Below, one piece after another: positions 1 to 60,293 of a DNA stretch of 60,293 nt. Every line of letters starts with the position of its first letter. Position 1 is the stretch's first letter. Below the pieces are notes generated by a model. It was not told the DNA's origin. It was given only the letters and a program-made list of their open reading frames with translations, and searched no databases. Source of the stretch: Syntrophobacterales bacterium (GTDB taxonomy: Bacteria; Desulfobacterota; Desulfobaccia; Desulfobaccales; 0-14-0-80-60-11). The stretch spans positions 1-60,293 of the forward strand of contig JAGVAH010000112.1 of NCBI GenBank assembly GCA_020060385.1. The letters run 5' to 3'. A program made the translations under genes and the position numbers.

Positions 1-84
1 CAAGAAAAAAAATCGCCTCCGGGTGAAATTTTTTCGATGACACTTACTGGTCATCATATGCAAGTTCCTAACCGGACACTGCTG
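1..84. mobile_element. terminus of an insertion sequence lying to the left (inferred)
   Basis: The window begins in sequence ending with AACCGGACACTGCTG (70-84). The exact reverse complement occurs at the other end of the window (60229-60243). Read inward from that terminus, both ends also share a TTGCA a few bases further in. This is the layout of a terminal inverted repeat of an element that extends left beyond the window. No transposase is visible, so the family cannot be named. Confidence 0.5.
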
Positions 85-222
85 GGATTTAGGGGGATTA
101 TCAGGCGCTTATATAATCCCCCCACCCCCCTTTAGAAAAGGGGGGTGATACTTTTTCCCGAAAAACCATCCTGGATGAACCAAAACGGCTGCAAAATTCG
201 GTTTTGAAATGACTTCTGATGA
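85..222. repeat. G/C-run palindromic repeat, copy A (5' part cut off by the IS end)
   Basis: The copy starts with GGATTTAGG directly at the IS-like end. It continues through a hairpin of a C run, TTTAGAAAA and a G run, then a conserved tail ending in GAAATGACTTCTG. The whole length matches copy B near 8.0-8.14 kb with only scattered changes. Its last bases contain the ATG used for the HD-GYP gene. Related copies lie at 11.7, 37.6, 48.2, 59.4 and 60.2 kb. Confidence 0.75.
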
Positions 223-1261
223 CCTAAACTTGGATAAGATCTTGGAGTCTCGTCTCAAGGCCAGCCAAGTGGTAGTTGTGGAGGCGGAGGAGGACTCCGG
301 CTATGTGCCCCTGCCCCTGCGCAACCTGAAGACGGATGCGGTTATTCCCTTCGAAGTATATTTAAAGATCAAGGACAAGAAAGACCCCCAGGCTCAGTTT
401 GTCCGGGTATGTCCCCCAGGGGAGGTGTTTCAGAGTAAATGGCGGAGCAATCTATTAACCTTAAAGGTCCCCTGGGTTTATTTCCGGAGCCAAGATACAG
501 TCCAAGTGCAGGAATATCTAAACCGTAATCTCGAAACAATACTTGCCGACCACGACATGCCTGCTCGAAAAAAGGCGGCCCTGGTTTATGATGTCACTTT
601 ACTTTGGGTGCGCCATTTTTTTCTTCATGAACAAGAGCGCACGGGGCAGCATCTGGAGTTGGCCTTAAATCATGTGGATAACCTGCTGCGATTAATCCAC
701 CAGGAACAGACCCAGAGCAGTTTTGTCCTCGATCTCTGGCAATATGACCAAGGCCTGTATACCCATTCCCTCAATACCTGCCTCCTGGGATTAGCCTTTG
801 TCAGCTGCCTGAAATGGCCTCCCAACCAGGTCCGTGATTTTGGGTTGGGGGCTTTATTGCACGATATTGGCATGATTCAGATACCTGCAGCCATTTTGCG
901 CAAACCGGCCAAACTTTCCAAAGAAGAAGAGGAGCTTATCCACAAACATCCCTTCCAGGGCTTCCAAATCCTGAAGAAATTTTCCATCCTGCGAAGTGAA
1001 ATCCTCCACATGGTCTTGCAGCATCATGAGAATGGGGATGGCTCCGGCTACCCGGATCGGTTACAGTTCCCGAAGATTCATCCCTGGGCCAGGATACTGC
1101 GGATCCTGGACAGTTATGAGGCCTTGACCGCGGCGCGCAGCTGGCGTTCAGCCTTTGCTCCCAAAGATGCCCTGTGGATCATGCGGGAGGAGTGGGAGAA
1201 GAGTTTACATTTCGACCAGAAGTACCTGTCAAGCTTTATTAAATTCTTGGCTGCAACTTAA
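209..1261 (+). CDS. HD-GYP domain protein (probable c-di-GMP phosphodiesterase)
   Basis: A 350-residue protein whose C-terminal half carries HD-GYP hallmarks: LLHDIGM near residue 217, a following HKHP, and HHENGDGSGYP from about residue 271. HD-GYP proteins hydrolyse cyclic di-GMP, which usually affects motility or biofilm formation. The N-terminal ~140 residues have no domain I can name and there is no receiver domain. The start is uncertain: the ATG lies inside a dispersed repeat, has no Shine-Dalgarno sequence, and the first 4-5 codons are repeat-derived. TTG at 230 is an alternative. No HD-GYP partner such as a GGDEF protein is adjacent. Confidence 0.8.
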   Translation: MTSDDLNLDKILESRLKASQVVVVEAEEDSGYVPLPLRNLKTDAVIPFEVYLKIKDKKDPQAQFVRVCPPGEVFQSKWRSNLLTLKVPWVYFRSQDTVQVQEYLNRNLETILADHDMPARKKAALVYDVTLLWVRHFFLHEQERTGQHLELALNHVDNLLRLIHQEQTQSSFVLDLWQYDQGLYTHSLNTCLLGLAFVSCLKWPPNQVRDFGLGALLHDIGMIQIPAAILRKPAKLSKEEEELIHKHPFQGFQILKKFSILRSEILHMVLQHHENGDGSGYPDRLQFPKIHPWARILRILDSYEALTAARSWRSAFAPKDALWIMREEWEKSLHFDQKYLSSFIKFLAAT

Positions 1262-1339
1262 GGCCATCTTTCGTCAACCTGCCTAACCCTGAGTTGCGAC
1301 TTTTTATAAGGCGATACCAAAAACTCCCGGATACCGCTA

Positions 1340-2761
1340 ATGCCTGTTACTGAAAATCATCCTCCAACTCCCGGCGAGACTCCCCCCCACCGTATCCTGA
1401 AAAAATTCGCCTATCTTCTCTCCGCCCGCTGGCTGCGGGAGGGGTTGGTGACGGTCTTTTTCATCCTCCTGGCCCGCCGCAGCACCACCACTTACGGGGA
1501 ATTCATGCTGGCCATCAGCCTGGGGGCCATCCTCCTGCTGGTGGCGGAGTTCGGCCTCAACCTGCCCCTGGTCCCCCTGCTCACCGGCAAGGAACGGCCG
1601 CCCGGGGAATCCCTGGGCCAGGTTTTGCTCCTCAAGGGGGTGCTCTTGCTGGGGGCTTTAGGGGGGGCTCTGCTCTTTGTCCACTGGCAGGGCTATTCTC
1701 CGGCCTTGCAGCAGATAGTGCTGGTGATCGGCGGCGGGGTGGCCCTGGAGGCCCTGGCCTCCACCTTTTTTGTGGCCTTCCAGGTGGAGGGCCGCCAGGA
1801 CCTGGAAGGGCGGATCAAGGCCCTGGGCGCGGCGGTGGGCCTGGGCTACGGCCTCCTGACCCTGATCCTGGGGGCCGCGCCCCTGACCATCGCCTTTTTC
1901 AAACCCATCGAAACCCTGGTCTTTATCGCCGCGGGCGCGTATTTGCTCCTGCAGCGCACCACTCTGCGCTGGCCTTCCTTCAAGGGGTTCTGGTCCATCG
2001 CCCAAAAGGGCCTGGTCTTTGCCCTCATCGAGATTGCGGGCATTACCTATAACAAGGCCAATATCTTCTTCCTGCAGCGCTATGGGGGCGCGGACGGGGT
2101 GGCCCAATACAGCGTCACCAATCAGACCGTGGACGGCATCTCCGGGATCGTCTCCAACCTGCTGCTGCAGGCCGTGCTCTTTCCCCTGTTCGTGAAGCTC
2201 TGGGACGAAGACAAGGGCCAAGTCTCCCGCCTGGCCCAAAACACCGCCCGCTGGCTCCTGGCCGCGGCCCTGCCCCTGATGTTTCTCCTGGCCGTGGAAA
2301 GCGACCGGCTCATCATTCTCATCTACGGCCCCCGCTACCAGGATGCGGTCTGGCTCCAGAAGATCCTGGTGGCCACCATCATCTGCGGCTTTTTCCACAA
2401 CCTGGCGGCCCTGCTGATGGTGAGCATGCGCCGGGAACGATTGCTCCTGGCCTTTTATCTCAGCGGCCTGCTGTTCAACCTGGTGGCCTGCAGCCTCTTG
2501 ATTCCCGCCCTCACCCTTTTGGGCGCGGCCCTGGCCATCGTTCTCACCAAGGTGGCGGTGACTTCCCTCACTGTCACCTATTGCCAGCGGCAGATCAGCC
2601 TCATCCCCCGGAGACCCTTGATCCATCTGGCCCTGGCCGGGGGGGCCGGCCTCCTGGCCTATTTCCTCACCAGGCCCCTCCTGCCCCGGGAACTGGCCGA
2701 GGCCCTGGCCCTGGCCCCCACCCTGGCCCTGGCTTTTTACTGGTGGCGGCAGGGAAAATGA
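1340..2761 (+). CDS. polysaccharide flippase-like membrane protein (Wzx/MATE-like)
   Basis: A 473-residue, almost wholly hydrophobic protein with about 12-14 predicted membrane segments. The Arg-rich, small-residue-rich helices and the length fit lipid-linked oligosaccharide flippases of the MOP superfamily. These export undecaprenyl-linked sugar units across the inner membrane. A glycosyltransferase faces it on the opposite strand, which supports a role in surface glycan or lipid-sugar synthesis, but no polymerase or further glycosyltransferases are nearby. It ends only 2 bases before a long inverted repeat that may act as a terminator. The substrate cannot be deduced. Confidence 0.75.
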   Translation: MPVTENHPPTPGETPPHRILKKFAYLLSARWLREGLVTVFFILLARRSTTTYGEFMLAISLGAILLLVAEFGLNLPLVPLLTGKERPPGESLGQVLLLKGVLLLGALGGALLFVHWQGYSPALQQIVLVIGGGVALEALASTFFVAFQVEGRQDLEGRIKALGAAVGLGYGLLTLILGAAPLTIAFFKPIETLVFIAAGAYLLLQRTTLRWPSFKGFWSIAQKGLVFALIEIAGITYNKANIFFLQRYGGADGVAQYSVTNQTVDGISGIVSNLLLQAVLFPLFVKLWDEDKGQVSRLAQNTARWLLAAALPLMFLLAVESDRLIILIYGPRYQDAVWLQKILVATIICGFFHNLAALLMVSMRRERLLLAFYLSGLLFNLVACSLLIPALTLLGAALAIVLTKVAVTSLTVTYCQRQISLIPRRPLIHLALAGGAGLLAYFLTRPLLPRELAEALALAPTLALAFYWWRQGK

Positions 2762-2763
2762 TT

Positions 2764-2893
2764 CACCACAGAGACACGGAGGACACGGAGATTCACAGAG
2801 GGAAAGAAAGATTATGGGGGGCGCTTCCAGCGCCCCCCATAATAAACTCCTTTCTCTGTGTAACTCTGTGCTCTCTGTGCCTATGTGGTTAAG
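2764..2893. repeat. ACCACAGAG long inverted repeat, copy 1
   Basis: About 130 bases fold on themselves. The left arm has CACAGAGACACGGAGGACAC, the right arm ends in CTCTGTGCCTATGTGG, and the centre is a perfect small hairpin built on GGCGCTTCCAGCGCC. It lies between the convergent flippase and glycosyltransferase genes. It supplies the TAA stop of the glycosyltransferase at 2889-2891. A second copy with the same arms but a different centre lies at 4957-5096. Confidence 0.85.
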
Positions 2894-4058
2894 TTTTTCT
2901 TTTAATCCCCAGCACCCTGCCCCTCCAGCCCACCCGGTAGGAAATGCCCCGCCAGCGGATCTCCCGGGTGGGCCAGGTGCACAGGTGGCACCAGGCGGCC
3001 ATGGCTATGGCCCCGTAAAACGCGGGCAGCCAGATATGGAGCCCCACCCTTTGGGGATGCAGATTCCTCAACAATATGGCCAGGCCGGTGAGCGCGGCCA
3101 AAAAGACGGCTCCGGGCCAGGGGTTGCCCAAGATAAAACATGGGGGTACGGCCAGGAGCCGCAGGGCGCTCAAGACCACCAGCGCGGCCAGCAGATAGAA
3201 CAAAATACCCAGGGCCAGCCAGGCGCCGGGCAGACAAAACTTGAGGTAGAGCCACTGCCGGAAGAGCCAGTCGCACCAATTGTCCGGGGTCTCGCCCCGC
3301 CAAGGGCTGTGGAGGCTGGCCTCCGGGTCGGCCAAACCCACCGGCAGGCCTTTCTCCTGGAGGAGCGCGGCCAGGGAGACGTCGTCCACCACGTTCTGGG
3401 ACCACCTCCGGGCCACCTGCAGGTCCTCGAAGACCTGGCGCTTGATGGCCGTGGCCCCGCCCCAGGGCTGGTTGAGCCGGGGGATGGGCTTGGTCAGGTA
3501 GAGGATGAGGACGGTGATGGCCCGGCCCCAGGTGGCCAGCCCCCGGTCCTGGGGCAGGACATGGTGGTAACCGCTGACCACCGGGACCTCCCCCTTAACC
3601 AGGGGCAGGACCATGCTTTTCATCCAGTTCTTAGGGGCCAGGCGGGTGCTGTCGCCGAAGACCAGGATTTCCCCAGCCTCCCCCAGGGCCTTCAGACCGG
3701 CCAGGAGGTTGTGGTTCTTCTGGCCGCAACTGACCGCGGGCCCGCTGATGATCAAACGGGACCGGGGATATTCCGGGATTAAGGAGCTGATTACCGGGGT
3801 GGCCGGGTCGGCCATCTCCCTGGTGATAAAGATCACCTGGTAATCGGGATAATCCTGGGAGAGGAGAGAGCGGAGGTTGTCAGCCAGGTCCGCCGCGGCT
3901 CCGGCCACCGGCACCAATAAAGCCGCCTGCGGCCACGCGGCCGGCTCCCCTTCTCCGGGACCGGGTTCTTTCCAGGCCAAACCCTGGCCCCCCATCAGGA
4001 GCAACCCGGCAAAGAGCAGCAGGACCACGGCCATGGCCGCGGGAATTATTGCTTCCAT
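2889..4058 (-). CDS. family 2 glycosyltransferase, ceramide-glucosyltransferase-like
   Basis: A 389-residue membrane glycosyltransferase. It has an N-terminal helix (about 5-28) and a GT-A-type domain with LLVPVAGAAADLADNLRSLL near the start. A GDS motif stands where DxD is expected, followed by WGGATAIKR, a VVDDVSL acidic motif and a QWLYLKF segment resembling the (Q/R)xxRW region. Three to four C-terminal membrane helices follow. This arrangement is that of GT21/HpnI-like enzymes, which transfer a sugar from a nucleotide donor to a membrane lipid. Its last codons and stop run into the ACCACAGAG repeat. The acceptor lipid is not known. Confidence 0.8.
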   Translation of the reverse strand: MEAIIPAAMAVVLLLFAGLLLMGGQGLAWKEPGPGEGEPAAWPQAALLVPVAGAAADLADNLRSLLSQDYPDYQVIFITREMADPATPVISSLIPEYPRSRLIISGPAVSCGQKNHNLLAGLKALGEAGEILVFGDSTRLAPKNWMKSMVLPLVKGEVPVVSGYHHVLPQDRGLATWGRAITVLILYLTKPIPRLNQPWGGATAIKRQVFEDLQVARRWSQNVVDDVSLAALLQEKGLPVGLADPEASLHSPWRGETPDNWCDWLFRQWLYLKFCLPGAWLALGILFYLLAALVVLSALRLLAVPPCFILGNPWPGAVFLAALTGLAILLRNLHPQRVGLHIWLPAFYGAIAMAAWCHLCTWPTREIRWRGISYRVGWRGRVLGIKRKT

Positions 4059-4110
4059 TCCTGCCTCAGCGTTTTTCGAGAATTCACACTTGCACCTCTG
4101 CCTGGAAAAA

Positions 4111-4182
4111 GTTCAAAGTTCAAGGTTCAAGGTTTTTCTCCCTTCGGGCCTTTCTCTTAACTTTGAACCTTGAACCTTGAAC
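4111..4182. repeat. heptamer (GTTCAAG/CTTGAAC) inverted repeat
   Basis: Three heptamer units reading GTTCAA(A/G) on the left arm are mirrored by AACTTTGAACCTTGAAC-type units on the right arm (4159-4182). A pyrimidine-rich loop with CCCTTCGGGCC separates them. The same heptamer, singly or in tandem, recurs at 9.79, 35.11, 53.40 and 59.61 kb. It lies in the gap between divergent genes; no promoter could be assigned there with confidence. Confidence 0.7.
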
Positions 4183-4313
4183 TTAGAACTCATTCGCCCA
4201 CCTGGAGGTGAGTCTATGATAACAAAAACCTCGGGTATTATGGTAGACTAACCTGGCCAAGTCGGCCCAAGCCGCGATAAATGCGCTTTATCCCCCTTGC
4301 ATGGAGATGACCG

Positions 4314-4949
4314 ATGACCCAGATCATTTTGGTGCGCCACGGTGAGACCCCCTGGAACAAGGACAAAATCTTCCGGGGTACGGCGGATATACCGTTGAAC
4401 GACACCGGCCGGGAAGAAGCGGAGCTGGCCGGGGAATGGCTGCAAAAAGAGACCATCCACGCGGCCTACAGCTCCCCCCTCTCCCGGGCCCGGGACACCG
4501 CCCTGGCCATCTGCCGGCACCATAAACTCCAGGTCGCGGATCTGCCCGGCCTGGGGGATATTAATTACGGGGAATGGCAGGGCCTGCCCCTGACGCAGGT
4601 GAAAGAGGTCTATGCCGACCTCTACCGCCAATGGGAGACCGCGCCCCACACCGTGCGCTTCCCCAAGGGGGAGACCCTGGAGGAGGTGCGGCAGCGGGCC
4701 TGGGCCGCAGTGGAGGAGGTGGTCAAGGGCCATCCCGGCCAGGTGGTGCTGCTGGCGGCCCACCGGGCGGTGAACAAGGTCCTCATCGCCAAGTTCATCG
4801 GCCTGGACGACTCCAATTTCTGGCGCATCGGCCAGGACACCACGGCCATCAACCGCTTCCTCCTGGTAGGGGACACCTGGCATATCATGTCCGTCAACGA
4901 CAACTGCCACCTGCGCACTATGAAGCGGGGCGCGTACGTAGACTTCTAA
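4314..4949 (+). CDS. histidine phosphatase family protein (phosphoglycerate mutase-like)
   Basis: A 211-residue soluble protein of the histidine phosphatase superfamily. The phosphohistidine motif VRHGETPWN is at residues 7-15, and the supporting Arg is in SSPLSRARDTA. The proton-donor region GDINYGEWQG and the second catalytic His in LLAAHRAVNK are also present. Family members include cofactor-dependent phosphoglycerate mutase, GpmB-like phosphatases and the alpha-ribazole phosphatase CobC. Nothing nearby belongs to glycolysis or cobalamin synthesis, so the substrate is open. GGAG eight to ten bases upstream supports this start. It ends just before a long inverted repeat. Confidence 0.85.
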   Translation: MTQIILVRHGETPWNKDKIFRGTADIPLNDTGREEAELAGEWLQKETIHAAYSSPLSRARDTALAICRHHKLQVADLPGLGDINYGEWQGLPLTQVKEVYADLYRQWETAPHTVRFPKGETLEEVRQRAWAAVEEVVKGHPGQVVLLAAHRAVNKVLIAKFIGLDDSNFWRIGQDTTAINRFLLVGDTWHIMSVNDNCHLRTMKRGAYVDF

Positions 4950-4956
4950 AAAAGAT

Positions 4957-5096
4957 TAACCACAGAGGCACAGAGGACACAGAGAATCACAGAGGGAAAA
5001 ATATAACTCAAACTTGGCGCTTTCAGCGCCAAGTTTTAGTTATTCCTTTCTCTGTGGCCCTCTGTGCTCTCAGTGTTTCTGTGGTGAAGTTCTTTA
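4957..5096. repeat. ACCACAGAG long inverted repeat, copy 2
   Basis: The arms TTAACCACAGAGGCACAGAG and CTCTGTGCTCTCAGTG match copy 1 at 2764-2893. The centre is AACTTGGCGCTTTCAGCGCC and its complement. Both copies keep a perfect palindrome at the centre although the central bases differ. It fills the gap between the phosphatase gene and the radical SAM gene, ending about five bases before the ATG of the latter. Confidence 0.85.
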
Positions 5097-5100
5097 TAAT

Positions 5101-6207
5101 ATGACCACCACCAGGCGCATTAAGCGCATTTTTATTGAGGCCGGGGCTGAAGATTATGACATGACCCGGCGGGTGCTGGCCCGTCTGCCGGGGGTGCCGG
5201 TGGAGGTCATTCCCCACCGGGAGGTCTTGAGGCCCCGGGCGGGGACGCCGGCGGCCTGGATCGACGCGGCCAAATCCACCCTGCTGCTGGCGGTGCAGAA
5301 AGGGCCCTTCTGGCGGCCCTGCCCCGGGACCCGGGACTATATCTGCTGCGGCTACCAGGTGCTGCAAGTGGGGCTGAATTGCCCCCTGGACTGCACCTAC
5401 TGCGTGCTCCAGGGCTACCTCAATATTCCCGCCATCACCCTGTTTGTGAATGTGGAGGATCTGCTGGCGGAATTGGACCGGGGTTGGGCCGCGGACCCCC
5501 ATAAGGTCTGGCGCCTGGGGACCGGCGAGTTCGGCGACAGCCTGGCCCTGGACGATCTCAGCGGCCTCAATGCCCGGCTGCTTCCCTTCTTTGCCCGGCA
5601 GCCCCGGGCCGTACTGGAGATCAAGACCAAATGGCACCGCCTGGAGCCTTTGCTCTCCCTGGGGCCCAATTCCCAGGTGATCTTTGCCTGGTCCCTCAAT
5701 CCTCCGGAGATCATCCGGGAAGCAGAACGGGGCGCGGCCACCCTCAAGGCCCGCCTGGAAGCCGCGTCCCGGGCCGCAGCCGCGGGCTTCCGGCTGGCCT
5801 TCCATTTTGACCCCCTCATCTATTTTCCGGGTTGGGAGGATGCCTACCAGCGGACCGTGGCCCGGTTGGGCAGGGCGGTCCCCGCCGGGGCCGTGGCCTG
5901 GATCAGTTTAGGGGGGCTGCGCTTTCTGCCGCCCATGCGCTCCCTGATCCACCAACGCTTTCCTTTAAGCCGCATCGCCTCTTACGAAATGGTGGCCGCG
6001 CCGGATGGCAAGCTCAGATATTTTAAAGATCTGCGCATCGACATGTATGGCCGTATGGGAACCTGGCTGGAGAAAGCACTGCCCGGGGCTCTCCTCTACC
6101 TCTGCATGGAGAGTCCCCGGGTCTGGCGGGCAGTCTGGGGCTGGGCGCCGGAAGGGAAGGACCTGGCCATGCTCTTGGATGGCCGGGTCCTCCCTGCCGG
6201 GAAGTAG
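5101..6207 (+). CDS. SPL-family radical SAM protein
   Basis: A 368-residue protein with the radical SAM cysteines Cys94, Cys98 and Cys101 in CPLDCTYC, which would bind a 4Fe-4S cluster and S-adenosylmethionine. The preceding YICCGYQVLQVGLNC and overall layout match the spore photoproduct lyase (SPL) superfamily. True SPL repairs a thymine dimer in spores. No sporulation gene is seen here, so this is likelier an SPL-like enzyme of unknown substrate. The chosen ATG follows the repeat immediately and lacks a clear Shine-Dalgarno sequence. Reading further upstream would only translate the repeat. Confidence 0.8.
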   Translation: MTTTRRIKRIFIEAGAEDYDMTRRVLARLPGVPVEVIPHREVLRPRAGTPAAWIDAAKSTLLLAVQKGPFWRPCPGTRDYICCGYQVLQVGLNCPLDCTYCVLQGYLNIPAITLFVNVEDLLAELDRGWAADPHKVWRLGTGEFGDSLALDDLSGLNARLLPFFARQPRAVLEIKTKWHRLEPLLSLGPNSQVIFAWSLNPPEIIREAERGAATLKARLEAASRAAAAGFRLAFHFDPLIYFPGWEDAYQRTVARLGRAVPAGAVAWISLGGLRFLPPMRSLIHQRFPLSRIASYEMVAAPDGKLRYFKDLRIDMYGRMGTWLEKALPGALLYLCMESPRVWRAVWGWAPEGKDLAMLLDGRVLPAGK

Positions 6208-6224
6208 GGTTTTAGGATTATATC

Positions 6225-6539
6225 TCAACCGAACCGCACATTGGTTCGGGGTGCGGTGCTGCGGACGCCGCTTTTCTTCTCCCGGGTGGTAATCTCTCCT
6301 AACTTCAAGCGCACACCCTGGGTAGTGAGGTGTTCATCCTCAATCAAGCGCTTGATGGCCTTGATCATGTCCAAATCTTCCAGGGTGTATTCCCGGCGAT
6401 TGGACTGGGTCCGGGCCGGCCTGAGGAACTCATCGAAAGATTTCTCCCAGTAGCGCAGGGTTGACTTCCGCACGCCGGTAAGCTGGGAGATCTGATCGAT
6501 GGTTAACATCAAATCTCGTGATACTTTTTGTGCTTGCAT
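6225..6539 (-). CDS. MerR-family DNA-binding protein (helix-turn-helix only)
   Basis: A 104-residue regulator with a MerR-type winged HTH: LTIDQISQLTGVRKSTLRYW, then RREYTLEDLDMIKAIKRL. It has no C-terminal cysteine or drug-binding domain. The start was chosen because AGGAGG stands just upstream of this ATG. It lies 44 bases downstream of the flagellin gene on the same strand, with no terminator seen between, so the two may share a transcript. A link to flagellin or motility control is suggested by position only. Confidence 0.8.
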   Translation of the reverse strand: MQAQKVSRDLMLTIDQISQLTGVRKSTLRYWEKSFDEFLRPARTQSNRREYTLEDLDMIKAIKRLIEDEHLTTQGVRLKLGEITTREKKSGVRSTAPRTNVRFG

Positions 6540-6583
6540 CTTTGGCCTCCTCATTGACCCCATTCAATGCCTAACCATCTGAA

Positions 6584-7474
6584 CTATCCTTGCATCAGTT
6601 GTAAGGCCAATTGGGGGAGGGAATTGGCCTGGGCCAGCATGGCAACCCCTGCCTGGACCAGAACCTGGTTCCGGGTGAATTCCGTCATTTCCGTGGCCAC
6701 GTCCACATCCGAGATGCGCGACTCAGCGGATTGCAGGTTTTCGGCCTGAATGCTCAGGTTGGAGATGGTGTTGGCCAGCCGGTTGGCAATGCCGCCCAGA
6801 TTGGCCCGGATGGTATCTTTGATCCCCACCGCAGAGTCGATGGCATCCAGGGCTGCCTGGGCCGCGGACTGGGTGCTGATGGTATAGCCCGCTGCGGAAA
6901 CGCTGGTATCCTTGGCATTCCCCACGCCCAGGGCGGAAGCCGTGGAATTGCTAATGCGGACGTAATAATAGTCCTCCGCGGAGCTGTTGCCGGTGCCGAA
7001 GTGGATCTTCATCTGGTTGCCCGCGGTGCCGTCCAAACCGGTGCCGGAGAGGCTGCCGTCCAGGAGCTTGACCCCGTTGAAGTCGGTGGCAGTGGCTATC
7101 CGGGTGATCTCCGAGGCCATGGCCTGATATTCACTATCCATGATCAGCCGCTGGGCTGTGGTGTAGGTGCCGGTGGCCGCCTGTTCCGCCAGCTCTTTCA
7201 TCCGGGTCAGCTTCTCGTCGATGACCGAGAGGGCGCCATCCGCAGTTTGAATCAGGGAGATGGCGTCGTTGGCGTTCCGGACGCCCTGGTTCAGGACCTG
7301 GATGTCAGTGCGCATCATTTCCCGGACCGCCAGGCCCGCGGCGTCGTCCTGGGCGCTGTTGACCCTGAGGCCTGAAGAGAGTCGCTGTACCGAAGTGGCC
7401 AGACGATTATAGCTGATATTCAGGCTTCTGGCGGCGTTCATTGCCATCAAGTTGTGGTTAATAACTAAAGACAT
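6584..7474 (-). CDS. fliC: flagellin
   Basis: A 296-residue flagellin with both conserved ends. The N-terminal D0/D1 starts SLVINHNLMAMNAARSL and includes LSSGLRVNSAQDDAAGLA. The C-terminal end has SRISDVDVATEMTEFTRNQV and an LQLMQG tail. The middle (about residues 145-200) is short, so it is a compact filament subunit lacking large surface domains. A strong AAGGAGGT ribosome site precedes the ATG, and a sigma-28-like promoter lies about 65-90 bases upstream. It is secreted by the flagellar type III system and polymerises outside the cell. No other flagellar gene is in this window. Confidence 0.95.
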   Translation of the reverse strand: MSLVINHNLMAMNAARSLNISYNRLATSVQRLSSGLRVNSAQDDAAGLAVREMMRTDIQVLNQGVRNANDAISLIQTADGALSVIDEKLTRMKELAEQAATGTYTTAQRLIMDSEYQAMASEITRIATATDFNGVKLLDGSLSGTGLDGTAGNQMKIHFGTGNSSAEDYYYVRISNSTASALGVGNAKDTSVSAAGYTISTQSAAQAALDAIDSAVGIKDTIRANLGGIANRLANTISNLSIQAENLQSAESRISDVDVATEMTEFTRNQVLVQAGVAMLAQANSLPQLALQLMQG

Positions 7475-7538
7475 GACCCCTTACCTCCTTGTAATCCAGA
7501 TCAACATCCTTGTCTGGGTTTTCTTGCATTTAACTCTC

Positions 7539-7566
7539 TTTTCGAAAATCGCTGGGAATAACTTTA
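7539..7566 (-). promoter_or_regulatory. sigma-28 (FliA)-like promoter of the flagellin gene
   Basis: On the minus strand TAAAGTTA (7566-7559) matches the sigma-28 -35 element TAAAGTTT at seven of eight positions. After 12 bases, TTCGAAAA (7546-7539) matches GCCGATAA at five of eight. The spacing is close to the usual 11. The position, about 65 bases before the flagellin start, is as expected for a late flagellar gene. Confidence 0.5.
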
Positions 7567-8209
7567 GAAGAAAAGGCAAAAAAAATGAATTTTCGCGGAG
7601 AAATCTTAAAGTGCCCCGCAAATAGCCTGTCAGCGCCTGGTAGCAAACTCCACGGCGCAGTGGCAAAGACCAACTTCTCTTCACCCTCCTTAAAAGGAAC
7701 TAAAATTATTTATTAGTGTAATAACCGCATGTTATCCCGGTTATGAAAAATACTGCCAATCCCTGGAGAATTAGTCAAATAAAGGTTAATGCCTTTAAAT
7801 TCTGGGGGTTATCGGAACTGTGACCGGCAGGAGGTCCGGACAGGGAGGGTGAATTTTTTAAATCATGGGGTATCTGCCGGTGGTCCTGGTTCCCGAAAAA
7901 TGACTGGAACCCATTTCCAAACCTGCTCTGAGGCTGCCGATTAGGTCATCCACCAGCAAAGGGATGGCAGGAGGATTCTTTAAGCCCCCCTTTTCTAAAG
8001 GGTGATTTAGGAGGATTATCAGGCGGTTATATAATCACCCCTGCCCCCCTTTACAAAAAGGGGGGGTGATCCCTTTTCTAATAAAACCCTCCTGGATGAG
8101 GCAAAACGACTTCAAAAGTAGGTCTTGAAATGACTTCTGGCAAACGGAGGGGTGGGGGTGAGGGGAAAGGGGACAGTTCTGGAGATGCCGCCCGTCCCCT
8201 TGATTCTGC
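7567..8209. other. intergenic stretch with a repeat and a possible coding relic
   Basis: Apart from repeat copy B (7981-8137), no complete gene is seen. On the minus strand, about 40 codons reading IPLLVDDLIGSLRAGLEMGS and onward end at a TAA at 7858-7860. The reading runs right up to the repeat. It could be the truncated tail of a lost gene, but composition alone could explain it. Confidence 0.25.
7981..8137. repeat. G/C-run palindromic repeat, copy B
   Basis: This is the fullest copy of the family. It has a first hairpin (CCCCCCTTTTCTAAAGGG), GATTTAGGAGGATTATCAGG, a second hairpin (CCCCCCTTTACAAAAAGGGG), and the tail ending GAAATGACTTCTGG. Aligned with copy A, differences are scattered and the tail is retained, although no gene starts here. 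Confidence 0.8.
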
Positions 8210-8959
8210 TTAGGGATAGAGGCGCCGGCAAACCAGACATTGGGGATTGGCTTTCACCGGCTTTTCGCTGAAAGAGAAATGCTCCCCTTTAAAATACAAC
8301 AGCCGCCCCAACAACCCGGGGCCTTTGCCCCCCAAAATGCGCAAGGCTTCCAGGGCTTGCAGGGCTCCCAAAATCCCGGGCAGGGGGCCTAGGAGCGCGG
8401 GTTTGTTGCCATTGGCGGCCTCAGGGAAGGCGCAGGCCAGACATGGACCCTGACCCGGCCAGAAAGTGGTGAGGCGCCCATCCATTTCCCAGACCCAGGC
8501 ATGGATCAGGGGAATGCGAAATTTCACTGCGGCCTGGTTTAACAGATATCCGGCCGGCGCGTTGTTCATGGCGTCGATCACCAGGTTGCAATTGGCGGCC
8601 AGCCGGGAGATGTTATGCTCGGAAATGTTTTTGGCCTGCCCTTCCACCAGGGAAAAGGGATTCAGGTCTTTGAGGCGGCGCTCGGCCACGGTGGCCTTGG
8701 CCTTGCCCAGGTCCCGTTCCCGGTAGAGAACTTGATCGTTGAGATCGGACAGCGTAATCCGGGACGGATCCACCAGACGGACGGCCCCGACACCAGTGGC
8801 CAGGAGATGGAGAGCAACCGAGGAGGCCAGCCCGCCAGCGCCGGCGATGAGCACCCGGGAGGATTTCAGTCTTTCCTGGGCCTCCCGGCCCCATCCTTCC
8901 AAAGCCATCTGGCGGGCATAACGGGTTATTTCGGCAGGACTCAGATTATTTATCACCAT
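8210..8959 (-). CDS. ThiF/MoeB/HesA-family adenylating protein
   Basis: A 249-residue E1-like protein. It has a Rossmann nucleotide site GAGGLASSVALHLL near residues 42-55 and VRLVDPSRITLSDLNDQVLY with the conserved Asp and Asn-Asp/Gln. Arg and Lys follow in RERDLGKAKA, and two CxxC pairs (CLAC, CLVC) look like a zinc site. Family members adenylate the C-terminal Gly-Gly of ThiS, MoaD or other ubiquitin-like sulfur carriers. No ThiS or MoaD partner lies next to it, so the pathway (thiamin, molybdopterin or other) is open. Its ATG at 8959 overlaps a longer open frame that runs into the divergent ABC gene. Confidence 0.85.
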   Translation of the reverse strand: MVINNLSPAEITRYARQMALEGWGREAQERLKSSRVLIAGAGGLASSVALHLLATGVGAVRLVDPSRITLSDLNDQVLYRERDLGKAKATVAERRLKDLNPFSLVEGQAKNISEHNISRLAANCNLVIDAMNNAPAGYLLNQAAVKFRIPLIHAWVWEMDGRLTTFWPGQGPCLACAFPEAANGNKPALLGPLPGILGALQALEALRILGGKGPGLLGRLLYFKGEHFSFSEKPVKANPQCLVCRRLYP

Positions 8960-9128
8960 TCCTCTTCTCGCGGCGGGCAAGGGAGGGGTATCTTTTCCCA
9001 CCCCCCACCCTTGTTCCTGATCTCTGACTAATGCATCGGCTCCACCCGGCCTGAACTTTAACTTCTGAACACCTACGGGTATAATGGCTGACAGATGCGG
9101 TTTTTGGAAAGATCCCTGGGAAATATCG

Positions 9129-9791
9129 ATGATTGATCTGACTGAGGTCACCAAAATCTACCGCCGGGGGCCCGAAGAGATTCAGGCCCTAAAGGGCATT
9201 AGTCTTGGCATCGCCGCCGGGGAATTCGCCGCCATCAGCGGCAAGAGCGGCTGCGGTAAGAGTACCCTTCTGCACATCATCGGCGGCCTGGAGCCTTGCA
9301 CCTCCGGACGGGTGGTGGTGGACGGCCGTAACCTGGCCCGGCTTCCGGACCTGGAACTCACCCGTTTCCGCCGGGACCGGGTGGGGGTGGTCTTCCAGTC
9401 CTTTAATCTCCTGCCCCTTTTGACCCTGGAAGAAAATGTGGCCCTGCCCCGGGTGCTCCAGGGTATTTCGTACTCCCAGGCCCGGGAGGAGGCCGGGCAT
9501 TGGTTGCAGGAAGTGGAGCTGGCCCACCGCCGGGGCCACAAACCCCACCAGGTCTCCGGCGGGGAGATGCAGCGCGCGGCCATCGCCCGGGCCCTGATCA
9601 ACCGGCCCGCGGTGCTCCTGGCCGATGAACCCACCGGCAACCTGGATTCGGCCACCGCCGGCCAGATCCTGGAACTCTTCGCCCGTGTGCACCGGGACTG
9701 GCGGCAAACCGTGGTTTTGGTAAGCCACGCCGCGGAGGTGGCCGGTTACGCGGACCGGCTGTTATCCATGCAAGATGGAGTCATACTTTGA
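9129..9791 (+). CDS. ABC transporter ATPase, LolD/MacB type
   Basis: A 220-residue ATPase with Walker A GKSGCGKST (about 38-46), Q-loop VFQSFNLLP, signature SGGEMQRAAIARAL, Walker B VLLADEPTGNLD and switch His in LVSHAA. SGGEMQR is typical of LolD/MacB-like exporters that act with FtsX-type permeases. The permease follows after 17 bases. The chosen start gives the usual IDLTEVTKIYRRG beginning. Its stop codon sits in a CTTTGAACCTTGAAC heptamer repeat. Such pairs extract lipoproteins or move peptides or drugs from the membrane; the substrate here is unknown. Confidence 0.9.
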   Translation: MIDLTEVTKIYRRGPEEIQALKGISLGIAAGEFAAISGKSGCGKSTLLHIIGGLEPCTSGRVVVDGRNLARLPDLELTRFRRDRVGVVFQSFNLLPLLTLEENVALPRVLQGISYSQAREEAGHWLQEVELAHRRGHKPHQVSGGEMQRAAIARALINRPAVLLADEPTGNLDSATAGQILELFARVHRDWRQTVVLVSHAAEVAGYADRLLSMQDGVIL

Positions 9792-9808
9792 ACCTTGAAC
9801 TATAAAAC

Positions 9809-12592
9809 ATGAAGCTTTTTTTATTCCGCCTCTCCCTGAGCCACCTCACCGAATACCCGGGCCGCACGCTTCTGGGCATCCTGGGCATCGCCCTGGGCAC
9901 CGCGGTCTACCTGAGCATCTCCCTGGCTGCGGCCAGTTCTCTAAAAAGCTTCCAGGCCGGGGTGACCGCGGTGGCCGGCAAGGCCCAGTGGCGGCTGAAG
10001 AGTCCAGGTTCTCCCTTAAATGAATCCCTCTTTGCCCGGGTGCGGCGCCTGCCGGAGGTCAAGGCCGGGGCCCCGGTGGTGGAAAGCGTCCTGGAATTCA
10101 CCGGCCCCCGTAAGGGACCGGTGCTGCTGTTGGGCATCGACCCCTTTTCCGAAAGACCTTTTCGCAATTATGATTTTCAGACCGGGACCGGGCTGGACCG
10201 GGAGGCCTGGCTCCAGTTTCTCACCCAACCCGGCGCGGTGCTGGTGAGCGACCGCCTGGCGGCACAAAAGGGCCTGAAGGTCGGGGACCCCTTGCCGGTG
10301 CTGGTGGGCCCGGCCCGGCATACCTTGAAAGTTGCCGGTGTCTTCCACTCTCCCTCAGGACTCTACCCCCTGGAAGGTTCCCTGCTGCTCATGGACCTGG
10401 CCGGGGCCCAGGAGCTCCTGGACCGGGTGGGGCAACTGGACTATATCGATCTCATCCTCAAGGGGGATGGGGACCAAGCCGCGTCCCGCCTGGCCCGGGA
10501 GCTGCCACCCGGGGTGGACCTGGTGCGGCCCGGGACCCAGGGCCGCCAGCTGGAGGGGATGGTGGCCTCCTATCGCCTCAACCTCACGGTGTTGAGCGCC
10601 ATCGCTCTCTTTGTGGGCATGTTTCTCATCTACCAGTCCGTGACCCTGTCCGTGGTGCGGCGGCGCCGGGAGATCGGGTTGCTGCGCACCCTGGGCCTGG
10701 GCCGGGGCCAGGTGCTCCTCCTCTTCCTGGCCGAGGGGCTGGCCAGCGGCGCGGTGGGGGGCCTCCTGGGGCTGGGCCTGGGGGTGGTTCTGGCCCAAAG
10801 CGCGCTGGCCCTGATGACCCACAACCTCAGTTCCCTTTATGCCCCGGTCCAGGCCACAGAGGTGGTGGTCCAGACCCGGCTTCTCCTCCAGGCCTGGGGC
10901 CTGGCGGTGGCCGCAACCTTGATCGCCGCCTGGATTCCCGCCCGGGAAGCGGCCCGCACACGGGTCCGGGCCGTCTGGTACCGGGAGGAACTGGAAGAGC
11001 GCCTCCAGAACCGGTCCGGGACTTTTGGGGTCTTGGGACTCCTGGCCCTGGCCCTGGCCGGGTTTTTTGCAGTGTTGCGCTTCGGTTCTGGCCCGTCTCT
11101 TCCGAGTTTCGCCGCGGCCTTTCTCATCCTTCTGGCCTTTGCCCTCTTTACTCCTTTCGCGGCCCGGAACCTGGGGGAGCGCCTCCAACCTCTCCTGCGC
11201 CGGCTTCTGGGGCCTCCCGGGGATTTGGGCTGCCGATATCTCTCCGGTTCCTTGAGCCGCAGCGCGGTCTCCATCGCCGCTCTGGCCTGCGCCCTGGGGA
11301 TGCTCATCGCGGTGGCGGTGATGATCGGCTCCTTCCGCCAGACCGTGAACTCCTGGGTGACCCGCTCCATCAGCGGGGACATCTTTTTCGGCCCTGCGAT
11401 TTTCTCCACCGCGGCCTACGACCATTACCTGCCCCGGGAAATCCTCCCGGGTTTGCAAAAAGACCCGGATATTCAGGATATCTATTTATATCGCTGCGTG
11501 CGCCTCCCCTTTAAGGACCGCTTCCTCCTGGTCATCGGCGGCAGCTTCGACGTCCTGGCCAAATACGGCGGCCTCTGGTTCCGGCAAGGGGATACCCAAA
11601 GGATTATGCAAGAGGTTGGGGGAGAAAGCCATGGTGTTCCGGCGGATACGGCGGCCCGACCCACCGCGCCTGGGTCTCCAAAGCCAAATCCCCCCTACCC
11701 CCCTTTAGAAAAGGGGGGTAATAGTTCTCCTTTATCAAGGGAGAGAAAAAGTCCCCCTTTATTAAAGGGGGATTTAGGGGGATTTTTCGGGTCATCCAAG
11801 ACGGTTGAATCCAACACCGATTACCGAAAACAGGAAACAGAAAACAGAAAACCTGCCGTCGTCATCTCCGAACCCCTGGCCGAAACCTTCGGCTATAAAG
11901 AGGGAGACATATTGGCACTTCCCACCCCTGCCGGGGTCCAAAAATTGAAAATCGCCGGGGTCTTTTATGACTACCGCACCGACGGCCCCAGCGTCTGGAT
12001 GGATATCCGCCAGTTCCGCACCTTCTGGCCGGATACCCGCCTGAATGCGGTGCGTTTATATTTAAAGGATAAAACCAAGATCGCCGCGGTCCAGGCCCGG
12101 CTCCAGGAGGCATACGGCTCCCGCTACCGGCTTTTGACCGTCTCCCACCAGGAACTGCGCCAGGGCATACTAAAAATCTTCGACGAGACCTTTGCCCTCA
12201 CCTACACCCTGGAGGGGGTGGCGGTGGTGGTGGCGGTCTTCGGCATCATCACCACCTTTTTGGTCCTCATCATGGAGCGGGAACGGGAGCTGGCTTTGCT
12301 CCAGGCCCTGGGGGCCTCCCGGGGCCAGATACTGTCCATGGTCCTGGTGGAATCCGGCCTGGCCAGCTTCCTCAGTTTCGTCTTGGGGGCCCTCTGCGGC
12401 TCCCTATTATCCTTATTATTAATATATGTGATCAACAAACAGGCCTTCGGCTGGACCATCCAGCTCCATTGGACCCCGGGCATCTACTGGCAGACTTTGG
12501 TGTTAGTCCTGGCCCTGGGCCTCCTCTCCGGGGCCTACCCCGCCTGGCGGGCGGTGCAGCCGCATTTAGCCGCGATCTTGAAAGAGGAATAA
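9809..12592 (+). CDS. FtsX-type ABC permease with an in-frame repeat insertion
   Basis: A 927-residue permease with two FtsX-like units: one near residues 255-390, the other near 805-920. A periplasmic MacB-like region (about 40-230) and a second extracytoplasmic stretch (about 540-790) complete it. It partners the ATPase just upstream. Residues about 626-684 (11684-11860) are not permease sequence. They translate the G/C-run palindromic repeat (NPPYPPLEKGG, SPPLLKGDLGGFF) plus a Lys/Glu/Asn-rich tract, keeping the frame open. The last 21 codons before the stop have a second copy 830 bases downstream. The insertion lies in a likely surface loop, so the protein may still work. Confidence 0.85.
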   Translation: MKLFLFRLSLSHLTEYPGRTLLGILGIALGTAVYLSISLAAASSLKSFQAGVTAVAGKAQWRLKSPGSPLNESLFARVRRLPEVKAGAPVVESVLEFTGPRKGPVLLLGIDPFSERPFRNYDFQTGTGLDREAWLQFLTQPGAVLVSDRLAAQKGLKVGDPLPVLVGPARHTLKVAGVFHSPSGLYPLEGSLLLMDLAGAQELLDRVGQLDYIDLILKGDGDQAASRLARELPPGVDLVRPGTQGRQLEGMVASYRLNLTVLSAIALFVGMFLIYQSVTLSVVRRRREIGLLRTLGLGRGQVLLLFLAEGLASGAVGGLLGLGLGVVLAQSALALMTHNLSSLYAPVQATEVVVQTRLLLQAWGLAVAATLIAAWIPAREAARTRVRAVWYREELEERLQNRSGTFGVLGLLALALAGFFAVLRFGSGPSLPSFAAAFLILLAFALFTPFAARNLGERLQPLLRRLLGPPGDLGCRYLSGSLSRSAVSIAALACALGMLIAVAVMIGSFRQTVNSWVTRSISGDIFFGPAIFSTAAYDHYLPREILPGLQKDPDIQDIYLYRCVRLPFKDRFLLVIGGSFDVLAKYGGLWFRQGDTQRIMQEVGGESHGVPADTAARPTAPGSPKPNPPYPPLEKGGNSSPLSRERKSPPLLKGDLGGFFGSSKTVESNTDYRKQETENRKPAVVISEPLAETFGYKEGDILALPTPAGVQKLKIAGVFYDYRTDGPSVWMDIRQFRTFWPDTRLNAVRLYLKDKTKIAAVQARLQEAYGSRYRLLTVSHQELRQGILKIFDETFALTYTLEGVAVVVAVFGIITTFLVLIMERERELALLQALGASRGQILSMVLVESGLASFLSFVLGALCGSLLSLLLIYVINKQAFGWTIQLHWTPGIYWQTLVLVLALGLLSGAYPAWRAVQPHLAAILKEE
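11684..11787. repeat. G/C-run palindromic repeat inside the permease gene
   Basis: Two hairpins of the family are present: CCCCCCTTTAGAAAAGGGGG and, after a short AT-richer spacer, GTCCCCCTTTATTAAAGGGG followed by GATTTAGGGGGATTTTT. It begins and ends within the open frame of the permease with no stop in that frame. Confidence 0.85.
12527..12592 (+). repeat. last 21 codons of the permease, duplicated downstream
   Basis: This segment (first copy) encodes Ser-Gly-Ala to Lys-Glu-Glu-stop. The second copy at 13357-13422 encodes the same 21 residues plus stop. The two DNA copies differ at six bases in five codons, and every difference is synonymous. Confidence 0.8.
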
Positions 12593-12595
12593 AAG

Positions 12596-12622
12596 AATGG
12601 TGGGCCATGCCCACCCTACATT
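12596..12622 (+). repeat. REP hairpin 1 of the RAYT locus
   Basis: The core GGTGGGC-CAT-GCCCACC forms a 7-bp stem, followed by CTACAT. The exact reverse complement is at 12724-12750 and a direct copy is at 13327-13352. It starts four bases after the permease stop. Confidence 0.85.
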
Positions 12623-12671
12623 TCTATATTTCCTTTGATCTTTAGAATTGCTGGTTTAAAAGGAGAAGCAT

Positions 12672-12725
12672 ATGAATTGGACCTTGACCATCCCATTATT
12701 AGACTTCGCCACAGAGGCGAAATAA
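12672..12725 (+). CDS. 17-codon open frame with a good ribosome site, between REP hairpins
   Basis: ATG through TAA encodes a 17-residue peptide beginning MNWTLTIP and ending TEAK. AAAAGGAGAAGC lies 4-8 bases before the ATG, which is a better ribosome site than that of the transposase. The frame sits between two inverted REP hairpins and ends inside the second. It could be a leader peptide or the relic of a lost gene. Nothing in the peptide identifies a function. Confidence 0.3.
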   Translation: MNWTLTIPLLDFATEAK

Positions 12726-12750
12726 TGTAGGGTGGGCATGGCCCACCATT
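12724..12750 (-). repeat. REP hairpin 2 of the RAYT locus (inverted)
   Basis: It is the exact 27-base reverse complement of hairpin 1. It stands 25 bases before the transposase start. Hairpins 1 and 2 form a head-to-head pair around a 101-base spacer. Confidence 0.85.
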
Positions 12751-12775
12751 AATCCCCCCGCAGCAAAGAAAAGAA

Positions 12776-13324
12776 ATGCCAAGATATCTCAGATCGAAAA
12801 GCCCTGGAGGAACATTCTTCTTTACCGTGGTGACCTTTCAGCGCCTGAGATTCTTAACTGAGCAAAGAAGCAGAATTTCTTTGCGTGAGTCAATTTCAGA
12901 GGTTCGCCAGAAATATCCTTTCATAATCGAAGCCTGGGTCCTTTTACCAGACCATCTTCACACTATCTGGACTTTGCCGGAAGATGATGCTGATTACTCG
13001 AAGAGATGGGGGTTAATCAAACGGGAGTTCTCCAAAAGGGCCAGGTCCTTTTTGCATGAAGATCGATTGATGGGACAATCAAAGGAAAAGCATCGTGAAT
13101 GCGCCATTTGGCAAAGAAGGTTCTGGGAACATCAGGTGCGGAATGAAGAAGATTTGCATCGGCACCTGGATTATATCCATTATAATCCTGTAAAACATGG
13201 CTTGGTGGCAAACGTAGCGGATTGGCCATATTCCACCTTTCACCGTTTCGTTAAACAGGGGCTTTATCCGGATAATTGGGGGGAAAACGTCACTTTTGAT
13301 CCTGATTCGAACTTTGGGGAATAA
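12776..13324 (+). CDS. REP-associated tyrosine transposase (RAYT, Y1/IS200-like)
   Basis: A 182-residue single-strand transposase. The HUH motif is His60-Leu-His62 in LLPDHLHTIW. The catalytic tyrosine is Tyr133 or Tyr136 in LDYIHYNPVKHG. RRFWEHQVRNEEDL is also typical of RAYTs. Such proteins recognise and process REP hairpins and are usually domesticated rather than freely mobile. GGTGGGC/GCCCACC hairpins stand before and immediately after the gene, as expected for a RAYT with its own REPs. There is no good Shine-Dalgarno sequence. It separates the permease gene from the relic of a second permease end. Confidence 0.9.
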   Translation: MPRYLRSKSPGGTFFFTVVTFQRLRFLTEQRSRISLRESISEVRQKYPFIIEAWVLLPDHLHTIWTLPEDDADYSKRWGLIKREFSKRARSFLHEDRLMGQSKEKHRECAIWQRRFWEHQVRNEEDLHRHLDYIHYNPVKHGLVANVADWPYSTFHRFVKQGLYPDNWGENVTFDPDSNFGE

Positions 13325-13326
13325 AG

Positions 13327-13352
13327 AATGGTGGGCCATGCCCACCCTACAT
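13327..13352 (+). repeat. REP hairpin 3 of the RAYT locus
   Basis: A direct copy of hairpin 1, starting three bases after the transposase stop. Its end (CTACAT) abuts the duplicated permease tail within five bases. Confidence 0.85.
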
Positions 13353-13356
13353 CTAC

Positions 13357-13422
13357 TCCGGGGCCTACCCCGCCTGGCGGGCGGTGCAGCCGCACCTGGC
13401 CGCGATCTTAAAAGAAGAGTAA
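13357..13422 (+). pseudogene. relic: last 21 codons of a second FtsX-type permease
   Basis: It encodes the same C-terminal 21 residues and stop as the permease ending at 12592. The six base differences are all silent (for example CAT/CAC, TTA/CTG, TTG/TTA, GAG/GAA, GAA/GAG). A simple duplication drifting without selection would be expected to show some replacements. The silent pattern suggests this was once the end of a full paralogous gene kept under selection, the rest of which was lost when the RAYT element arrived. Confidence 0.65.
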
Positions 13423-13456
13423 AAAACTTTTTGAATATTTTTTATTTTAAATTCAA

Positions 13457-13485
13457 TTGATTTTTTAAATTTTATTATCTAATAA
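13457..13485 (+). promoter_or_regulatory. sigma-70-like promoter of the restriction gene
   Basis: TTGATT (13457-13462), a 17-base spacer and TAATAA (13480-13485) lie in a very AT-rich stretch 31 bases before the ATG. AT richness makes chance matches likely, so this is tentative. Confidence 0.4.
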
Positions 13486-13515
13486 TTGTTTGAATAGCGA
13501 AAATAGAGGTGTCCT

Positions 13516-15237
13516 ATGGCGAGAGATTTTTTTTGGATTGAAATTCGCCATGATGGCTTGAATAAGTATCGTTACATTCGTGGGAATAACCGTCAAGTTG
13601 TTGAAGAAAAAGCCAAAGCACAACTAAAGCAATGGGATGAAATGTGGGAAATTAAAAAAGCATTTAATCTTAAAAAATCCGAGAGATGGCAGGCGGCTAA
13701 GAAAAAAGAAGATAAAAAATTATTCGCAGCAACTCAAACAAAGGAAGTAGAAAAAGCTTTATACGATTTAGAAAATACTCTAATATCTATTCTTTCAATA
13801 GATTGTAAAATTAATTGGGAAAATATTAAAAATTATTCTAAATATAATAAGCCAAAGCCTGTCGAACCTAAACTTGAAAATGTCTTAGACGATGATATTC
13901 CAATAGAACCATTGGAAACAGACTATAAATATCAGCCTAAGTTTAATTTATTAGATAACATATTTAAAAGTCTTAAGAAAAAGAAAATTGAGAATTCATA
14001 TGCATTGTTTTTAGAAGATCATGAGGACTGGAAAAAAAGAAAAGATACTATTATAAATAATAATATCAAGAAACATGAAAAAGCTGAAAACGATTTTAAT
14101 AAGAGAAAGAAAGATTACAATATCTATTTAGCTCAATGGGAAAAAGAGAGAAATATTTTTATCGAAAATCAGAAGGCAGGAAATGAAGCTATTGACAAAC
14201 AAAAAGAAACATATTTTAATCAAGACCCTGGTGGTATTGTAGATTATTGTGATACAGTTTTATCTAATTCACAATATCCTGATTCATTTCCTCAAGAATT
14301 TGAATTAGATTACATACCTGAAACAAAAATGATGATTGTTGATTATTTATTCCCAAATATAAATAACATTCAAATAGTCAAAGAAGTGAAATATATTCAG
14401 GCTAAAGATGAGTTTAAAGAAATATATTTTTCAGATACCGCTCATGGTAAAATTTATGATACTCTTTTATATAATATGACTTTGCGATCATTACATGAAT
14501 TATTTAGTGCAGATGTTATTAATGCTATCGATTCAATTGTTCTAAATGGTTTTGTGAAAGCCATTGACAAATCTATTGGTAAAGAAATAACAAATTGCAT
14601 ACTCTCAATACATGCCTCTAAAGATCAATTTATGAGCATAAATTTGGCTGAAGTTGACCCAAAAGCGTGTTTTAAAAAACTAAAGGGCGTTAGCGCAAGT
14701 AAACTTTATGCGCTATCAGCTATTGCTCCTATTATGAAAATAAATAGGGAGGATGCAAGATTTATAGAAGGTTATGGTGTGGCTGAATCACTTGATGAAT
14801 CCGTTAATATTGCAGCTATGGACTGGCAAGATTTTGAGCATCTTATTCGAGAACTTTTCGAAAAAGAATTTAATCAAACTGGAGGAGAAGTAAAAGTTAC
14901 TAGAGCTAGTCGGGATGGTGGAGTTGATGCAATCGCTTTTGATCCTGACCCCCTTCGAGGTGGTAAAATAGCAATTCAAGCGAAAAGATATACAAATGTT
15001 GTAGGAGTGGCTGCTGTTAGAGATTTATATGGTACAGTTATAAATGAAGGGGCAAGTAGAGGAATTCTCGTAACAACATCTGAATATGGACCTGATGCAT
15101 ATGACTTCGCTAAAGACAAACCTATTACCCTCTTGAATGGCAGTAATTTATTGCATTTATTAAATAAACATGGTCACAAAGCAAAAATTGATTTAAAAGA
15201 AGCCAAAAAATTATTAGAAGCAGAGGCTCAGAAATAA
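13516..15237 (+). CDS. Mrr-type restriction endonuclease with a coiled-coil N-terminus
   Basis: A 573-residue protein. Residues about 435-550 form an Mrr-like PD-(D/E)xK nuclease domain: DFEHLIRELFEKEF, then the catalytic GGVDAIAFDPDP and IQAKRY (Asp and Gln-x-Lys). The first ~220 residues are rich in Lys, Glu and Asn and look largely coiled-coil. Mrr enzymes are type IV restriction enzymes that cut modified or foreign DNA. No methyltransferase is adjacent, which fits a stand-alone enzyme. The gene is strikingly AT-rich with many AAT/ATA/AAA codons, unlike all its neighbours, so it was probably acquired by transfer. AGAGGTG provides a ribosome site. Confidence 0.85.
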   Translation: MARDFFWIEIRHDGLNKYRYIRGNNRQVVEEKAKAQLKQWDEMWEIKKAFNLKKSERWQAAKKKEDKKLFAATQTKEVEKALYDLENTLISILSIDCKINWENIKNYSKYNKPKPVEPKLENVLDDDIPIEPLETDYKYQPKFNLLDNIFKSLKKKKIENSYALFLEDHEDWKKRKDTIINNNIKKHEKAENDFNKRKKDYNIYLAQWEKERNIFIENQKAGNEAIDKQKETYFNQDPGGIVDYCDTVLSNSQYPDSFPQEFELDYIPETKMMIVDYLFPNINNIQIVKEVKYIQAKDEFKEIYFSDTAHGKIYDTLLYNMTLRSLHELFSADVINAIDSIVLNGFVKAIDKSIGKEITNCILSIHASKDQFMSINLAEVDPKACFKKLKGVSASKLYALSAIAPIMKINREDARFIEGYGVAESLDESVNIAAMDWQDFEHLIRELFEKEFNQTGGEVKVTRASRDGGVDAIAFDPDPLRGGKIAIQAKRYTNVVGVAAVRDLYGTVINEGASRGILVTTSEYGPDAYDFAKDKPITLLNGSNLLHLLNKHGHKAKIDLKEAKKLLEAEAQK

Positions 15238-15476
15238 TATTTTGGCTGCGCGTCCTCAGACAATATCTTTTTTTTAAAAGCATATTGCCTTTTCGGATAA
15301 TCCCAAAGATCAGTGTAAACATATCGTTTACTGCGCATGCCAATTTATCGTTGACAGGGTCCACCTATGCATTGACTACCCCATGCGCCGAAAAGTCTAC
15401 ATACACTGCTAATCTCAGGATGACCCACAAAAATCACCTCCCCGATGACAGAGCCCCTATCTAATGTTATCTTTAA

Positions 15477-16229
15477 ATGATGCTCAAGCGCACCTTCATC
15501 CATCTCCCCGGCGTGGGGGAGCACACCGAGGCCCATTTCTGGCGCCAGGGTCTGAACACCTGGGAGGACTTCTTAAACGCCCCAGAGGTGCCGGGACTGG
15601 GCCGGGAGAGGCTGGTGCAGCTCCGGGCCGGTGTGGCGGAATCCCTGGCCCAGGAGGACAACCCCGGGTATTTCGGTCCCCTGCTCCCTCCCGCGGAGCG
15701 CTGGCGGCTCTTCCGGCGGTTCCGGCAGCGGGCCGCGTACCTGGACATCGAAACCACGGGCTACACCTGGCCGGGCCTGCAAGTGACGGTGGTGGGCCTC
15801 TATGACGGCCAGGAGATGCGCCAGTTCGTGCACGGCCAAAACCTGGAGGAATTTCCCCGGGCCCTTAATAACCTGGACCTGGTCATCACCTTTAACGGCA
15901 GCCAGTTCGACCTCCCCGTGCTCCGGGCCTATTTTCCGGGACTAGAACTCCCCCCGGTGCACCTGGACCTCCGCTTCATCCTGGCCCGCCTGGGCTTTAA
16001 GGGGGGCCTGAAGCGCATCGAACCCCGCTTCGGCATTCAGCGGCCCCCGGAAGTGGACGGCCTGGACGGCTACGAGGCCGTGCTCCTCTGGGACCGCCAC
16101 TGCCGGGGCGATTACCAGGCGCTGCCCACCCTCCTCACCTATAACCGGGAAGACGTGGTCAACCTGGAGACCCTGATGGAGCAGGCCTTTAGTTTAGCTG
16201 AGAATCGGTTGATTGGGGGAAGGGGCTAG
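15477..16229 (+). CDS. YprB-like ribonuclease H-fold exonuclease
   Basis: A 250-residue protein with a DEDD exonuclease fold: AYLDIETTG (Asp-x-Glu), VITFNGSQFDLPVL (Asp), HLDLRF, and YNREDVVNLE, where Tyr-x3-Asp gives the DEDDy type. Residues 1-60 contain a helix-hairpin-helix-like GVGEHTEAHFW and VPGLGRERLVQLRAG. The length and motifs match the YprB-like ribonuclease H-like domain proteins of unknown cellular role, probably acting in nucleic acid processing. It follows the AT-rich island and returns to the high-GC codon use of the chromosome. Confidence 0.75.
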   Translation: MMLKRTFIHLPGVGEHTEAHFWRQGLNTWEDFLNAPEVPGLGRERLVQLRAGVAESLAQEDNPGYFGPLLPPAERWRLFRRFRQRAAYLDIETTGYTWPGLQVTVVGLYDGQEMRQFVHGQNLEEFPRALNNLDLVITFNGSQFDLPVLRAYFPGLELPPVHLDLRFILARLGFKGGLKRIEPRFGIQRPPEVDGLDGYEAVLLWDRHCRGDYQALPTLLTYNREDVVNLETLMEQAFSLAENRLIGGRG

Positions 16230-16684
16230 GTGGGGGCTGTCAGCTTTCAGCCATCAGCTTTCAGCAATAAAATGAAAAAACGCCTTGGTAGAATCCTGGC
16301 TTCTTATCCTGCGCGGAGCGAAGGATCTCATACCAAGCTGCAATCAAACGACAATTTTTCCGTAGGGGCGAATCTTGTATTCGCCCAAAATGGCAGGCGA
16401 ACACAAGATTCGCCCCTACAGCTTGCTGCCTTTTGATTGCGACATGGTATCAAAAGAAGAGATTCTTCACTCCGCTGCGCTCCCTTCAGAATGACATATA
16501 TAAAGGCTTTCACAGATGTAGGGTGCGTCTCCCGCACCATTTTGAGCTGATTACTGATTACTGGCTTCTGACCACTGGCCCCTGCCCCCTCCCCCCTCCC
16601 CCGCCATCGCCTGCCAAAATCTGATTGAGCTAAGGTTAATGCTGTCGTAAGATAAATTTGGTAAAATTATATACTGGAGTAATT
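16230..16684. other. intergenic stretch made of nested repeats
   Basis: It begins with two copies of CAGCTTTCAGC-like sequence. Then comes a three-layer nested palindrome (16299-16497), a GTAGGGTGCG-TCT-CCCGCACCA hairpin (16516-16540) resembling a RAYT REP, and a pyrimidine tract. No gene is seen. Confidence 0.7.
16299..16497. repeat. nested modular palindrome, three layers
   Basis: The outer arms are GCGCGGAGCGAAGGATCTC and GAGATTCTTCACTCCGCTGC. The middle arms are ATACCAAGCTGCAATCAAA and TTTTGATTGCGACATGGTAT. The inner arms are GTAGGGGCGAATCTTG and CAAGATTCGCCCCTAC. Each layer also occurs at other sites of the window in other combinations. Confidence 0.8.
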
Positions 16685-18403
16685 ATGTTCTATTCCCGGC
16701 TGCTCATTCCCACCCTCAAAGAAGACCCCGCGGAAGCGGAGGCCGTCTCCCACAAGCTGCTGCTGCGCGCCGGCATGATCCGCAAGCTGGCCTCCGGCAT
16801 CTATAACTATCTCCCCCTGGGCCTCAGGGTGCTCCGCAAGGTGGAGCGGGTGGTCCGGGAGGAGATGAACCGGGCCGGGGCCCAGGAAGTATTGTTGCCC
16901 GCGGTGCAGCCCGCGGAGTTATGGCAGGAGTCGGGCCGCTGGCAGATTTACGGCAAGGAGCTGCTGCGCTTTCAGGACCGCCATAACCGGGACTGCTGCT
17001 TCGGCCCCACCCATGAAGAAGTGATCACCGACCTGGTGCGCCGGGAGGTGCAATCCTACCGGCAGCTCCCCTTGAATCTCTACCAGATCCAGATGAAGTT
17101 TAGGGACGAGATGCGCCCCCGCTTCGGGCTGATCCGGGGCCGGGAATTCCTGATGAAGGACGGCTACAGCTTCCATGCCTCCGAAGCCGACGCGGAGGCC
17201 TGTTACCAGGACATGTACACCGCCTACAACCGCATCTTTCAACGCTGCGGCCTCCGGTTCAAGGTGGTGGAGGCGGACTCCGGCCCCATCGGCGGCAGTT
17301 TTTCCCACGAATTCATGGTCCTGGCGGAGACCGGGGAAGACCTGCTGGCCTCCTGCCTTGCCTGCGACTATGCCGCCAACCTGGAGAAGGCGGAAGTGGT
17401 TGTGGCCGCAGCCAACCCCGGCGCGGAACCCCTGTCCGCGGCCCCCGAGGAAGTGCCTACCCCGGGGGTGCGCACGGTGGAAGAGGTGGCCGCGTTCTTT
17501 CAGATCACCCCCCGGGAACTCCTCAAGACCTTGATCTATGAAACCGAAAAGGGCCCGGTGGCCGTCCTCCTCCGGGGTGATCACGAAGTCAACGAAGTGA
17601 AGGTGAAAAACCTCTTGGGGGTCACTGATATGACCCTGGCCGGCGCGGGCCGGGTCCGGGAACTGACCAACGCAGAAGTGGGTTTCGCGGGGCCGGTGGG
17701 GCTCCACCTGCCCATCTATGCGGACCAGGCGGCCGCGGCCCTGGCGGAGGCGGTCACCGGAGCCAATAAAACCGGCCATCACCTGGTGCGGGTCAATCCC
17801 CGGCGGGATATCAGCATCACCCAGGTGGCGGATTTGCGCACCGTCACCGCCCAGGACCCCTGCCCCCGCTGCGGCACGGCCCTGGAAATCCTCCGGGGCA
17901 TCGAGGTGGGCCACATCTTCAAACTGGGGACCAAATATTCCCAGGCCCTGAAGGCCCTCTTCCTGGACGAGGCCGGCCAGGAACAATATATCTTCATGGG
18001 CTGCTACGGCATCGGCGTCAGCCGCATCGTGGCCGCGGCCATCGAACAGGGCCACGACGCCCAGGGCATGATCTTCCCCATGGCCCTGGCCCCCTTCCAG
18101 GTGGGCCTGATTCCCATTTCCTTGAATGACGCGGCCACCAAGGAAAAAGCCCTGGAGCTCCACGCCGCCCTGGAGGCAGCTGGGATCGAAGTCCTTTTGG
18201 ACGACCGGGACGAACGCCCCGGGGTGAAGTTCAAGGACTGCGACCTCTTGGGCCTCCCCTTAAGGGTGGTGGTAGGCCCCAGGACCCTGGAGAAGGGCGC
18301 GGCGGAAGTGCGCCACCGCCGCCGCGGGGAGATCGTTATGGTGCAGTTAGAGGAATTGCTCTCTTATCTCCAAGAGAACATTTGCCAAGAGATCTCCGGA
18401 TAA
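16685..18403 (+). CDS. proS: proline--tRNA ligase
   Basis: A 572-residue class II aminoacyl-tRNA synthetase that charges tRNA-Pro. The start [18 protein letters not shown] matches bacterial ProS. Motif 2 is [17 protein letters not shown] and an insertion domain (about residues 225-385) matches the bacterial editing domain. Motif 3 is in [17 protein letters not shown], and a C-terminal anticodon-binding domain includes [14 protein letters not shown]. The length is standard for the long, editing-competent type. The ATG at 16685 was preferred over one 27 bases upstream because GGAG lies seven to ten bases before it and it gives the family's usual N-terminus. Confidence 0.95.
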
Positions 18404-18504
18404 GTTCTCAAGGCGGGGGTATCGGGGGTGAAAAAATCTCCCCTTTACAAGGGTCTTTAAGACTTATGGGGAAATAAGCAATAAAAGAAGCCTTTGAATT
18501 GGCT

Positions 18505-18693
18505 ATGTCGGTAACGGCATTTAAATGGATAGTAAATAATTTCAAATGGATAATAAATATTATTTAGGAATATAAATTTTTTATTATAGTTGGGTTAACC
18601 ATAATTGTTATTCTTGGCGTCATTGGCCTTATGATTGAATGGCGAGAAAAAAGAAAGGAAAAACAGCTTGAAGAGCAGATGAAGCAAAAATGA
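18505..18693 (+). pseudogene. small AT-rich membrane protein frame broken by one TAG
   Basis: In a single frame, ATG is followed by 19 further codons, then TAG (18565-18567), then 41 codons to TGA. The second part reads as a clear membrane helix (FFIIVGLTIIVILGVIGLMI) followed by a highly charged tail (EWREKRKEKQLEEQ). That is the pattern of a small single-helix membrane protein. The part after TAG has no good start of its own. TAG is the ordinary stop of many genes here, so recoding is unlikely and a nonsense mutation is the simplest reading. No family was recognised. Confidence 0.35.
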
Positions 18694-18764
18694 AATTAAA
18701 TACATTATGGACGCGATCCTAATATTGAGCCCCAGGAATAACTTAAGAAATATCGACCCTTAAA

Positions 18765-18887
18765 ACTCCCCCTCCCCACGGGGGGAGGGGGTTGGGGGGA
18801 GGGGGGCGACTTTGGGCAATAAACTTGTAGTCAGCCCCAAAAGACGCCACCCCCACCCCAACCCTCCCCCCTCAAGGGGGAGGGAGT
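18765..18887. repeat. C/G-rich paired-hairpin element, copy 1
   Basis: A CTCCCC..GGGGGAG hairpin leads into GAGGGGGGCGACT. A spacer containing TTGTAGTCAGCCCCAAAA follows, then GACGCCACCCC and a second hairpin CCCTCAAGGGGGAGGG. The same order of parts occurs at 36121-36247. It lies between the broken small frame and the relA/spoT start. Confidence 0.75.
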
Positions 18888-18925
18888 AAAGACCAAAGCT
18901 GATTAGATTTATCACCAGGAGTTGC

Positions 18926-21079
18926 ATGGCCACTAGGATCATCCGCCTCAACGACATCGTCGAAGAGGTGCAGAAGCACCATCCGGAAGTGAATACCGCG
19001 CTCATCGAAAAGGCCTACGTCTTTTCGGCCCGGGTCCATGAGGGGCAGACGCGCCTCAGCGGCGGGCCCTATCTCTCCCACCCCCTGGAAGTGGCTTACC
19101 TCCTGTCCCAAATGGGCCTGGGCCCGGTCACCGTGGCCTGCGGCCTGCTCCACGACACCGTGGAGGACACGGACACCACCCTGGACGACCTGGACGAATA
19201 CTTCGGGGAGGAAGTGGCCGACGTGGTCAACGGCATCACCAAGATCGGCCAGCTGGTCTTCGGGGACCGCATCACCCAGCAGGCGGAATATATCCGCAAG
19301 ATGATCCTCTCCATGTCCCACGACATCCGGGTCCTGCTGGTGAAGCTGGCGGACCGGGTCCACAACATGCGCACCCTGGGGTATATGTCCCCGGAGCGGC
19401 AGAGGCGCATCGCCCGGGAGACCCTGGATATCTATGCGCCCCTGGCGGGACGCCTGGGGATGTTCCGCATCAAGGCCGAACTGGAGGACCTGTCCTTCTT
19501 TTACCTGGAGCCGGAAGCCTACCAGCAGATCCAGGAGGGCCTGGCCCGGAAAAAAGGGGAGCGGGAAAAATACGTCGAGGAGGTCTGCCAGCTCCTCCGG
19601 GAAAAACTGCGGGAGCACCACCTGGAGGGGGAGGTCAGCGGCCGCCTGAAACACTTTTACAGCATCTACCGCAAGCTCCAGGCCCAGCAGATCACCCTGG
19701 ACGAACTCTACGACCTTTTGGCCTTCCGCATCATTTTGAACTCCGTGTCCGCGTGTTACGAGGTCCTGGGGGTGATCCACGCCCTCTTCAAACCGGTGCC
19801 CGGCCGCCTCAAAGACTACATCGGCATGCCCAAGGCCAACATGTACCAGTCCATCCACACCACGGTCATCGGCCGTTACGGGGAGCGCCTGGAGGTGCAG
19901 ATCCGCACCCGGGAGATGCACCGCATCGCCGAAGACGGCATTGCCGCGCATTGGAGCTACAAGGAGAGGCGCCGCTTCCAGGACAAGGACGGGGAGCGCT
20001 TTGCCTGGCTCAAACAGATCGTGGATTTGCAAAAAGACCTGAAGAGCCCCCAGGAACTCCTGGAGGGCGTGCGCCTGGAGCTCTATCCCGAGGAGGTGTA
20101 CGTCTTCACCCCCACCGGGGATGTCAAGGAACTGCCCCAGGGGGCCACGCCGGTGGACTTCGCCTACGCCATCCACACGGAAGTGGGCCACCGCTGCACC
20201 GGCGCCAAGGTCAACGGCCGCATGGTGCCCCTGCGCCACGAACTGGCCAACGGCGATATCGTGGAGATCATCACCTCCCCCCACCACCGCCCCAGCCGGG
20301 ACTGGCTGCAGTTTGTCCGCACCCCCAAGGCCCGGAACAAGATCCGCCAGGAACTCAAGTCCGCGGAACGGGAGCAGAGCATTGCCCTGGGCAAAGAACT
20401 CCTGGAACGGGAACTGCGGAAGAGCGGGATTGGCCTGCAAAGACTCCTGAAGGAAGGGGATGAGCTGAAAAAGGTGACCCAGGAACTCTCCTTCGTGCGC
20501 AATGATGACCTCCTGGCCGCCATCGGCCACGGCAAGGTGACCCCCGGCCAGGTGGTGGGCCGCCTCACCCGGGCCGCGGCCCCGCCCCCGGAAGAAGAGG
20601 TCATCCCCCTGGAGCCGGAACCCAAGAAGGTTAAGGACCTGGGGGGCATCCGGGTCAAGGAACTGGATGACCTGCTGGTCCGCCTGGCCAACTGCTGCCA
20701 GCCCATTCCCGGAGACGAGATCGTTGGCTATATCACCCGGGGCAAGGGGGTGACCATCCACCGGGCCGACTGCTCTTATCTGGCCCGCACCGAATCCTTC
20801 CGCCACATCCCGGCGCAATGGGACGGCGCGCCCCAAAAACTCTTTCCGGTGAATATCAGATTGGTCACCGTGGATAAACCCGGATTGTTGGCCGACATCA
20901 CCAGCGCCTTGAAGATGACGGACGTCAACGTCACCCGGGCCTCGGTGGAAACCACCGCGGAAAACAAGGGCATCGCCAGCTTCACCATCCAGGTGGCGGA
21001 CCAGCAGCACCTGGAGAGGGTCTTCGCGGCCCTGAAGAGGCTGAAGGAAGTGATCTCGGTGAAAAGGATTACGGGGTAG
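18926..21079 (+). CDS. RelA/SpoT family (p)ppGpp synthetase/hydrolase
   Basis: A 717-residue bifunctional stringent-response protein. The N-terminal HD hydrolase has YLSHPLEVA and GLLHDTVEDTD, so hydrolase residues are intact. The synthetase domain (about 240-350) contains RLKDYIGMPKANMYQSIHT. A TGS domain (about 390-450) starts VYVFTPTGDVKELP, and an ACT domain lies at about 640-717. It makes and degrades (p)ppGpp, setting growth to nutrient supply. It is the usual single Rel of its phylum by length and layout. AGGAG six to ten bases before the ATG supports the start. Confidence 0.95.
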   Translation: MATRIIRLNDIVEEVQKHHPEVNTALIEKAYVFSARVHEGQTRLSGGPYLSHPLEVAYLLSQMGLGPVTVACGLLHDTVEDTDTTLDDLDEYFGEEVADVVNGITKIGQLVFGDRITQQAEYIRKMILSMSHDIRVLLVKLADRVHNMRTLGYMSPERQRRIARETLDIYAPLAGRLGMFRIKAELEDLSFFYLEPEAYQQIQEGLARKKGEREKYVEEVCQLLREKLREHHLEGEVSGRLKHFYSIYRKLQAQQITLDELYDLLAFRIILNSVSACYEVLGVIHALFKPVPGRLKDYIGMPKANMYQSIHTTVIGRYGERLEVQIRTREMHRIAEDGIAAHWSYKERRRFQDKDGERFAWLKQIVDLQKDLKSPQELLEGVRLELYPEEVYVFTPTGDVKELPQGATPVDFAYAIHTEVGHRCTGAKVNGRMVPLRHELANGDIVEIITSPHHRPSRDWLQFVRTPKARNKIRQELKSAEREQSIALGKELLERELRKSGIGLQRLLKEGDELKKVTQELSFVRNDDLLAAIGHGKVTPGQVVGRLTRAAAPPPEEEVIPLEPEPKKVKDLGGIRVKELDDLLVRLANCCQPIPGDEIVGYITRGKGVTIHRADCSYLARTESFRHIPAQWDGAPQKLFPVNIRLVTVDKPGLLADITSALKMTDVNVTRASVETTAENKGIASFTIQVADQQHLERVFAALKRLKEVISVKRITG

Positions 21080-21165
21080 AGAAGCTTTCAGCTATCAGCT
21101 GTCAGCTTAAAAGATGAGAGATTTTAGAAGGCAGAAGGTGTGGCAGAAGGGACTTCACAATATAA

Positions 21166-21194
21166 CTCGTTCCCAAGTGCAACTTGGGAACGAG
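21166..21194. repeat. perfect hairpin CTCGTTCCCAAGT-GCA-ACTTGGGAACGAG
   Basis: A 13-bp perfect stem with a three-base loop stands between the convergent relA/spoT and rpmB genes. It is flanked by inverted copies of AGCTTTCAGCT-type sequence (21085-21111 and 21202-21226). Confidence 0.8.
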
Positions 21195-21195
21195 G

Positions 21196-21230
21196 AAAAA
21201 AGCTGAAAGCTGACCGCTGATAGCTTTTTT
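21196..21230. terminator. bidirectional terminator between relA/spoT and rpmB
   Basis: AAAAAAGCT (21196-21204) and AGCTTTTTT (21222-21230) form a 9-bp A/T-flanked stem around a GC-richer interior. The structure ends in a T run on either strand. The TAA stop of rpmB overlaps its right edge. Confidence 0.6.
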
Positions 21231-21420
21231 ACGCCGGTTTTACCACCAGGCCGGAACGCAGACAGCGGGTGCAGACCCTAAGATAGCGCACGGTCCCTTG
21301 CTGCAGGGTGCGGACGCGGCGCAAATTTGGTTTCCAGCGGCGCTTGGTATGATTGTTGGCGTGGCTGACGTTATTGCCCACCGCGGGGCGTTTGCCGCAA
21401 AGGTCACAGGTATAGGCCAT
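21229..21420 (-). CDS. rpmB: 50S ribosomal protein L28
   Basis: A 63-residue L28 beginning [20 protein letters not shown] and ending [14 protein letters not shown]. The two CxxC pairs (CDLC, CTRC) make it the zinc-binding form. The ATG at 21420 is chosen over an upstream in-frame ATG because GAGAGGATGG precedes it and it gives the family N-terminus. L28 is part of the large ribosomal subunit. It is transcribed alone, convergent with relA/spoT, and its start abuts the divergent protease gene, so both must share a very short control region. Confidence 0.95.
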
Positions 21421-21445
21421 GATTCCATCCTCTCTAAAAATATAT

Positions 21446-22402
21446 ATGATGACAGAATTATTCCCGAAAAACAAGGGGCAGGGCAGGAAATTTAGGCCGG
21501 GCGCCTGGCTCTGCCGGACGGTCCTGGTTTTCCTGATGTTTCTCAGCCTCCTTCACCCAGTTGCAGCCCGGGAATTATCCCCCCAGGAAGAAGCGGCCCT
21601 TTTTTCCCTGGCGGACTTGGGGCCGGTGGATATTTCCCCCAAAAAGTTGGTGGTGGAAGTCTTTATCTCGCCGGACCCGGAGATGGCCGCCTGCCACCGC
21701 CTCCTCCCCGGGGTGTGGGATAGGGTGCAGGGATTTTACGGCCGCCTGGGAGTTTACCTGGAAAAGATGGAGGGGGGTCCTCAACCCGGACCCCTGGCCC
21801 CCGCGGCTCGTCTGCGGGTGGAGATGCTGACCCATAAAGATTGGCTGGCCCGCAGCTTTAAGGCCTTTGACGTGCAACCCCCCTTCCGGCTCCGTTTTCT
21901 GCAGGTCTGCCGGGATAAGTGCGCCTTTGCCCACCTGCCCCTGTCGGTGGTCCACGTCTCTTTCAAAAGGTTCCAGGAGATGGAGTTCAGCGCCAAGCCC
22001 GGGGATGAAGCGGTAAACCGGGATTGGCTGGCCAATCTCCTGATCCATGAGTTAGGCCATCTCCTGGGTCTTTATCATGCCCACGAGTTTGTCAACGATC
22101 CCATTCCTGAGCGTCTCCCGGACGGCAAGACCCCCAACTTCATGAGCCACCACATCGCCTCCCGCACGGATCTGGGCTGCCTGGATTTCCAGAAGAGCCT
22201 GATGCATAGCTACCTGGGCCGGGGCAAGGTCTACCAGCAGTATGCCCAGGTGAACTTCGACCCCCTGAACTACCTGAAACTCATCAAGCGCCACAACGGC
22301 TACCGGGAACCCGGAGCCGCGGCCAAGGCCCCGGGGAAGAAACAGGGCCGGCAGGGTGCTGTCAAGACCTACGATGACGACGACGCGGACGAGGACGATT
22401 AG
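21446..22402 (+). CDS. secreted metzincin-type zinc protease
   Basis: A 318-residue protein with an N-terminal signal ([20 protein letters not shown]) and the zinc-binding motif [11 protein letters not shown], i.e. HExxHxxGxxH. A later NFMSHH may be the Met-turn, and the C-terminus is very acidic (DDDDADEDD). The fold is that of metzincin metalloproteases, exported to the periplasm or outside. The exact family is not recognised. Several starts are possible: ATG at 21419 would overlap the rpmB start, while 21446 and 21449 are tandem ATGs. None has a strong ribosome site. Confidence 0.65.
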
Positions 22403-22422
22403 GGGTCATAAATGTCCACCGG

Positions 22423-22600
22423 TCACCAGGCAGCCCTGGGGATAAGGAGTACCACGGGATATTCCCCGGGATGCTGCCCGATGAATTGCACGGCCGGATG
22501 ATTTTCTCCACTAGAGGGCTGATACCATAGCCGGGTGCGGGTCGGCCAGGACCCTCCCCGCAGTATGGTAGCCGATCAGCAGAGGCAGCTCCGGGGCCAT
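22423..22600 (-). pseudogene. possible frameshifted gene remnant, unrecognised
   Basis: On the minus strand, ATG at 22600 opens a protein-like frame (MAPELPLLIGYHTAGRVLAD). It hits TAG after 29 codons. Near that point a second frame takes over and runs through ENHPAVQFIGQHPGEYPVVL to TGA at 22425. One single-base frameshift would join the two into about 59 codons. No family is recognised. Confidence 0.3.
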
Positions 22601-22631
22601 CCGCCCCCTGATTGGCTGCCTCCCGGCAGAT

Positions 22632-22764
22632 GTTACCAAGTTGCCATCAAAGAAGTAATTTTAAGCTGTCATTCTGAACGGAGCGGAGTGAAGAATCTCG
22701 TATTTGGAGATTCTTCGGTGCGCTCAGAATGAAAAAATAACTCGTTTGACCGCAACTTGGTATG
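22632..22764. repeat. nested modular palindrome, two layers
   Basis: The outer arms are TTACCAAGTTGCCATCAAA and TTTGACCGCAACTTGGTAT. The inner arms are GTCATTCTGAACGGAGCGGA with GAAGAATCTC and GAGATTCTTCGGTGCGCTC with AGAATGA. The order of layers is the reverse of that at 16299-16497. Confidence 0.75.
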
Positions 22765-23098
22765 AGACGACGGAGGCAACCTGCCCCTTGGCAGGGGAAC
22801 CCGAACCGGGTCAACCTCCCTTTAGCCTGCCCCTCGCCGCCTCCCATCCAGGTGTGAGATTTGCGAACTTAACCTGAATACCGGTGCCAAAGGGCCAACC
22901 ATTTTTTTCATCTAACTGCGTGCCAAACCTTGTCTTCCAGGTGGGTCTGCAGACCTGGCGGAATATCGGCATCAATGGAGGAACTCAGGAGTGCGGGGTA
23001 CGGCTGGATATGTCTAGTTTAATTTTAAAACATTGTAAATATATTTGAGAATAATCTGCCTACTTGCCGATAATGACTAGCATATATGTAATAAAAAT

Positions 23099-23126
23099 TT
23101 GACATCCATCTGTAATTATTTATACA
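23099..23126 (+). promoter_or_regulatory. sigma-70-like promoter upstream of the sensor kinase
   Basis: A perfect TTGACA (23099-23104), 16 bases, then TATACA (23121-23126) lie in an AT-rich stretch about 200 bases before the kinase ATG. The resulting leader would be long, and no riboswitch-like structure was recognised in it. Confidence 0.5.
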
Positions 23127-23329
23127 TAATTTTAGGCATAAAATCGTTCCCGGAAAAGGCTTTGTCTCACGCAGACTATAAACTCCCAGTGCTGCAGACC
23201 ATCGGCTATGTTGATCCATCACTGGCCCAGGCGGGGGGAAGATGACCCCCCGTTGTTTTTCGCGTACTATGATATCCTGGCAGGAGAATACCGCCATTTT
23301 TTGATCGCCGGAAGTTGGGAGCCAAGCCG

Positions 23330-25816
23330 ATGCCCAAGATCAGCCCCCGCCTCCCAGGGATGTCAAATTTAGGGAAAAATCACCCTGGGAATTTCCCCCC
23401 AAAGGTGTGGCGGTGGTGGTGTCTGGCGGTTCTTCTCCTAATATTTTGGGGTGTTCCTGCCGATGCCATTAAAACTCACCCCCAGGTGGTCATCATCAGT
23501 TCCTACCATCAAGGGTATGAATGGTCAGACAAGGAACTGGCCGGTATCCTGAACAGTCTGCACCGGGTCTATCCCCAGATGGACCCGGCCATTGAATATC
23601 TGGACGCCAAGCGCTTCCCCGGCCGGGACCAGGGGGAACGGATGCAGATCTACCTGAACGGCAAGTACCGGGGGAAGAAGGTCGACCTGGTGGTGGCCCT
23701 GGATAACCCGGCTTTGGATCTGGTGATAAAGTACCGGCAGGAGCTCTTTACCGGCGTGCCACTGGTCTTCGGGGGGATCAATAATTTTTCCCCGGCCCTG
23801 CTCCAAGGGCGACAAAAGGTGACCGGCGTGGCGGAGGTCCTGGATTATGCCGGTACCCTGGACTTGGCCCTGTCCCTGCACCACACGGCCAAAGAAGTTT
23901 TGGTGATCCATGACTTTACCTCCACTGGCTTGGCCGAGGCTCAAGAGATGGAAAAAGTCGCCCGGGCTTTGAAGAGGCGGGTCATGGTCAATTTTACTCC
24001 CCCCGCCACCTTTCAGGAAATTCTGGAGCAATTGCGATCCCTCCCCCCCGGATCAATCGGGCTGATCACCGGCCTGGCCACCGACCGCCAGGGCGTCAGC
24101 CTGGGCCTGGCGGAGAGCACCCGCCTGCTAGCCACAGCAGCGGTGCCCCTCTATGCCTTGCATGAAACCCGGCTGGGCCATGGAATTGTCGGTGGAGACC
24201 TCCTGGAAGGCCATGAGCATGGCCGCAAGGTGGGAGAGCTGGCCCTCAAAGTCCTGGCCGGAGAAAACCCCTCCCAGATCCCGGTGGTTACCAAGTCCAC
24301 CGCCAGGCCCATGTTTGACTATCTCCAACTGAAAAGATTTAGGATTCCTCTGGGAGACTTACCCAGGGGCAGTGTGGTCATCAATCTCCCCATTTCTTTT
24401 TATAGTCAGAATGAGAAATGGATTTGGGGAATCTCCGCCATTACGGTTTTTCTCTCCCTGGTGATCTTCATTTTGAGCGTCAATATCATGCGCCGCCGTC
24501 GGGCGGAACAGAAGCAGCAAGAATCACTCAATTTTCTGCAAATTCTCATGGACGCGCTTCCCAACCCAGTTTTCTACAAGGATGTCCAGGGCCGTTACTT
24601 AGGGTGCAACAAGGCCTGCGAAGAGGCCTGGGGTATCTCCAGGGAAGACTTGATCGGCAAGACCGTTTTTGACCAGCACCCCCGGGACTTGGCGGACATC
24701 TATTACGCCCGGGATGCGGAATTGCTCAGCAACCCGGGAGTGCAAGTGTATGAAACCTCCATAGCTCACGCCCCTGGCACCAGAAAGAATGTAATCCTGC
24801 ATAAGGCCACTTTTTCCCACCTGGATGGGACGTTGGCAGGCATCATCGGTGTCGAAGTGGATATCACCGCCCGCAAACGCGCGGAGCAGGAGGTAAAGAA
24901 TCTGGCTAAATTTCCGGAGGAAAACCCCAACCCGGTTCTGCGGGTCAGCCCTGAGGGCATCATCCTCTATGCCAATCAAGCCAGCAAAGCTTTGCTGGGG
25001 CAATGGGGCTGGGAAGTGGGCCAACCCCTCCCCGGTGACTGGCGGGATCGGATCCTGAAATCTCTGGAAGCCGCCTGCGGTCAAGAGATGGAACTGACCT
25101 ATGATGGCCGGGCATATTTACTGACCCTGGCCCCCATCGTGGACATGGGCTACCTCAATATCTATGGGGTGGACATCACCGCGCGCAAGCGGGCGGAGAA
25201 GCGAATTCTGGCTTCTCTCAAGGAAAAAGAAGTGTTGCTCAAGGAGATTCACCACCGGGTCAAAAACAACCTGCAGATCATCTCCACCCTGCTCTCTCTC
25301 CAGATAAAACACCGGGGAACCCAAGACCTGGCCGAGTTGTTCCAGGAATGTCAGAATCGCATCCGCTCCATGGCCCTCATCCACGAATCCCTGTACAACA
25401 CGGAAGACCTGGCCAGCATTAATTTTCGGGACTACCTGGCGAAGCTGAGCACGCGTCTAATGGCTGCCTATGGGTCCATGGCCCGAGGCATTAAAATTTC
25501 CCTGGACGGGAAGGACGTGCACCTGGATATCAGCCAGGCGGTGCCTTGCGGGCTCATCGCCAATGAACTCCTGGTCAATGCCCTGAAGCACGCCTTTCCC
25601 GGGAGAGATGCAGGGGAAATTCAAATAAGTATCGAGGATACCGGAGGCCGCCGGGTCCTGGAAGTCCGGGATAACGGCGTGGGTCTGGGCTCGGACCTTG
25701 TCCTGGAAAACCCCACCACCTTTGGCTGGATGATGGTGAAAAATCTGGCCAAACAGGTGGGGGGGGGCCTCACGGTCCGGAGTAATGGCGGCACCTCTTT
25801 TAGGATAGTCTTTTAA
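23330..25816 (+). CDS. sensor histidine kinase with periplasmic ABC-substrate-binding-like domain and two PAS domains
   Basis: An 828-residue membrane kinase. A signal/anchor helix (about 27-46) leads to a periplasmic ABC substrate-binding-like domain (about 50-340), which could sense a small ligand directly. A membrane helix (about 370-393), two PAS domains (about 410-525 and 535-620), a HisKA_2-type phosphoacceptor ([20 protein letters not shown], about 640) and an ATPase domain with [12 protein letters not shown] and VRDNGVGLG follow. Kinases of this type often signal to stand-alone response regulators. The ATG at 23330 has GGGAG nine to thirteen bases upstream. The hybrid kinase gene follows after 14 bases. 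Confidence 0.9.
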
Positions 25817-25830
25817 TCAGGAGAAATTTC

Positions 25831-28800
25831 ATGACCGGCGCCAAAATTCTGGTGGTGGAAGATGAATGGCTGGTGGCCCAGGGAATATCAGAAAACCTTA
25901 AAGACCTGGGTTATGAAGTGGCAGGGTTGGCCCCCTCCGGGGAAGAAGCCCTCCGCTTGGCGGCCGAGAGCCCACCGGATCTGGTGGTGATGGATATTTT
26001 GCTCCAAGGGGAGATGGACGGCATCGACGCGGCCGAACTCCTGCGGCAGCGCTTCGACCTGCCGGTGGTCTTTCTCACTGCCTATGCCGACCCCCACACC
26101 CTGGAGCGGGCCAAGGTGGCGGAGCCCTATGGCTATATTTTGAAGCCCTTTGAAGTGCGGGAATTGCACTCCGCCGTGGAAATCTCGTTATACAAAAGCC
26201 GCATCGAGAAGCGGCTGCAACATCTAGCCGGGATCTTACGGGCTATTCGCAACGTCAATCAGCTCATCGTCCAGGAAAAAAATCGGGAGCGGTTGATGCA
26301 GAAGGCCTGCCGGCTGCTCACCGAAGGGAGGGGCTACTTTACCGCCTGGATAGCGCTGGTGGGCCAAAAGGGGCAGATAACCGCCTTTGCTGTGGACGGG
26401 GAAGAAAGTGATACCGCCAACTTGCGCCAGTTGCTGGACCGGGGTGAGATACCGGGGTGCGGCCGCCGGGCCTTAAAGGAAAAAGACCTGCTGATGATTG
26501 AAGACCTGTCCCCCCAGGCCGGCTGTTTTTTGTGGGAAAACTACCAGGATAGGGGCGCGCTGGTAACTCCCTTGTCTCATCAGTCTCGGGTTTATGGGGT
26601 TTTGGGGGTTCTTTTACCGGTCGCTCTGGCCCGGGATGAAGAAGAGTTGTCCCTGTTTAAGGAACTGGCCGCTGATCTCTCCCTGGCCCTCTATAATTTG
26701 GATTTGGAAGACCGGGAACTGCAGGCCCAGGAAGCCCTCAGCGCCAGCGAAGAAAAATTCCGCCTCCTGGTGGAAAACGCCAACCAGATCATCCTGGTGG
26801 TTCAGGGGGACGGCATCAGGTTTGCCAACCCGGCGGCGGTGGCCAATTCGGGGTATTCCCTGGCGGAACTCACCTCCCGGCCTTTTCTGGAATTTGTCCA
26901 TCCTGACGACCGGGAAGCGGTTATCCAAAACCTCACCGCCAGACTGCAAGGACGGGAGGTCCCTGACATCTTTTTGTGCCGTTATTTCACTAAAGATGGG
27001 GCCCTGCGCTGGGCGGAAATCAGGACCAGTGATATTACCTGGGAGGGGGAGCCGGCCACTCTCAACTGCCTTAGCGATATCACGGAGAGGAAGGAAATGG
27101 TGGAGGCCCTCCGCCAAAGCGAAGAAAAATTCCGCACCTTCTTTGAAAAGGCTCCCATAGGCTACCAATCCCTGGACGAACAGGGATGCATTCAGGAGAT
27201 CAACCCCACCTGGCAGGAAATACTCGGTTATCCCCGGGAGGAGGTGCTGGGCCGCTGGGTGGGCGACTTTTTCACCCCTGAGTACCAGGAGTTCTTTCCC
27301 GCCAAATTTGCTCATTTCAAAGAGCTGGGGGAATTCAGGGACGTCATGGTGGACATGGTGAAAAAGGACGGCAGCGTGATCACGGTGTCCATTAACTGTA
27401 GAATCGTCTTCGATGACGCAGGCCGGTTCCTCAGGTCCCACTGTGTCTTTACCGATATCACTTCCCGGCGCCGGGCGGAGATGGCCCTGAAGGAGTCGGA
27501 GGAGCGCTACCGGACCGTGGCGGACTTTACCTATGACATGGAATACTGGCTGGGACCGGACCAGGAACTCATTTATATGTCACCGTCCTGTGAACACCTC
27601 ACGGGCTACAGCCGGGAAGAATTTTTCCAAGCCCCGGACCTGCTGGCAAAAATCGTGCATCCCCAAGACCGGGAGCAATTTGCCCAACACGGGCAAGAGG
27701 CGCGCACCTGCCCCCAGCCCCTGGATATAGACTTCCGCGTGCTCCACCGGGACGGCCGGGAAGTATGGGTCAGCCACGCCTGCCAGCCGGTATATGGACT
27801 GGATGGTCAATATTTGGGGCGGCGGGTGAACAACCGGGACATTACCGAGCGCCGGAAGGCGGAGCAGGAAGTAAAAAAAGAGAAAGAAAAGGCCCAACAC
27901 TATCTGGACATCGCCGGGGTCATTATGGTCGTGATCGGACCCGACCAGAAAACCATGATGGTTAATAAAAAAGCCTGTGAGGTTTTAGGGTATGCGGAAC
28001 AGGACATCATCGGCAAGAATTGGTTTGATATCTGTATTCCTGAAAAAGCGAGAGATTATGTAAAATATTTATTTGCGGAACTGATGGCCGACAATGTGGA
28101 TCCTCATGAATATGTGGAGAATTTTATCATCACCAAACGGGGAGAGGAACGTCTCATTGCCTGGCACAATACTGTTTTGAGGGATGAGGACGGCAGAATC
28201 ATTGGTACTCTGAGCTCCGGGGAAGACATCACCGAACGCCAGCGGGCGGTGGAGGCCCTCCGGGAGAGCGAGGAACGCTTCCGCCTCCTGGTGGAAAACG
28301 CGCCGGATGCCATTATCATCCAAACGGAGAAACGCTATGCCTACCTGAATAAAGAGGCCCTCAAGCTATTCGGCGCGGCCACAGAAGATCAACTCCTGGG
28401 CCGGCCGGTGCTGGAGAGGTTCCCTCCCGACCTCCATGACCTGATCCAGGAAAGAATCCGGCTGGTGAACATAGAAAGACAAGCTCTCCCGCCCCGGGAA
28501 CTGCAATTGCTCCAGATGGACGGCACCCCCAAGGAAGTGGAGGCTTGCACCGTGCCCTTCAGATACCAGGAGAAAAACGGGGCCCTGGTATTTTTCCGGG
28601 ACATCACCGCGCGCAAGCAGGCGGAAAAGGCGGTGCAGGAAGGAATACGGCTCAACCAGCTCCTGCTGGATAGCCTGCCCTGCGTGGCCATGCTCCTCCG
28701 GCCTTTTACCCGGGAGATCGTGGCGGCCAACGAGGCGGCGCGCCAGATGGCCGCGGTCCCCGGCGCTTTCTGTTATGCCACCTTTGGCCAAAGGCAGGAT

Positions 28801-30144
28801 CCCTGCCCCTTCTGCCAGGCCCCCCAGGTCTGGAAGACCGGTCAATCCCAATCTCTGGAAGCGGAAGCCCTGGATAAGGTTTGGGACGCCCACTGGGTTC
28901 CCATTACCGCAGACCTCTACCTCCATTATGCCTTTGACATCACCGCCCGCAAAGAGACGGAGCGGACCCAAAAAATGCTGGAAACCCAACTGGTGCAGGC
29001 CCAGAAGATGGAGGCCCTGGGCACCCTGGCCGGGGGCATCGCCCATGACTTCAACAACATCCTCGGGGCCATGCTGGGTTTTGCGGAACTGGCCCATATC
29101 GGCCTCCCGGAAAACAGTGAAGAGGCGGGCTATTTGGAAAACCTCCTGAAGGCCGGGGACCGGGCCCGGAGCCTGGTGAAGCAGATTTTGAGCTTCAGCC
29201 GCCGGGAGAAAGCCACCCGGCAGCCCCTCTCCCTGACCCCGATCATTAAGGAAACCATCAAATTTCTCCGGGCCTCCTTACCCACTACCATTGAGATCAA
29301 GACCCAATTGCAAGGGGGCAAAGCCCTGGTGGCGGCCGACCCCACCCAGATCCATCAGATCCTTTTGAACCTGGCCACTAACGCCGCCCACGCCATGGAA
29401 GAAAAGGGAGGTATCCTGGCCGTCGGCCTGCGGGTGGTCCACCTGACCCCGGATGAAACCTCACTTAATGAGGGGATTACTCCGGGTCCGTACCTGGAGT
29501 TGCGGGTCAGCGACACCGGCCCCGGTCTGGATCCCGAGATTCAGGAGCGGATCTTCGAACCCTTTTTCACCACCAAGGGGCCCTGGAAAGGCACCGGCAT
29601 GGGGTTGGCAGTGGTCTACGGGATCGTCAAAAGCATGGACGGGAGCATTAAAGTCACCAGCCAACCGGGCCAGGGAGCCACTTTCCTGGTGCTCTTACCC
29701 ATGGTGGAGGTGGGACTGGCCCAGGGGGAACCTGAGATCCTCGCGCCTCTGTCCAAGGGAGTGGGACGAATTCTGTTTGTGGATGACGACGAGGACTTCT
29801 TCCAGGCCGGGCAGCGGATGCTTAAGGAGTTGGGATATGAGATCGCGGCTTTTGACAATAGCCAGGAGGCCCTGAAGAAGTTTCAGGCCCAGCCCCGGCA
29901 GTTCGATCTCCTCATCTGCGATCAGACCATGCCCGGCTTGACGGGGCTGGAGTTGGCCGCGGCCTGTTCCCAGGTGCGGCCGGACCTCCCCATCATCTTG
30001 TTAACAGGGTTCAGCGAAAGCGTCACTCCCGAAAAGGTCAGGGCCGCGGGGATCAGGGAGGTGGTGACCAAGCCCTTTGATCTCCGCCAAATCGGGGAGA
30101 GTATTAAAAAAATATTAAAGAAAAATATCACTATAGTCGAATGA
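25831..30144 (+). CDS. hybrid histidine kinase: receiver, GAF, six PAS, kinase, receiver
   Basis: A 1437-residue cytoplasmic signalling hub with no membrane helix. Receiver 1 (about 1-115) has VVEDE, the phospho-Asp in VVMDIL and LKPFE. A GAF domain (about 150-290) and six PAS units (about 310-1045) follow. HisKA has [14 protein letters not shown] (His near 1073), and HATPase has [12 protein letters not shown] and DTGPGLD. Receiver 2 (about 1305-1425) has ICDQTMPG and TKPFD. The last PAS carries a Cys-rich stretch ([15 protein letters not shown], near residue 985), a possible redox or metal site. The N-terminal receiver probably takes phosphate from the kinase just upstream. CAGGAG supplies the ribosome site. 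Confidence 0.9.
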
Positions 30145-30274
30145 ATTAAAGAGTTAGGAAAGAATGCAGGTCCTTTCCCTGGCGGTCTAAAAGACTATCT
30201 CGGATTGGGATTTCCCCAGGAAGCGGGGGCCAGCCCTTACCCTCACTTCATCTTGTGACCTGGAGCAGGCGTTT

Positions 30275-31738
30275 ATGGCCCGGGTGCTAATCATCGATGA
30301 CGAAAATATGATGTGCAAGATGCTGTCCGCCATGGTCCAGGGCCAGGGCCATGAGGCTGTCTGCGCCCAAACCCTGGCAGAAGGCCTGCAGCAAAGCACC
30401 CTCCGGGGTTTCGACGTCGTCTTCCTGGACGTGGGACTGCCGGACGGTAACGGCCTGGACGCCATTCCCCCGCTGCGGGCCCTGCCCCAGGCCCCGGAGA
30501 TCATCATCATTACCGGCTCCGGCAATCCGGATGGCGCGGAGCTGGCCATCAGCCAGGGGGCCTGGGATTACATTGAGAAAACCTCCAGCGTCAGCCAGAT
30601 GGCCTTGCCCCTGACCAGGGCCTTGCAATACCGCCAGGAGAAACAGGCCTATGGGCGCCCGGTGGCCCTCAAATTAGAGGGCATCGTCGGCGCGAGCCCG
30701 CCCTTGCGGGACTGCATCGACCTGCTGGCCCAGGGGGCCACCAGCGATATCAACGTGCTCATCTCCGGCGCCACCGGCACCGGCAAGGAACTCTTCGCCC
30801 GGGCTATCCACCTCAACAGCTCCCGGGGGGCGCAAAATTTTGTGGTGGTGGATTGCGCCGCCCTGCCGGAGAATCTGGTGGAAAGCGCGCTCTTCGGTTA
30901 TGAGAAGGGCGCTTTCACCGGCGCGGATAGGGCTGCCACCGGCTTGATTGCCCAGGCCCATGGGGGCACTCTTTTTCTCGATGAAGTGGGAGAACTGCCG
31001 GGGAGCATGCAAAAGGCCTTCTTACGGGTGCTCCAGGAGCGCTCTTTCCGGCCCATCGGCGGCAAAAGAGAGATAGCCAGCGACTTCCGGCTGGTGACCG
31101 CCACTAACCGGGACCTGGAGAAGATGGTGGAACAAGGAAAGTTTCGCCAGGATCTCTTTTTTCGCCTCCGCTCCCTGGTCATCAACCTGCCTTCCTTAAA
31201 AGAGAGGAATGGCGATCTGGTTGATCTGGCCTGGTATCATACCGGCCGGTTGTGCAAACGCTACGGCCTGGCCCCCAAGGGGTATTCCCCGGAATTTCTC
31301 CAATACCTGTCGGCCTATGACTGGCCCGGCAATGTGCGGGAACTGGTGAATGTCCTGGAAACGGCCCTGTCGGCAGCCCACCAGGAGCCCATCTTGTTTC
31401 CCCAACACCTGCCGGCCTATCTGCGGACCAAGTTGGCCCGGGCCGCAGTCCACCAGAAACCCGCCGCAGTTGCAGCCGCCAATGGGAAGAACTCTCCCCC
31501 GGTGGAGCTCTCACCCCTGGACGCGGTGCGCAAAACTGCCTTGGCCCAGGTGGAAAAAAATTACCTCCAGGAACTGATGCAACAGGCCAAAGGCAATATC
31601 CAGCTGGCCTGCCAGGTGTCCGGCCTCTCCCGGGCCCGCCTCTACTCCCTCCTGAAACAATACGATATTTCCCCTTCCCTGGGGGCCAAACAGCCTCCCG
31701 GCCCCGGAAGCTGTGAACCGGCCCTGGATTTTGTCTGA
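30275..31738 (+). CDS. NtrC-family sigma-54-dependent response regulator
   Basis: A 487-residue activator. The receiver (about 1-115) has LIIDDEN and VFLDVGLP with phospho-Asp. An AAA+ domain (about 135-365) has Walker A GATGTGKE, the sigma-54 contact loop GAFTGA near residue 212 and Walker B GTLFLDEVGEL. A Fis-type HTH (about 430-470) reads NIQLACQVSGLSRARLYSLL. It would remodel sigma-54 RNA polymerase after phosphorylation, probably by one of the two kinases upstream. GGAG eight bases before the ATG supports the start. Its targets are unknown; the adjacent transporter and HDOD genes are candidates by position. Confidence 0.92.
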   Translation: MARVLIIDDENMMCKMLSAMVQGQGHEAVCAQTLAEGLQQSTLRGFDVVFLDVGLPDGNGLDAIPPLRALPQAPEIIIITGSGNPDGAELAISQGAWDYIEKTSSVSQMALPLTRALQYRQEKQAYGRPVALKLEGIVGASPPLRDCIDLLAQGATSDINVLISGATGTGKELFARAIHLNSSRGAQNFVVVDCAALPENLVESALFGYEKGAFTGADRAATGLIAQAHGGTLFLDEVGELPGSMQKAFLRVLQERSFRPIGGKREIASDFRLVTATNRDLEKMVEQGKFRQDLFFRLRSLVINLPSLKERNGDLVDLAWYHTGRLCKRYGLAPKGYSPEFLQYLSAYDWPGNVRELVNVLETALSAAHQEPILFPQHLPAYLRTKLARAAVHQKPAAVAAANGKNSPPVELSPLDAVRKTALAQVEKNYLQELMQQAKGNIQLACQVSGLSRARLYSLLKQYDISPSLGAKQPPGPGSCEPALDFV

Positions 31739-31801
31739 TCCGGCCGGGTAATGGGGCCAGGAGATTGCCATTAATCATCCCGGCAACAGGTGCAGGAAAT
31801 C

Positions 31802-32659
31802 ATGAGCATCGTTCCCCAGATTTTACGCTCATTAAAAAATCTGCCCCCCTTTCCGCCGGTGGCCCAGCGGGCCTTGCTCCTGCTCAATGAACCGGAGTTG
31901 AACATGCAGGAGTTGGTGGACGTGGTGAAATTTGACCCGGCCGTTACCGCCAACATTCTGCGTATCAGTAATTCCGCTTATTTCGGCTTGAACCAGGAGA
32001 TTCATTCGCTGCATCAAGCCCTGCTGCTCCTGGGGACCCAGGAGCTCCTGAAAATCATGGTCATCAGCGGCGCCACCCGCCTCTTTACCTCCGGGGCTCC
32101 CGGTGATGACGGCGAACGCCGGAGCCTCTGGCGCCATGCGGTGAGCTGCGCCCTGATGGGGGACCTGCTGGCCCGGGAACTCTCTCCGGCTGACCAGGCC
32201 ACTGGCTTTACCGCCGGCCTGCTCCATGACCTGGGCAAGGTGGTGTTGAGCCTGTGCGCGCCACAGGAATCCCTAAAAATCAAGGGAGTGGCGGCAGAGC
32301 AAGGCATTTCTCTCCTGGAAGCGGAAAAGATCGTCTTGGGGATTGATCACGGGGAATTGGGGGGAGAGATGGCCCGCATGTGGCGATTTCCGGATCGCCT
32401 GCGACTGGCCATTACCTATCATCACCTCAATAAACCCGAGGCTTTTGCCGACGACCTGGTCTTGCTCGCGTATCTGGCTGATTTCCTGGTGTTGAGTTTC
32501 GGAAAGGAGCAGGGATTAGAGACGGTCGCTGATACCTGCAATCCTGAAGTGTTAAGACACTTCCACCTGCACCCCCAGGACCTGGAAAATATCTTATCCC
32601 GTTTCGGAAGCGCCTGTAATGAGGCCCAGGTCTTTTTCGGCCTGCTGGCAGGCACCTGA
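31802..32659 (+). CDS. HDOD domain protein
   Basis: A 285-residue protein made of one HDOD domain. Features are LPPFPPVAQRALLLLNEPEL, the hallmark ILRISNSAYFGLNQEIHSL, and GLLHDLGKVVLS with His-Asp, followed by IDHGELGGEMARMWRFPDRL. HDOD proteins are HD-like signalling outputs often placed beside two-component systems, and most lack enzyme activity. It closes the signalling block and is convergent with the liv genes. The ATG at 31802 with AGGAAAT just upstream is preferred over a GTG 12 bases earlier. Confidence 0.9.
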   Translation: MSIVPQILRSLKNLPPFPPVAQRALLLLNEPELNMQELVDVVKFDPAVTANILRISNSAYFGLNQEIHSLHQALLLLGTQELLKIMVISGATRLFTSGAPGDDGERRSLWRHAVSCALMGDLLARELSPADQATGFTAGLLHDLGKVVLSLCAPQESLKIKGVAAEQGISLLEAEKIVLGIDHGELGGEMARMWRFPDRLRLAITYHHLNKPEAFADDLVLLAYLADFLVLSFGKEQGLETVADTCNPEVLRHFHLHPQDLENILSRFGSACNEAQVFFGLLAGT

Positions 32660-32680
32660 CCGGAAGCTAATCCGGCCCCC

Positions 32681-33406
32681 TTACAATGGCAGGATGATCT
32701 CCTGCAAGTGCGGGTCTTTGAGCAGGTGGGGGCCGGTGCCGGAGAGGGTGATGCGGCCTTTTTCCAGGATATAGGCCTTTTCCGCCACGTTCAACACCCG
32801 CTGCATGAGTTGCCCGGAAATCAGCAGGGTGACGCCGCCTTGCCGCAGCTCCCGGAAAGAGTTGCAAAACCTCTGCACCAGCTTGGGGCTCAAGCCCATA
32901 AAGGGTTCGTCCAGCATGAGGAGACGGGGCGCGGACATGAGGCCCCGGCCCAGGGTCACCATGCGCTGCTGGCCGCCGCTCAAAATGCCGGCCTGGGCCC
33001 CCAGCCTCTCTTTGAGTTCCGGAAAGATCTGGCATACCCGCTCCAGGCCGGCTTTTAACTGCCCGCGCACCAGATACGCCCCCACTCCCAGGTTTTCCAG
33101 GACGCTCATCCCCGGGAAGACGCGCATGCCCTCCGGCACATAAACCACGCCCTTGCGCACCATTTCCCAGGCAGGCATGGCCTCCACGGACTCCCCCCCC
33201 AAAAAGATGCGGCCGGCCACCGGCCGCTGCAAGCCCCCCAGGGCCTTCAACAAGGTGGTTTTGCCCGCGCCCTCGATGCCGACGATGGCCATGATCTGGT
33301 GGGGGAAGCAGGCAAAACTCAAATCCTCCAGCACCCGTTTCCCCTGGATGGAGGCCGAGAGGTGCTGCACCTCCAGAAGGGGCAAGCAAGAAGGTTCAGT
33401 GGCCAT
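32681..33406 (-). CDS. livF: branched-chain amino acid-type ABC transporter ATPase LivF
   Basis: A 241-residue ATPase with Walker A GIEGAGKTT, signature LSGGQQRMVTLGRGL, Walker B LLMLDEPFMGL and GVVYVPEGMRVFPGMSVLEN, a LivF hallmark. It powers uptake with LivG through LivHM. The ATG overlaps the LivG stop by one base (TGATG), so translation is coupled. The true start is the internal ATG at 33406. A much longer frame on the same strand is only an antisense-free shadow of livG. It is the last gene of the transporter set. Confidence 0.92.
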   Translation of the reverse strand: MATEPSCLPLLEVQHLSASIQGKRVLEDLSFACFPHQIMAIVGIEGAGKTTLLKALGGLQRPVAGRIFLGGESVEAMPAWEMVRKGVVYVPEGMRVFPGMSVLENLGVGAYLVRGQLKAGLERVCQIFPELKERLGAQAGILSGGQQRMVTLGRGLMSAPRLLMLDEPFMGLSPKLVQRFCNSFRELRQGGVTLLISGQLMQRVLNVAEKAYILEKGRITLSGTGPHLLKDPHLQEIILPL

Positions 33407-34173
33407 CAGGCTTCTCCATTGTCCGCCGCGCCGCAGCGGGTCCCCAGGTACGCGGAGACCACATCCGGGTGGTGGATCAGAGCTGCGGGGGGCCCCTGGA
33501 CGATGATCTCCCCCCGGTCCAGGGCCAGGACCCGGTCGGCCACCTCCTCCAGGAGATTGAAGAGGTGGTCGGTGAGGAGCAGGGTGAGCCCCTGGTCCCG
33601 CAATTTGGCCAGCCCCGCGGCCAGGCGCTTCACCGCGCCCAGGCTGAAGCCCGCGGCAATTTCGTCCAGGAGCAGCAGCCGGGGCCGGGTGGCCAGGACC
33701 TGGGCCAACTCCACCAGGCGCTGCTGGGCCAAAGGCAAATCCCGGGCCGGGGTGTGCCTCAGCTCTAGAAGCCCCACCAGGGAGAGCCAATGGTCGGCTT
33801 CCTCCTGGGCCTTTGAGAAAGAAGGCCGGGACTGCGGCGGCAGCCAGGCGCCCATGAGGACGTTTTCCCAGGCGCTCATCTCCGGAAAGATTTGGGGCAC
33901 CTGGAAGGTCCGGGCCAGGCCCGCCCGGCTCAGGTCTTTGGGAGTCCAGGAGGTGATCTCCTGTCCGAAAAAGAAGACGCTGCCGGCATCCGCCTTCTGC
34001 CAGCCGCTGATGATGTTGAAGAGAGTGCTTTTGCCCGCGCCGTTGGGGCCGATGAGGCCCAAAATCTCCCCTGCCGGCAGGGAAAAAGAGACGTCCCGGA
34101 GCACGGTCTGGTCCCCGAAATATTTTTTGATCTGCCGCACCTCTAGGCAGACTTGGGGGCCCTGGGCAGCCAT
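33406..34173 (-). CDS. livG: branched-chain amino acid-type ABC transporter ATPase LivG
   Basis: A 255-residue ATPase with Walker A GPNGAGKST, LARTFQVPQIFPEMSAWENV (a LivG hallmark), a shortened signature LPLAQQRLVELAQVLATRP and Walker B LLLLDEIAAG. The signature reads LAQQ rather than LSGGQQ/YGQQ, a mild departure. The start at 34173 gives the usual LEVRQIKKYFG beginning and overlaps the end of livM by 31 bases. Confidence 0.92.
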   Translation of the reverse strand: MAAQGPQVCLEVRQIKKYFGDQTVLRDVSFSLPAGEILGLIGPNGAGKSTLFNIISGWQKADAGSVFFFGQEITSWTPKDLSRAGLARTFQVPQIFPEMSAWENVLMGAWLPPQSRPSFSKAQEEADHWLSLVGLLELRHTPARDLPLAQQRLVELAQVLATRPRLLLLDEIAAGFSLGAVKRLAAGLAKLRDQGLTLLLTDHLFNLLEEVADRVLALDRGEIIVQGPPAALIHHPDVVSAYLGTRCGAADNGEA

Positions 34174-35102
34174 GCGGCAATTCCTTGGGGGAAAAAGAAA
34201 ATCGTCAGAATGATGACCAGTCCGTAAACCGCGGAGTGGCCCATGGGAAACAGGGGCAGCAGGCAGAGCTGTTCCAGGGGATAGAGGATGAACGCGCCCA
34301 GGACCGGCCCCCAAACCTTGGTACTGCCGCCGAAGATACAAAAGACCAGGGGCAGGACCGACAGGTGCAGGTTAAAGACCAAACCCGGCTCCACCAGGCC
34401 CAGGATATGGGCGTAGAGCGCTCCCGCCAGGCCCGCCAGATAAGAGCTGAGCAGCAGGGCCTTGGCCCTTTCCCGGTTGCTGGCGATCCCCAGTGCGGCC
34501 GCGGCGGTTTCGTTTTCCCGGATGGCCCGCAAGGTCCACCCCCACCGGGAGCGGATGCTCTTCAGGTTCAGGAGCACCGCCAGCAGCATAATGCCCAGCA
34601 ACAGGTAGTATTGGGCCTGGAGATCCATCCCCAAGTCCACCTGGAGGCCCCCCAGGGTCGCGCTGGGCAGGCGGTCCAGGCCCATGATGCCCATGGAGCC
34701 GTAGGTGAAGCGGTCCCAATTGTCCACGATGGTCTTGGGAATTTCCAGGGCCGCCAGGGAGGCCAAACCCAGGTAGACCCCCCGGAGCCGCCGGAAACCC
34801 ATAGCCCAGAATACGGCAAAGACCACCGCGGCCAGGGCCCCCAAAGGTATGGTGAGCAGAGGGGACCAGTGGTAATAGTGGTTGAGGAGGGCCGAAGCAT
34901 AGGCCCCCAGGCCGAAAAAGGCGGCATGGCCCAGGGAAATGGCCCCGGTGAGGGCGTAAAGATTCCAGGCCAGGGCCAGGGTGGCGTAAAGGCAGGTAAT
35001 CCCCAGCACCTGCTGGATATGAGCCGCGTCCGGGAAAATGAGGGGCCAGAGGACCAGGAGCAAGACCCCGGCTGCGGCTGGAAGAGGTTTCGGGAATCGC
35101 AT
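34143..35102 (-). CDS. livM: branched-chain amino acid-type ABC transporter permease LivM
   Basis: A 319-residue permease with about eight to ten membrane helices. The family pattern ALTGAISLGHAAFFGLGAYA is near residues 52-71, and a cytoplasmic coupling loop SRWGWTLRAIRENETAAAAL lies near 185-205. It overlaps livG downstream. The gap to livH upstream carries GAACCTT heptamer repeats just outside its start. Confidence 0.92.
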   Translation of the reverse strand: MRFPKPLPAAAGVLLLVLWPLIFPDAAHIQQVLGITCLYATLALAWNLYALTGAISLGHAAFFGLGAYASALLNHYYHWSPLLTIPLGALAAVVFAVFWAMGFRRLRGVYLGLASLAALEIPKTIVDNWDRFTYGSMGIMGLDRLPSATLGGLQVDLGMDLQAQYYLLLGIMLLAVLLNLKSIRSRWGWTLRAIRENETAAAALGIASNRERAKALLLSSYLAGLAGALYAHILGLVEPGLVFNLHLSVLPLVFCIFGGSTKVWGPVLGAFILYPLEQLCLLPLFPMGHSAVYGLVIILTIFFFPQGIAAWLPRAPKSA

Positions 35103-35104
35103 CC

Positions 35105-35131
35105 TTAACTTTGAACCTTGAACCTTGAACT
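35105..35131. repeat. heptamer repeat (AACTTTGAACCTTGAACC unit) in the liv operon
   Basis: Three tandem heptamers of the same kind as at 4111-4182 and 53393-53423 lie in the 48-base gap between livH and livM. Confidence 0.7.
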
Positions 35132-35150
35132 ATTGTTAGCAGTCCCCGTC

Positions 35151-36014
35151 TCAACGCTCCTTCTTCAGGGACAGTCCCTCCGGCCGGAAATAGAGGAGCA
35201 AAAGGAGCAGGGCCGCGCTCACCAGCTCCCGCCACTTGCTGCCCATGGTAAAAACCGCCACCGACTGGGTGAGGCCCAGGAGCCAGCCTCCCAGGAGAAT
35301 GTTGCGGGTCCGGCCCAGGCCGGCAAAGATGGTGACCACGATGGCGATCATGGTGGCCTCGGTGCCGGCCGCGGGATAGAGGTACATATTCTGGGCAAAG
35401 AGCGGCCCCGCCAAACCGATGAGCAGGCCCCCCAGGCCGAAGGCCACCAGCCCCATCTGGTTCACATTGATCCCGGCCACCTGCGCGGCTTCCCGGTCCT
35501 GGATGGTGGCCCGCAAGGCCTTGCCCAGAAAGGTGCGCTGCAGCACCAGGTGCACCCCGGCGGTGACCGCCAGCGCCAGGATGATGAGCAGCCCCTGGAA
35601 GGAGAGAAAGCTGAAGTCCAACCCGGGGATGGCCACTGCCGGCCAATCCAGGCGCATGAGGCGGTAATCCGCGGAAAACCAGGCCAGCAATAGGGATTGC
35701 AGCAGCAGCGCCAATCCCAGGGTGACCATCAAGGAATTCAAACCATAGGGCTCCGGCAGGCGCCTGAGGAGGTAGTGCAAGGGAAGGGTCAGGGCCAGCA
35801 GCGCCAGGGAGCAGATGGGCAGGAGCCAGAAAAAGGGCGCCTGGAAGAACTGCCATAGGACAAAGGCCAGGTAGCCGGAGAGTAGGATCATCTCCCCGTG
35901 GGCCAGGTTAAAGACCCGGGCGACGCTGAGGATCAGGGAAAAACCCAGGGCCATGAGGGCGTAAAAAGAACCCAGGGCCAAACCGGAAAAGATGATGGGG
36001 GTGCCTACCCACAC
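35151..36014 (-). CDS. livH: branched-chain amino acid-type ABC transporter permease LivH
   Basis: A 287-residue permease with about eight helices. The family core GLALGSFYALMALGFSLI is at the N-terminus, followed by RVFNLAHGEMILLSGYLAF and a coupling loop KALRATIQDREAAQVAGINV. The start is a GTG with no strong ribosome site; no better start keeps the first helix whole. It forms the channel with LivM. Confidence 0.9.
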   Translation of the reverse strand: MWVGTPIIFSGLALGSFYALMALGFSLILSVARVFNLAHGEMILLSGYLAFVLWQFFQAPFFWLLPICSLALLALTLPLHYLLRRLPEPYGLNSLMVTLGLALLLQSLLLAWFSADYRLMRLDWPAVAIPGLDFSFLSFQGLLIILALAVTAGVHLVLQRTFLGKALRATIQDREAAQVAGINVNQMGLVAFGLGGLLIGLAGPLFAQNMYLYPAAGTEATMIAIVVTIFAGLGRTRNILLGGWLLGLTQSVAVFTMGSKWRELVSAALLLLLLYFRPEGLSLKKER

Positions 36015-36280
36015 GGTTAATAGTCCTTTGAAAATAAGACTAACATCTTTAGTGGGAAAGTTCTAGTATGGCGTCCCAGGAATAAGTAAAAAAAATCAGC
36101 TATGGATATTTCTAAAATTATTCCCTCTCCCCTCGGGGGAGAGGGTTAGGGCGAGGGGGGCGACTATGGCTAATTTGGCTAACTGGCTGTAATCAGGCAA
36201 AATACGCCACCCCATCCCCTGGTGGGTGGAGGTTGGGGAGAGGGGAAAAGTTCTGTACCTTTGCTCAGCATGTCCCCGCG
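36015..36280. other. gap between livK and livH holding a C/G-rich element
   Basis: The 266 bases contain the second copy of the C/G-rich paired-hairpin element (36121-36247). The hairpin may dampen transcription into livHMGF relative to livK, a common arrangement for binding-protein genes. No other feature is seen. Confidence 0.5.
36121..36247. repeat. C/G-rich paired-hairpin element, copy 2
   Basis: It has the order of parts of copy 1 at 18765-18887: a CTCCCCTCGGGGGAG hairpin, GAGGGGGGCGACT, a spacer with TGTAATCAGGCAAAA, TACGCCACCCC and a weaker closing hairpin. Confidence 0.75.
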
Positions 36281-37495
36281 TCACCGTGCCGCTAAACTGA
36301 AATCCACCTGGCCCGTGGCCCGTTCCGGGGGATAGACCACCACCAGCCGCTGCTTTTGAATCTGCACAATGACCTGCTGATAATGCCGGGGGTCCCCATG
36401 GGCATCAAAGGCCAACCTCTCCATGGGCAGGTTAAGGTCCAGTTTGGCCAGGGCCCGGCTGACCGCCTCGCCGGTAGGTTTAGCCCCTTCTTGGAGAACC
36501 GTCTCCAGGGCCGCCAATAGGGCCCGGGCGGAAGTGTAGCCGTGCATGGTGGTGGTGTTGGGGTCTTTGCCGAATTTTTTCCGGAACCCTGCCACCAACT
36601 CCTGGGACTCCTTTTCGGTCCCGGGCTGGGTGATGCCCGGACTCCAGGCGCAGGCCCCGAAAAGCCCCTCCCCGGCCTGCCCCACCTCGTCGATAAAACT
36701 CTGGTAGGCCACCCCCCAGGGGGCGATAAAGGCCTTGAGGCCCAGGGGCCGCTGCCGCAACTGCCGCACCAGGATCAGATTGTCCCCGTAAAAGCCGCCG
36801 CTGATCAGCGTCTCCGCCCGGGCCGCAGGCACCTTCAGGAGAAACACGGAAAAATCCGGCCATCCCGGGCGAAACTTCTCCTGGAGGACGGTGGCGATAT
36901 CCCGGCGGTGCAGATCGGCCTGGACCAGGTCGCTGAATTCGGTGGCCCCCGGGGTGGCCGCGTGCAGCAGGGCCACCCTTTTGGTCTTCAGGGTCTGGCT
37001 GAGAAACTGGCACAAAGGCTGGACAATGCCTTCCAGACAGGAAACCCGGAAGAAAAAGGGATTTTTGTTCCCGGTGAAGGCCTGCTGCAGGCTGGCCGAA
37101 GCCACGTAAGGCACCCGGTGCCTGGCGGCCTGCTGGCTGATGGGCCCCACCAGGGAATCCACGTAGCCGCCCACCAGACCCGCCACCTTTCCCCGGAAGA
37201 TCAAGTCCTGGGCCTGGTTTACGGCCACGTCCGGTTTGCTCTGGTCATCCCGGCTGAGGAGTTTCACGGGGTGTCCCGCCACCCCGCCCCGGGCGTTCGC
37301 TTCCTCCACCGCATAGAGGATACCCTGGTGGATTTCCTGGCCGTGCTTGGCCAGGGGGCCGGACAGAGGGTCGATTTCTCCCAGGCGGATTTCCTGGGCC
37401 GCGCTGAGGGGCTGATTGGCCCAGCAGAGCAGAGCGGCCAGGAGCCAGACGGTTAGACGGGCCCGGGGCCCGGGCCGGGATCTTATCCGTTGCAT
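36281..37495 (-). CDS. livK: periplasmic branched-chain amino acid-type binding protein
   Basis: A 404-residue protein with a signal peptide (Arg-rich start, then LTVWLLAALLCWANQPLSAA) and a type I periplasmic binding fold. EIRLGEIDPLSGPLAKHGQE near the mature N-terminus and GYTSARALLAALETVLQEG near the end are typical of LivK/amide-type binders. It delivers a ligand to LivHM. The ligand may be a branched-chain amino acid, amide or urea. The ATG at 37495 was chosen because it starts at the signal peptide; an ATG 78 bases upstream would add a poor N-terminal extension. Confidence 0.85.
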   Translation of the reverse strand: MQRIRSRPGPRARLTVWLLAALLCWANQPLSAAQEIRLGEIDPLSGPLAKHGQEIHQGILYAVEEANARGGVAGHPVKLLSRDDQSKPDVAVNQAQDLIFRGKVAGLVGGYVDSLVGPISQQAARHRVPYVASASLQQAFTGNKNPFFFRVSCLEGIVQPLCQFLSQTLKTKRVALLHAATPGATEFSDLVQADLHRRDIATVLQEKFRPGWPDFSVFLLKVPAARAETLISGGFYGDNLILVRQLRQRPLGLKAFIAPWGVAYQSFIDEVGQAGEGLFGACAWSPGITQPGTEKESQELVAGFRKKFGKDPNTTTMHGYTSARALLAALETVLQEGAKPTGEAVSRALAKLDLNLPMERLAFDAHGDPRHYQQVIVQIQKQRLVVVYPPERATGQVDFSLAAR

Positions 37496-37600
37496 GGAAT
37501 GACGTCCCAGGAACGGCGGTATATTGGCGGGCTGCTGGCGGAGTATTCCATAATTTATTGGACCTAAAATCAAGTCCGGAGGACCGGACGGGGCCGGTTA

Positions 37601-37706
37601 AGTCCCCCTTTGAAAAAGGGGGATTTAGGGGGATTTTAAGCGCTTACATAATCCCCCTGCCCCCCCTTTAGGAAAGGGGGGTAAAAAATCTATTCTTTTC
37701 CAGGAT
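37601..37706. repeat. G/C-run palindromic repeat, copy C
   Basis: An intact copy: AGTCCCCCTTTGAAAAAGGG, then GGATTTAGGGGGATTTTAAG, CGCTTACATAATCCCCC and a second hairpin. It shows what the repeat looks like without an insertion, and so what the two window ends would give if joined. Confidence 0.85.
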
Positions 37707-37822
37707 TACAAGTTAATTTTAAAACAGACCGCCAGCAGCTTGCGCCTGGGCAGAACCTCTTTCAGCATATAATTTGACGCAGGTCTAGCCAATGGAATTT
37801 TGCCTGCCCCCCTGTTTTTGTG

Positions 37823-37865
37823 AAAAAACCTCCAAGCCCCCGAGGCTCAGGCAGAGTCCTGAGAG
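37823..37865 (-). terminator. possible terminator after the saccharopine-dehydrogenase-like gene
   Basis: On the minus strand CTCAGG-ACTCTG-CCTGAG is followed by CCTCGGGGGCTTGGAGG and a run of six T. It starts four bases after the stop codon. Confidence 0.4.
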
Positions 37866-37868
37866 AGC

Positions 37869-39050
37869 CTACAAGTCATAATCTACAACTATTTCCACCA
37901 GTTCGGCCGCAGGCCGGGGCTCGGGAAAGGTGCAATAAGGGGCCAGCAGGTCAAAGAATTCTTTGGGCTGAAAAGCTATTTCCGGGGCGATCACTCCTGT
38001 GGCCGCGACCCTCCCCTGGAGAAAGAGTTGGGTTCCCAGGGCCAGAGGGATGCCGGTGGCCTTGGCCATGCCCGGGGGGATGGCCCGGATGGCCGCGGCC
38101 ACCCGGGCGGGTCTGCCTTTTTTCCGGCCTTGGGCCAGGGCGAAAAAGATGGGCAACCGGGGATGGTCAAAGAGGCTGGCAACATTGGCGATAATTTTAT
38201 CGAGAAAAGTACTGGCCCCGGCATCCTCCACCAGCTTCCTCCCGGCTTCCTCCAGGGTCATGGCCCGGCGGTCGATCGCCGCGGCCAGGTTTCTGAATTC
38301 CTTGATCCATAAACTGGGCATGACCATGACGCAGAAGGAGCGCTGCAGATCGGGAAAGGAATAATGAAAAGACACCGGCTCCGGATGGCCCACCGTGTAG
38401 ACGGTCCTGGCGCCCCGGCCGGGATATTTTAAAGCCACCTCGGTCAGGGGTTTTTTCTCCACCAGGCGGCCCTGGTCGCATTCCAGAATGGCGCCGGAAC
38501 ACTGCTGCATCCAATGGACGATGGCCGCGGAATATCCCACCTTATCCTCCCCCCCGGCGTCCTCTTCGATATTCCAGGCGGCAATCAATTCCTCTGTAGT
38601 ATCCAGCTCGTCCCTGGCCCTGGCGGCCAACATGCTGGTGATCCCGGGACTGGCCCCCAAGCCGACGATGGCCGTAATCTGCGCGGCCCGGGCCCGGTCA
38701 TGGAGATCATGCATGGCCTTGGTGGGCTCAGGATCATCGCAGATATCGAGATAATCAAGGCCCGCGTCAATGGCCGTCTCCAGCACCGGCACCCCGAAAC
38801 GGAAGAACGGGCCCACGCAGTTCATCACCACCTCCGCCTGGCCCATCAATGCTTGCAACTCAGCGCGGTTGGTGACGTCTATACGCGTGGCCTGGGCCTT
38901 ATCTCCGCAGGCCGCGGCCGCGCTTTGGGCCGCCGTCAGATTAAAGTCGGCAATGAGCAGACTGCCCACTTCCGGAAAAGAGGCCGCGGTTTGGGCGGCC
39001 AGGCTCCCCATGGCCCCCGCGCCCAGTAACAGGATTCTTTTTGTCGCCAT
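37869..39050 (-). CDS. saccharopine dehydrogenase-like oxidoreductase
   Basis: A 393-residue NAD(P)-binding protein. It has GAGAMGSLAAQ at residues 9-19 with a Rossmann fold, VVMNCVGPFFRFGVPVLETA and YLDICDDPEPTKAMHDLHDR. IVGLGASPGITSMLAARARDE is typical of the saccharopine dehydrogenase C/N superfamily. Family members act in lysine metabolism, homospermidine or carboxynorspermidine synthesis; the substrate here is not clear. GGAG nine to thirteen bases upstream picks the ATG at 39050. It follows the carboxylesterase gene after 21 bases, so the two are probably co-transcribed. Confidence 0.8.
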   Translation of the reverse strand: MATKRILLLGAGAMGSLAAQTAASFPEVGSLLIADFNLTAAQSAAAACGDKAQATRIDVTNRAELQALMGQAEVVMNCVGPFFRFGVPVLETAIDAGLDYLDICDDPEPTKAMHDLHDRARAAQITAIVGLGASPGITSMLAARARDELDTTEELIAAWNIEEDAGGEDKVGYSAAIVHWMQQCSGAILECDQGRLVEKKPLTEVALKYPGRGARTVYTVGHPEPVSFHYSFPDLQRSFCVMVMPSLWIKEFRNLAAAIDRRAMTLEEAGRKLVEDAGASTFLDKIIANVASLFDHPRLPIFFALAQGRKKGRPARVAAAIRAIPPGMAKATGIPLALGTQLFLQGRVAATGVIAPEIAFQPKEFFDLLAPYCTFPEPRPAAELVEIVVDYDL

Positions 39051-39071
39051 GTCTTCTCTCCTCACCGTAGG

Positions 39072-40703
39072 TCAGTAAGCCGATTCCAGCCAGGTCCGGG
39101 TTATGAAGTGATACAGTTCCTCATCCAGACCGGACCTGGCCCTGATTTCCCTGCCGATTTCCAGATAAGGGTGGGGTGCGGCCGCGCCGTAGGCGGGCCA
39201 CTCCGGTAAATCACCGCCATTGGGATTGCCGGTTTTGGCAAAATTGGTCCAATAGGTCATGATCTGCTCCGTGAGGGCCCAGTCTTGCCAAAAGAACCCC
39301 AGGAGCAACTTGGTGAACCCGAAGACATAGAACAAATCGGCGCTGTGGCAGGCCCCCAGCTTCTCATAGGGTACCTGGCGCTGCGCCTCATCTTCCGCCA
39401 GCACCTCCGTGGCCCACTTGGGAATCTTCCTGGTAAAGCGATAAAACCAGGTCTGCTGGGGGTCCTGGGCCGTGCAGGCCAGAAAATTGGCCCAGGCCCC
39501 GAACCATTTGGCGGAGATCAGTTGATCCAGCCGCTGCCAGACCTGGGCCGCCCCATTAACTGGCAAAAGCTCCCGGATTTTTGCCGCCCCCCTGCCGAAG
39601 GCGGCCTGGAGATATTGCTGGTATTCCTCCGGGGTGGCCTGGGGGGAAAACCTGGAGGGGAGAAACATGGCGCTTTCATTGGCGGTGACGCCGGTGAGCA
39701 GGGGCACCTGGTGGCGGCGTCCCTGGCGGTAGAGGATCACCGGATGATCAGGAAGGATATGGCCATCCACGGTGGGCGTGCACACCCCCTTCAGGACCTC
39801 CGTGCCCAGCTCCCCCTGCAGCTTGGCCACCGCGGCCTCGATCTCTTTCCAGGGCATATGGCGCAGGGTAAACAAGACCCCGATGCCCGGGTCGAGGCCC
39901 AATTCCTGGACCAGCCGCGTCCCCACTGTTTCCCCGGGAACCACCCCCAATTTTTTCTGGCGCAAGGGCCTCAGGTACCCCACCATCACCGGACTCTGGG
40001 CAATGGCGGCCTGGAACAGACCCTGGGCCAGGGGATTGACCAGGAGCAGGCTGACGCTCTCCGCGCCCGCGGATTGCCCAAAAATGGTGACCTTCTGGGG
40101 ATCGCCCCCGAACTTGGCGATGTTGCGCTGCACCCACTGCAGCGCGGCCACCTGGTCCAGGAGTCCGTAGTTGCCGGAAACCTGGTGGGGGGACTCCTCG
40201 GACAGTAAGGGGTGGGCCAGGAAACCCAGAACGCCGAGGCGGTAGTTAAAGGTGACCACCACCACCCCCTGACGGGCCAGGGCCGCGCCGTCATAGATTT
40301 CGTCCGACCCGGAGCCGGTGACGAAGGCCCCGCCGTGAATCCAGACCATCACCGGCAGCTTGGGACCGTGGCCCGGGTGGGGCGTCCAAATATTGAGGTA
40401 GAGGCAATCCTCGTCCATCTCCCCCTGGCAGTTTATTTGGGGGCAAACCGGACCGAACTTGGCGCAACTCCGGGGGCTGGTCCAGGGCGTCACCGGTTGC
40501 GGAGGTTGCCAGCGTAATGGCCCCACCGGGGGAGCGGCATAGGGAATCCCCCGGTAAATGCCTTTGGAGTTCCGGACGATGGGGCCGCTGTCCAGCTCGA
40601 TGATGTCCTCTTTAAAGTCTTGGAGCCAACCTGGCAATCTTCTGAACTCCGCGATATTGCTGAGAAACCGCTGGATGATCCCCCCGTTCATCTTCCCCTT
40701 CAT
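39072..40703 (-). CDS. type B carboxylesterase
   Basis: A 543-residue alpha/beta hydrolase. It has the type B marker EDCLYLNIWTP, oxyanion motif HGGAF, nucleophile elbow FGQSAGA (catalytic Ser), a later acidic region and ELGACHSADLFYVFGF carrying the catalytic His. No signal peptide is evident. It hydrolyses carboxylic esters; the natural substrate is unknown. ATGs at 40703 and 40691 are both possible; the second has AAGGGG nearer to it. Confidence 0.9.
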   Translation of the reverse strand: MKGKMNGGIIQRFLSNIAEFRRLPGWLQDFKEDIIELDSGPIVRNSKGIYRGIPYAAPPVGPLRWQPPQPVTPWTSPRSCAKFGPVCPQINCQGEMDEDCLYLNIWTPHPGHGPKLPVMVWIHGGAFVTGSGSDEIYDGAALARQGVVVVTFNYRLGVLGFLAHPLLSEESPHQVSGNYGLLDQVAALQWVQRNIAKFGGDPQKVTIFGQSAGAESVSLLLVNPLAQGLFQAAIAQSPVMVGYLRPLRQKKLGVVPGETVGTRLVQELGLDPGIGVLFTLRHMPWKEIEAAVAKLQGELGTEVLKGVCTPTVDGHILPDHPVILYRQGRRHQVPLLTGVTANESAMFLPSRFSPQATPEEYQQYLQAAFGRGAAKIRELLPVNGAAQVWQRLDQLISAKWFGAWANFLACTAQDPQQTWFYRFTRKIPKWATEVLAEDEAQRQVPYEKLGACHSADLFYVFGFTKLLLGFFWQDWALTEQIMTYWTNFAKTGNPNGGDLPEWPAYGAAAPHPYLEIGREIRARSGLDEELYHFITRTWLESAY

Positions 40704-40910
40704 GCCTATCCTTCACTCCCGGGAAAGGTTTCCCGGGTTCCTGTTCTTAAATGCCATCTCCGCCGCGACCAGAAATTAACATACGTATCGATGGAAAAGC
40801 GATTTTCCCTGAATTTTTATGGCTACCTAAAAGTCAGCATTAAATCCTCACCATGCTTCTAGGCACTGGCCGGAAAAGGGCAGCAAAGCTTACTGCCTCA
40901 TTTTGAGGAG

Positions 40911-42554
40911 TTACTCCACCCGGAAACGGTAAAGATTTGGCAGGGGGTGAATTTTAAGGAAATAGGTGCCCTGGGGGAAAAAGACGGCTTCCAGCAGTAT
41001 TCCGGAAACCAGGGGGCCGGCCTGGTCGAACAGAAAATTCCCCAGGGAAAAGACCCGGCAGGACTTCCGGGTCCCCTCCAAAGTGCCGGCCCGGTGGGAA
41101 TGGCAGCCGATAATGACTTCCACCCCCTTTTCTTCCAGGAACTCGGCCAGGGCCTGCTCCCGGGGGCCGGGAACCGCCGCGAATTCCCGGCCCCAATGGA
41201 TCATGGTAAACAGAGGTTTGTCTTTCGGAAGGCGGGAGAGGCCTCCCAGGTCCTGGCGGCTGAGGCGGTCGCTTCTCGGCTGGCTCTGATTGTCCACATC
41301 CGTAAGACCGGCCAGATAAAAGTCTCCCAGGTCCAAAACCCCGCGGTTTTCCAGGCAGGCAATCCCTTGCCCCGCCAGGCGCCGCCCCATTTCCCGGTAG
41401 GCGTCCTCTCCCAGATCATGGCTATGGTTGTTGGCCAGGCTCACCGCCCGGACCTTGAACCCCTTTAACAGGGGCAGGGTCAGGGCCTCGGCCATGCACA
41501 GGGTATAAGGGCCGGGGGCCTGGGGACACTTCTCCTGGACCACTCCCTCCAGATTGAGAATCAGGGGGCTGCCCCCGGTAAGCTTCAAGACTCGCCCCAC
41601 CAAAGCCTCCCCCCTGGCCGGGGCCGCCAGCCTCTTGGCCACATAACGGCCGCAAAACGTGTCCCCCCCGAAGAAGTAGGACCGGGCCCCGGCCCCGGGC
41701 CACGGCTCGGGACTGTAAACCTGGACGATATAGCTGGTGGTCTTGGCTACCGGCTCCGCGGTGTATTCCTGGGAATTGCGGTGGGCGATGACCGTGGGCC
41801 CGGCCCCAAAGACCCGCCGCTGCAAAAGCAGCTGCAGGTACTGGCCGCCCCGGGAGTCCAGATGGTCCGGTTCGGTGAGTCCCAGGACTTCCCGGGGGTC
41901 CCCGCCGCTTAAGACCCGCAGGGTCTCCTGGTCCCGCCGCCGGGCCTCCTGGTAGGTGAGGTAATGGGAGAAATCCGTACTCTGCACCAGGAGAGTGCTG
42001 GAGCTGAGGAGGGGAGCCAAACTCTGGGCCAGGCTCTCCCAATCACCGGGCCGGCTGTTGGGGCGGATGGCGATGGGGACGATCCGGGCCCCCGGGCAAT
42101 AATGGGTGATAAAGGGCAGGAGGGCCCGGACCCCGTGCTCGTGGGAAAAGAGGGAAGATTCGGAAACCAGGGGATTTTGGAGCAATTGCGCCACGGCCCC
42201 CCGGTCGGTGGCCACCCGCCCCAAAGCGGTCTCGAAGTCCCGCGGGGTCACGGCAAAGGGGCTGCGGCTCCGGGAAAAATGGTCCGGACTGAGGATGATA
42301 ATCCGCTGGTAACCCTGGCCCCGCACCCGGGCAAAGGCCCCGGCCAGGAGATCCGCAGCCAGGAGATGATGGGGCACGGTGAGGCCGTTGATCTTTTGGG
42401 GCAGGGCCGGCGCCCGGCATTGGCTGATGGCCTCCAGGAACGGCTCCGGGTCCGGGAATAAGGGCGGGAAGGCCCCCGGACCGGGAGGCTGGTCCGCTCC
42501 GGAACAGGGGGCCAACAGCAGCAGGATCAGGGCAATAAGGGCGGTGCGCCGCAT
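40911..42554 (-). CDS. secreted Memo-like / CapA-like fusion protein
   Basis: A 547-residue protein with a signal peptide (MRRTALIALILLLLAPCSG) and two enzyme-like domains. The first (about 45-275) resembles Memo/AmmeMemoRadiSam protein B: VPHHLLAADLL, IIILSPDHF, FSHEHGVRALLPF and VQSTDFSHY. The second (about 290-530) is CapA/poly-gamma-glutamate-type metallophosphatase: FFGGDTFCGR, LNLEG, LANNHSHDLG, HWGREF and GCHSHRAG, a full metal-site set. The fusion and its export are unusual, since Memo-like proteins are normally cytoplasmic. It starts directly at the stop of the DUF3160 gene (TAGATG), so translation is probably coupled. Confidence 0.75.
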   Translation of the reverse strand: MRRTALIALILLLLAPCSGADQPPGPGAFPPLFPDPEPFLEAISQCRAPALPQKINGLTVPHHLLAADLLAGAFARVRGQGYQRIIILSPDHFSRSRSPFAVTPRDFETALGRVATDRGAVAQLLQNPLVSESSLFSHEHGVRALLPFITHYCPGARIVPIAIRPNSRPGDWESLAQSLAPLLSSSTLLVQSTDFSHYLTYQEARRRDQETLRVLSGGDPREVLGLTEPDHLDSRGGQYLQLLLQRRVFGAGPTVIAHRNSQEYTAEPVAKTTSYIVQVYSPEPWPGAGARSYFFGGDTFCGRYVAKRLAAPARGEALVGRVLKLTGGSPLILNLEGVVQEKCPQAPGPYTLCMAEALTLPLLKGFKVRAVSLANNHSHDLGEDAYREMGRRLAGQGIACLENRGVLDLGDFYLAGLTDVDNQSQPRSDRLSRQDLGGLSRLPKDKPLFTMIHWGREFAAVPGPREQALAEFLEEKGVEVIIGCHSHRAGTLEGTRKSCRVFSLGNFLFDQAGPLVSGILLEAVFFPQGTYFLKIHPLPNLYRFRVE

Positions 42555-44996
42555 CTATTGAGGCATCAGGCCTTTATACCAAAAATTCTTCTCCGGCAGG
42601 GGGCCGCGGCCTTCGTAGACCCGGCTCTGCCAGTCCCCGTCGGTGTAGCGGGCGGCCAAAGGTCCGGTGAACTCGTAATGGTTGTAGGCCACGCCCACGG
42701 CCAGGCGCACCGTGCCTCCGTTACTCAGCAAAACCAGCATGAGATAAGGCTCGCCGGTGGCTTCATACTGAATCAGACCCTGGACCGCGTCCGTGGAGAC
42801 GTCGGCGATCAGGGCGGAACGCAGGTCCTTTTCCTCCAAGATCACGTTCCGGTCCCGGGGTTCGGCCATGTAGGTGAGCCTCTCCACCCGCATTTTTTCA
42901 TATTGTTCTGGGGTCAGGGGTTCCCCCTGGAGCTCCCTGGCGGCCACAGAGGTGAAGAAGGCCACCCCTTGCTTGAAGCGGTTGAGGCTGCCATACTCCT
43001 CCAGTTCGTCCTTAAATAGCCCGTATTGGCGAAACCCTGTTTCCACATAGGTTACCAGCCGCCCCAGGGTATCCCAGAAGGGCAGATTGGGCTCCACAAA
43101 CCCTTTGGGTACGGGCGGCGGCGTGCCTTCCTCCCCTCCGTTCCCTGCTTCCGCGTAATTCTGCTTGGCGTAAAGCAGGGTGTCGTGCTTCAGTTCCGTA
43201 TAGGAACCCAGGAAGCTTTCCACCTGTTTCACCCCAAAGAGGGGGCCCTGCATGTAGAGGGGATAACCCGGGCCGTAGGCGGAGGTCAGGGTGCCCAAGA
43301 GCTTCAGCCAGGCCGAGCCCACGGAACTGAACCATTCCGGTTCTTTAATCTTGCCCAGGTCCTTGGCCACCTCCTGCAGCCGCGCGTTGAACCGGGCCGT
43401 CTCCTCCCCGGTGAAGGGGGGAGAGAGGCGCTGCAGGTACTGGTCCGCAAAGCCCTCCGCGGTCTGATCCCCCAGGGCCGCGGGGATGAAGAGGGCCGAA
43501 GGCAGGGAGGGAAGGCGCAGGTCCGTCTTTTCCTGGCCCGCGGTCAGGCGGGAGAAGATCCAGGCGTCAAAGGTGAAACGTTGTCCGCAGATCCGGAAGC
43601 CCTTGGTGGCGGCCAGCAGCTCCTTTTTGGTGGTCTCCAGAACCTCCGGGGCCATGACCACCTCCGATAAAATCCGGGGTCCCTGGAGTTCCCCCAAACG
43701 CCGGGTAATTTTCCCCAGGGTGGCCGGGTTCAGGGCCTCCCCCGCGGCCAGCTTGTCGGTGCCCAGGACCTTCACCAGAAAATTACGCCACTCCGGGTAG
43801 CTGATGTCATCGGGCCGGCCAGCAAAAAACCCGGTGATCTCCATGATTCTCTGCCAGTCTTTAAGCAGGGGCCGGCCGTCAGGACCCGGGCTGGCCAGGA
43901 GCAGAGCCACCAGCATGGCGTCGCTGACGCCTTCATTCTTCCCCAGGAGATAGCTGTTTCTCCCCAGGTAGATCATGGCCCGGAAATAGCTCCGGAGGCC
44001 GGACGTTTTCACGTAATGGCTCCTGGGGGTGAATTGGGTGTAATCGGCTTTGATGGCCCCCTCCTGGGCGTACTGGCCATACAGGGGGGAGGGCCTTACC
44101 TCCCTGGCCCCATAGATCAACGCCAATTCCTGGGCCAGCCGCCGGAACATGGGCTCTGAGAACTTGAACTTCAGCCCCTCCAGAATCTTCAGGGCGTTGG
44201 CCAGGGTGTCGCCGTCATCCGCGGGGGGCGGTTTCGGGGGCCAGGAGCCGATTTTTTGCAGTTCTTCGGGGTTGTCTAGATGGGCGTTCTCCAGGATGAT
44301 CAGGGGCACGCTGACTTGGGCGGCGATGAGTTCGTAGTGCGCCGCCAGGGGGCCGGGGGCCGCGGCCTGGTACTCCAGGGCCTTGGCCTGGAGGTTTTTC
44401 AGAAAGCGGCGCAGGGTCGCCGCCAATTCCGTCTTTTCCAGATACTCCAGGGAATTTTCAAGATACTTGTGGAAGGCGTGCAACATCACATCCGGATTGA
44501 CCAAGCGGCAGTTTTCCGGACGGCGTTGGAAGAGGTCGTAACTTCCGCCCAGATGGTCGAAGAGCCCCAGCATCTCGTCATAGCGATTTCCCTCCCCCGG
44601 GCCCAGGTCCACCTTGCCTTTGAAGGCGGTGACGCTCTTGGGGACAAGCAGGAAGCGGTGTTCCTGCAAAAACTTCCGCTGCTCTGGGGAGAGACGGACT
44701 TCTAAAAAGTCCAGGACCTGCCGGTAGTTCACGGCCCGGTCCAGGGTCACGGCCTGCTCCTGCAACCGGGGCATGACGGTTCTGGGCTTGGCCGGCGGCA
44801 GGGCGCCGAAGGCCGCCAGCGCCACTGCCGGCAAGGACACGGTGGGCCCCGCGGGGGGCGGCCCGGCCTTTTCGCAGCCGCAAATGGCCAGGCAGACTAC
44901 GGCCAGGAACAAGGACAGAAATTTGCCGCTTGGAGACTTTTCAGGACCTAGCACGGGATTCCCTCCCAGACTTGGTATTGGGCCTATTATATTCAC
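42555..44996 (-). CDS. DUF3160 family lipoprotein
   Basis: An 813-residue protein with an export signal ending LAVVCLAICGC and a probable lipid-anchored Cys (ICG-C lipobox, with an unusual Cys at -2). The body matches the DUF3160 pattern: LVNPDVMLHAFHKYLENSLE and KYLENSLEYLEKTELA near residues 165-185, and a long helical remainder with LKHDTLLYAKQNYAEAG. The function of the family is not known to me. It is envelope-located and tightly coupled to the Memo-CapA protein, suggesting a shared role on extracellular polymer or metal-bound substrate. Confidence 0.7.
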   Translation of the reverse strand: MNIIGPIPSLGGNPVLGPEKSPSGKFLSLFLAVVCLAICGCEKAGPPPAGPTVSLPAVALAAFGALPPAKPRTVMPRLQEQAVTLDRAVNYRQVLDFLEVRLSPEQRKFLQEHRFLLVPKSVTAFKGKVDLGPGEGNRYDEMLGLFDHLGGSYDLFQRRPENCRLVNPDVMLHAFHKYLENSLEYLEKTELAATLRRFLKNLQAKALEYQAAAPGPLAAHYELIAAQVSVPLIILENAHLDNPEELQKIGSWPPKPPPADDGDTLANALKILEGLKFKFSEPMFRRLAQELALIYGAREVRPSPLYGQYAQEGAIKADYTQFTPRSHYVKTSGLRSYFRAMIYLGRNSYLLGKNEGVSDAMLVALLLASPGPDGRPLLKDWQRIMEITGFFAGRPDDISYPEWRNFLVKVLGTDKLAAGEALNPATLGKITRRLGELQGPRILSEVVMAPEVLETTKKELLAATKGFRICGQRFTFDAWIFSRLTAGQEKTDLRLPSLPSALFIPAALGDQTAEGFADQYLQRLSPPFTGEETARFNARLQEVAKDLGKIKEPEWFSSVGSAWLKLLGTLTSAYGPGYPLYMQGPLFGVKQVESFLGSYTELKHDTLLYAKQNYAEAGNGGEEGTPPPVPKGFVEPNLPFWDTLGRLVTYVETGFRQYGLFKDELEEYGSLNRFKQGVAFFTSVAARELQGEPLTPEQYEKMRVERLTYMAEPRDRNVILEEKDLRSALIADVSTDAVQGLIQYEATGEPYLMLVLLSNGGTVRLAVGVAYNHYEFTGPLAARYTDGDWQSRVYEGRGPLPEKNFWYKGLMPQ

Positions 44997-45082
44997 CGGG
45001 GAAATTTAAGCCAAGATTTATCCGGACTACCTCCCGGGCCTGGAAAGACGCGGATCTTAAGGTTCTTAAGAACACGGTAATT

Positions 45083-45226
45083 GAGACCTCTGCGAAAGTC
45101 CTCCAACTTGTCATTCTGAGGGAGCGGAGCGACCGAAGAATCTCGTAGTTCCCGGTAGATAAGAGATTCTTCACTCCGCTGCGCGCCGTTCAGAATGACA
45201 GAAATGGGACTTTCCCAGAGGTCTCT
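45083..45226. repeat. nested modular palindrome with AGACCTCTG arms
   Basis: The outer arms are GAGACCTCTGCGAAAGTC and GACTTTCCCAGAGGTCTC. The inner arms are TGTCATTCTGAGGGAGCGGA and GAAGAATCTC, mirrored by GAGATTCTTCACTCCGCTGC and TTCAGAATGACA. It shares the inner layer with the palindromes at 16.3 and 22.7 kb but has different outer arms. Confidence 0.75.
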
Positions 45227-45415
45227 AATTGGAGAATTGCTGGCACCCAAGCAGTGACTCGGGCTAAGGTGGAGGCGAGCAGGAAAGAGGATAGACATAA
45301 AGTTATTATATCATTGCCTCAAGTTTCCCGGACGGCCAGTAATCCCTCCGGATATCAGGGAAGCGAGAAAAAAATTGATTCGCGCAGGCAATGGTTTATA
45401 ATTGGGAAAATTTTC

Positions 45416-45544
45416 TTAAAGGAGATAGTGCCAGGTGCTTCGGCGTGTGCTGATCAATCGCAGGAAATCCTGAACCCCGGGTGTTCGGGCGGCCTTGGTA
45501 AGGCCCCCATCCTTAAGGCGCTGGATGAGGTCGGGGAGGAACAC
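45416..45544 (-). pseudogene. possible small gene or C-terminal gene fragment, unrecognised
   Basis: From GTG at 45544 the frame gives 42 residues (starting VFLPDLIQRLKDGGL, then GVQDFLRLISTRRS) to TAA. It can be read about 12 codons further upstream without a start. The composition is protein-like, but there is no ribosome site and no family is recognised. Confidence 0.25.
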
Positions 45545-45641
45545 CGGGGATGGGGACTCTGTGCCGCAAGTTCCTGTTTAACCTCCATCCTTCCTTCCTC
45601 AGGTAAGCTCCTCCAACCTGCCTGTATCCAGCCTAATTTAT

Positions 45642-45737
45642 CAGACCCGCACATCTGGGCTCCCCTAAAGGCGGAACTGCGTCCGCGGCCGCTAAGGCGG
45701 ACGGATTGCGCCCAGCAGGGGTACGCGGGTAAGTCTG
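45642..45737. ncRNA. candidate structured RNA or complex palindrome with possible pseudoknot
   Basis: CAGAC/GTCTG and ACCCGC (45645-45650)/GCGGGT (45725-45730) close the element. Inside, CTGGGC (45655-45660) pairs with GCCCAG (45710-45715), and CCCCT (45662-45666) pairs with AGGGG (45717-45721); these two cross, as in a pseudoknot. GTCCGC and GCGGAC form an inner hairpin. It ends 113 bases before yedF. It matches no riboswitch or housekeeping RNA I could recall, and it could be a repeat instead. Confidence 0.3.
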
Positions 45738-45850
45738 CGGCTTGAGCGCGCGGTGCCGTTCCTTGCTGCGCCCCGGTCGTGCCTGGGCATCCGGCCTGCT
45801 TTTATTTATTAATTCTGTCCATAAGTTAGCCCCCAAGGAGACTACCAGCC

Positions 45851-46456
45851 ATGGCGGACAAAAAACTTGATTGCCGGGGCTTGGCCTGCCCCCTCCCGGT
45901 CATCAAAACCAAAGAGCTCATCGACCAGGGGGGCGTGGAACAAATCACGGTCCTGGTGGACAACGCGGCGGCCCGGGAAAACGTCAGCCGTTTCCTGGAG
46001 CGGTCCGGCTACCAGGTCCAGGTGGCCCAGCAGTCCGGGACCCTGGCGGTGACGGGGCGGCGGGGCGCAGGGGCGGCCGCGGCCCGCCCCGGGGCCGTCT
46101 GCCAGCCGGAGGCCAGCCAAAAGGTACTGGTGCTCATCGGCGCCGACCGCCTGGGCACGGGGGACGATACCCTGGGGCAAAAACTCCTGGTCAATTTCAT
46201 CGGCACCCTCAAGGAAATGGGGCCGGAGCTCTGGTGCCTGGTATTGCTCAACGCCGGAGTGAAGCTGGCGGTGACCGGCTCCGGGGTCCTGGGGCACCTC
46301 CAGGAACTGGAGCGTAACGGCCTCATGGTCCTGGTGTGCGGCACCTGCCTTAATCACTTTCAGCTCCTGGAGCAGAAGCAGGTGGGGGAGACCACCAATA
46401 TGCTGGATATCGTCACCCACCTGCAGTTGGCGGATAAAGTCATTCCTTTAACCTGA
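45851..46456 (+). CDS. yedF: YedF-type selenium metabolism protein (TusA domain plus DsrE-like domain)
   Basis: A 201-residue two-domain protein. Residues 5-75 are a TusA/SirA fold with CRGLACPLPV (persulfide Cys-Pro). Residues about 95-200 are a DsrE-like domain with VLVLIGADRLGTGDDTLGQ, LNAGVKLAV and VCGTCLNHF. This architecture is that of YedF proteins found beside selenium-donor genes, thought to carry sulfur or selenium as persulfide or selenopersulfide. No SelD or SelA is in the window, so a sulfur role remains possible. AAGGAGACT supplies the ribosome site. It heads a run of sulfur/selenium genes. Confidence 0.85.
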   Translation: MADKKLDCRGLACPLPVIKTKELIDQGGVEQITVLVDNAAARENVSRFLERSGYQVQVAQQSGTLAVTGRRGAGAAAARPGAVCQPEASQKVLVLIGADRLGTGDDTLGQKLLVNFIGTLKEMGPELWCLVLLNAGVKLAVTGSGVLGHLQELERNGLMVLVCGTCLNHFQLLEQKQVGETTNMLDIVTHLQLADKVIPLT

Positions 46457-46508
46457 GGACGCCCCTGCCTTGAGGCGAACCCTCAAGGGCCGGGCTGGAG
46501 AGGCGCAG

Positions 46509-46733
46509 GTGGGCCGGATAACCCCGGAGATGACCGTTCTGGAGATTCTTTGCCGCCACCGGCACACGGAGGAAGTCTTCCGCCAGTATGACGGGGCCGC
46601 GGTGGTCTGCCTCTGCTGCGCGGCCCTTTTTGACGCGGTGGGGGAGACGGCCCGGAAATATGGCCTGGACCTGCAAGGCCTGCTGGCCAGCCTGGAGAAG
46701 GCCGCCGCTGCGCCCCCTGACGAGAGCAAGTAG
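46509..46733 (+). CDS. small DUF1858-like redox protein with a CLCC motif
   Basis: A 74-residue protein resembling DUF1858 / hybrid-cluster-protein-associated disulfide domains: ITPEMTVLEILCRHRHTEEVF, then VVCLCCAALFDAVGETARKYG. The family usually has a CxGC or single-Cys site before the helix. Here CLCC replaces it, giving three cysteines in a row of four, plus one in EILCRH. GTG at 46509 is preferred because GGAGAGG lies six bases upstream; a TTG 39 bases earlier is weaker. Its position between yedF and yedE suggests sulfur or selenium relay, which is inference. Confidence 0.65.
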   Translation: MGRITPEMTVLEILCRHRHTEEVFRQYDGAAVVCLCCAALFDAVGETARKYGLDLQGLLASLEKAAAAPPDESK

Positions 46734-46787
46734 ACGGTAACGCCGGCAAACAAGCTGGAAGACGAGGTGAAAGGAGGAAGGAAAAAA

Positions 46788-47882
46788 ATGTCGGGAATCC
46801 AGAAGTTCTTTGCCTCCCGCGCCGGGATCATCAGCGTGGGCGCCTTTATCGGGGTCTTCGCAGCCCTGTTGCAGAAGTGGGGGAACCCGGGAAACATGGG
46901 CATCTGCGTGGCCTGTTTCGAACGGGACATCGCCGGGGCCATCGGCCTGCACCGGGCCGCGGTGGTGCAATATCTCCGGCCCGAAATCCTGGGTTTCGTG
47001 CTGGGGGCCCTGCTGTCCGCCCTGGCCTTTAGGGAATTCCGGCCCCGGGCCGGGTCCGCGCCCATTGTCCGCTTTGTCTTGGGCATGGCCGCCATGATCG
47101 GCGCTCTGGTTTTCCTGGGCTGCCCCTGGCGCATGCTGCTCCGCCTGGCGGGGGGCGACGGCAACGCCATTTTCGGGCTCGGGGGCCTGGTGGGGGGCAT
47201 CTGGCTAGGCACCCTGTTCTTCAAGGGAGGATATAACCTGGGACGGTCCCAAACCACTTATGCTTCCGTGGGTCTGATCCTGCCCCTCATCATCCTGGGC
47301 CTTTTGGCCTTACGGCTGATCTTCCCCCAGATCCCCGATCAGCCCCAAAGCGGCATTCTCTTCTATAGCGTCAAGGGTCCCGGGGCCCAACACGCGGCCC
47401 TGGCCGTCTCCCTGGTGGTGGGGCTGGCCGTGGGCATCCTGGCCCAGCGCAGCCGCTTCTGCACCATGGGGGCCATCCGGGACCTGATCCTCTTCCGCCA
47501 GGGCCATCTGTTTTCCGGGATGCTGGCCCTGCTGGTGTTCGCCTTCCTGACCAATCTGGTGGTAGGCCAGTTTAAGCCGGGTTTTGCGGGGCAGCCCGTG
47601 GCCCACACCCAGGAAGTGTGGAACTTCATGGGCATGCTGGTGGCGGGCCTGGCCTTCGCCCTGGCGGGGGGCTGTCCCGGGCGGCAACTCTTCATGGCCG
47701 GTGAGGGCGACGGCGACGCCGGGGTCTTTGTCCTGGGCATGATCGCGGGCGCGGCGGTATCCCATAACTTCGGCCTGGCCAGCTCCCCCAAGGGCGTGGG
47801 CCCCCACGGCATTGCCGGGGTCATCATCTGCCTGGCGGTGCTCCTGTTTATCGGCTTCACCATGAGACAGAAATCAGCTTAA
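46788..47882 (+). CDS. yedE: YedE-type selenium/sulfur-compound membrane transporter
   Basis: A 364-residue protein with about ten membrane helices and the YeeE/YedE repeat. The conserved Cys sites are GNMGICVACFERD, FLGCPWRMLLRLAGGD, RSRFCTMGAIRDL and GGCPGRQLFMAGEGD. YeeE homologues pass thiosulfate through membrane-embedded cysteines. The YedE branch lies beside YedF and is proposed to move a selenium compound. The ATG after GGAGGAAGG is clearly the start. TusA follows after 13 bases, as in YeeE-YeeD/TusA pairs, so the imported atom is probably handed to TusA. Confidence 0.9.
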   Translation: MSGIQKFFASRAGIISVGAFIGVFAALLQKWGNPGNMGICVACFERDIAGAIGLHRAAVVQYLRPEILGFVLGALLSALAFREFRPRAGSAPIVRFVLGMAAMIGALVFLGCPWRMLLRLAGGDGNAIFGLGGLVGGIWLGTLFFKGGYNLGRSQTTYASVGLILPLIILGLLALRLIFPQIPDQPQSGILFYSVKGPGAQHAALAVSLVVGLAVGILAQRSRFCTMGAIRDLILFRQGHLFSGMLALLVFAFLTNLVVGQFKPGFAGQPVAHTQEVWNFMGMLVAGLAFALAGGCPGRQLFMAGEGDGDAGVFVLGMIAGAAVSHNFGLASSPKGVGPHGIAGVIICLAVLLFIGFTMRQKSA

Positions 47883-47895
47883 GGAGGAAGGATGC

Positions 47896-48114
47896 ATGTC
47901 GAATCTCGTCGATGCCCGGGGACTTTCCTGTCCGCAGCCGGTGCTGCTCACCCTGGATAGAATCAAGAGCCTGGGCCAGGGGGAACTGACGGTCCTGGTG
48001 GACACCGATACTTCCAAGGAGAACGTCATCCGGGCCGCGGGCAGCCAGGGCTGGCAGGTAAAAAGCGTGGATGCGGCCGGGATGGAATATAAGCTCATCC
48101 TGGAAAAGGCCTAG
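47896..48114 (+). CDS. TusA-family sulfur carrier
   Basis: A 72-residue TusA/SirA-fold protein with the ARGLSCPQPV persulfide motif (Cys12). Together with the upstream transporter it is a probable acceptor of the imported sulfur or selenium atom. AAGGAGGAAGG gives a strong ribosome site, and the short gaps on both sides indicate one operon. Confidence 0.9.
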   Translation: MSNLVDARGLSCPQPVLLTLDRIKSLGQGELTVLVDTDTSKENVIRAAGSQGWQVKSVDAAGMEYKLILEKA

Positions 48115-48180
48115 GGTGAAGCCTCGTAAATTAGATGGTTTTCCTGTTCAGGAAAAGGGTTCAATACATGGCATTATTTT

Positions 48181-48207
48181 TCCCCCCTTTTCTAAAGGGG
48201 GATTAAA
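48181..48207. repeat. G/C-run palindromic repeat, single hairpin
   Basis: TCCCCCCTTTTCTAAAGGGG and GATTAAAG form one hairpin of the family, in the 229-base gap after tusA. It may act as a weak terminator. The rest of the gap holds no recognised feature. Confidence 0.7.
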
Positions 48208-48343
48208 GAACCCTCCTCTCAACCTTTTGCTTGTTGATAACCTATCTGAGGCCTAGAAATAGGTTCTGAAATTAGGTTCTAGATCAGGCCATATCGCTAA
48301 TAAGTAGGGCTGTTGAAAGACCCTGTTTGCTTCAAGGAGTCTT

Positions 48344-48895
48344 ATGTCGCGGTGGCGTTTTTGGAAGCGCAGGCCGTCTGCGCCAATCCCTGAGTCGCAT
48401 ATCGACCTGGGTATCCTGGTCTTCGCCAGCACTAGCGAAGTGATCCGGGCTGAGAAACTCCTCAGGGACGCGGGCTGGACCATCAAGGTCATGGGCCCGC
48501 CCCCGGAGATTCAAAGCGGCTGCGACCTGGTGATCCAGTTTCCCCTGATGAATAAACTGGAAGTTCTGAGGGTATTGGCGGCTAACCGGCTGTCGCCGCT
48601 GCAGGCCGTCCCCCGCAGCGGTCCCTTGCTCAAACCGGTGGACCTCTTTCAGGTCAAGGATTTCGGCCGCTACCTGATGGTCCGGGCCGCCAACATGAAA
48701 CTGACGGTGGACAAAACCACCCGGAAGATCGTCAACGTCTCCGGGGGCGGTTGTCCGGATGTGCCCTATCTGGCCTATAAGCTGGTGGGGCGGACCCTGG
48801 AGGACGCGCCCCGGCCCCGGGACATCGGCCATACGGTCTGCGGCTATGCCCTGCAGTTGGCCCTGGAGGAGATGGAAAGGCAATGCTCGGAGTAG
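48344..48895 (+). CDS. DUF3343 protein (putative Se/S carrier) with a C-terminal Cys domain
   Basis: A 183-residue protein. Residues about 20-75 form a DUF3343 domain (ILVFASTSEVIRAEKLLRDA, then IKVMGPPPEIQSGCDLVIQF), a family linked to selenium donor genes and described as a putative Se/S carrier. The second half carries VNVSGGGCPDVPYLAYKLVG and a late Cys in VCGYALQLALEEM. The domain's usual short form is about 80 residues, so this is an extended version. AAGGAG precedes the ATG. The last 13 bases overlap the next gene. Confidence 0.75.
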   Translation: MSRWRFWKRRPSAPIPESHIDLGILVFASTSEVIRAEKLLRDAGWTIKVMGPPPEIQSGCDLVIQFPLMNKLEVLRVLAANRLSPLQAVPRSGPLLKPVDLFQVKDFGRYLMVRAANMKLTVDKTTRKIVNVSGGGCPDVPYLAYKLVGRTLEDAPRPRDIGHTVCGYALQLALEEMERQCSE

Positions 48896-49737
48896 TGGGC
48901 ACTATCCCGGAGGAGGAGTTCCCTCTGGTGGTGGGTCCGGTTGCCCTGGGGGACGTGTCTCTCACCGTCCAGGGACGCGAGGTGCCCCTCACCCGGGGGA
49001 CCGCCGCGCTTTTGGCCGCGGCCGCGGTCTGTCTGGAAACCCTGGGCCAGCCTCCGCCCCTGGCCTTCCTGGCCGGGGACATCGGCCTGGGCCAGGGGAG
49101 CCGGCAATTATATGAATATTTGACCCTGAATCTGGGGCCGCACCAGTTAAAGGTCCTGACTTTTCACTATATCCTGCCCATGGTGGACTGGCACAACCGG
49201 GTCCTGTGGGCCATTCAGGAGATGGCCGCCCCTCCCCTGCTCATCGCCGACGCCGGGTACATGTATGTGGCCAAAATGAGCGGAGAAGCGCCGGCCTACG
49301 ACCTGTTCACCCCCGATGCCGGGGAAATCGCCTTTTTGGCGGATGAAGCCGCGCCCCATCCCTTTTATACCCGGGGCTTCATCCTGCACCAGGACAACCA
49401 GGTGCCGGACCTCATCGCCCGGGCCTATGCCCATGAGAACGCCGCCCGCCACCTGCTGGTCAAGGGTAAAAGGGATTATGTGGCCACCAGGGAGGGGGTG
49501 GCGGCCAGCATTGACGAACCCCAAATCGAAGCCCTGGAGCCCATGGGCGGCACCGGGGACACCTTGACCGGCATTGCCGCGGCCTTGATCGCCGGGGGCT
49601 GGGATATTGTCCCGGCCGCAGTCCTGGCGGCCCGGGTCAACCGGGTGGCCGGGGCCCTGGCCAAGCCCACCCCGGCCACCGGCGTCCAGGACTTGGTGCA
49701 GCAGATCCCGGCGGCCCTGGCCCAGCTTCTCTCCTGA
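48883..49737 (+). CDS. NAD(P)H-hydrate dehydratase/ribokinase-like protein
   Basis: A 284-residue protein with a ribokinase-like ending: PMGGTGDTLTGIAAALIAGG (about 225-245) has the Gly-rich anion hole and catalytic Asp of the NnrD-type group. LFTPDAGEIAFLADE resembles the LTPHxGE motif. The first ~100 residues differ from NnrD. Proteins like this occur beside DUF3343 proteins, and their substrate is not established. Translation is coupled to the DUF3343 gene by overlap, so they probably work as a pair. Confidence 0.7.
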   Translation: MLGVVGTIPEEEFPLVVGPVALGDVSLTVQGREVPLTRGTAALLAAAAVCLETLGQPPPLAFLAGDIGLGQGSRQLYEYLTLNLGPHQLKVLTFHYILPMVDWHNRVLWAIQEMAAPPLLIADAGYMYVAKMSGEAPAYDLFTPDAGEIAFLADEAAPHPFYTRGFILHQDNQVPDLIARAYAHENAARHLLVKGKRDYVATREGVAASIDEPQIEALEPMGGTGDTLTGIAAALIAGGWDIVPAAVLAARVNRVAGALAKPTPATGVQDLVQQIPAALAQLLS

Positions 49738-49780
49738 GGCCAAAGGGCATACGAATACGAAACCATAAGGAGGTAAAGGG

Positions 49781-50626
49781 ATGTTGAGCCGTAAAAAAGC
49801 CGCGTTAGTTCTTATCCTGATGCTGACCGTGATCTTGGGAACCGTTCCCCCTCTCTGGGCCCAGGACCCCCTGGCGCCCTTTAAAACCCTGGAGGGCAAA
49901 ATCGACATCGCCGGGGGCACCGCCCATATCCCGGTGATGACCGAGGCCGCGGAACAGATCATGAAGGCCAATCCCAAGATCCGCATTACCGTGGCCGGGG
50001 GCGGCTCCGGCGTGGGCGTCCAGAAGGTGGGGTCAGGATTGGTGGACATCGGCAACACCGGCCGGGCCCTCACGCCCGCGGAAGTCAGCAAGTACGGGCT
50101 GAAGACCTTTCCCTTTGCCATCGATGGGGTGGCGGTGGCCCTCAACCCCCAAAACCCCGTCAGCGCCTTGACCTCCCAGCAGGTCCGGGATATCTTTGCC
50201 GGCAAGATCAAGAACTGGAAGGAAGTGGGGGGCGCGGACGCGCCCATCCATCTCTTCACCCGGGATGAGGCCAGCGGCACCCGGGAGACCTTCTGGAAGA
50301 AGCTTTTGAAGAAGGGGCCCATTGACGCCAAGGCCAATATCGTCGCCTCCAACGGGGCCATGAAGATGGCCCTGGCCCAGGACTCCCGGGCCATCGGCTA
50401 CCTGGGCATCGGCTTTGTGGACCAGAAGGTGAAGGCCATCAAGCTGGACGGCGCCGAGCCCACCCAGGAAAACGCCAAGAGCGGCGCTTACCAGGTGACC
50501 CGCTTGCTCTTCATGAACACCAAGGGGGACCCCCAGCCCCTGCTACTGGCCTTTATCAACTATATTAAGGGACCCCGGGGGGCCAAGATAATCCAGAAGC
50601 ACGGGTTTATCCCCATCCAGAAATAA
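49781..50626 (+). CDS. pstS: phosphate ABC transporter binding protein PstS
   Basis: A 281-residue periplasmic protein with signal peptide (KKAALVLILMLTVILG..WAQ). Its phosphate-binding segments are AGGTAHIPVMTEAAEQ, TVAGGGSGVGVQKVGSG (in the place of the usual GSG..A site) and DEASGTRETFWKKLL. AAGGAGGTAAAGGG provides a strong ribosome site. It heads pstSCAB. No PhoU or PhoR-PhoB gene follows, and no Pho box was recognised. Confidence 0.9.
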   Translation: MLSRKKAALVLILMLTVILGTVPPLWAQDPLAPFKTLEGKIDIAGGTAHIPVMTEAAEQIMKANPKIRITVAGGGSGVGVQKVGSGLVDIGNTGRALTPAEVSKYGLKTFPFAIDGVAVALNPQNPVSALTSQQVRDIFAGKIKNWKEVGGADAPIHLFTRDEASGTRETFWKKLLKKGPIDAKANIVASNGAMKMALAQDSRAIGYLGIGFVDQKVKAIKLDGAEPTQENAKSGAYQVTRLLFMNTKGDPQPLLLAFINYIKGPRGAKIIQKHGFIPIQK

Positions 50627-50645
50627 GTTGACTTGCCCTTGACCC

Positions 50646-50673
50646 GGAGCGCCGGGCCCTGCACCGGCGCTCC
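50646..50673. promoter_or_regulatory. perfect hairpin between pstS and pstC
   Basis: GGAGCGCCGG and CCGGCGCTCC make a perfect 10-bp GC stem with an 8-base loop, directly followed by GGAGGAAGG. There is no T run, so it is not a complete intrinsic terminator. It is well placed to stabilise the pstS message end and to limit ribosome access to pstC. Confidence 0.6.
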
Positions 50674-50691
50674 GGAGGAAGGTGGCGGTAC

Positions 50692-51591
50692 GTGCCCATT
50701 TCCGGACCAAGACGCTGGCGGCGGCTGGAACAACGCCAGGCAGCCATCAAGTGGCTGCTAGGGGCGGCCATGGTTATTTCCTGCGCCTCGGTGTTGGCCA
50801 TCCTGGGATTTCTGGCCTATTTCGCGCTGCCCATCTTTGCCGGCGGCCACCTGGGGGAGATCTTCTCCTGGGAATGGCGACCCTTTCAGGGGCAATGCGG
50901 CATCCTGCCCATGGCCGTGGGTTCCTTTCTGTTGGCGGTCACAGCCATGGGGCTGGCTTATCCTTTAGGTCTGGGGATTTGTGGTTTTGCCCACGGTCTG
51001 GGCCCCAGGTGGCTCCGGAGGCCGCTATTGGGCCTGATTCACTTCCTGACCAGCATCCCCACGGTGATCTATGGGTTTGTCTCCGTGATCTTCCTGGTGC
51101 CCCTGGTGCGGGGCATTTTCCCGGAAAGCACCGGCTATTCCTGGCTCACGGCCGCGCTGACTTTGAGCCTGATGGTGCTGCCCACCATCGTCTTGTTGAT
51201 CCAGGCCCAGTTGCAGCAGGTGGATGGCCGGGTGCGCCTGGCCAGTGCGGCCCTGGGATTTTCCCCGGCCCAAACCTTTCTCTGGGTCCTGGGGCCCCAG
51301 GCCTCCAGGGGTCTGTGGGCCGCAGCGGTGCTGGGTTTCAGCCGGGCCCTGGGGGACACCATCATCGCCCTCATGGTGGCGGGCAATGCCCCCCAGGTGC
51401 CCCATTCCCTCCTGGACTCCATCCGCACCCTGACCGCGCACATCGCCCTGGTGGTGGCCACGGACAGCACCAGCCAGGCCTACCAGTCCATCTTTGCCAG
51501 CGGCCTGATCCTCTTTATGGTCACCACCGCCATCAACCTCACCCTGCGGCGGCTCCAGTCCGGGACGAGGCCGGCAGCGTCCCATGATTAA
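50692..51591 (+). CDS. pstC: phosphate ABC transporter permease PstC
   Basis: A 299-residue permease with about six helices, FLTSIPTVIYGFVSVIFLVP and the coupling loop GFSRALGDTIIALMVAGNAP. The GTG start with a GGTGG ribosome site close by gives a short hydrophilic N-terminus before the first helix. The stop overlaps the pstA start by eight bases. Confidence 0.9.
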   Translation: MPISGPRRWRRLEQRQAAIKWLLGAAMVISCASVLAILGFLAYFALPIFAGGHLGEIFSWEWRPFQGQCGILPMAVGSFLLAVTAMGLAYPLGLGICGFAHGLGPRWLRRPLLGLIHFLTSIPTVIYGFVSVIFLVPLVRGIFPESTGYSWLTAALTLSLMVLPTIVLLIQAQLQQVDGRVRLASAALGFSPAQTFLWVLGPQASRGLWAAAVLGFSRALGDTIIALMVAGNAPQVPHSLLDSIRTLTAHIALVVATDSTSQAYQSIFASGLILFMVTTAINLTLRRLQSGTRPAASHD

Positions 51592-52474
51592 ACGCCTCAC
51601 CTCTCTAGCCCAGGCCTGCTCCTGGCTGGCGGTGGTGACCACCCTGGGGCTGGTCCTGTTGCTCCTCGGCTTCCTGGGGCTGCGGGGGTTTGACGCCCTC
51701 AACCCGGCCCTCTTTTTCGGAAAGACGCCGGCCTGGGCGGCCATCACCGCCCGGCTGCCGGTGTGGCACGGCATCTGGCCGGCCTGCGTGGGCACGGTGA
51801 CCCTGGTCCTCCTGGCTTCCCTCCTGGCCATCCCCCTGGGTCTGGCCAGCGGCATCTATCTGGCCAGCTATGCCCCGGGTCCCTGGAAAAGATGGTTCGC
51901 CCTGGCGGTGGAACTGCTGGCGGCCATCCCCTCCATTGTCATGGGGCTATTCGGGTTCGCCCTGATCCTCTTTCTCAAAAAGACGCTGGCCCCCCAGGCC
52001 AATACCTGTCTCCTCTTGTCCGCGGGTTGTCTGGCCCTGCTGGTCCTCCCCTACCTGATCCTCATGACCCAAACCACCCTGGAGGCCCTGCCTTCGGAGT
52101 TACGGCTGACGGGTCTCAGCCTCGGGTTCACCCCCTGGCAGAATCTGGTCCATATCCTCCTCCCAGCCGGGGGCCGGGGGATTTTGAGCGGGGTCATCCT
52201 GGCGGTGGGCCGGGCCGCGGAGGATACCGCGGTCATCCTGCTCACCGGGGTGGTGGCCAACGCCGGCTTGCCCTCCGGCATCCTGGGCAAATACGAGGCC
52301 CTGCCCTTCCACATCTTTTATCTGGCCGCGGAAGCCAGGTCCGACGCGGAGCTGGCCCAGGGCTTCGGAGCCGCCCTGGTTCTGCTACTCTTGACCGCGG
52401 CCCTGTTTTTAGGCGCGTATTATCTGCAAAACACCCTGGCCAAGGCATGGAAGCAAAAAGACCTGTTGATTTAG
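51584..52474 (+). CDS. pstA: phosphate ABC transporter permease PstA
   Basis: A 296-residue permease with about six helices, ELLAAIPSIVMGLFGFALIL near residue 110 and a coupling loop VGRAAEDTAVILLTGVVANA. It overlaps pstC upstream by 8 bases and pstB downstream by 28 bases, so the set is tightly coupled. Confidence 0.9.
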   Translation: MIKRLTSLAQACSWLAVVTTLGLVLLLLGFLGLRGFDALNPALFFGKTPAWAAITARLPVWHGIWPACVGTVTLVLLASLLAIPLGLASGIYLASYAPGPWKRWFALAVELLAAIPSIVMGLFGFALILFLKKTLAPQANTCLLLSAGCLALLVLPYLILMTQTTLEALPSELRLTGLSLGFTPWQNLVHILLPAGGRGILSGVILAVGRAAEDTAVILLTGVVANAGLPSGILGKYEALPFHIFYLAAEARSDAELAQGFGAALVLLLLTAALFLGAYYLQNTLAKAWKQKDLLI

Positions 52475-53226
52475 AACCCAGTGTGCGGGTGGAGCATCTC
52501 CACGTCAGCTTCGGTGGGCGGGAGGTCCTCCATGACCTGAGCGCGCAGTTTGCCCCCGGGGAGATCACGGTGATCCTGGGGCGCTCCGGTTCCGGCAAGT
52601 CCACCTTCCTTAGGGCCCTTAACCGCCTCAACGAGTGCTTTCCCGGCAGCGCCACCCGGGGTTCCGTACGGCTGAAGTTGCAGGGCCAGTGGCGGGACAT
52701 CTACCGGGAGGCCCTGCCCCTCACGGAACTGCGCCGCCGGGTGGGGATGGTCATGCAGACCCCCCACCTCCTGCCCGTGTCCATTGCCGCCAACCTGGCC
52801 CTGCCGTTGAAGCTCGTCTTGGGCCTGCCCCGCCGGGAAATCCCGGCCCGGGTGGCCGGAGCCCTCAAAGAAGCCCATCTCTGGGAGGAGGTGGCGGACC
52901 GCCTGGACGCGCCGGCCCATACCCTCTCCGGGGGCCAGCAGCAGCGCCTCTGCCTGGCCCGGGTCCTGGCCCTGGAACCGGAAATCCTGCTGGTGGACGA
53001 GCCCACCGCCTCCCTGGATTTCCGGGCCTCCCTCAAGGTGGAAGAACTCCTCTTGTCCCTGAAAGAACGTTATACTATTATTGCTGTGTCCCATAGCCTG
53101 AGCCAGGCCCGCCGCCTGGCGGACGCAGCCCTCATCTTCAGGGACGGCTCCGTAGCTGAACGGTTAAGCCGGGAGGACCTGCAGGCTCCGGATACCTTGC
53201 AGGCCCTGTTGGAGGAAATTTTTTAG
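52447..53226 (+). CDS. pstB: phosphate ABC transporter ATPase PstB
   Basis: A 259-residue ATPase with Walker A GRSGSGKST followed by FLRALNRLNE (a PstB hallmark). It also has VGMVMQTPHLLPVSIAANLA, signature LSGGQQQRLCLARVLAL and Walker B ILLVDEPTASLD. The ATG at 52447 lies within the end of pstA; a longer open frame upstream is only the pstA shadow. Confidence 0.92.
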   Translation: MEAKRPVDLEPSVRVEHLHVSFGGREVLHDLSAQFAPGEITVILGRSGSGKSTFLRALNRLNECFPGSATRGSVRLKLQGQWRDIYREALPLTELRRRVGMVMQTPHLLPVSIAANLALPLKLVLGLPRREIPARVAGALKEAHLWEEVADRLDAPAHTLSGGQQQRLCLARVLALEPEILLVDEPTASLDFRASLKVEELLLSLKERYTIIAVSHSLSQARRLADAALIFRDGSVAERLSREDLQAPDTLQALLEEIF

Positions 53227-53445
53227 TCAGGGTTGGTTAACACAAGCAGCAAGCGAACACGCCATTCGTGAACCTTTGGCTCACCAGAAACCATGAAAAT
53301 ATTGGAACTTGGAGCTTGGAACTTTTCAGGACAGTTCCTCATGAGCTATTGGTTCAGCCGTAAGTTATGCAAAGTTCGTGGAATTGCGCACTTAACCTTG
53401 AACCTTGAACTTTGAACTTTTCAGACAGAAAACTGAGGAGGCCCC
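53227..53445. other. intergenic stretch with heptamer and composite repeats
   Basis: It holds GGAACTTGGAGCTTGGAACT (53304-53323), CAGGACAGTTCCTCATG with a following GCCGTAAGTTATG, and tandem AACCTTGAACCTTGAACTTTG (53393-53423). Parts recur together at 59545-59700. No gene is seen. Confidence 0.6.
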
Positions 53446-53916
53446 ATGTTGGAAATAAGCATCCCCGGGGGGCAAACCCTGCGTCTCAGCCAACTGCTCC
53501 TGGATTATAACGGCACCCTGGCCGCTGACGGTTCTTTGCTCCCGGGGGTGGCCGAGCGCCTGCAAAGCCTGGCCCAGCATCTGCAGATTCATGTGGTCAC
53601 CGCGGACACCTTTGGCAGCGTCCGGGACCAGGTGGCCCACCTGCCGGTGCAATTGGCCGTCATTCCTCCCCAGGATCAGGCCCAGGCCAAGGCCGATTTC
53701 CTGGATACCTTGTGGCCGGAGGATGCCGTGGCCATCGGCAATGGCAGAAACGATGAACTGATGCTGAAAAAAGCGGCCCTGGGAATAGCCCTGGTGCAAA
53801 CCGAAGGCGCGGCCGCCTCCGCCCTCCGGGCTGCGGACGTGGTAACCCCGGGAATCATCGAGGCCCTGGACCTGCTGCTCCATCCCGACCGCTTGCGGGC
53901 CACCCTCAGGTGTTAA
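53446..53916 (+). CDS. soluble HAD-family protein related to P-type ATPase catalytic domains
   Basis: A 156-residue HAD phosphohydrolase with motif I LLLDYNGTLA (the second Asp of DxDGT replaced by Asn, as in P-type ATPase-like soluble HADs). Motif II is VVTADT, with a Lys in QAQAKADFL and motif IV AIGNGRNDELML. It lacks the metal-transport and cap domains of P-type ATPases. The physiological substrate is unknown. GAGGAGG lies just before the ATG. A lipoprotein gene follows after 15 bases. Confidence 0.85.
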   Translation: MLEISIPGGQTLRLSQLLLDYNGTLAADGSLLPGVAERLQSLAQHLQIHVVTADTFGSVRDQVAHLPVQLAVIPPQDQAQAKADFLDTLWPEDAVAIGNGRNDELMLKKAALGIALVQTEGAAASALRAADVVTPGIIEALDLLLHPDRLRATLRC

Positions 53917-53931
53917 GGGGAGGTGAAGAGG

Positions 53932-54474
53932 ATGCTCCGGGCCGGAACCTTTTTGGCGCTGCTGCTGGCCGCACTTATCTGCGGCTGTTCCCAGGTGGCC
54001 TCCCTGACTCCGGTGGGGGAGCATCCCCGGAAGATCTCCCCTGATGACTGGAACGGGACCTGGCTCAACAAGGAGCAAACCGTCAGGATCAGGGTGGCGG
54101 ACCCGCAGCGGGGAGTGCTGCAGGTGGCCTGGGTGGAAGAAAAGGGCGGGGCCCTGGTGCCGGAATCCCATCAGCTTGAGTTGTGGGCCGCGGGGACATG
54201 GACCTTTGGCAACTTCAAGACCAAGGAGGCTGCCGCTCCCTACCTTTGGGCTCTGGTGCAAAATGACCACGGTCAGATCATTATCTGGACCCCGGACCAG
54301 GCGTCTTTCCGGAAACTGGTGGAAACGGGGGTGCTGCCCGGCAGCGTCACCAAGGGCGGCGACGTGATTCTCCAGAAGCTCTCCGGGGAGCAGTTGCAGA
54401 CCATGATGTCCCCGGCCCATAGCCAGTGCTTCCACTGGCAGACGCCCCTCGTCTTTATCCGCTTGGGGAAGTAA
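53932..54474 (+). CDS. small lipoprotein of unknown function
   Basis: A 180-residue protein with signal LRAGTFLALLLAALICGC and a probable lipidated Cys (same ICG-C lipobox as the DUF3160 lipoprotein). The mature part has WNGTWLNKEQTVRIRVADPQ and AWVEEKGGALVPESHQLELW, suggesting a small beta-rich domain. I do not recognise the family. GGGGAGG eight bases before ATG 53932 selects this start over a GTG at 53923. Confidence 0.7.
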   Translation: MLRAGTFLALLLAALICGCSQVASLTPVGEHPRKISPDDWNGTWLNKEQTVRIRVADPQRGVLQVAWVEEKGGALVPESHQLELWAAGTWTFGNFKTKEAAAPYLWALVQNDHGQIIIWTPDQASFRKLVETGVLPGSVTKGGDVILQKLSGEQLQTMMSPAHSQCFHWQTPLVFIRLGK

Positions 54475-54554
54475 TCCCCCCTTCACCGAAGAAAATATCC
54501 CTCTGCCATCACCAGGTCCGATAAAAAGGGACATCCTCCCCATTAGGGTATTTC

Positions 54555-54676
54555 ATACCCTTTCGCAATCAAAAGACATTGAACTGTAGGGGCGAATCTT
54601 GTATTCGCCCTGTGCGGGTGGGTGAACACCAGGTTCGCCCCTCCAAGAAAATTGCCGTTAGATTGCGACTTGGTAT
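54555..54676. repeat. nested modular palindrome, two layers
   Basis: The outer arms are ATACCCTTTCGCAATCAAAA and GATTGCGACTTGGTATC. The inner arms are GTAGGGGCGAATCTTG and AGGTTCGCCCCTCC. It shares both layers with the palindrome at 16.3-16.5 kb. Confidence 0.75.
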
Positions 54677-54787
54677 CAGGTCCACAACCCTCGTAAACTA
54701 CAATAATTTCCAGCCGGGGCTCCCCCCGTCCGGTCCCCCCTGCCCTTGGTCAGATGTTATAAAAATCGCCAGCCAGAAAAATTTCTA

Positions 54788-54816
54788 TTGACAATGATAC
54801 CCTACCTGGGTATGGT
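54788..54816 (+). promoter_or_regulatory. promoter of the CstR-like gene with an operator in its spacer
   Basis: A perfect TTGACA (54788-54793), 17 bases and TATGGT (54811-54816) form the promoter. The spacer and first bases of the -10 contain ATACCC-TACCT-GGGTAT (54797-54813), a perfect 6-bp inverted repeat. This is the TACCC..GGGTA type bound by CsoR-family repressors. A protein bound there would block RNA polymerase. Confidence 0.7.
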
Positions 54817-54948
54817 AGCTATAACGAGACCCTAAGCATCAGTGAAACCCAGGCCCCGGCTGGAAAATGATTCCAGCCCGGGGGACTGGGTGGCGGGGGC
54901 GGAAATGAGTCTTAATGACTTGACTATTCATAGAAAAGTATAGGTATT

Positions 54949-55245
54949 ATGCATCCCCCAGACGAATTAGAAAAGCAGGTGCAGGCAGATATCCACAGCC
55001 GTTTAAAGAAGATCGAAGGGCAGATCCGGGGTCTGCAAGGCATGATTGCCGCGGATAAGGAGTGTGAGCAGATCCTCACCCAGGCCAGAGCCGCCCACTC
55101 CGCCTTAAAAGCGGTGTGCAACCTGATTTTAAGGGTTTATCTGATCAAATGTTACGGCAAAAGGGGGGAGGAGCAGTCCCCGGAGGATGAATTTAACCGG
55201 CTGGACCGGGCCATCGATATGCTTTCCCGGTTTGTTGATAAATAA
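54949..55245 (+). CDS. CsoR/RcnR-family repressor of the CstR (persulfide-sensing) type
   Basis: A 98-residue all-helical repressor with the family core RLKKIEGQIRGLQGMIAADK. In copper-sensing CsoR the metal ligands are Cys, then His 25 residues on, then Cys four further. Here the positions are Cys39, Tyr64 and Cys68: both cysteines are kept and the His is lost. The same Cys-x28-Cys pair without His is known from CstR, which forms di- and trisulfides with sulfane sulfur. Downstream lie a sulfur carrier and redox genes, and a fitting operator is in the promoter, so it is probably an autoregulated persulfide sensor. Confidence 0.85.
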   Translation: MHPPDELEKQVQADIHSRLKKIEGQIRGLQGMIAADKECEQILTQARAAHSALKAVCNLILRVYLIKCYGKRGEEQSPEDEFNRLDRAIDMLSRFVDK

Positions 55246-55316
55246 TGGCCCCAAGCCCATCAATCTTGATTCTCCCGGCTCCCAGGCCGGGAACATTATC
55301 CCTAAGGAGAGAAACC

Positions 55317-55571
55317 ATGACCACCGCTGATCTCACTGCCGTAAAACCCGCCGCCGTGGTGGATTGCCGGGGCAGCGCCTGCCCGGGGCCCCTCATGGAA
55401 GCCAAGAAGGCCATCGCCACCGTCAAGGTGGGGGAAGTGCTGGAAGTGCTTTCCAGCGACCCCGGCACCAAGGAAGATATCCCCCTGTGGGCCAAGAAGG
55501 TGGGCCATGAATTCATCGGCTCCCTGCCCGCGGATGGCTATGACCGCATCTTTGTGACCCGGAAGAAATAA
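55317..55571 (+). CDS. TusA-family sulfur carrier in the HdrA cluster
   Basis: An 84-residue TusA/SirA-fold protein with VVDCRGSACPGPLMEAKKAI, where the second Cys (before Pro) is the persulfide site and a further Cys precedes it. TAAGGAGAG marks the ATG at 55317; an in-frame ATG at 55245 overlapping the repressor stop would add a poor extension. By position it would carry sulfane sulfur to or from the redox proteins encoded next. Confidence 0.88.
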   Translation: MTTADLTAVKPAAVVDCRGSACPGPLMEAKKAIATVKVGEVLEVLSSDPGTKEDIPLWAKKVGHEFIGSLPADGYDRIFVTRKK

Positions 55572-55583
55572 GGGGAGGGCCTC

Positions 55584-56018
55584 ATGGAGGCCGCCAAAGC
55601 CAACGGCAAGATCCTGATACTGGCGGAAGACGCCTGCGCCTATCCCGGGGCCGACGCCGCCGGCCAGGGGCACATGAGCTACTCGGCCAACACTTACATA
55701 ATGCGGGTGAAGGCCGCGGTGCTTTTCCCGGAGCAATTCTATCTGGATTGCTTTCACAAGGGCATTGCCGGCATCATCATCATGTCCTGCGGGGTGGAAA
55801 CCCCCTACCATGGCGCCTATGAAGCCCTGGCCCGGCGCATTGACCGGGTCTACGCCCTGATGAAGCAAGAAGGTCTGGACATCCGCCGCCTGCGGCTCAC
55901 CGCCATTTGCACGGTCTGCACCCGGGCCTTTATCAAGGAAGTGCAGCAGATGCAGGACCTGGTCTCCCAACTGGGCCCGCCGGGAAGCGAGCCAGCGGCC
56001 GCGGCGGGCGCGGCCTAA
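55584..56018 (+). CDS. MvhD/FlpD-type hydrogenase iron-sulfur subunit homologue
   Basis: A 144-residue protein matching the MvhD/FlpD family core: FHKGIAGIIIMSCGVETPYH, GAYEALARRIDRVYALMKQE and LRLTAICTVCTRAFIKEV. Four to five cysteines (ACAYP, LDCFHK, MSCG, ICTVC) could hold a 2Fe-2S cluster. Some family Cys positions, notably in the usual GEChY segment, are replaced. In methanogens MvhD passes electrons between a hydrogenase or other donor and HdrA. It lies directly upstream of two hdrA-like genes. GGGGAGGG precedes the ATG. Confidence 0.75.
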   Translation: MEAAKANGKILILAEDACAYPGADAAGQGHMSYSANTYIMRVKAAVLFPEQFYLDCFHKGIAGIIIMSCGVETPYHGAYEALARRIDRVYALMKQEGLDIRRLRLTAICTVCTRAFIKEVQQMQDLVSQLGPPGSEPAAAAGAA

Positions 56019-56039
56019 GGTCTCCCAGGAGCAAGCGGC

Positions 56040-57338
56040 ATGGCAACACCTAAAAAATTGAGCTTCGACGCCCTGGTCCTGGGCGGCGGCATCGCCGGGC
56101 TGGAGGCGGCCCTCAATCTCGCGGAGCAGGATTTCTCCGTGGTGGTGGTGGAACAGGACGCGTCCATCGGCGGCAAGATGATCCGGCTCTCCAAGGTCTT
56201 TCCCACCCTGGATTGCTCCAGTTGCATCACCACCCCCAAGATGGCGGCCGCCGCGCATCACCCCCAGATCACCATCCTCACCTACTGCGAGTTGCAAACC
56301 CTTAAGCGGCAAAACGGTGGTTTGGTGGCCGGGATCGTCCAAAAGCCCCGGTACGTGGATGCAGAGAAATGCATCGGCTGCCGCCAGTGCGAATACCAGT
56401 GCCCGGTGCTGGTCCCCGACGCCGAGCAAGGGGGGTTGGCGGCGCGCAAGGCCGCGTATATCCCCTTTTCCAACGCCATTCCCCAGACGGCCTTGATCGA
56501 TACCGCCAATTGCATTCTTTGCGGCCGCTGCGCCAAAATTTGCCCCACCCAGGCCGTCGATTATTTTGAGCAGCCGGGGGAATTCACTTTGACTGCCGGC
56601 GCCGCGGTGATCGCCACCGGCTTCGAGATGATTCCCCTTAAGGACAAGGTCCAGTACGGCCAGGGCCAGATTCCCAACGTCATCACCGCCTTGCAGATGG
56701 AAAGGCTGCTGGCCCCCCACGGCCCCTACAACCGGGTCCTGAGGCCTTACGACGGCATGGAGCCGGATAACATCGCCTTCATCCAGTGCGCGGGCTCCCG
56801 GGATCAGAGTCTGGGGTTGGGGTATTGCTCCCGGGTCTGCTGCATGTACGCGGTGAAGGAGGCCATGCTCCTGTCCGGGGCCCTGCCCCTGGCGGACATC
56901 ACCGTTTACTACATGGATATCCGGGCCTTCGGCAAGGGCTATGAGCAGTTCTATCAAACCGCCCAGGCCATGGGAGTGAATTTCGTGAAGGGGAAGGTGG
57001 CCTACCTGGACCCCGGGGAAAACGGCGCGGTCAAGGTGCGCTACGAATCCCAGGATGCCGCAGGGGGAGTGCAGGTGGCGGAACACGACCTGGTGGTTTT
57101 GTCCCTGGGCCTGGTCCCCGCCTGGGACCCCCAAGGCCGCTGCGTCCTTTCCACTGCCGGGGATAAATTCATCAAGACCGTCAAACCCAAGACCTCCCCC
57201 ACCCTGACCGATCTGGAGGGGGTCTTTGTGGCCGGGGCCGCGGCCGGACCCAAGGATATCGTGGACAGCATCGTCGAGGCCGGGGCCGCGGCCATGGAGG
57301 CTTCCCGCTATCTGACTTCAGTGAGCAGTAAGCAGTGA
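56040..57338 (+). CDS. HdrA/QmoA-like FAD iron-sulfur protein, internal ferredoxin type
   Basis: A 432-residue flavoprotein. The N-terminal FAD site is LVLGGGIAGLEAALNLAEQ, then FPTLDCSSCITTPKM as in HdrA. An inserted ferredoxin domain (about 105-180) has two 4Fe-4S motifs (CIGCRQCEYQCP, CILCGRCAKICP). The thioredoxin-reductase-like second half has QCAGSRD and YCSRVCCMYAVKEA. It lacks the N-terminal CHCG region and the C-terminal ferredoxin of full HdrA. The related QmoA carries electrons between quinones and APS reductase. No aprAB or qmoC is present here, so a different partner is likely. Confidence 0.8.
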   Translation: MATPKKLSFDALVLGGGIAGLEAALNLAEQDFSVVVVEQDASIGGKMIRLSKVFPTLDCSSCITTPKMAAAAHHPQITILTYCELQTLKRQNGGLVAGIVQKPRYVDAEKCIGCRQCEYQCPVLVPDAEQGGLAARKAAYIPFSNAIPQTALIDTANCILCGRCAKICPTQAVDYFEQPGEFTLTAGAAVIATGFEMIPLKDKVQYGQGQIPNVITALQMERLLAPHGPYNRVLRPYDGMEPDNIAFIQCAGSRDQSLGLGYCSRVCCMYAVKEAMLLSGALPLADITVYYMDIRAFGKGYEQFYQTAQAMGVNFVKGKVAYLDPGENGAVKVRYESQDAAGGVQVAEHDLVVLSLGLVPAWDPQGRCVLSTAGDKFIKTVKPKTSPTLTDLEGVFVAGAAAGPKDIVDSIVEAGAAAMEASRYLTSVSSKQ

Positions 57339-57446
57339 GCAGTGAGGCCAGGGGCCAGGGGAAAAATAAGGTAATTTGTGGGTTGAAATGTCCTTTTCGG
57401 AAAAGACAAAACGGTAAATAGAAAACGGTAAACGGGAACCAGGCAG
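57339..57446. other. gap between the two hdrA-like genes with short tandem repeats
   Basis: It contains AGTGAGCAGTAAGCAGTGAG-type units at its left edge, overlapping the last codons of the first gene. AAACGGTAAATAGAAAACGG and a second AAACGGTAAACGGG lie before the second gene. No terminator is seen, so both genes may share a transcript. Confidence 0.5.
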
Positions 57447-59384
57447 ATGGCCAAGAAGAAAAAACCTGAACCCAAAACTGAGCCAACCACCGGCGGCAAA
57501 GTCGGCGTCTACGTCTGCCATTGCGGCGGCAATATTTCCGACGCGGTGGACGTGGAGCAGGTTTGCGCCCAGGCCCGCAAGATCCCCGGAGTGGTGGTGG
57601 CCCGGGACAATATGTTCATGTGTTCCGATCCCGGCCAGGAGATGATCATCGAGGATCTGAAAAGCGGCCTGGTGGACCGGGTGGTGGTGGCCTCCTGCTC
57701 CCCCAGCCTGCACGAAACCACCTTCCGGAGCGCCCTGGCCCGGGCCGGAGCCAACCCCTATGTCTATGAACAGGCCAACCTTAGGGAACAGGTGAGTTGG
57801 GTGCACCACGGCCCCGCAGCCACCTCCAAGGCCAGCCGCCTGGTGGCCGCGGCCGCGGCCAAGGCGGGCCAACTAAAACCTTTGGCCCCCCTGCGGGTGG
57901 AGGTGCAGCCCCGGGCTGCGGTCATCGGCGGCGGCGTGGCGGGCCTGAAGAGCGCCCTGGAACTGGCCCAGCGCGGCCAAGAGGTGATCCTCCTGGAAAA
58001 GAGCCCTTTCCTTGGGGGACAGGTGGCCCAGTTGGATCGCCTGGCGCCGCTGGGGGAAACCGCAGCCAGGATCATCGGCGAACTGGCGGCCGCGGTGCTC
58101 CAGCACCCGGCCATTAAAGTCTATACCTGCGTCCAGGTGGAGGGGTTCGAGGGGTACATCGGTAATTTCAAGCTCAAGGTGATTCGTAGGCCTCCGGGAG
58201 GCGGGGAATATGCGGCTCAATTATCTACTTTGAGTCAGTCAGGCCAAGGGCTGGGAGAATTCGTGCCCTTTGTGGGCCTCATGCCCGCCTCGATTCCGGA
58301 AACCCAAGAGGATATCCACCTGGAGGCCGGAGTCATCATTCTGGCTACCGGCATGCGGCCCTATGGACCCCGGACCGGGGAATACGGCTATCAAAAATTT
58401 CCCCAAGTGGTCACCCTGCCGGAATTCATCCGCCTCCTGGCCGCGGCCCCCCCGGGCGACACCCTGGCGCTGGAGGGGAGGCCCATCCGCGGCGCGGCCC
58501 TGATCCACTGCGTGGGCAGCCGCCAGATTCCCGGCGTCCATGAGGAAAATGAGGGTGGCTACCTGAACGAATATTGCTCCCGCACCTGCTGCGGGGCCAG
58601 TCTTTATGCCGCCAACCTCCTCCGGGAAAACTACCCCCAGACCCGGATCTTTGATTTTTACCGGGATATCCGCACCTATGGCCGGGGCCAGGAGGAGCTC
58701 TACACCCAGGCGGCCCACAACCAGGCGGTCTTTTTCCGCTTCGAGGCCGGGGAGGAGCCCCAGGTCCTGGAGAATCCCGACCCCCAGGGCCCTCCCCTGC
58801 TGGTCCGGGTGCAAGACGTCCTGACCTTCGGGGAGGAGATAGAGGTGCCCGTGGACCTGGTGGTCCTGGCCGTGGGCCAGGAGCCCAACCCCGTCGCCGA
58901 CCTGGTGGAGAAGATGAAGATCCCCGTGGCCGCGGACCGCTTCCTCCAGGAGGTGCATCCCAAGCTGCGCCCCGTGGAAGTGGCGGTGGCCGGCATCTTC
59001 CTGGCGGGCGCCTGCCAGGCCCCCTTTGACGTGGGGGAGACTTGCGCGGCTGCGGGCGCGGCCGCGGTGAAGGCAGCGGCCATTCTTTCCCGGGGGTATG
59101 TGGAACTGGACCCCTTTGTGGCGGAAGTTGATCTGAGCAAGTGCCAGGGCGCCGGCGCCTGCGTGGAGGCCTGCCTGGCGGACGGAGCCCTGACCATGGT
59201 GGAGTTGGAAGTGGGCGGCCAGAAGGTGAAGCGGGCCCAGGTCAACCCGGTCCTCTGTATCGGTTGCGGAGCCTGCGTGGCGGTCTGCCCGGAAAACGCC
59301 ATCAACGTCCAGGGCTGGACCCTGAAGCAGTTCGAGTCCATGGTGGACATGGTCGTCTCGGATGAGTACCTGGAAGGTGCTTAA
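57447..59384 (+). CDS. HdrA-like FAD iron-sulfur protein, N- and C-terminal module type
   Basis: A 645-residue flavoprotein. It has the HdrA N-terminal domain (VGVYVCHCGGNISDAVDV, VVVASCSPSLHETTFR) and an FAD site AVIGGGVAGLKSALELAQRG. IHCVGSRQ and EYCSRTCCGASLYAANLL follow, then a C-terminal ferredoxin with one normal cluster (CIGCGACVAVCP). The other cluster is degenerate (CQGAGACVEACLADGAL), losing the CxxCxxC spacing. It lacks the internal two-cluster insertion that the upstream protein has. HdrA subunits are the flavin bifurcation site of heterodisulfide reductases. The split across two proteins suggests they act as one complex with the MvhD-like subunit. Confidence 0.82.
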   Translation: MAKKKKPEPKTEPTTGGKVGVYVCHCGGNISDAVDVEQVCAQARKIPGVVVARDNMFMCSDPGQEMIIEDLKSGLVDRVVVASCSPSLHETTFRSALARAGANPYVYEQANLREQVSWVHHGPAATSKASRLVAAAAAKAGQLKPLAPLRVEVQPRAAVIGGGVAGLKSALELAQRGQEVILLEKSPFLGGQVAQLDRLAPLGETAARIIGELAAAVLQHPAIKVYTCVQVEGFEGYIGNFKLKVIRRPPGGGEYAAQLSTLSQSGQGLGEFVPFVGLMPASIPETQEDIHLEAGVIILATGMRPYGPRTGEYGYQKFPQVVTLPEFIRLLAAAPPGDTLALEGRPIRGAALIHCVGSRQIPGVHEENEGGYLNEYCSRTCCGASLYAANLLRENYPQTRIFDFYRDIRTYGRGQEELYTQAAHNQAVFFRFEAGEEPQVLENPDPQGPPLLVRVQDVLTFGEEIEVPVDLVVLAVGQEPNPVADLVEKMKIPVAADRFLQEVHPKLRPVEVAVAGIFLAGACQAPFDVGETCAAAGAAAVKAAAILSRGYVELDPFVAEVDLSKCQGAGACVEACLADGALTMVELEVGGQKVKRAQVNPVLCIGCGACVAVCPENAINVQGWTLKQFESMVDMVVSDEYLEGA

Positions 59385-59808
59385 TTTTGCTAAAGAAGTT
59401 CAATCAGGAAAAAGTTTTTACCCCCCTTTTTTAAAGGGGGGTCAGGGGGGATTAAATTACGCCCAATAATCCCCCTAAATCCCCCTTTAGGAAAGGGGGA
59501 CTTTAAAGACCTGCTGCTATTTGGGCGCAGCCAGTAATGAGATTAATGAAAAGTTCCTCATGGAGCATTGACCTACGCGTAAAGCTTGAAAAGGTGCTGA
59601 TGGGGATAACCCTGACTTTGAACTTTGAACCTTGAATTTTGAACTTTTCTGGACAGTTGCTTATGGGCCATGGGCCCACCCATAAATAATGAAAAATCCG
59701 TAGGGGCGGGCGTCTCGCCCGCCCCCGCGTCGCCCAGGCGAGACGCCTGTGCCACCGGCAGACGGAACTTTTCGGAGCAATAATTAGGCAATCCCTTGAG
59801 GTTTAATA
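59385..59808. other. intergenic stretch filled with repeats
   Basis: In order it contains the G/C-run repeat (59419-59503), a composite AAGTTCCTCATGG unit (about 59551), heptamer repeats (59607-59646), a CAGTTGCTTATGG unit, and hairpins GGCGGGCGTCTCGCCCGCC and CAGGCGAGACGCCTG (about 59703-59752). No gene is seen. Confidence 0.65.
59419..59503. repeat. G/C-run palindromic repeat, copy D
   Basis: ACCCCCCTTTTTTAAAGGGG and GTCAGGGGGGATTAAATTAC are followed by AATCCCCCTAAATCCCCCTT and AGGAAAGGGGGACT. It lies 35 bases after the second hdrA-like gene and may terminate it. Confidence 0.8.
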
Positions 59809-60138
59809 ATGCCTGACACGCCGTTGGAAACAGATTCCCCAAAAGAGGCCCTGAAAAAGCTGAAGGCGGCCCGCAAAGAGCAGGTCGCCGCAGCCACCAG
59901 CCGCATGAAGGCGCAGCGCCGGGCAGTAAAGGCCATCAAGGAGAGCCTGGCCGACTCCGAGCTGACGGTGCCGGAAGTGGCCGCAGCCACCGGCCTGCCG
60001 GTGGACGAAGTCCTCTGGTATGTAGCCACCTTGAAGAAATATGGGGAAATCCTGGAAGGACCCAAGGCCGGCGCTTATTACCGCTACCGCCTGGGCCGGC
60101 CCCCGGCCCCGGAGGCAGAGACGGATGCGGCTGACTAG
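59809..60138 (+). CDS. small HTH-like protein downstream of the HdrA genes
   Basis: A 109-residue protein. The first ~45 residues are a Lys/Ala-rich helix (KEALKKLKAARKEQVAAATS). Residues about 50-85 read LTVPEVAAATGLPVDEVLWY then VATLKKYGEI, a likely winged-helix or HTH segment. A short Pro/Ala tail follows. I do not recognise the family. A DNA-binding role or a structural role with the redox complex are both possible. It is separated from the hdrA-like gene by 424 bases of repeats, so it may be transcribed alone. Confidence 0.65.
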   Translation: MPDTPLETDSPKEALKKLKAARKEQVAAATSRMKAQRRAVKAIKESLADSELTVPEVAAATGLPVDEVLWYVATLKKYGEILEGPKAGAYYRYRLGRPPAPEAETDAAD

Positions 60139-60200
60139 CAGGGTTTAAGAAATCTGTATATGGAAATACAGGGCCTCAGAGTAAACCAATGGTATTTAAA

Positions 60201-60228
60201 GTCCCCCTTTGAAAAAGGGGGATTTAGG
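60201..60228. repeat. G/C-run palindromic repeat, copy E (3' part cut off by the IS end)
   Basis: GTCCCCCTTTGAAAAAGGGG and GATTTAGG stop exactly where CAGCAGTGTCCGGTT begins. It is the left half of the repeat whose right half opens the window. Confidence 0.75.
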
Positions 60229-60293
60229 CAGCAGTGTCCGGTTAAGTTTTTGCAAAGGCATAGTTTTTTTGCCGTTGAAGCTCTGGGAGATGG
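60229..60293. mobile_element. terminus of an insertion sequence lying to the right (inferred)
   Basis: CAGCAGTGTCCGGTT (60229-60243) is the exact reverse complement of 70-84. The 9 bases before it (GGATTTAGG) equal the 9 bases after the left terminus. No coding sequence can be assigned in the 65 bases visible. Confidence 0.5.

What the first reader, a model, noticed from the sequence alone, without database searches (positions are those of the whole stretch)
54788..55245. Persulfide-sensor-like CsoR-family repressor with a matching operator between its own -35 and -10
Seen: Cys39, Tyr64 and Cys68 occupy the three CsoR ligand positions, so the copper-ligand His is missing while both cysteines are kept. 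A perfect ATACCC-N5-GGGTAT palindrome lies between a perfect TTGACA and TATGGT. Known: CstR-type members use this cysteine pair to sense sulfane sulfur. Inference: the gene is autoregulated and responds to persulfide, switching on the TusA/MvhD/HdrA genes behind it.
Basis: partly seen in the sequence, partly recalled or inferred. Interest (0 to 1): 0.72.

Follow-up and report, generated by a model that had tools for sequence, protein, structure and literature searches.

The report
Dithiol CsoR-family repressor controlling sulfur genes
A sulfate-reducing bacterium carries a small DNA-binding protein, related to copper sensors but without their copper-binding histidine, that most likely shuts off its own gene and a sulfur-handling gene cluster behind it until reactive sulfur modifies two of its cysteines.

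Summary
54949-55245 encodes a CsoR-family (PF02583) protein with Cys39, Tyr64 and Cys68 at the ligand positions. The operator is longer than reported: a 20-bp double inverted repeat, TACNNTACNNNNGTANNGTA, at 54798-54817. It spans the promoter spacer and the -10, and equals the selected consensus of Thermus TTHA1953, a dithiol CsoR-family repressor of sulfur oxidation. Exact copies occur twice in the 4.15-Mb genome, each before one of its only two CsoR-family genes. In 22 family genomes 8 of 9 copies precede such a gene.

In 129 relatives the C-H-C fingerprint goes with metal exporters (57/90) and C-Y-C never does (0/39); C-Y-C goes with sulfur carriers. The csoR-tusA-flpD-hdrA-hdrA order is kept in two congeners and partly in a third. 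The tree excludes the copper sensors (p 2e-9) and weakly excludes bona fide CstR (p 0.04); Deinococcota members are nearest. So it works like CstR/TTHA1953 but is not CstR proper, which has Asn.

Caveat: copper-type relatives carry the same operator, so the palindrome does not identify the effector. Sulfane sulfur is inferred; no binding or induction was tested.

The parts
54788..54793 (+). -35 hexamer TTGACA
   Evidence: TTGACA kept at the paralogue (L007) and in L011, L172, L175, L176, variant TTGTCA in L009
54798..54817 (+). 20-bp operator TACCCTACCTGGGTATGGTA (TACNNTACNNNNGTANNGTA), overlapping the -10
   Evidence: exact match to the TTHA1953 consensus; 2 exact copies in the genome, both before CsoR-family genes
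54811..54816 (+). -10 hexamer TATGGT, inside the operator
54847..54891 (+). strong stem-loop in the csoR leader; window-specific, role unknown
   Evidence: z about -3; not found in the relatives
54949..55245 (+). CsoR-family dithiol repressor (C39, Y64, C68; extra C57)
   Evidence: PF02583; best PDB sequence hit 7mq1, named 'csoR' there and known to me as S. pneumoniae CstR; tree
55272..55292 (+). small GC hairpin in the csoR-tusA spacer, present in four orthologous spacers
55317..55571 (+). TusA-type sulfur carrier
   Evidence: PF01206, 79.3 bits
55584..56018 (+). FlpD/MvhD-type delta subunit
   Evidence: PF02662, 65.7 bits
56040..57338 (+). short HdrA-type iron-sulfur flavoprotein
   Evidence: best NCBIfam match HdrA2 458 bits, below cut-off; not the genome's QmoA
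57447..59384 (+). second HdrA-type flavoprotein
   Evidence: best NCBIfam match HdrA2 505 bits, below cut-off
59809..60138 (+). 109-aa protein of unknown family conserved at the end of the cluster
   Evidence: no Pfam hit; orthologues in L008 and L010 in the same place

Best explanation
An autoregulated CsoR-family dithiol repressor. Reduced, it binds the 20-bp operator over the -10 and spacer of its own promoter and blocks transcription of csoR-tusA-flpD-hdrA-hdrA. When cytoplasmic sulfane sulfur (persulfide or polysulfide) rises, Cys39 of one subunit and Cys68 of its neighbour become linked by a di- or trisulfide, DNA affinity falls, and the TusA/FlpD/HdrA module, which would receive and redox-process that sulfur, is made. 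A second copy in the same genome does the same for a DsrE-like carrier and a cytochrome b561/multihaem protein. Shown here: protein family, fingerprint, operator, its genome-wide specificity, gene context and its conservation. Inferred: binding, effector, disulfide chemistry, co-transcription, and the role of the Hdr module.
For: Operator equals the TTHA1953 consensus, and TTHA1953 loses DNA binding when C39/C68 are cross-linked; the window protein has C39 and C68. Operator before both genomic copies and at 8 of 9 family sites. Fingerprint class against context: metal exporters 57/90 C-H-C against 0/39 C-Y-C, sulfur genes 3/90 against 16/39. Tyr before Cys39, typical of the copper class (59/90), is Glu here. 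Conserved order csoR-tusA-flpD-hdrA-hdrA in L008 and L010, csoR-tusA-flpD to the contig end in L009; DsrE2-type genes behind more distant relatives. Copper references are rejected as sister, p 1.8e-9. Sulfate reducer by gene content: sat, aprBA, qmoC and dsrA.
Against: No binding or induction data. TTHA1953 itself did not respond to NaHS. Not in the CstR clade. The operator is shared with copper-type relatives. 23 of 39 C-Y-C loci showed no sulfur gene with my limited reference set. The trees rest on only 74-77 columns.
Confidence: 0.68

Rival explanations
1. General thiol-redox switch: the cysteine pair reports oxygen, peroxide, HNO or electrophile stress through a plain disulfide, and sulfane sulfur is not the physiological signal.
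For: TTHA1953 loses binding with H2O2 or Cu(II) under non-reducing conditions, and NaHS had no effect; CstR also reacts with HNO.
Against: The neighbours are sulfur carriers and Hdr-type electron carriers, not oxidative-stress genes, across relatives. NaHS is not a sulfane-sulfur donor.
Confidence: 0.2
2. Copper or other metal sensor with a changed ligand set (Cys2 plus Tyr or the third Cys57), since the genome has no His-type CsoR.
For: Only two CsoR-family genes in the genome, both C-Y-C; the same operator stands before copper-type relatives; Cys57 could be a third thiolate.
Against: No metal exporter near any of 39 C-Y-C loci; Tyr before Cys39 is lost; grouping with copper references rejected.
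Confidence: 0.07
3. The repressor controls only its own gene; tusA-flpD-hdrA-hdrA has its own expression signals and is merely adjacent.
For: A 71-nt spacer with a conserved hairpin separates csoR from tusA.
Against: Same strand, no forward terminator-like site in the spacer and no second operator there; order kept in congeners.
Confidence: 0.1

Closest known systems
TTHA1953 of Thermus thermophilus HB8 (CsoR-family repressor of Sox genes; PMC10318464)
   Same: Same 20-bp operator consensus; two cysteines at 39 and 68; represses sulfur-energy genes; Deinococcota homologues (Meiothermus, Deinococcus) are C-Y-C and group beside the window clade.
   Different: Its targets lie far from its own gene, here they adjoin it; targets are Sox, here TusA-FlpD-HdrA. 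The TTHA1953 sequence itself was not available for the tree.
CstR of Staphylococcus, Enterococcus and Streptococcus
   Same: Fold, cysteine pair 29 residues apart, sulfur-transfer genes under control; Staphylococcus cstR upstream regions show ATACC-N6-GGTAT-type repeats.
   Different: Separate clade (AU p 0.041); Asn instead of Tyr at the ligand position; no 20-bp operator with up to 2 mismatches in the three CstR-type loci; targets are detoxification genes.
YrkD of Bacillus licheniformis
   Same: CstR-like, represses its own gene and a downstream tusA/dsrE/rhodanese cluster, released by elemental sulfur.
   Different: Second operator after yrkD; SQR/PDO oxidation pathway; 50% identical to S. 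aureus CstR.
Copper CsoR
   Same: Fold, both cysteines, type of operator.
   Different: His ligand and Tyr before Cys39 absent; no copper genes near; grouping rejected by the tree.

Membership tests
CsoR/RcnR family (PF02583) | Profile match above gathering score | tested here: met
   70.4 against 22.8 bits
CsoR/RcnR family (PF02583) | Conserved Cys at N-terminus of helix 2 (position X) | tested here: met
   Cys39
Copper CsoR | Cys-His-Cys ligand set | tested here: not met
   Cys-Tyr-Cys
Copper CsoR | Groups with copper CsoR references | tested here: not met
   AU p 1.8e-9
Copper CsoR | Cu(I) binding releases DNA | not testable with these tools
   needs purified protein
CstR | Two cysteines 29 residues apart, no His ligand | tested here: met
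   C39, C68, Y64
CstR | Asn at the Y position, as in the Staphylococcus, Streptococcus and Enterococcus proteins | tested here: not met
   Tyr64
CstR | Falls in the CstR clade | tested here: not met
   CstR references form their own clade 99/97; union with the window clade AU p 0.041
CstR | Controls sulfurtransferase genes | tested here: inconclusive
   adjacent in window and congeners; regulation not measured
CstR | Di/trisulfide formation by persulfides lowers DNA affinity | not testable with these tools
   needs purified protein
TTHA1953-type | Binds TACNNTACNNNNGTANNGTA | tested here: inconclusive
   exact site on own promoter and genome-wide specificity; binding not measured
TTHA1953-type | Sequence clade with TTHA1953 | not tested
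   TTHA1953 sequence not available; Meiothermus and Deinococcus homologues group beside the window clade, 95/81

The most novel reading that the evidence does not exclude
A separate C-Y-C lineage of CsoR-family repressors, spread over sulfate reducers and Deinococcota, that senses cytoplasmic sulfane sulfur in order to run energy metabolism (TusA-FlpD-HdrA and DsrE-cytochrome modules) rather than detoxification. It would be a first sulfane-sulfur regulon for a dissimilatory sulfate reducer of this group.
Probability: 0.5. Interest if true: 0.6.

Novelty: new variant of a known kind. Interest (0 to 1): 0.46.

Why it matters
How sulfate reducers detect zero-valent sulfur and switch on sulfur-transfer and Hdr-type electron modules is little known. 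The literature searches here found no CsoR-family link to such genes in them. The operator gives a genome-searchable marker for the regulon, and the repressor gives a direct handle on what the TusA-FlpD-HdrA-HdrA module is for: find the inducer and one learns the substrate class.

Tried and rejected
The short ATACCC-N5-GGGTAT palindrome as a regulon probe: 9 sites at 1 mismatch against 6 for the control, too unspecific. The operator as evidence for persulfide: rejected, because copper-type relatives have it. A conserved leader riboswitch or attenuator: the leader hairpin is strong in the window (z -3.3) but not in five relatives. A second operator between csoR and tusA: none with up to 3 mismatches. 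HdrA proteins as the genome's Qmo: rejected, since sat-aprBA-qmoC lie together on another contig with the two flavoproteins of that operon between aprA and qmoC, 37-40% identical to the window's short HdrA. L011 as an orthologue of the window locus: by synteny it matches the other paralogue (shared upstream genes and a gltX-like gene), so its lack of tusA-hdr is not a loss. Fetching TTHA1953 through a Deinococcota centre failed. The whole genome was not available as a file. No structure prediction was run: monomer models would not tell the effector.

Full report
What is there. The window holds, on the + strand, a CsoR-family gene (54949-55245), TusA (55317-55571), FlpD/MvhD (55584-56018) and two HdrA-type flavoproteins (56040-57338, 57447-59384). 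A 109-aa conserved protein without a Pfam family follows (59809-60138). The regulator matches PF02583 with 70.4 bits. Its best solved relative by sequence is 7mq1, named 'csoR' in the PDB; from my own knowledge this is the S. pneumoniae persulfide sensor CstR. The paralogue's best hit is a copper CsoR, so best hits do not decide the class.

Promoter and operator. TTGACA (54788) and TATGGT (54811) stand 17 bases apart. This is an exact match to TACNNTACNNNNGTANNGTA, the consensus selected in vitro for Thermus thermophilus TTHA1953 (PMC10318464). TTHA1953 represses Sox genes, has its two cysteines at 39 and 68 and loses DNA affinity when they are disulfide-linked. The window protein has cysteines at the same numbers.

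Specificity. In the window's genome (4.15 Mb, 175 contigs) the exact 20-mer occurs twice and its backward control never. Both copies stand before the only two CsoR-family genes. The second, C124:3892-3911, lies in the same promoter frame (TTGACA followed by the operator). Over 22 genomes of the family, 8 of 9 sites lie just upstream of a CsoR-family gene. Over 297 genomes of the phylum, about half of 20 exact sites do. In 137 fetched loci, sites with at most one mismatch stand before 50 of 129 C-Y-C or C-H-C genes, against 6 elsewhere in 1.28 Mb of flanks.

The operator does not name the effector. Exact sites precede 13 of 90 C-H-C (copper-type) genes and 8 of 39 C-Y-C genes.

The fingerprint is more telling. 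Of 90 C-H-C loci, 57 have a copper P-type ATPase or cation-diffusion exporter within 3 kb; of 39 C-Y-C loci none has (Fisher p 3e-13). TusA, DsrE, rhodanese, FlpD or HdrA genes are near 16 of 39 C-Y-C but 3 of 90 C-H-C loci (p 2e-7). Relatedness among rows inflates these p values. The residue before Cys39, Tyr in 59 of 90 C-H-C proteins and in the three copper references, is Glu here and Tyr in only 2 of 39 C-Y-C proteins.

Place in the family. On a 66-row tree (74 columns) the window, its paralogue and four relatives form a clade (100/99) nested with other C-Y-C proteins of the family and beside three Deinococcota proteins, all C-Y-C (95/81). One of these, from a Meiothermus plasmid, sits among rhodanese genes. 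Forcing the window clade together with copper references is rejected (AU p 1.8e-9), and with CstR references weakly (p 0.041). RcnR, FrmR and InrS lie apart. The name 'CstR-type' is thus functional, not phylogenetic.

Context in relatives. csoR-tusA-flpD-hdrA-hdrA is kept in L008 (G016) and L010 (G017), and csoR-tusA-flpD up to the contig end in L009 (G014). L011 (G018) matches the paralogous locus by synteny. More distant family members (L172, L175, L176, L177, L183) have a DsrE2-type gene behind the regulator; one was checked by Pfam (PF13686, 137.9 bits), the rest by homology. In L012, TusA, DsrE, FlpD and HdrA genes lie on the opposite strand upstream of the regulator, which has a one-mismatch operator. 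The window's genome has sulfate adenylyltransferase, AprBA, QmoC and DsrA, so it is a dissimilatory sulfate reducer by gene content, and the window's HdrA pair is separate from the Qmo operon.

Mechanism. Reduced repressor on the operator hides the -10; sulfane sulfur links Cys39 and Cys68' across subunits, as described for CstR; affinity drops; csoR and, by read-through over a 71-nt spacer without a forward terminator-like site or second operator, tusA-flpD-hdrA-hdrA are made. The operator, its placement, fingerprint and context are shown here. DNA binding, effector, cross-link and co-transcription are inferred. TTHA1953 did not respond to NaHS, and NaHS is not a sulfane-sulfur donor, so that test does not settle it.

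Limits. The genome is a draft; gene context was scored with 13 reference proteins only, so sulfur genes of other kinds were missed. The trees have few columns. The C-Y-C label is not monophyletic.

Noticed in passing
L007:4535-4897 (G000:C124): DsrE-like gene behind the paralogous regulator has an in-frame TGA after CPLHACKA; homologues in G018, G006, G043 and G026 also have one in-frame TGA and others have none. The genome has two tRNA-Sec genes, and a hairpin with a GGUC loop follows: most likely a selenoprotein of the known DsrE-like family (PMC1088965).
   Followed up: partly
window 54847-54891: Strong stem-loop in the csoR leader (z about -3), not found in five relatives.
   Followed up: yes
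window 55272-55292: Small hairpin between csoR and tusA, present at the same place in three orthologous spacers; possible processing or stability element.
   Followed up: partly
window 54546-54560: Perfect GGGTAT-TTC-ATACCC, the half-sites in reverse order, 250 bp upstream of the operator; about 0.1 expected by chance in the window at up to one mismatch.
   Followed up: no
window 54949-55245: Third cysteine (Cys57), conserved in the window clade of six and absent elsewhere in the C-Y-C set.
   Followed up: partly
window 59809-60138: 109-aa protein without Pfam match, conserved at the end of the cluster in L008 and L010.
   Followed up: partly
G000, many contigs: 37 matching stretches to the short HdrA protein in one genome: a large HdrA-type repertoire.
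   Followed up: no
G305:C289:899-918 (L185): Exact operator with no CsoR-family gene on the 6-kb stretch, in a genome with two CsoR-family genes elsewhere: possible target in trans.
   Followed up: no
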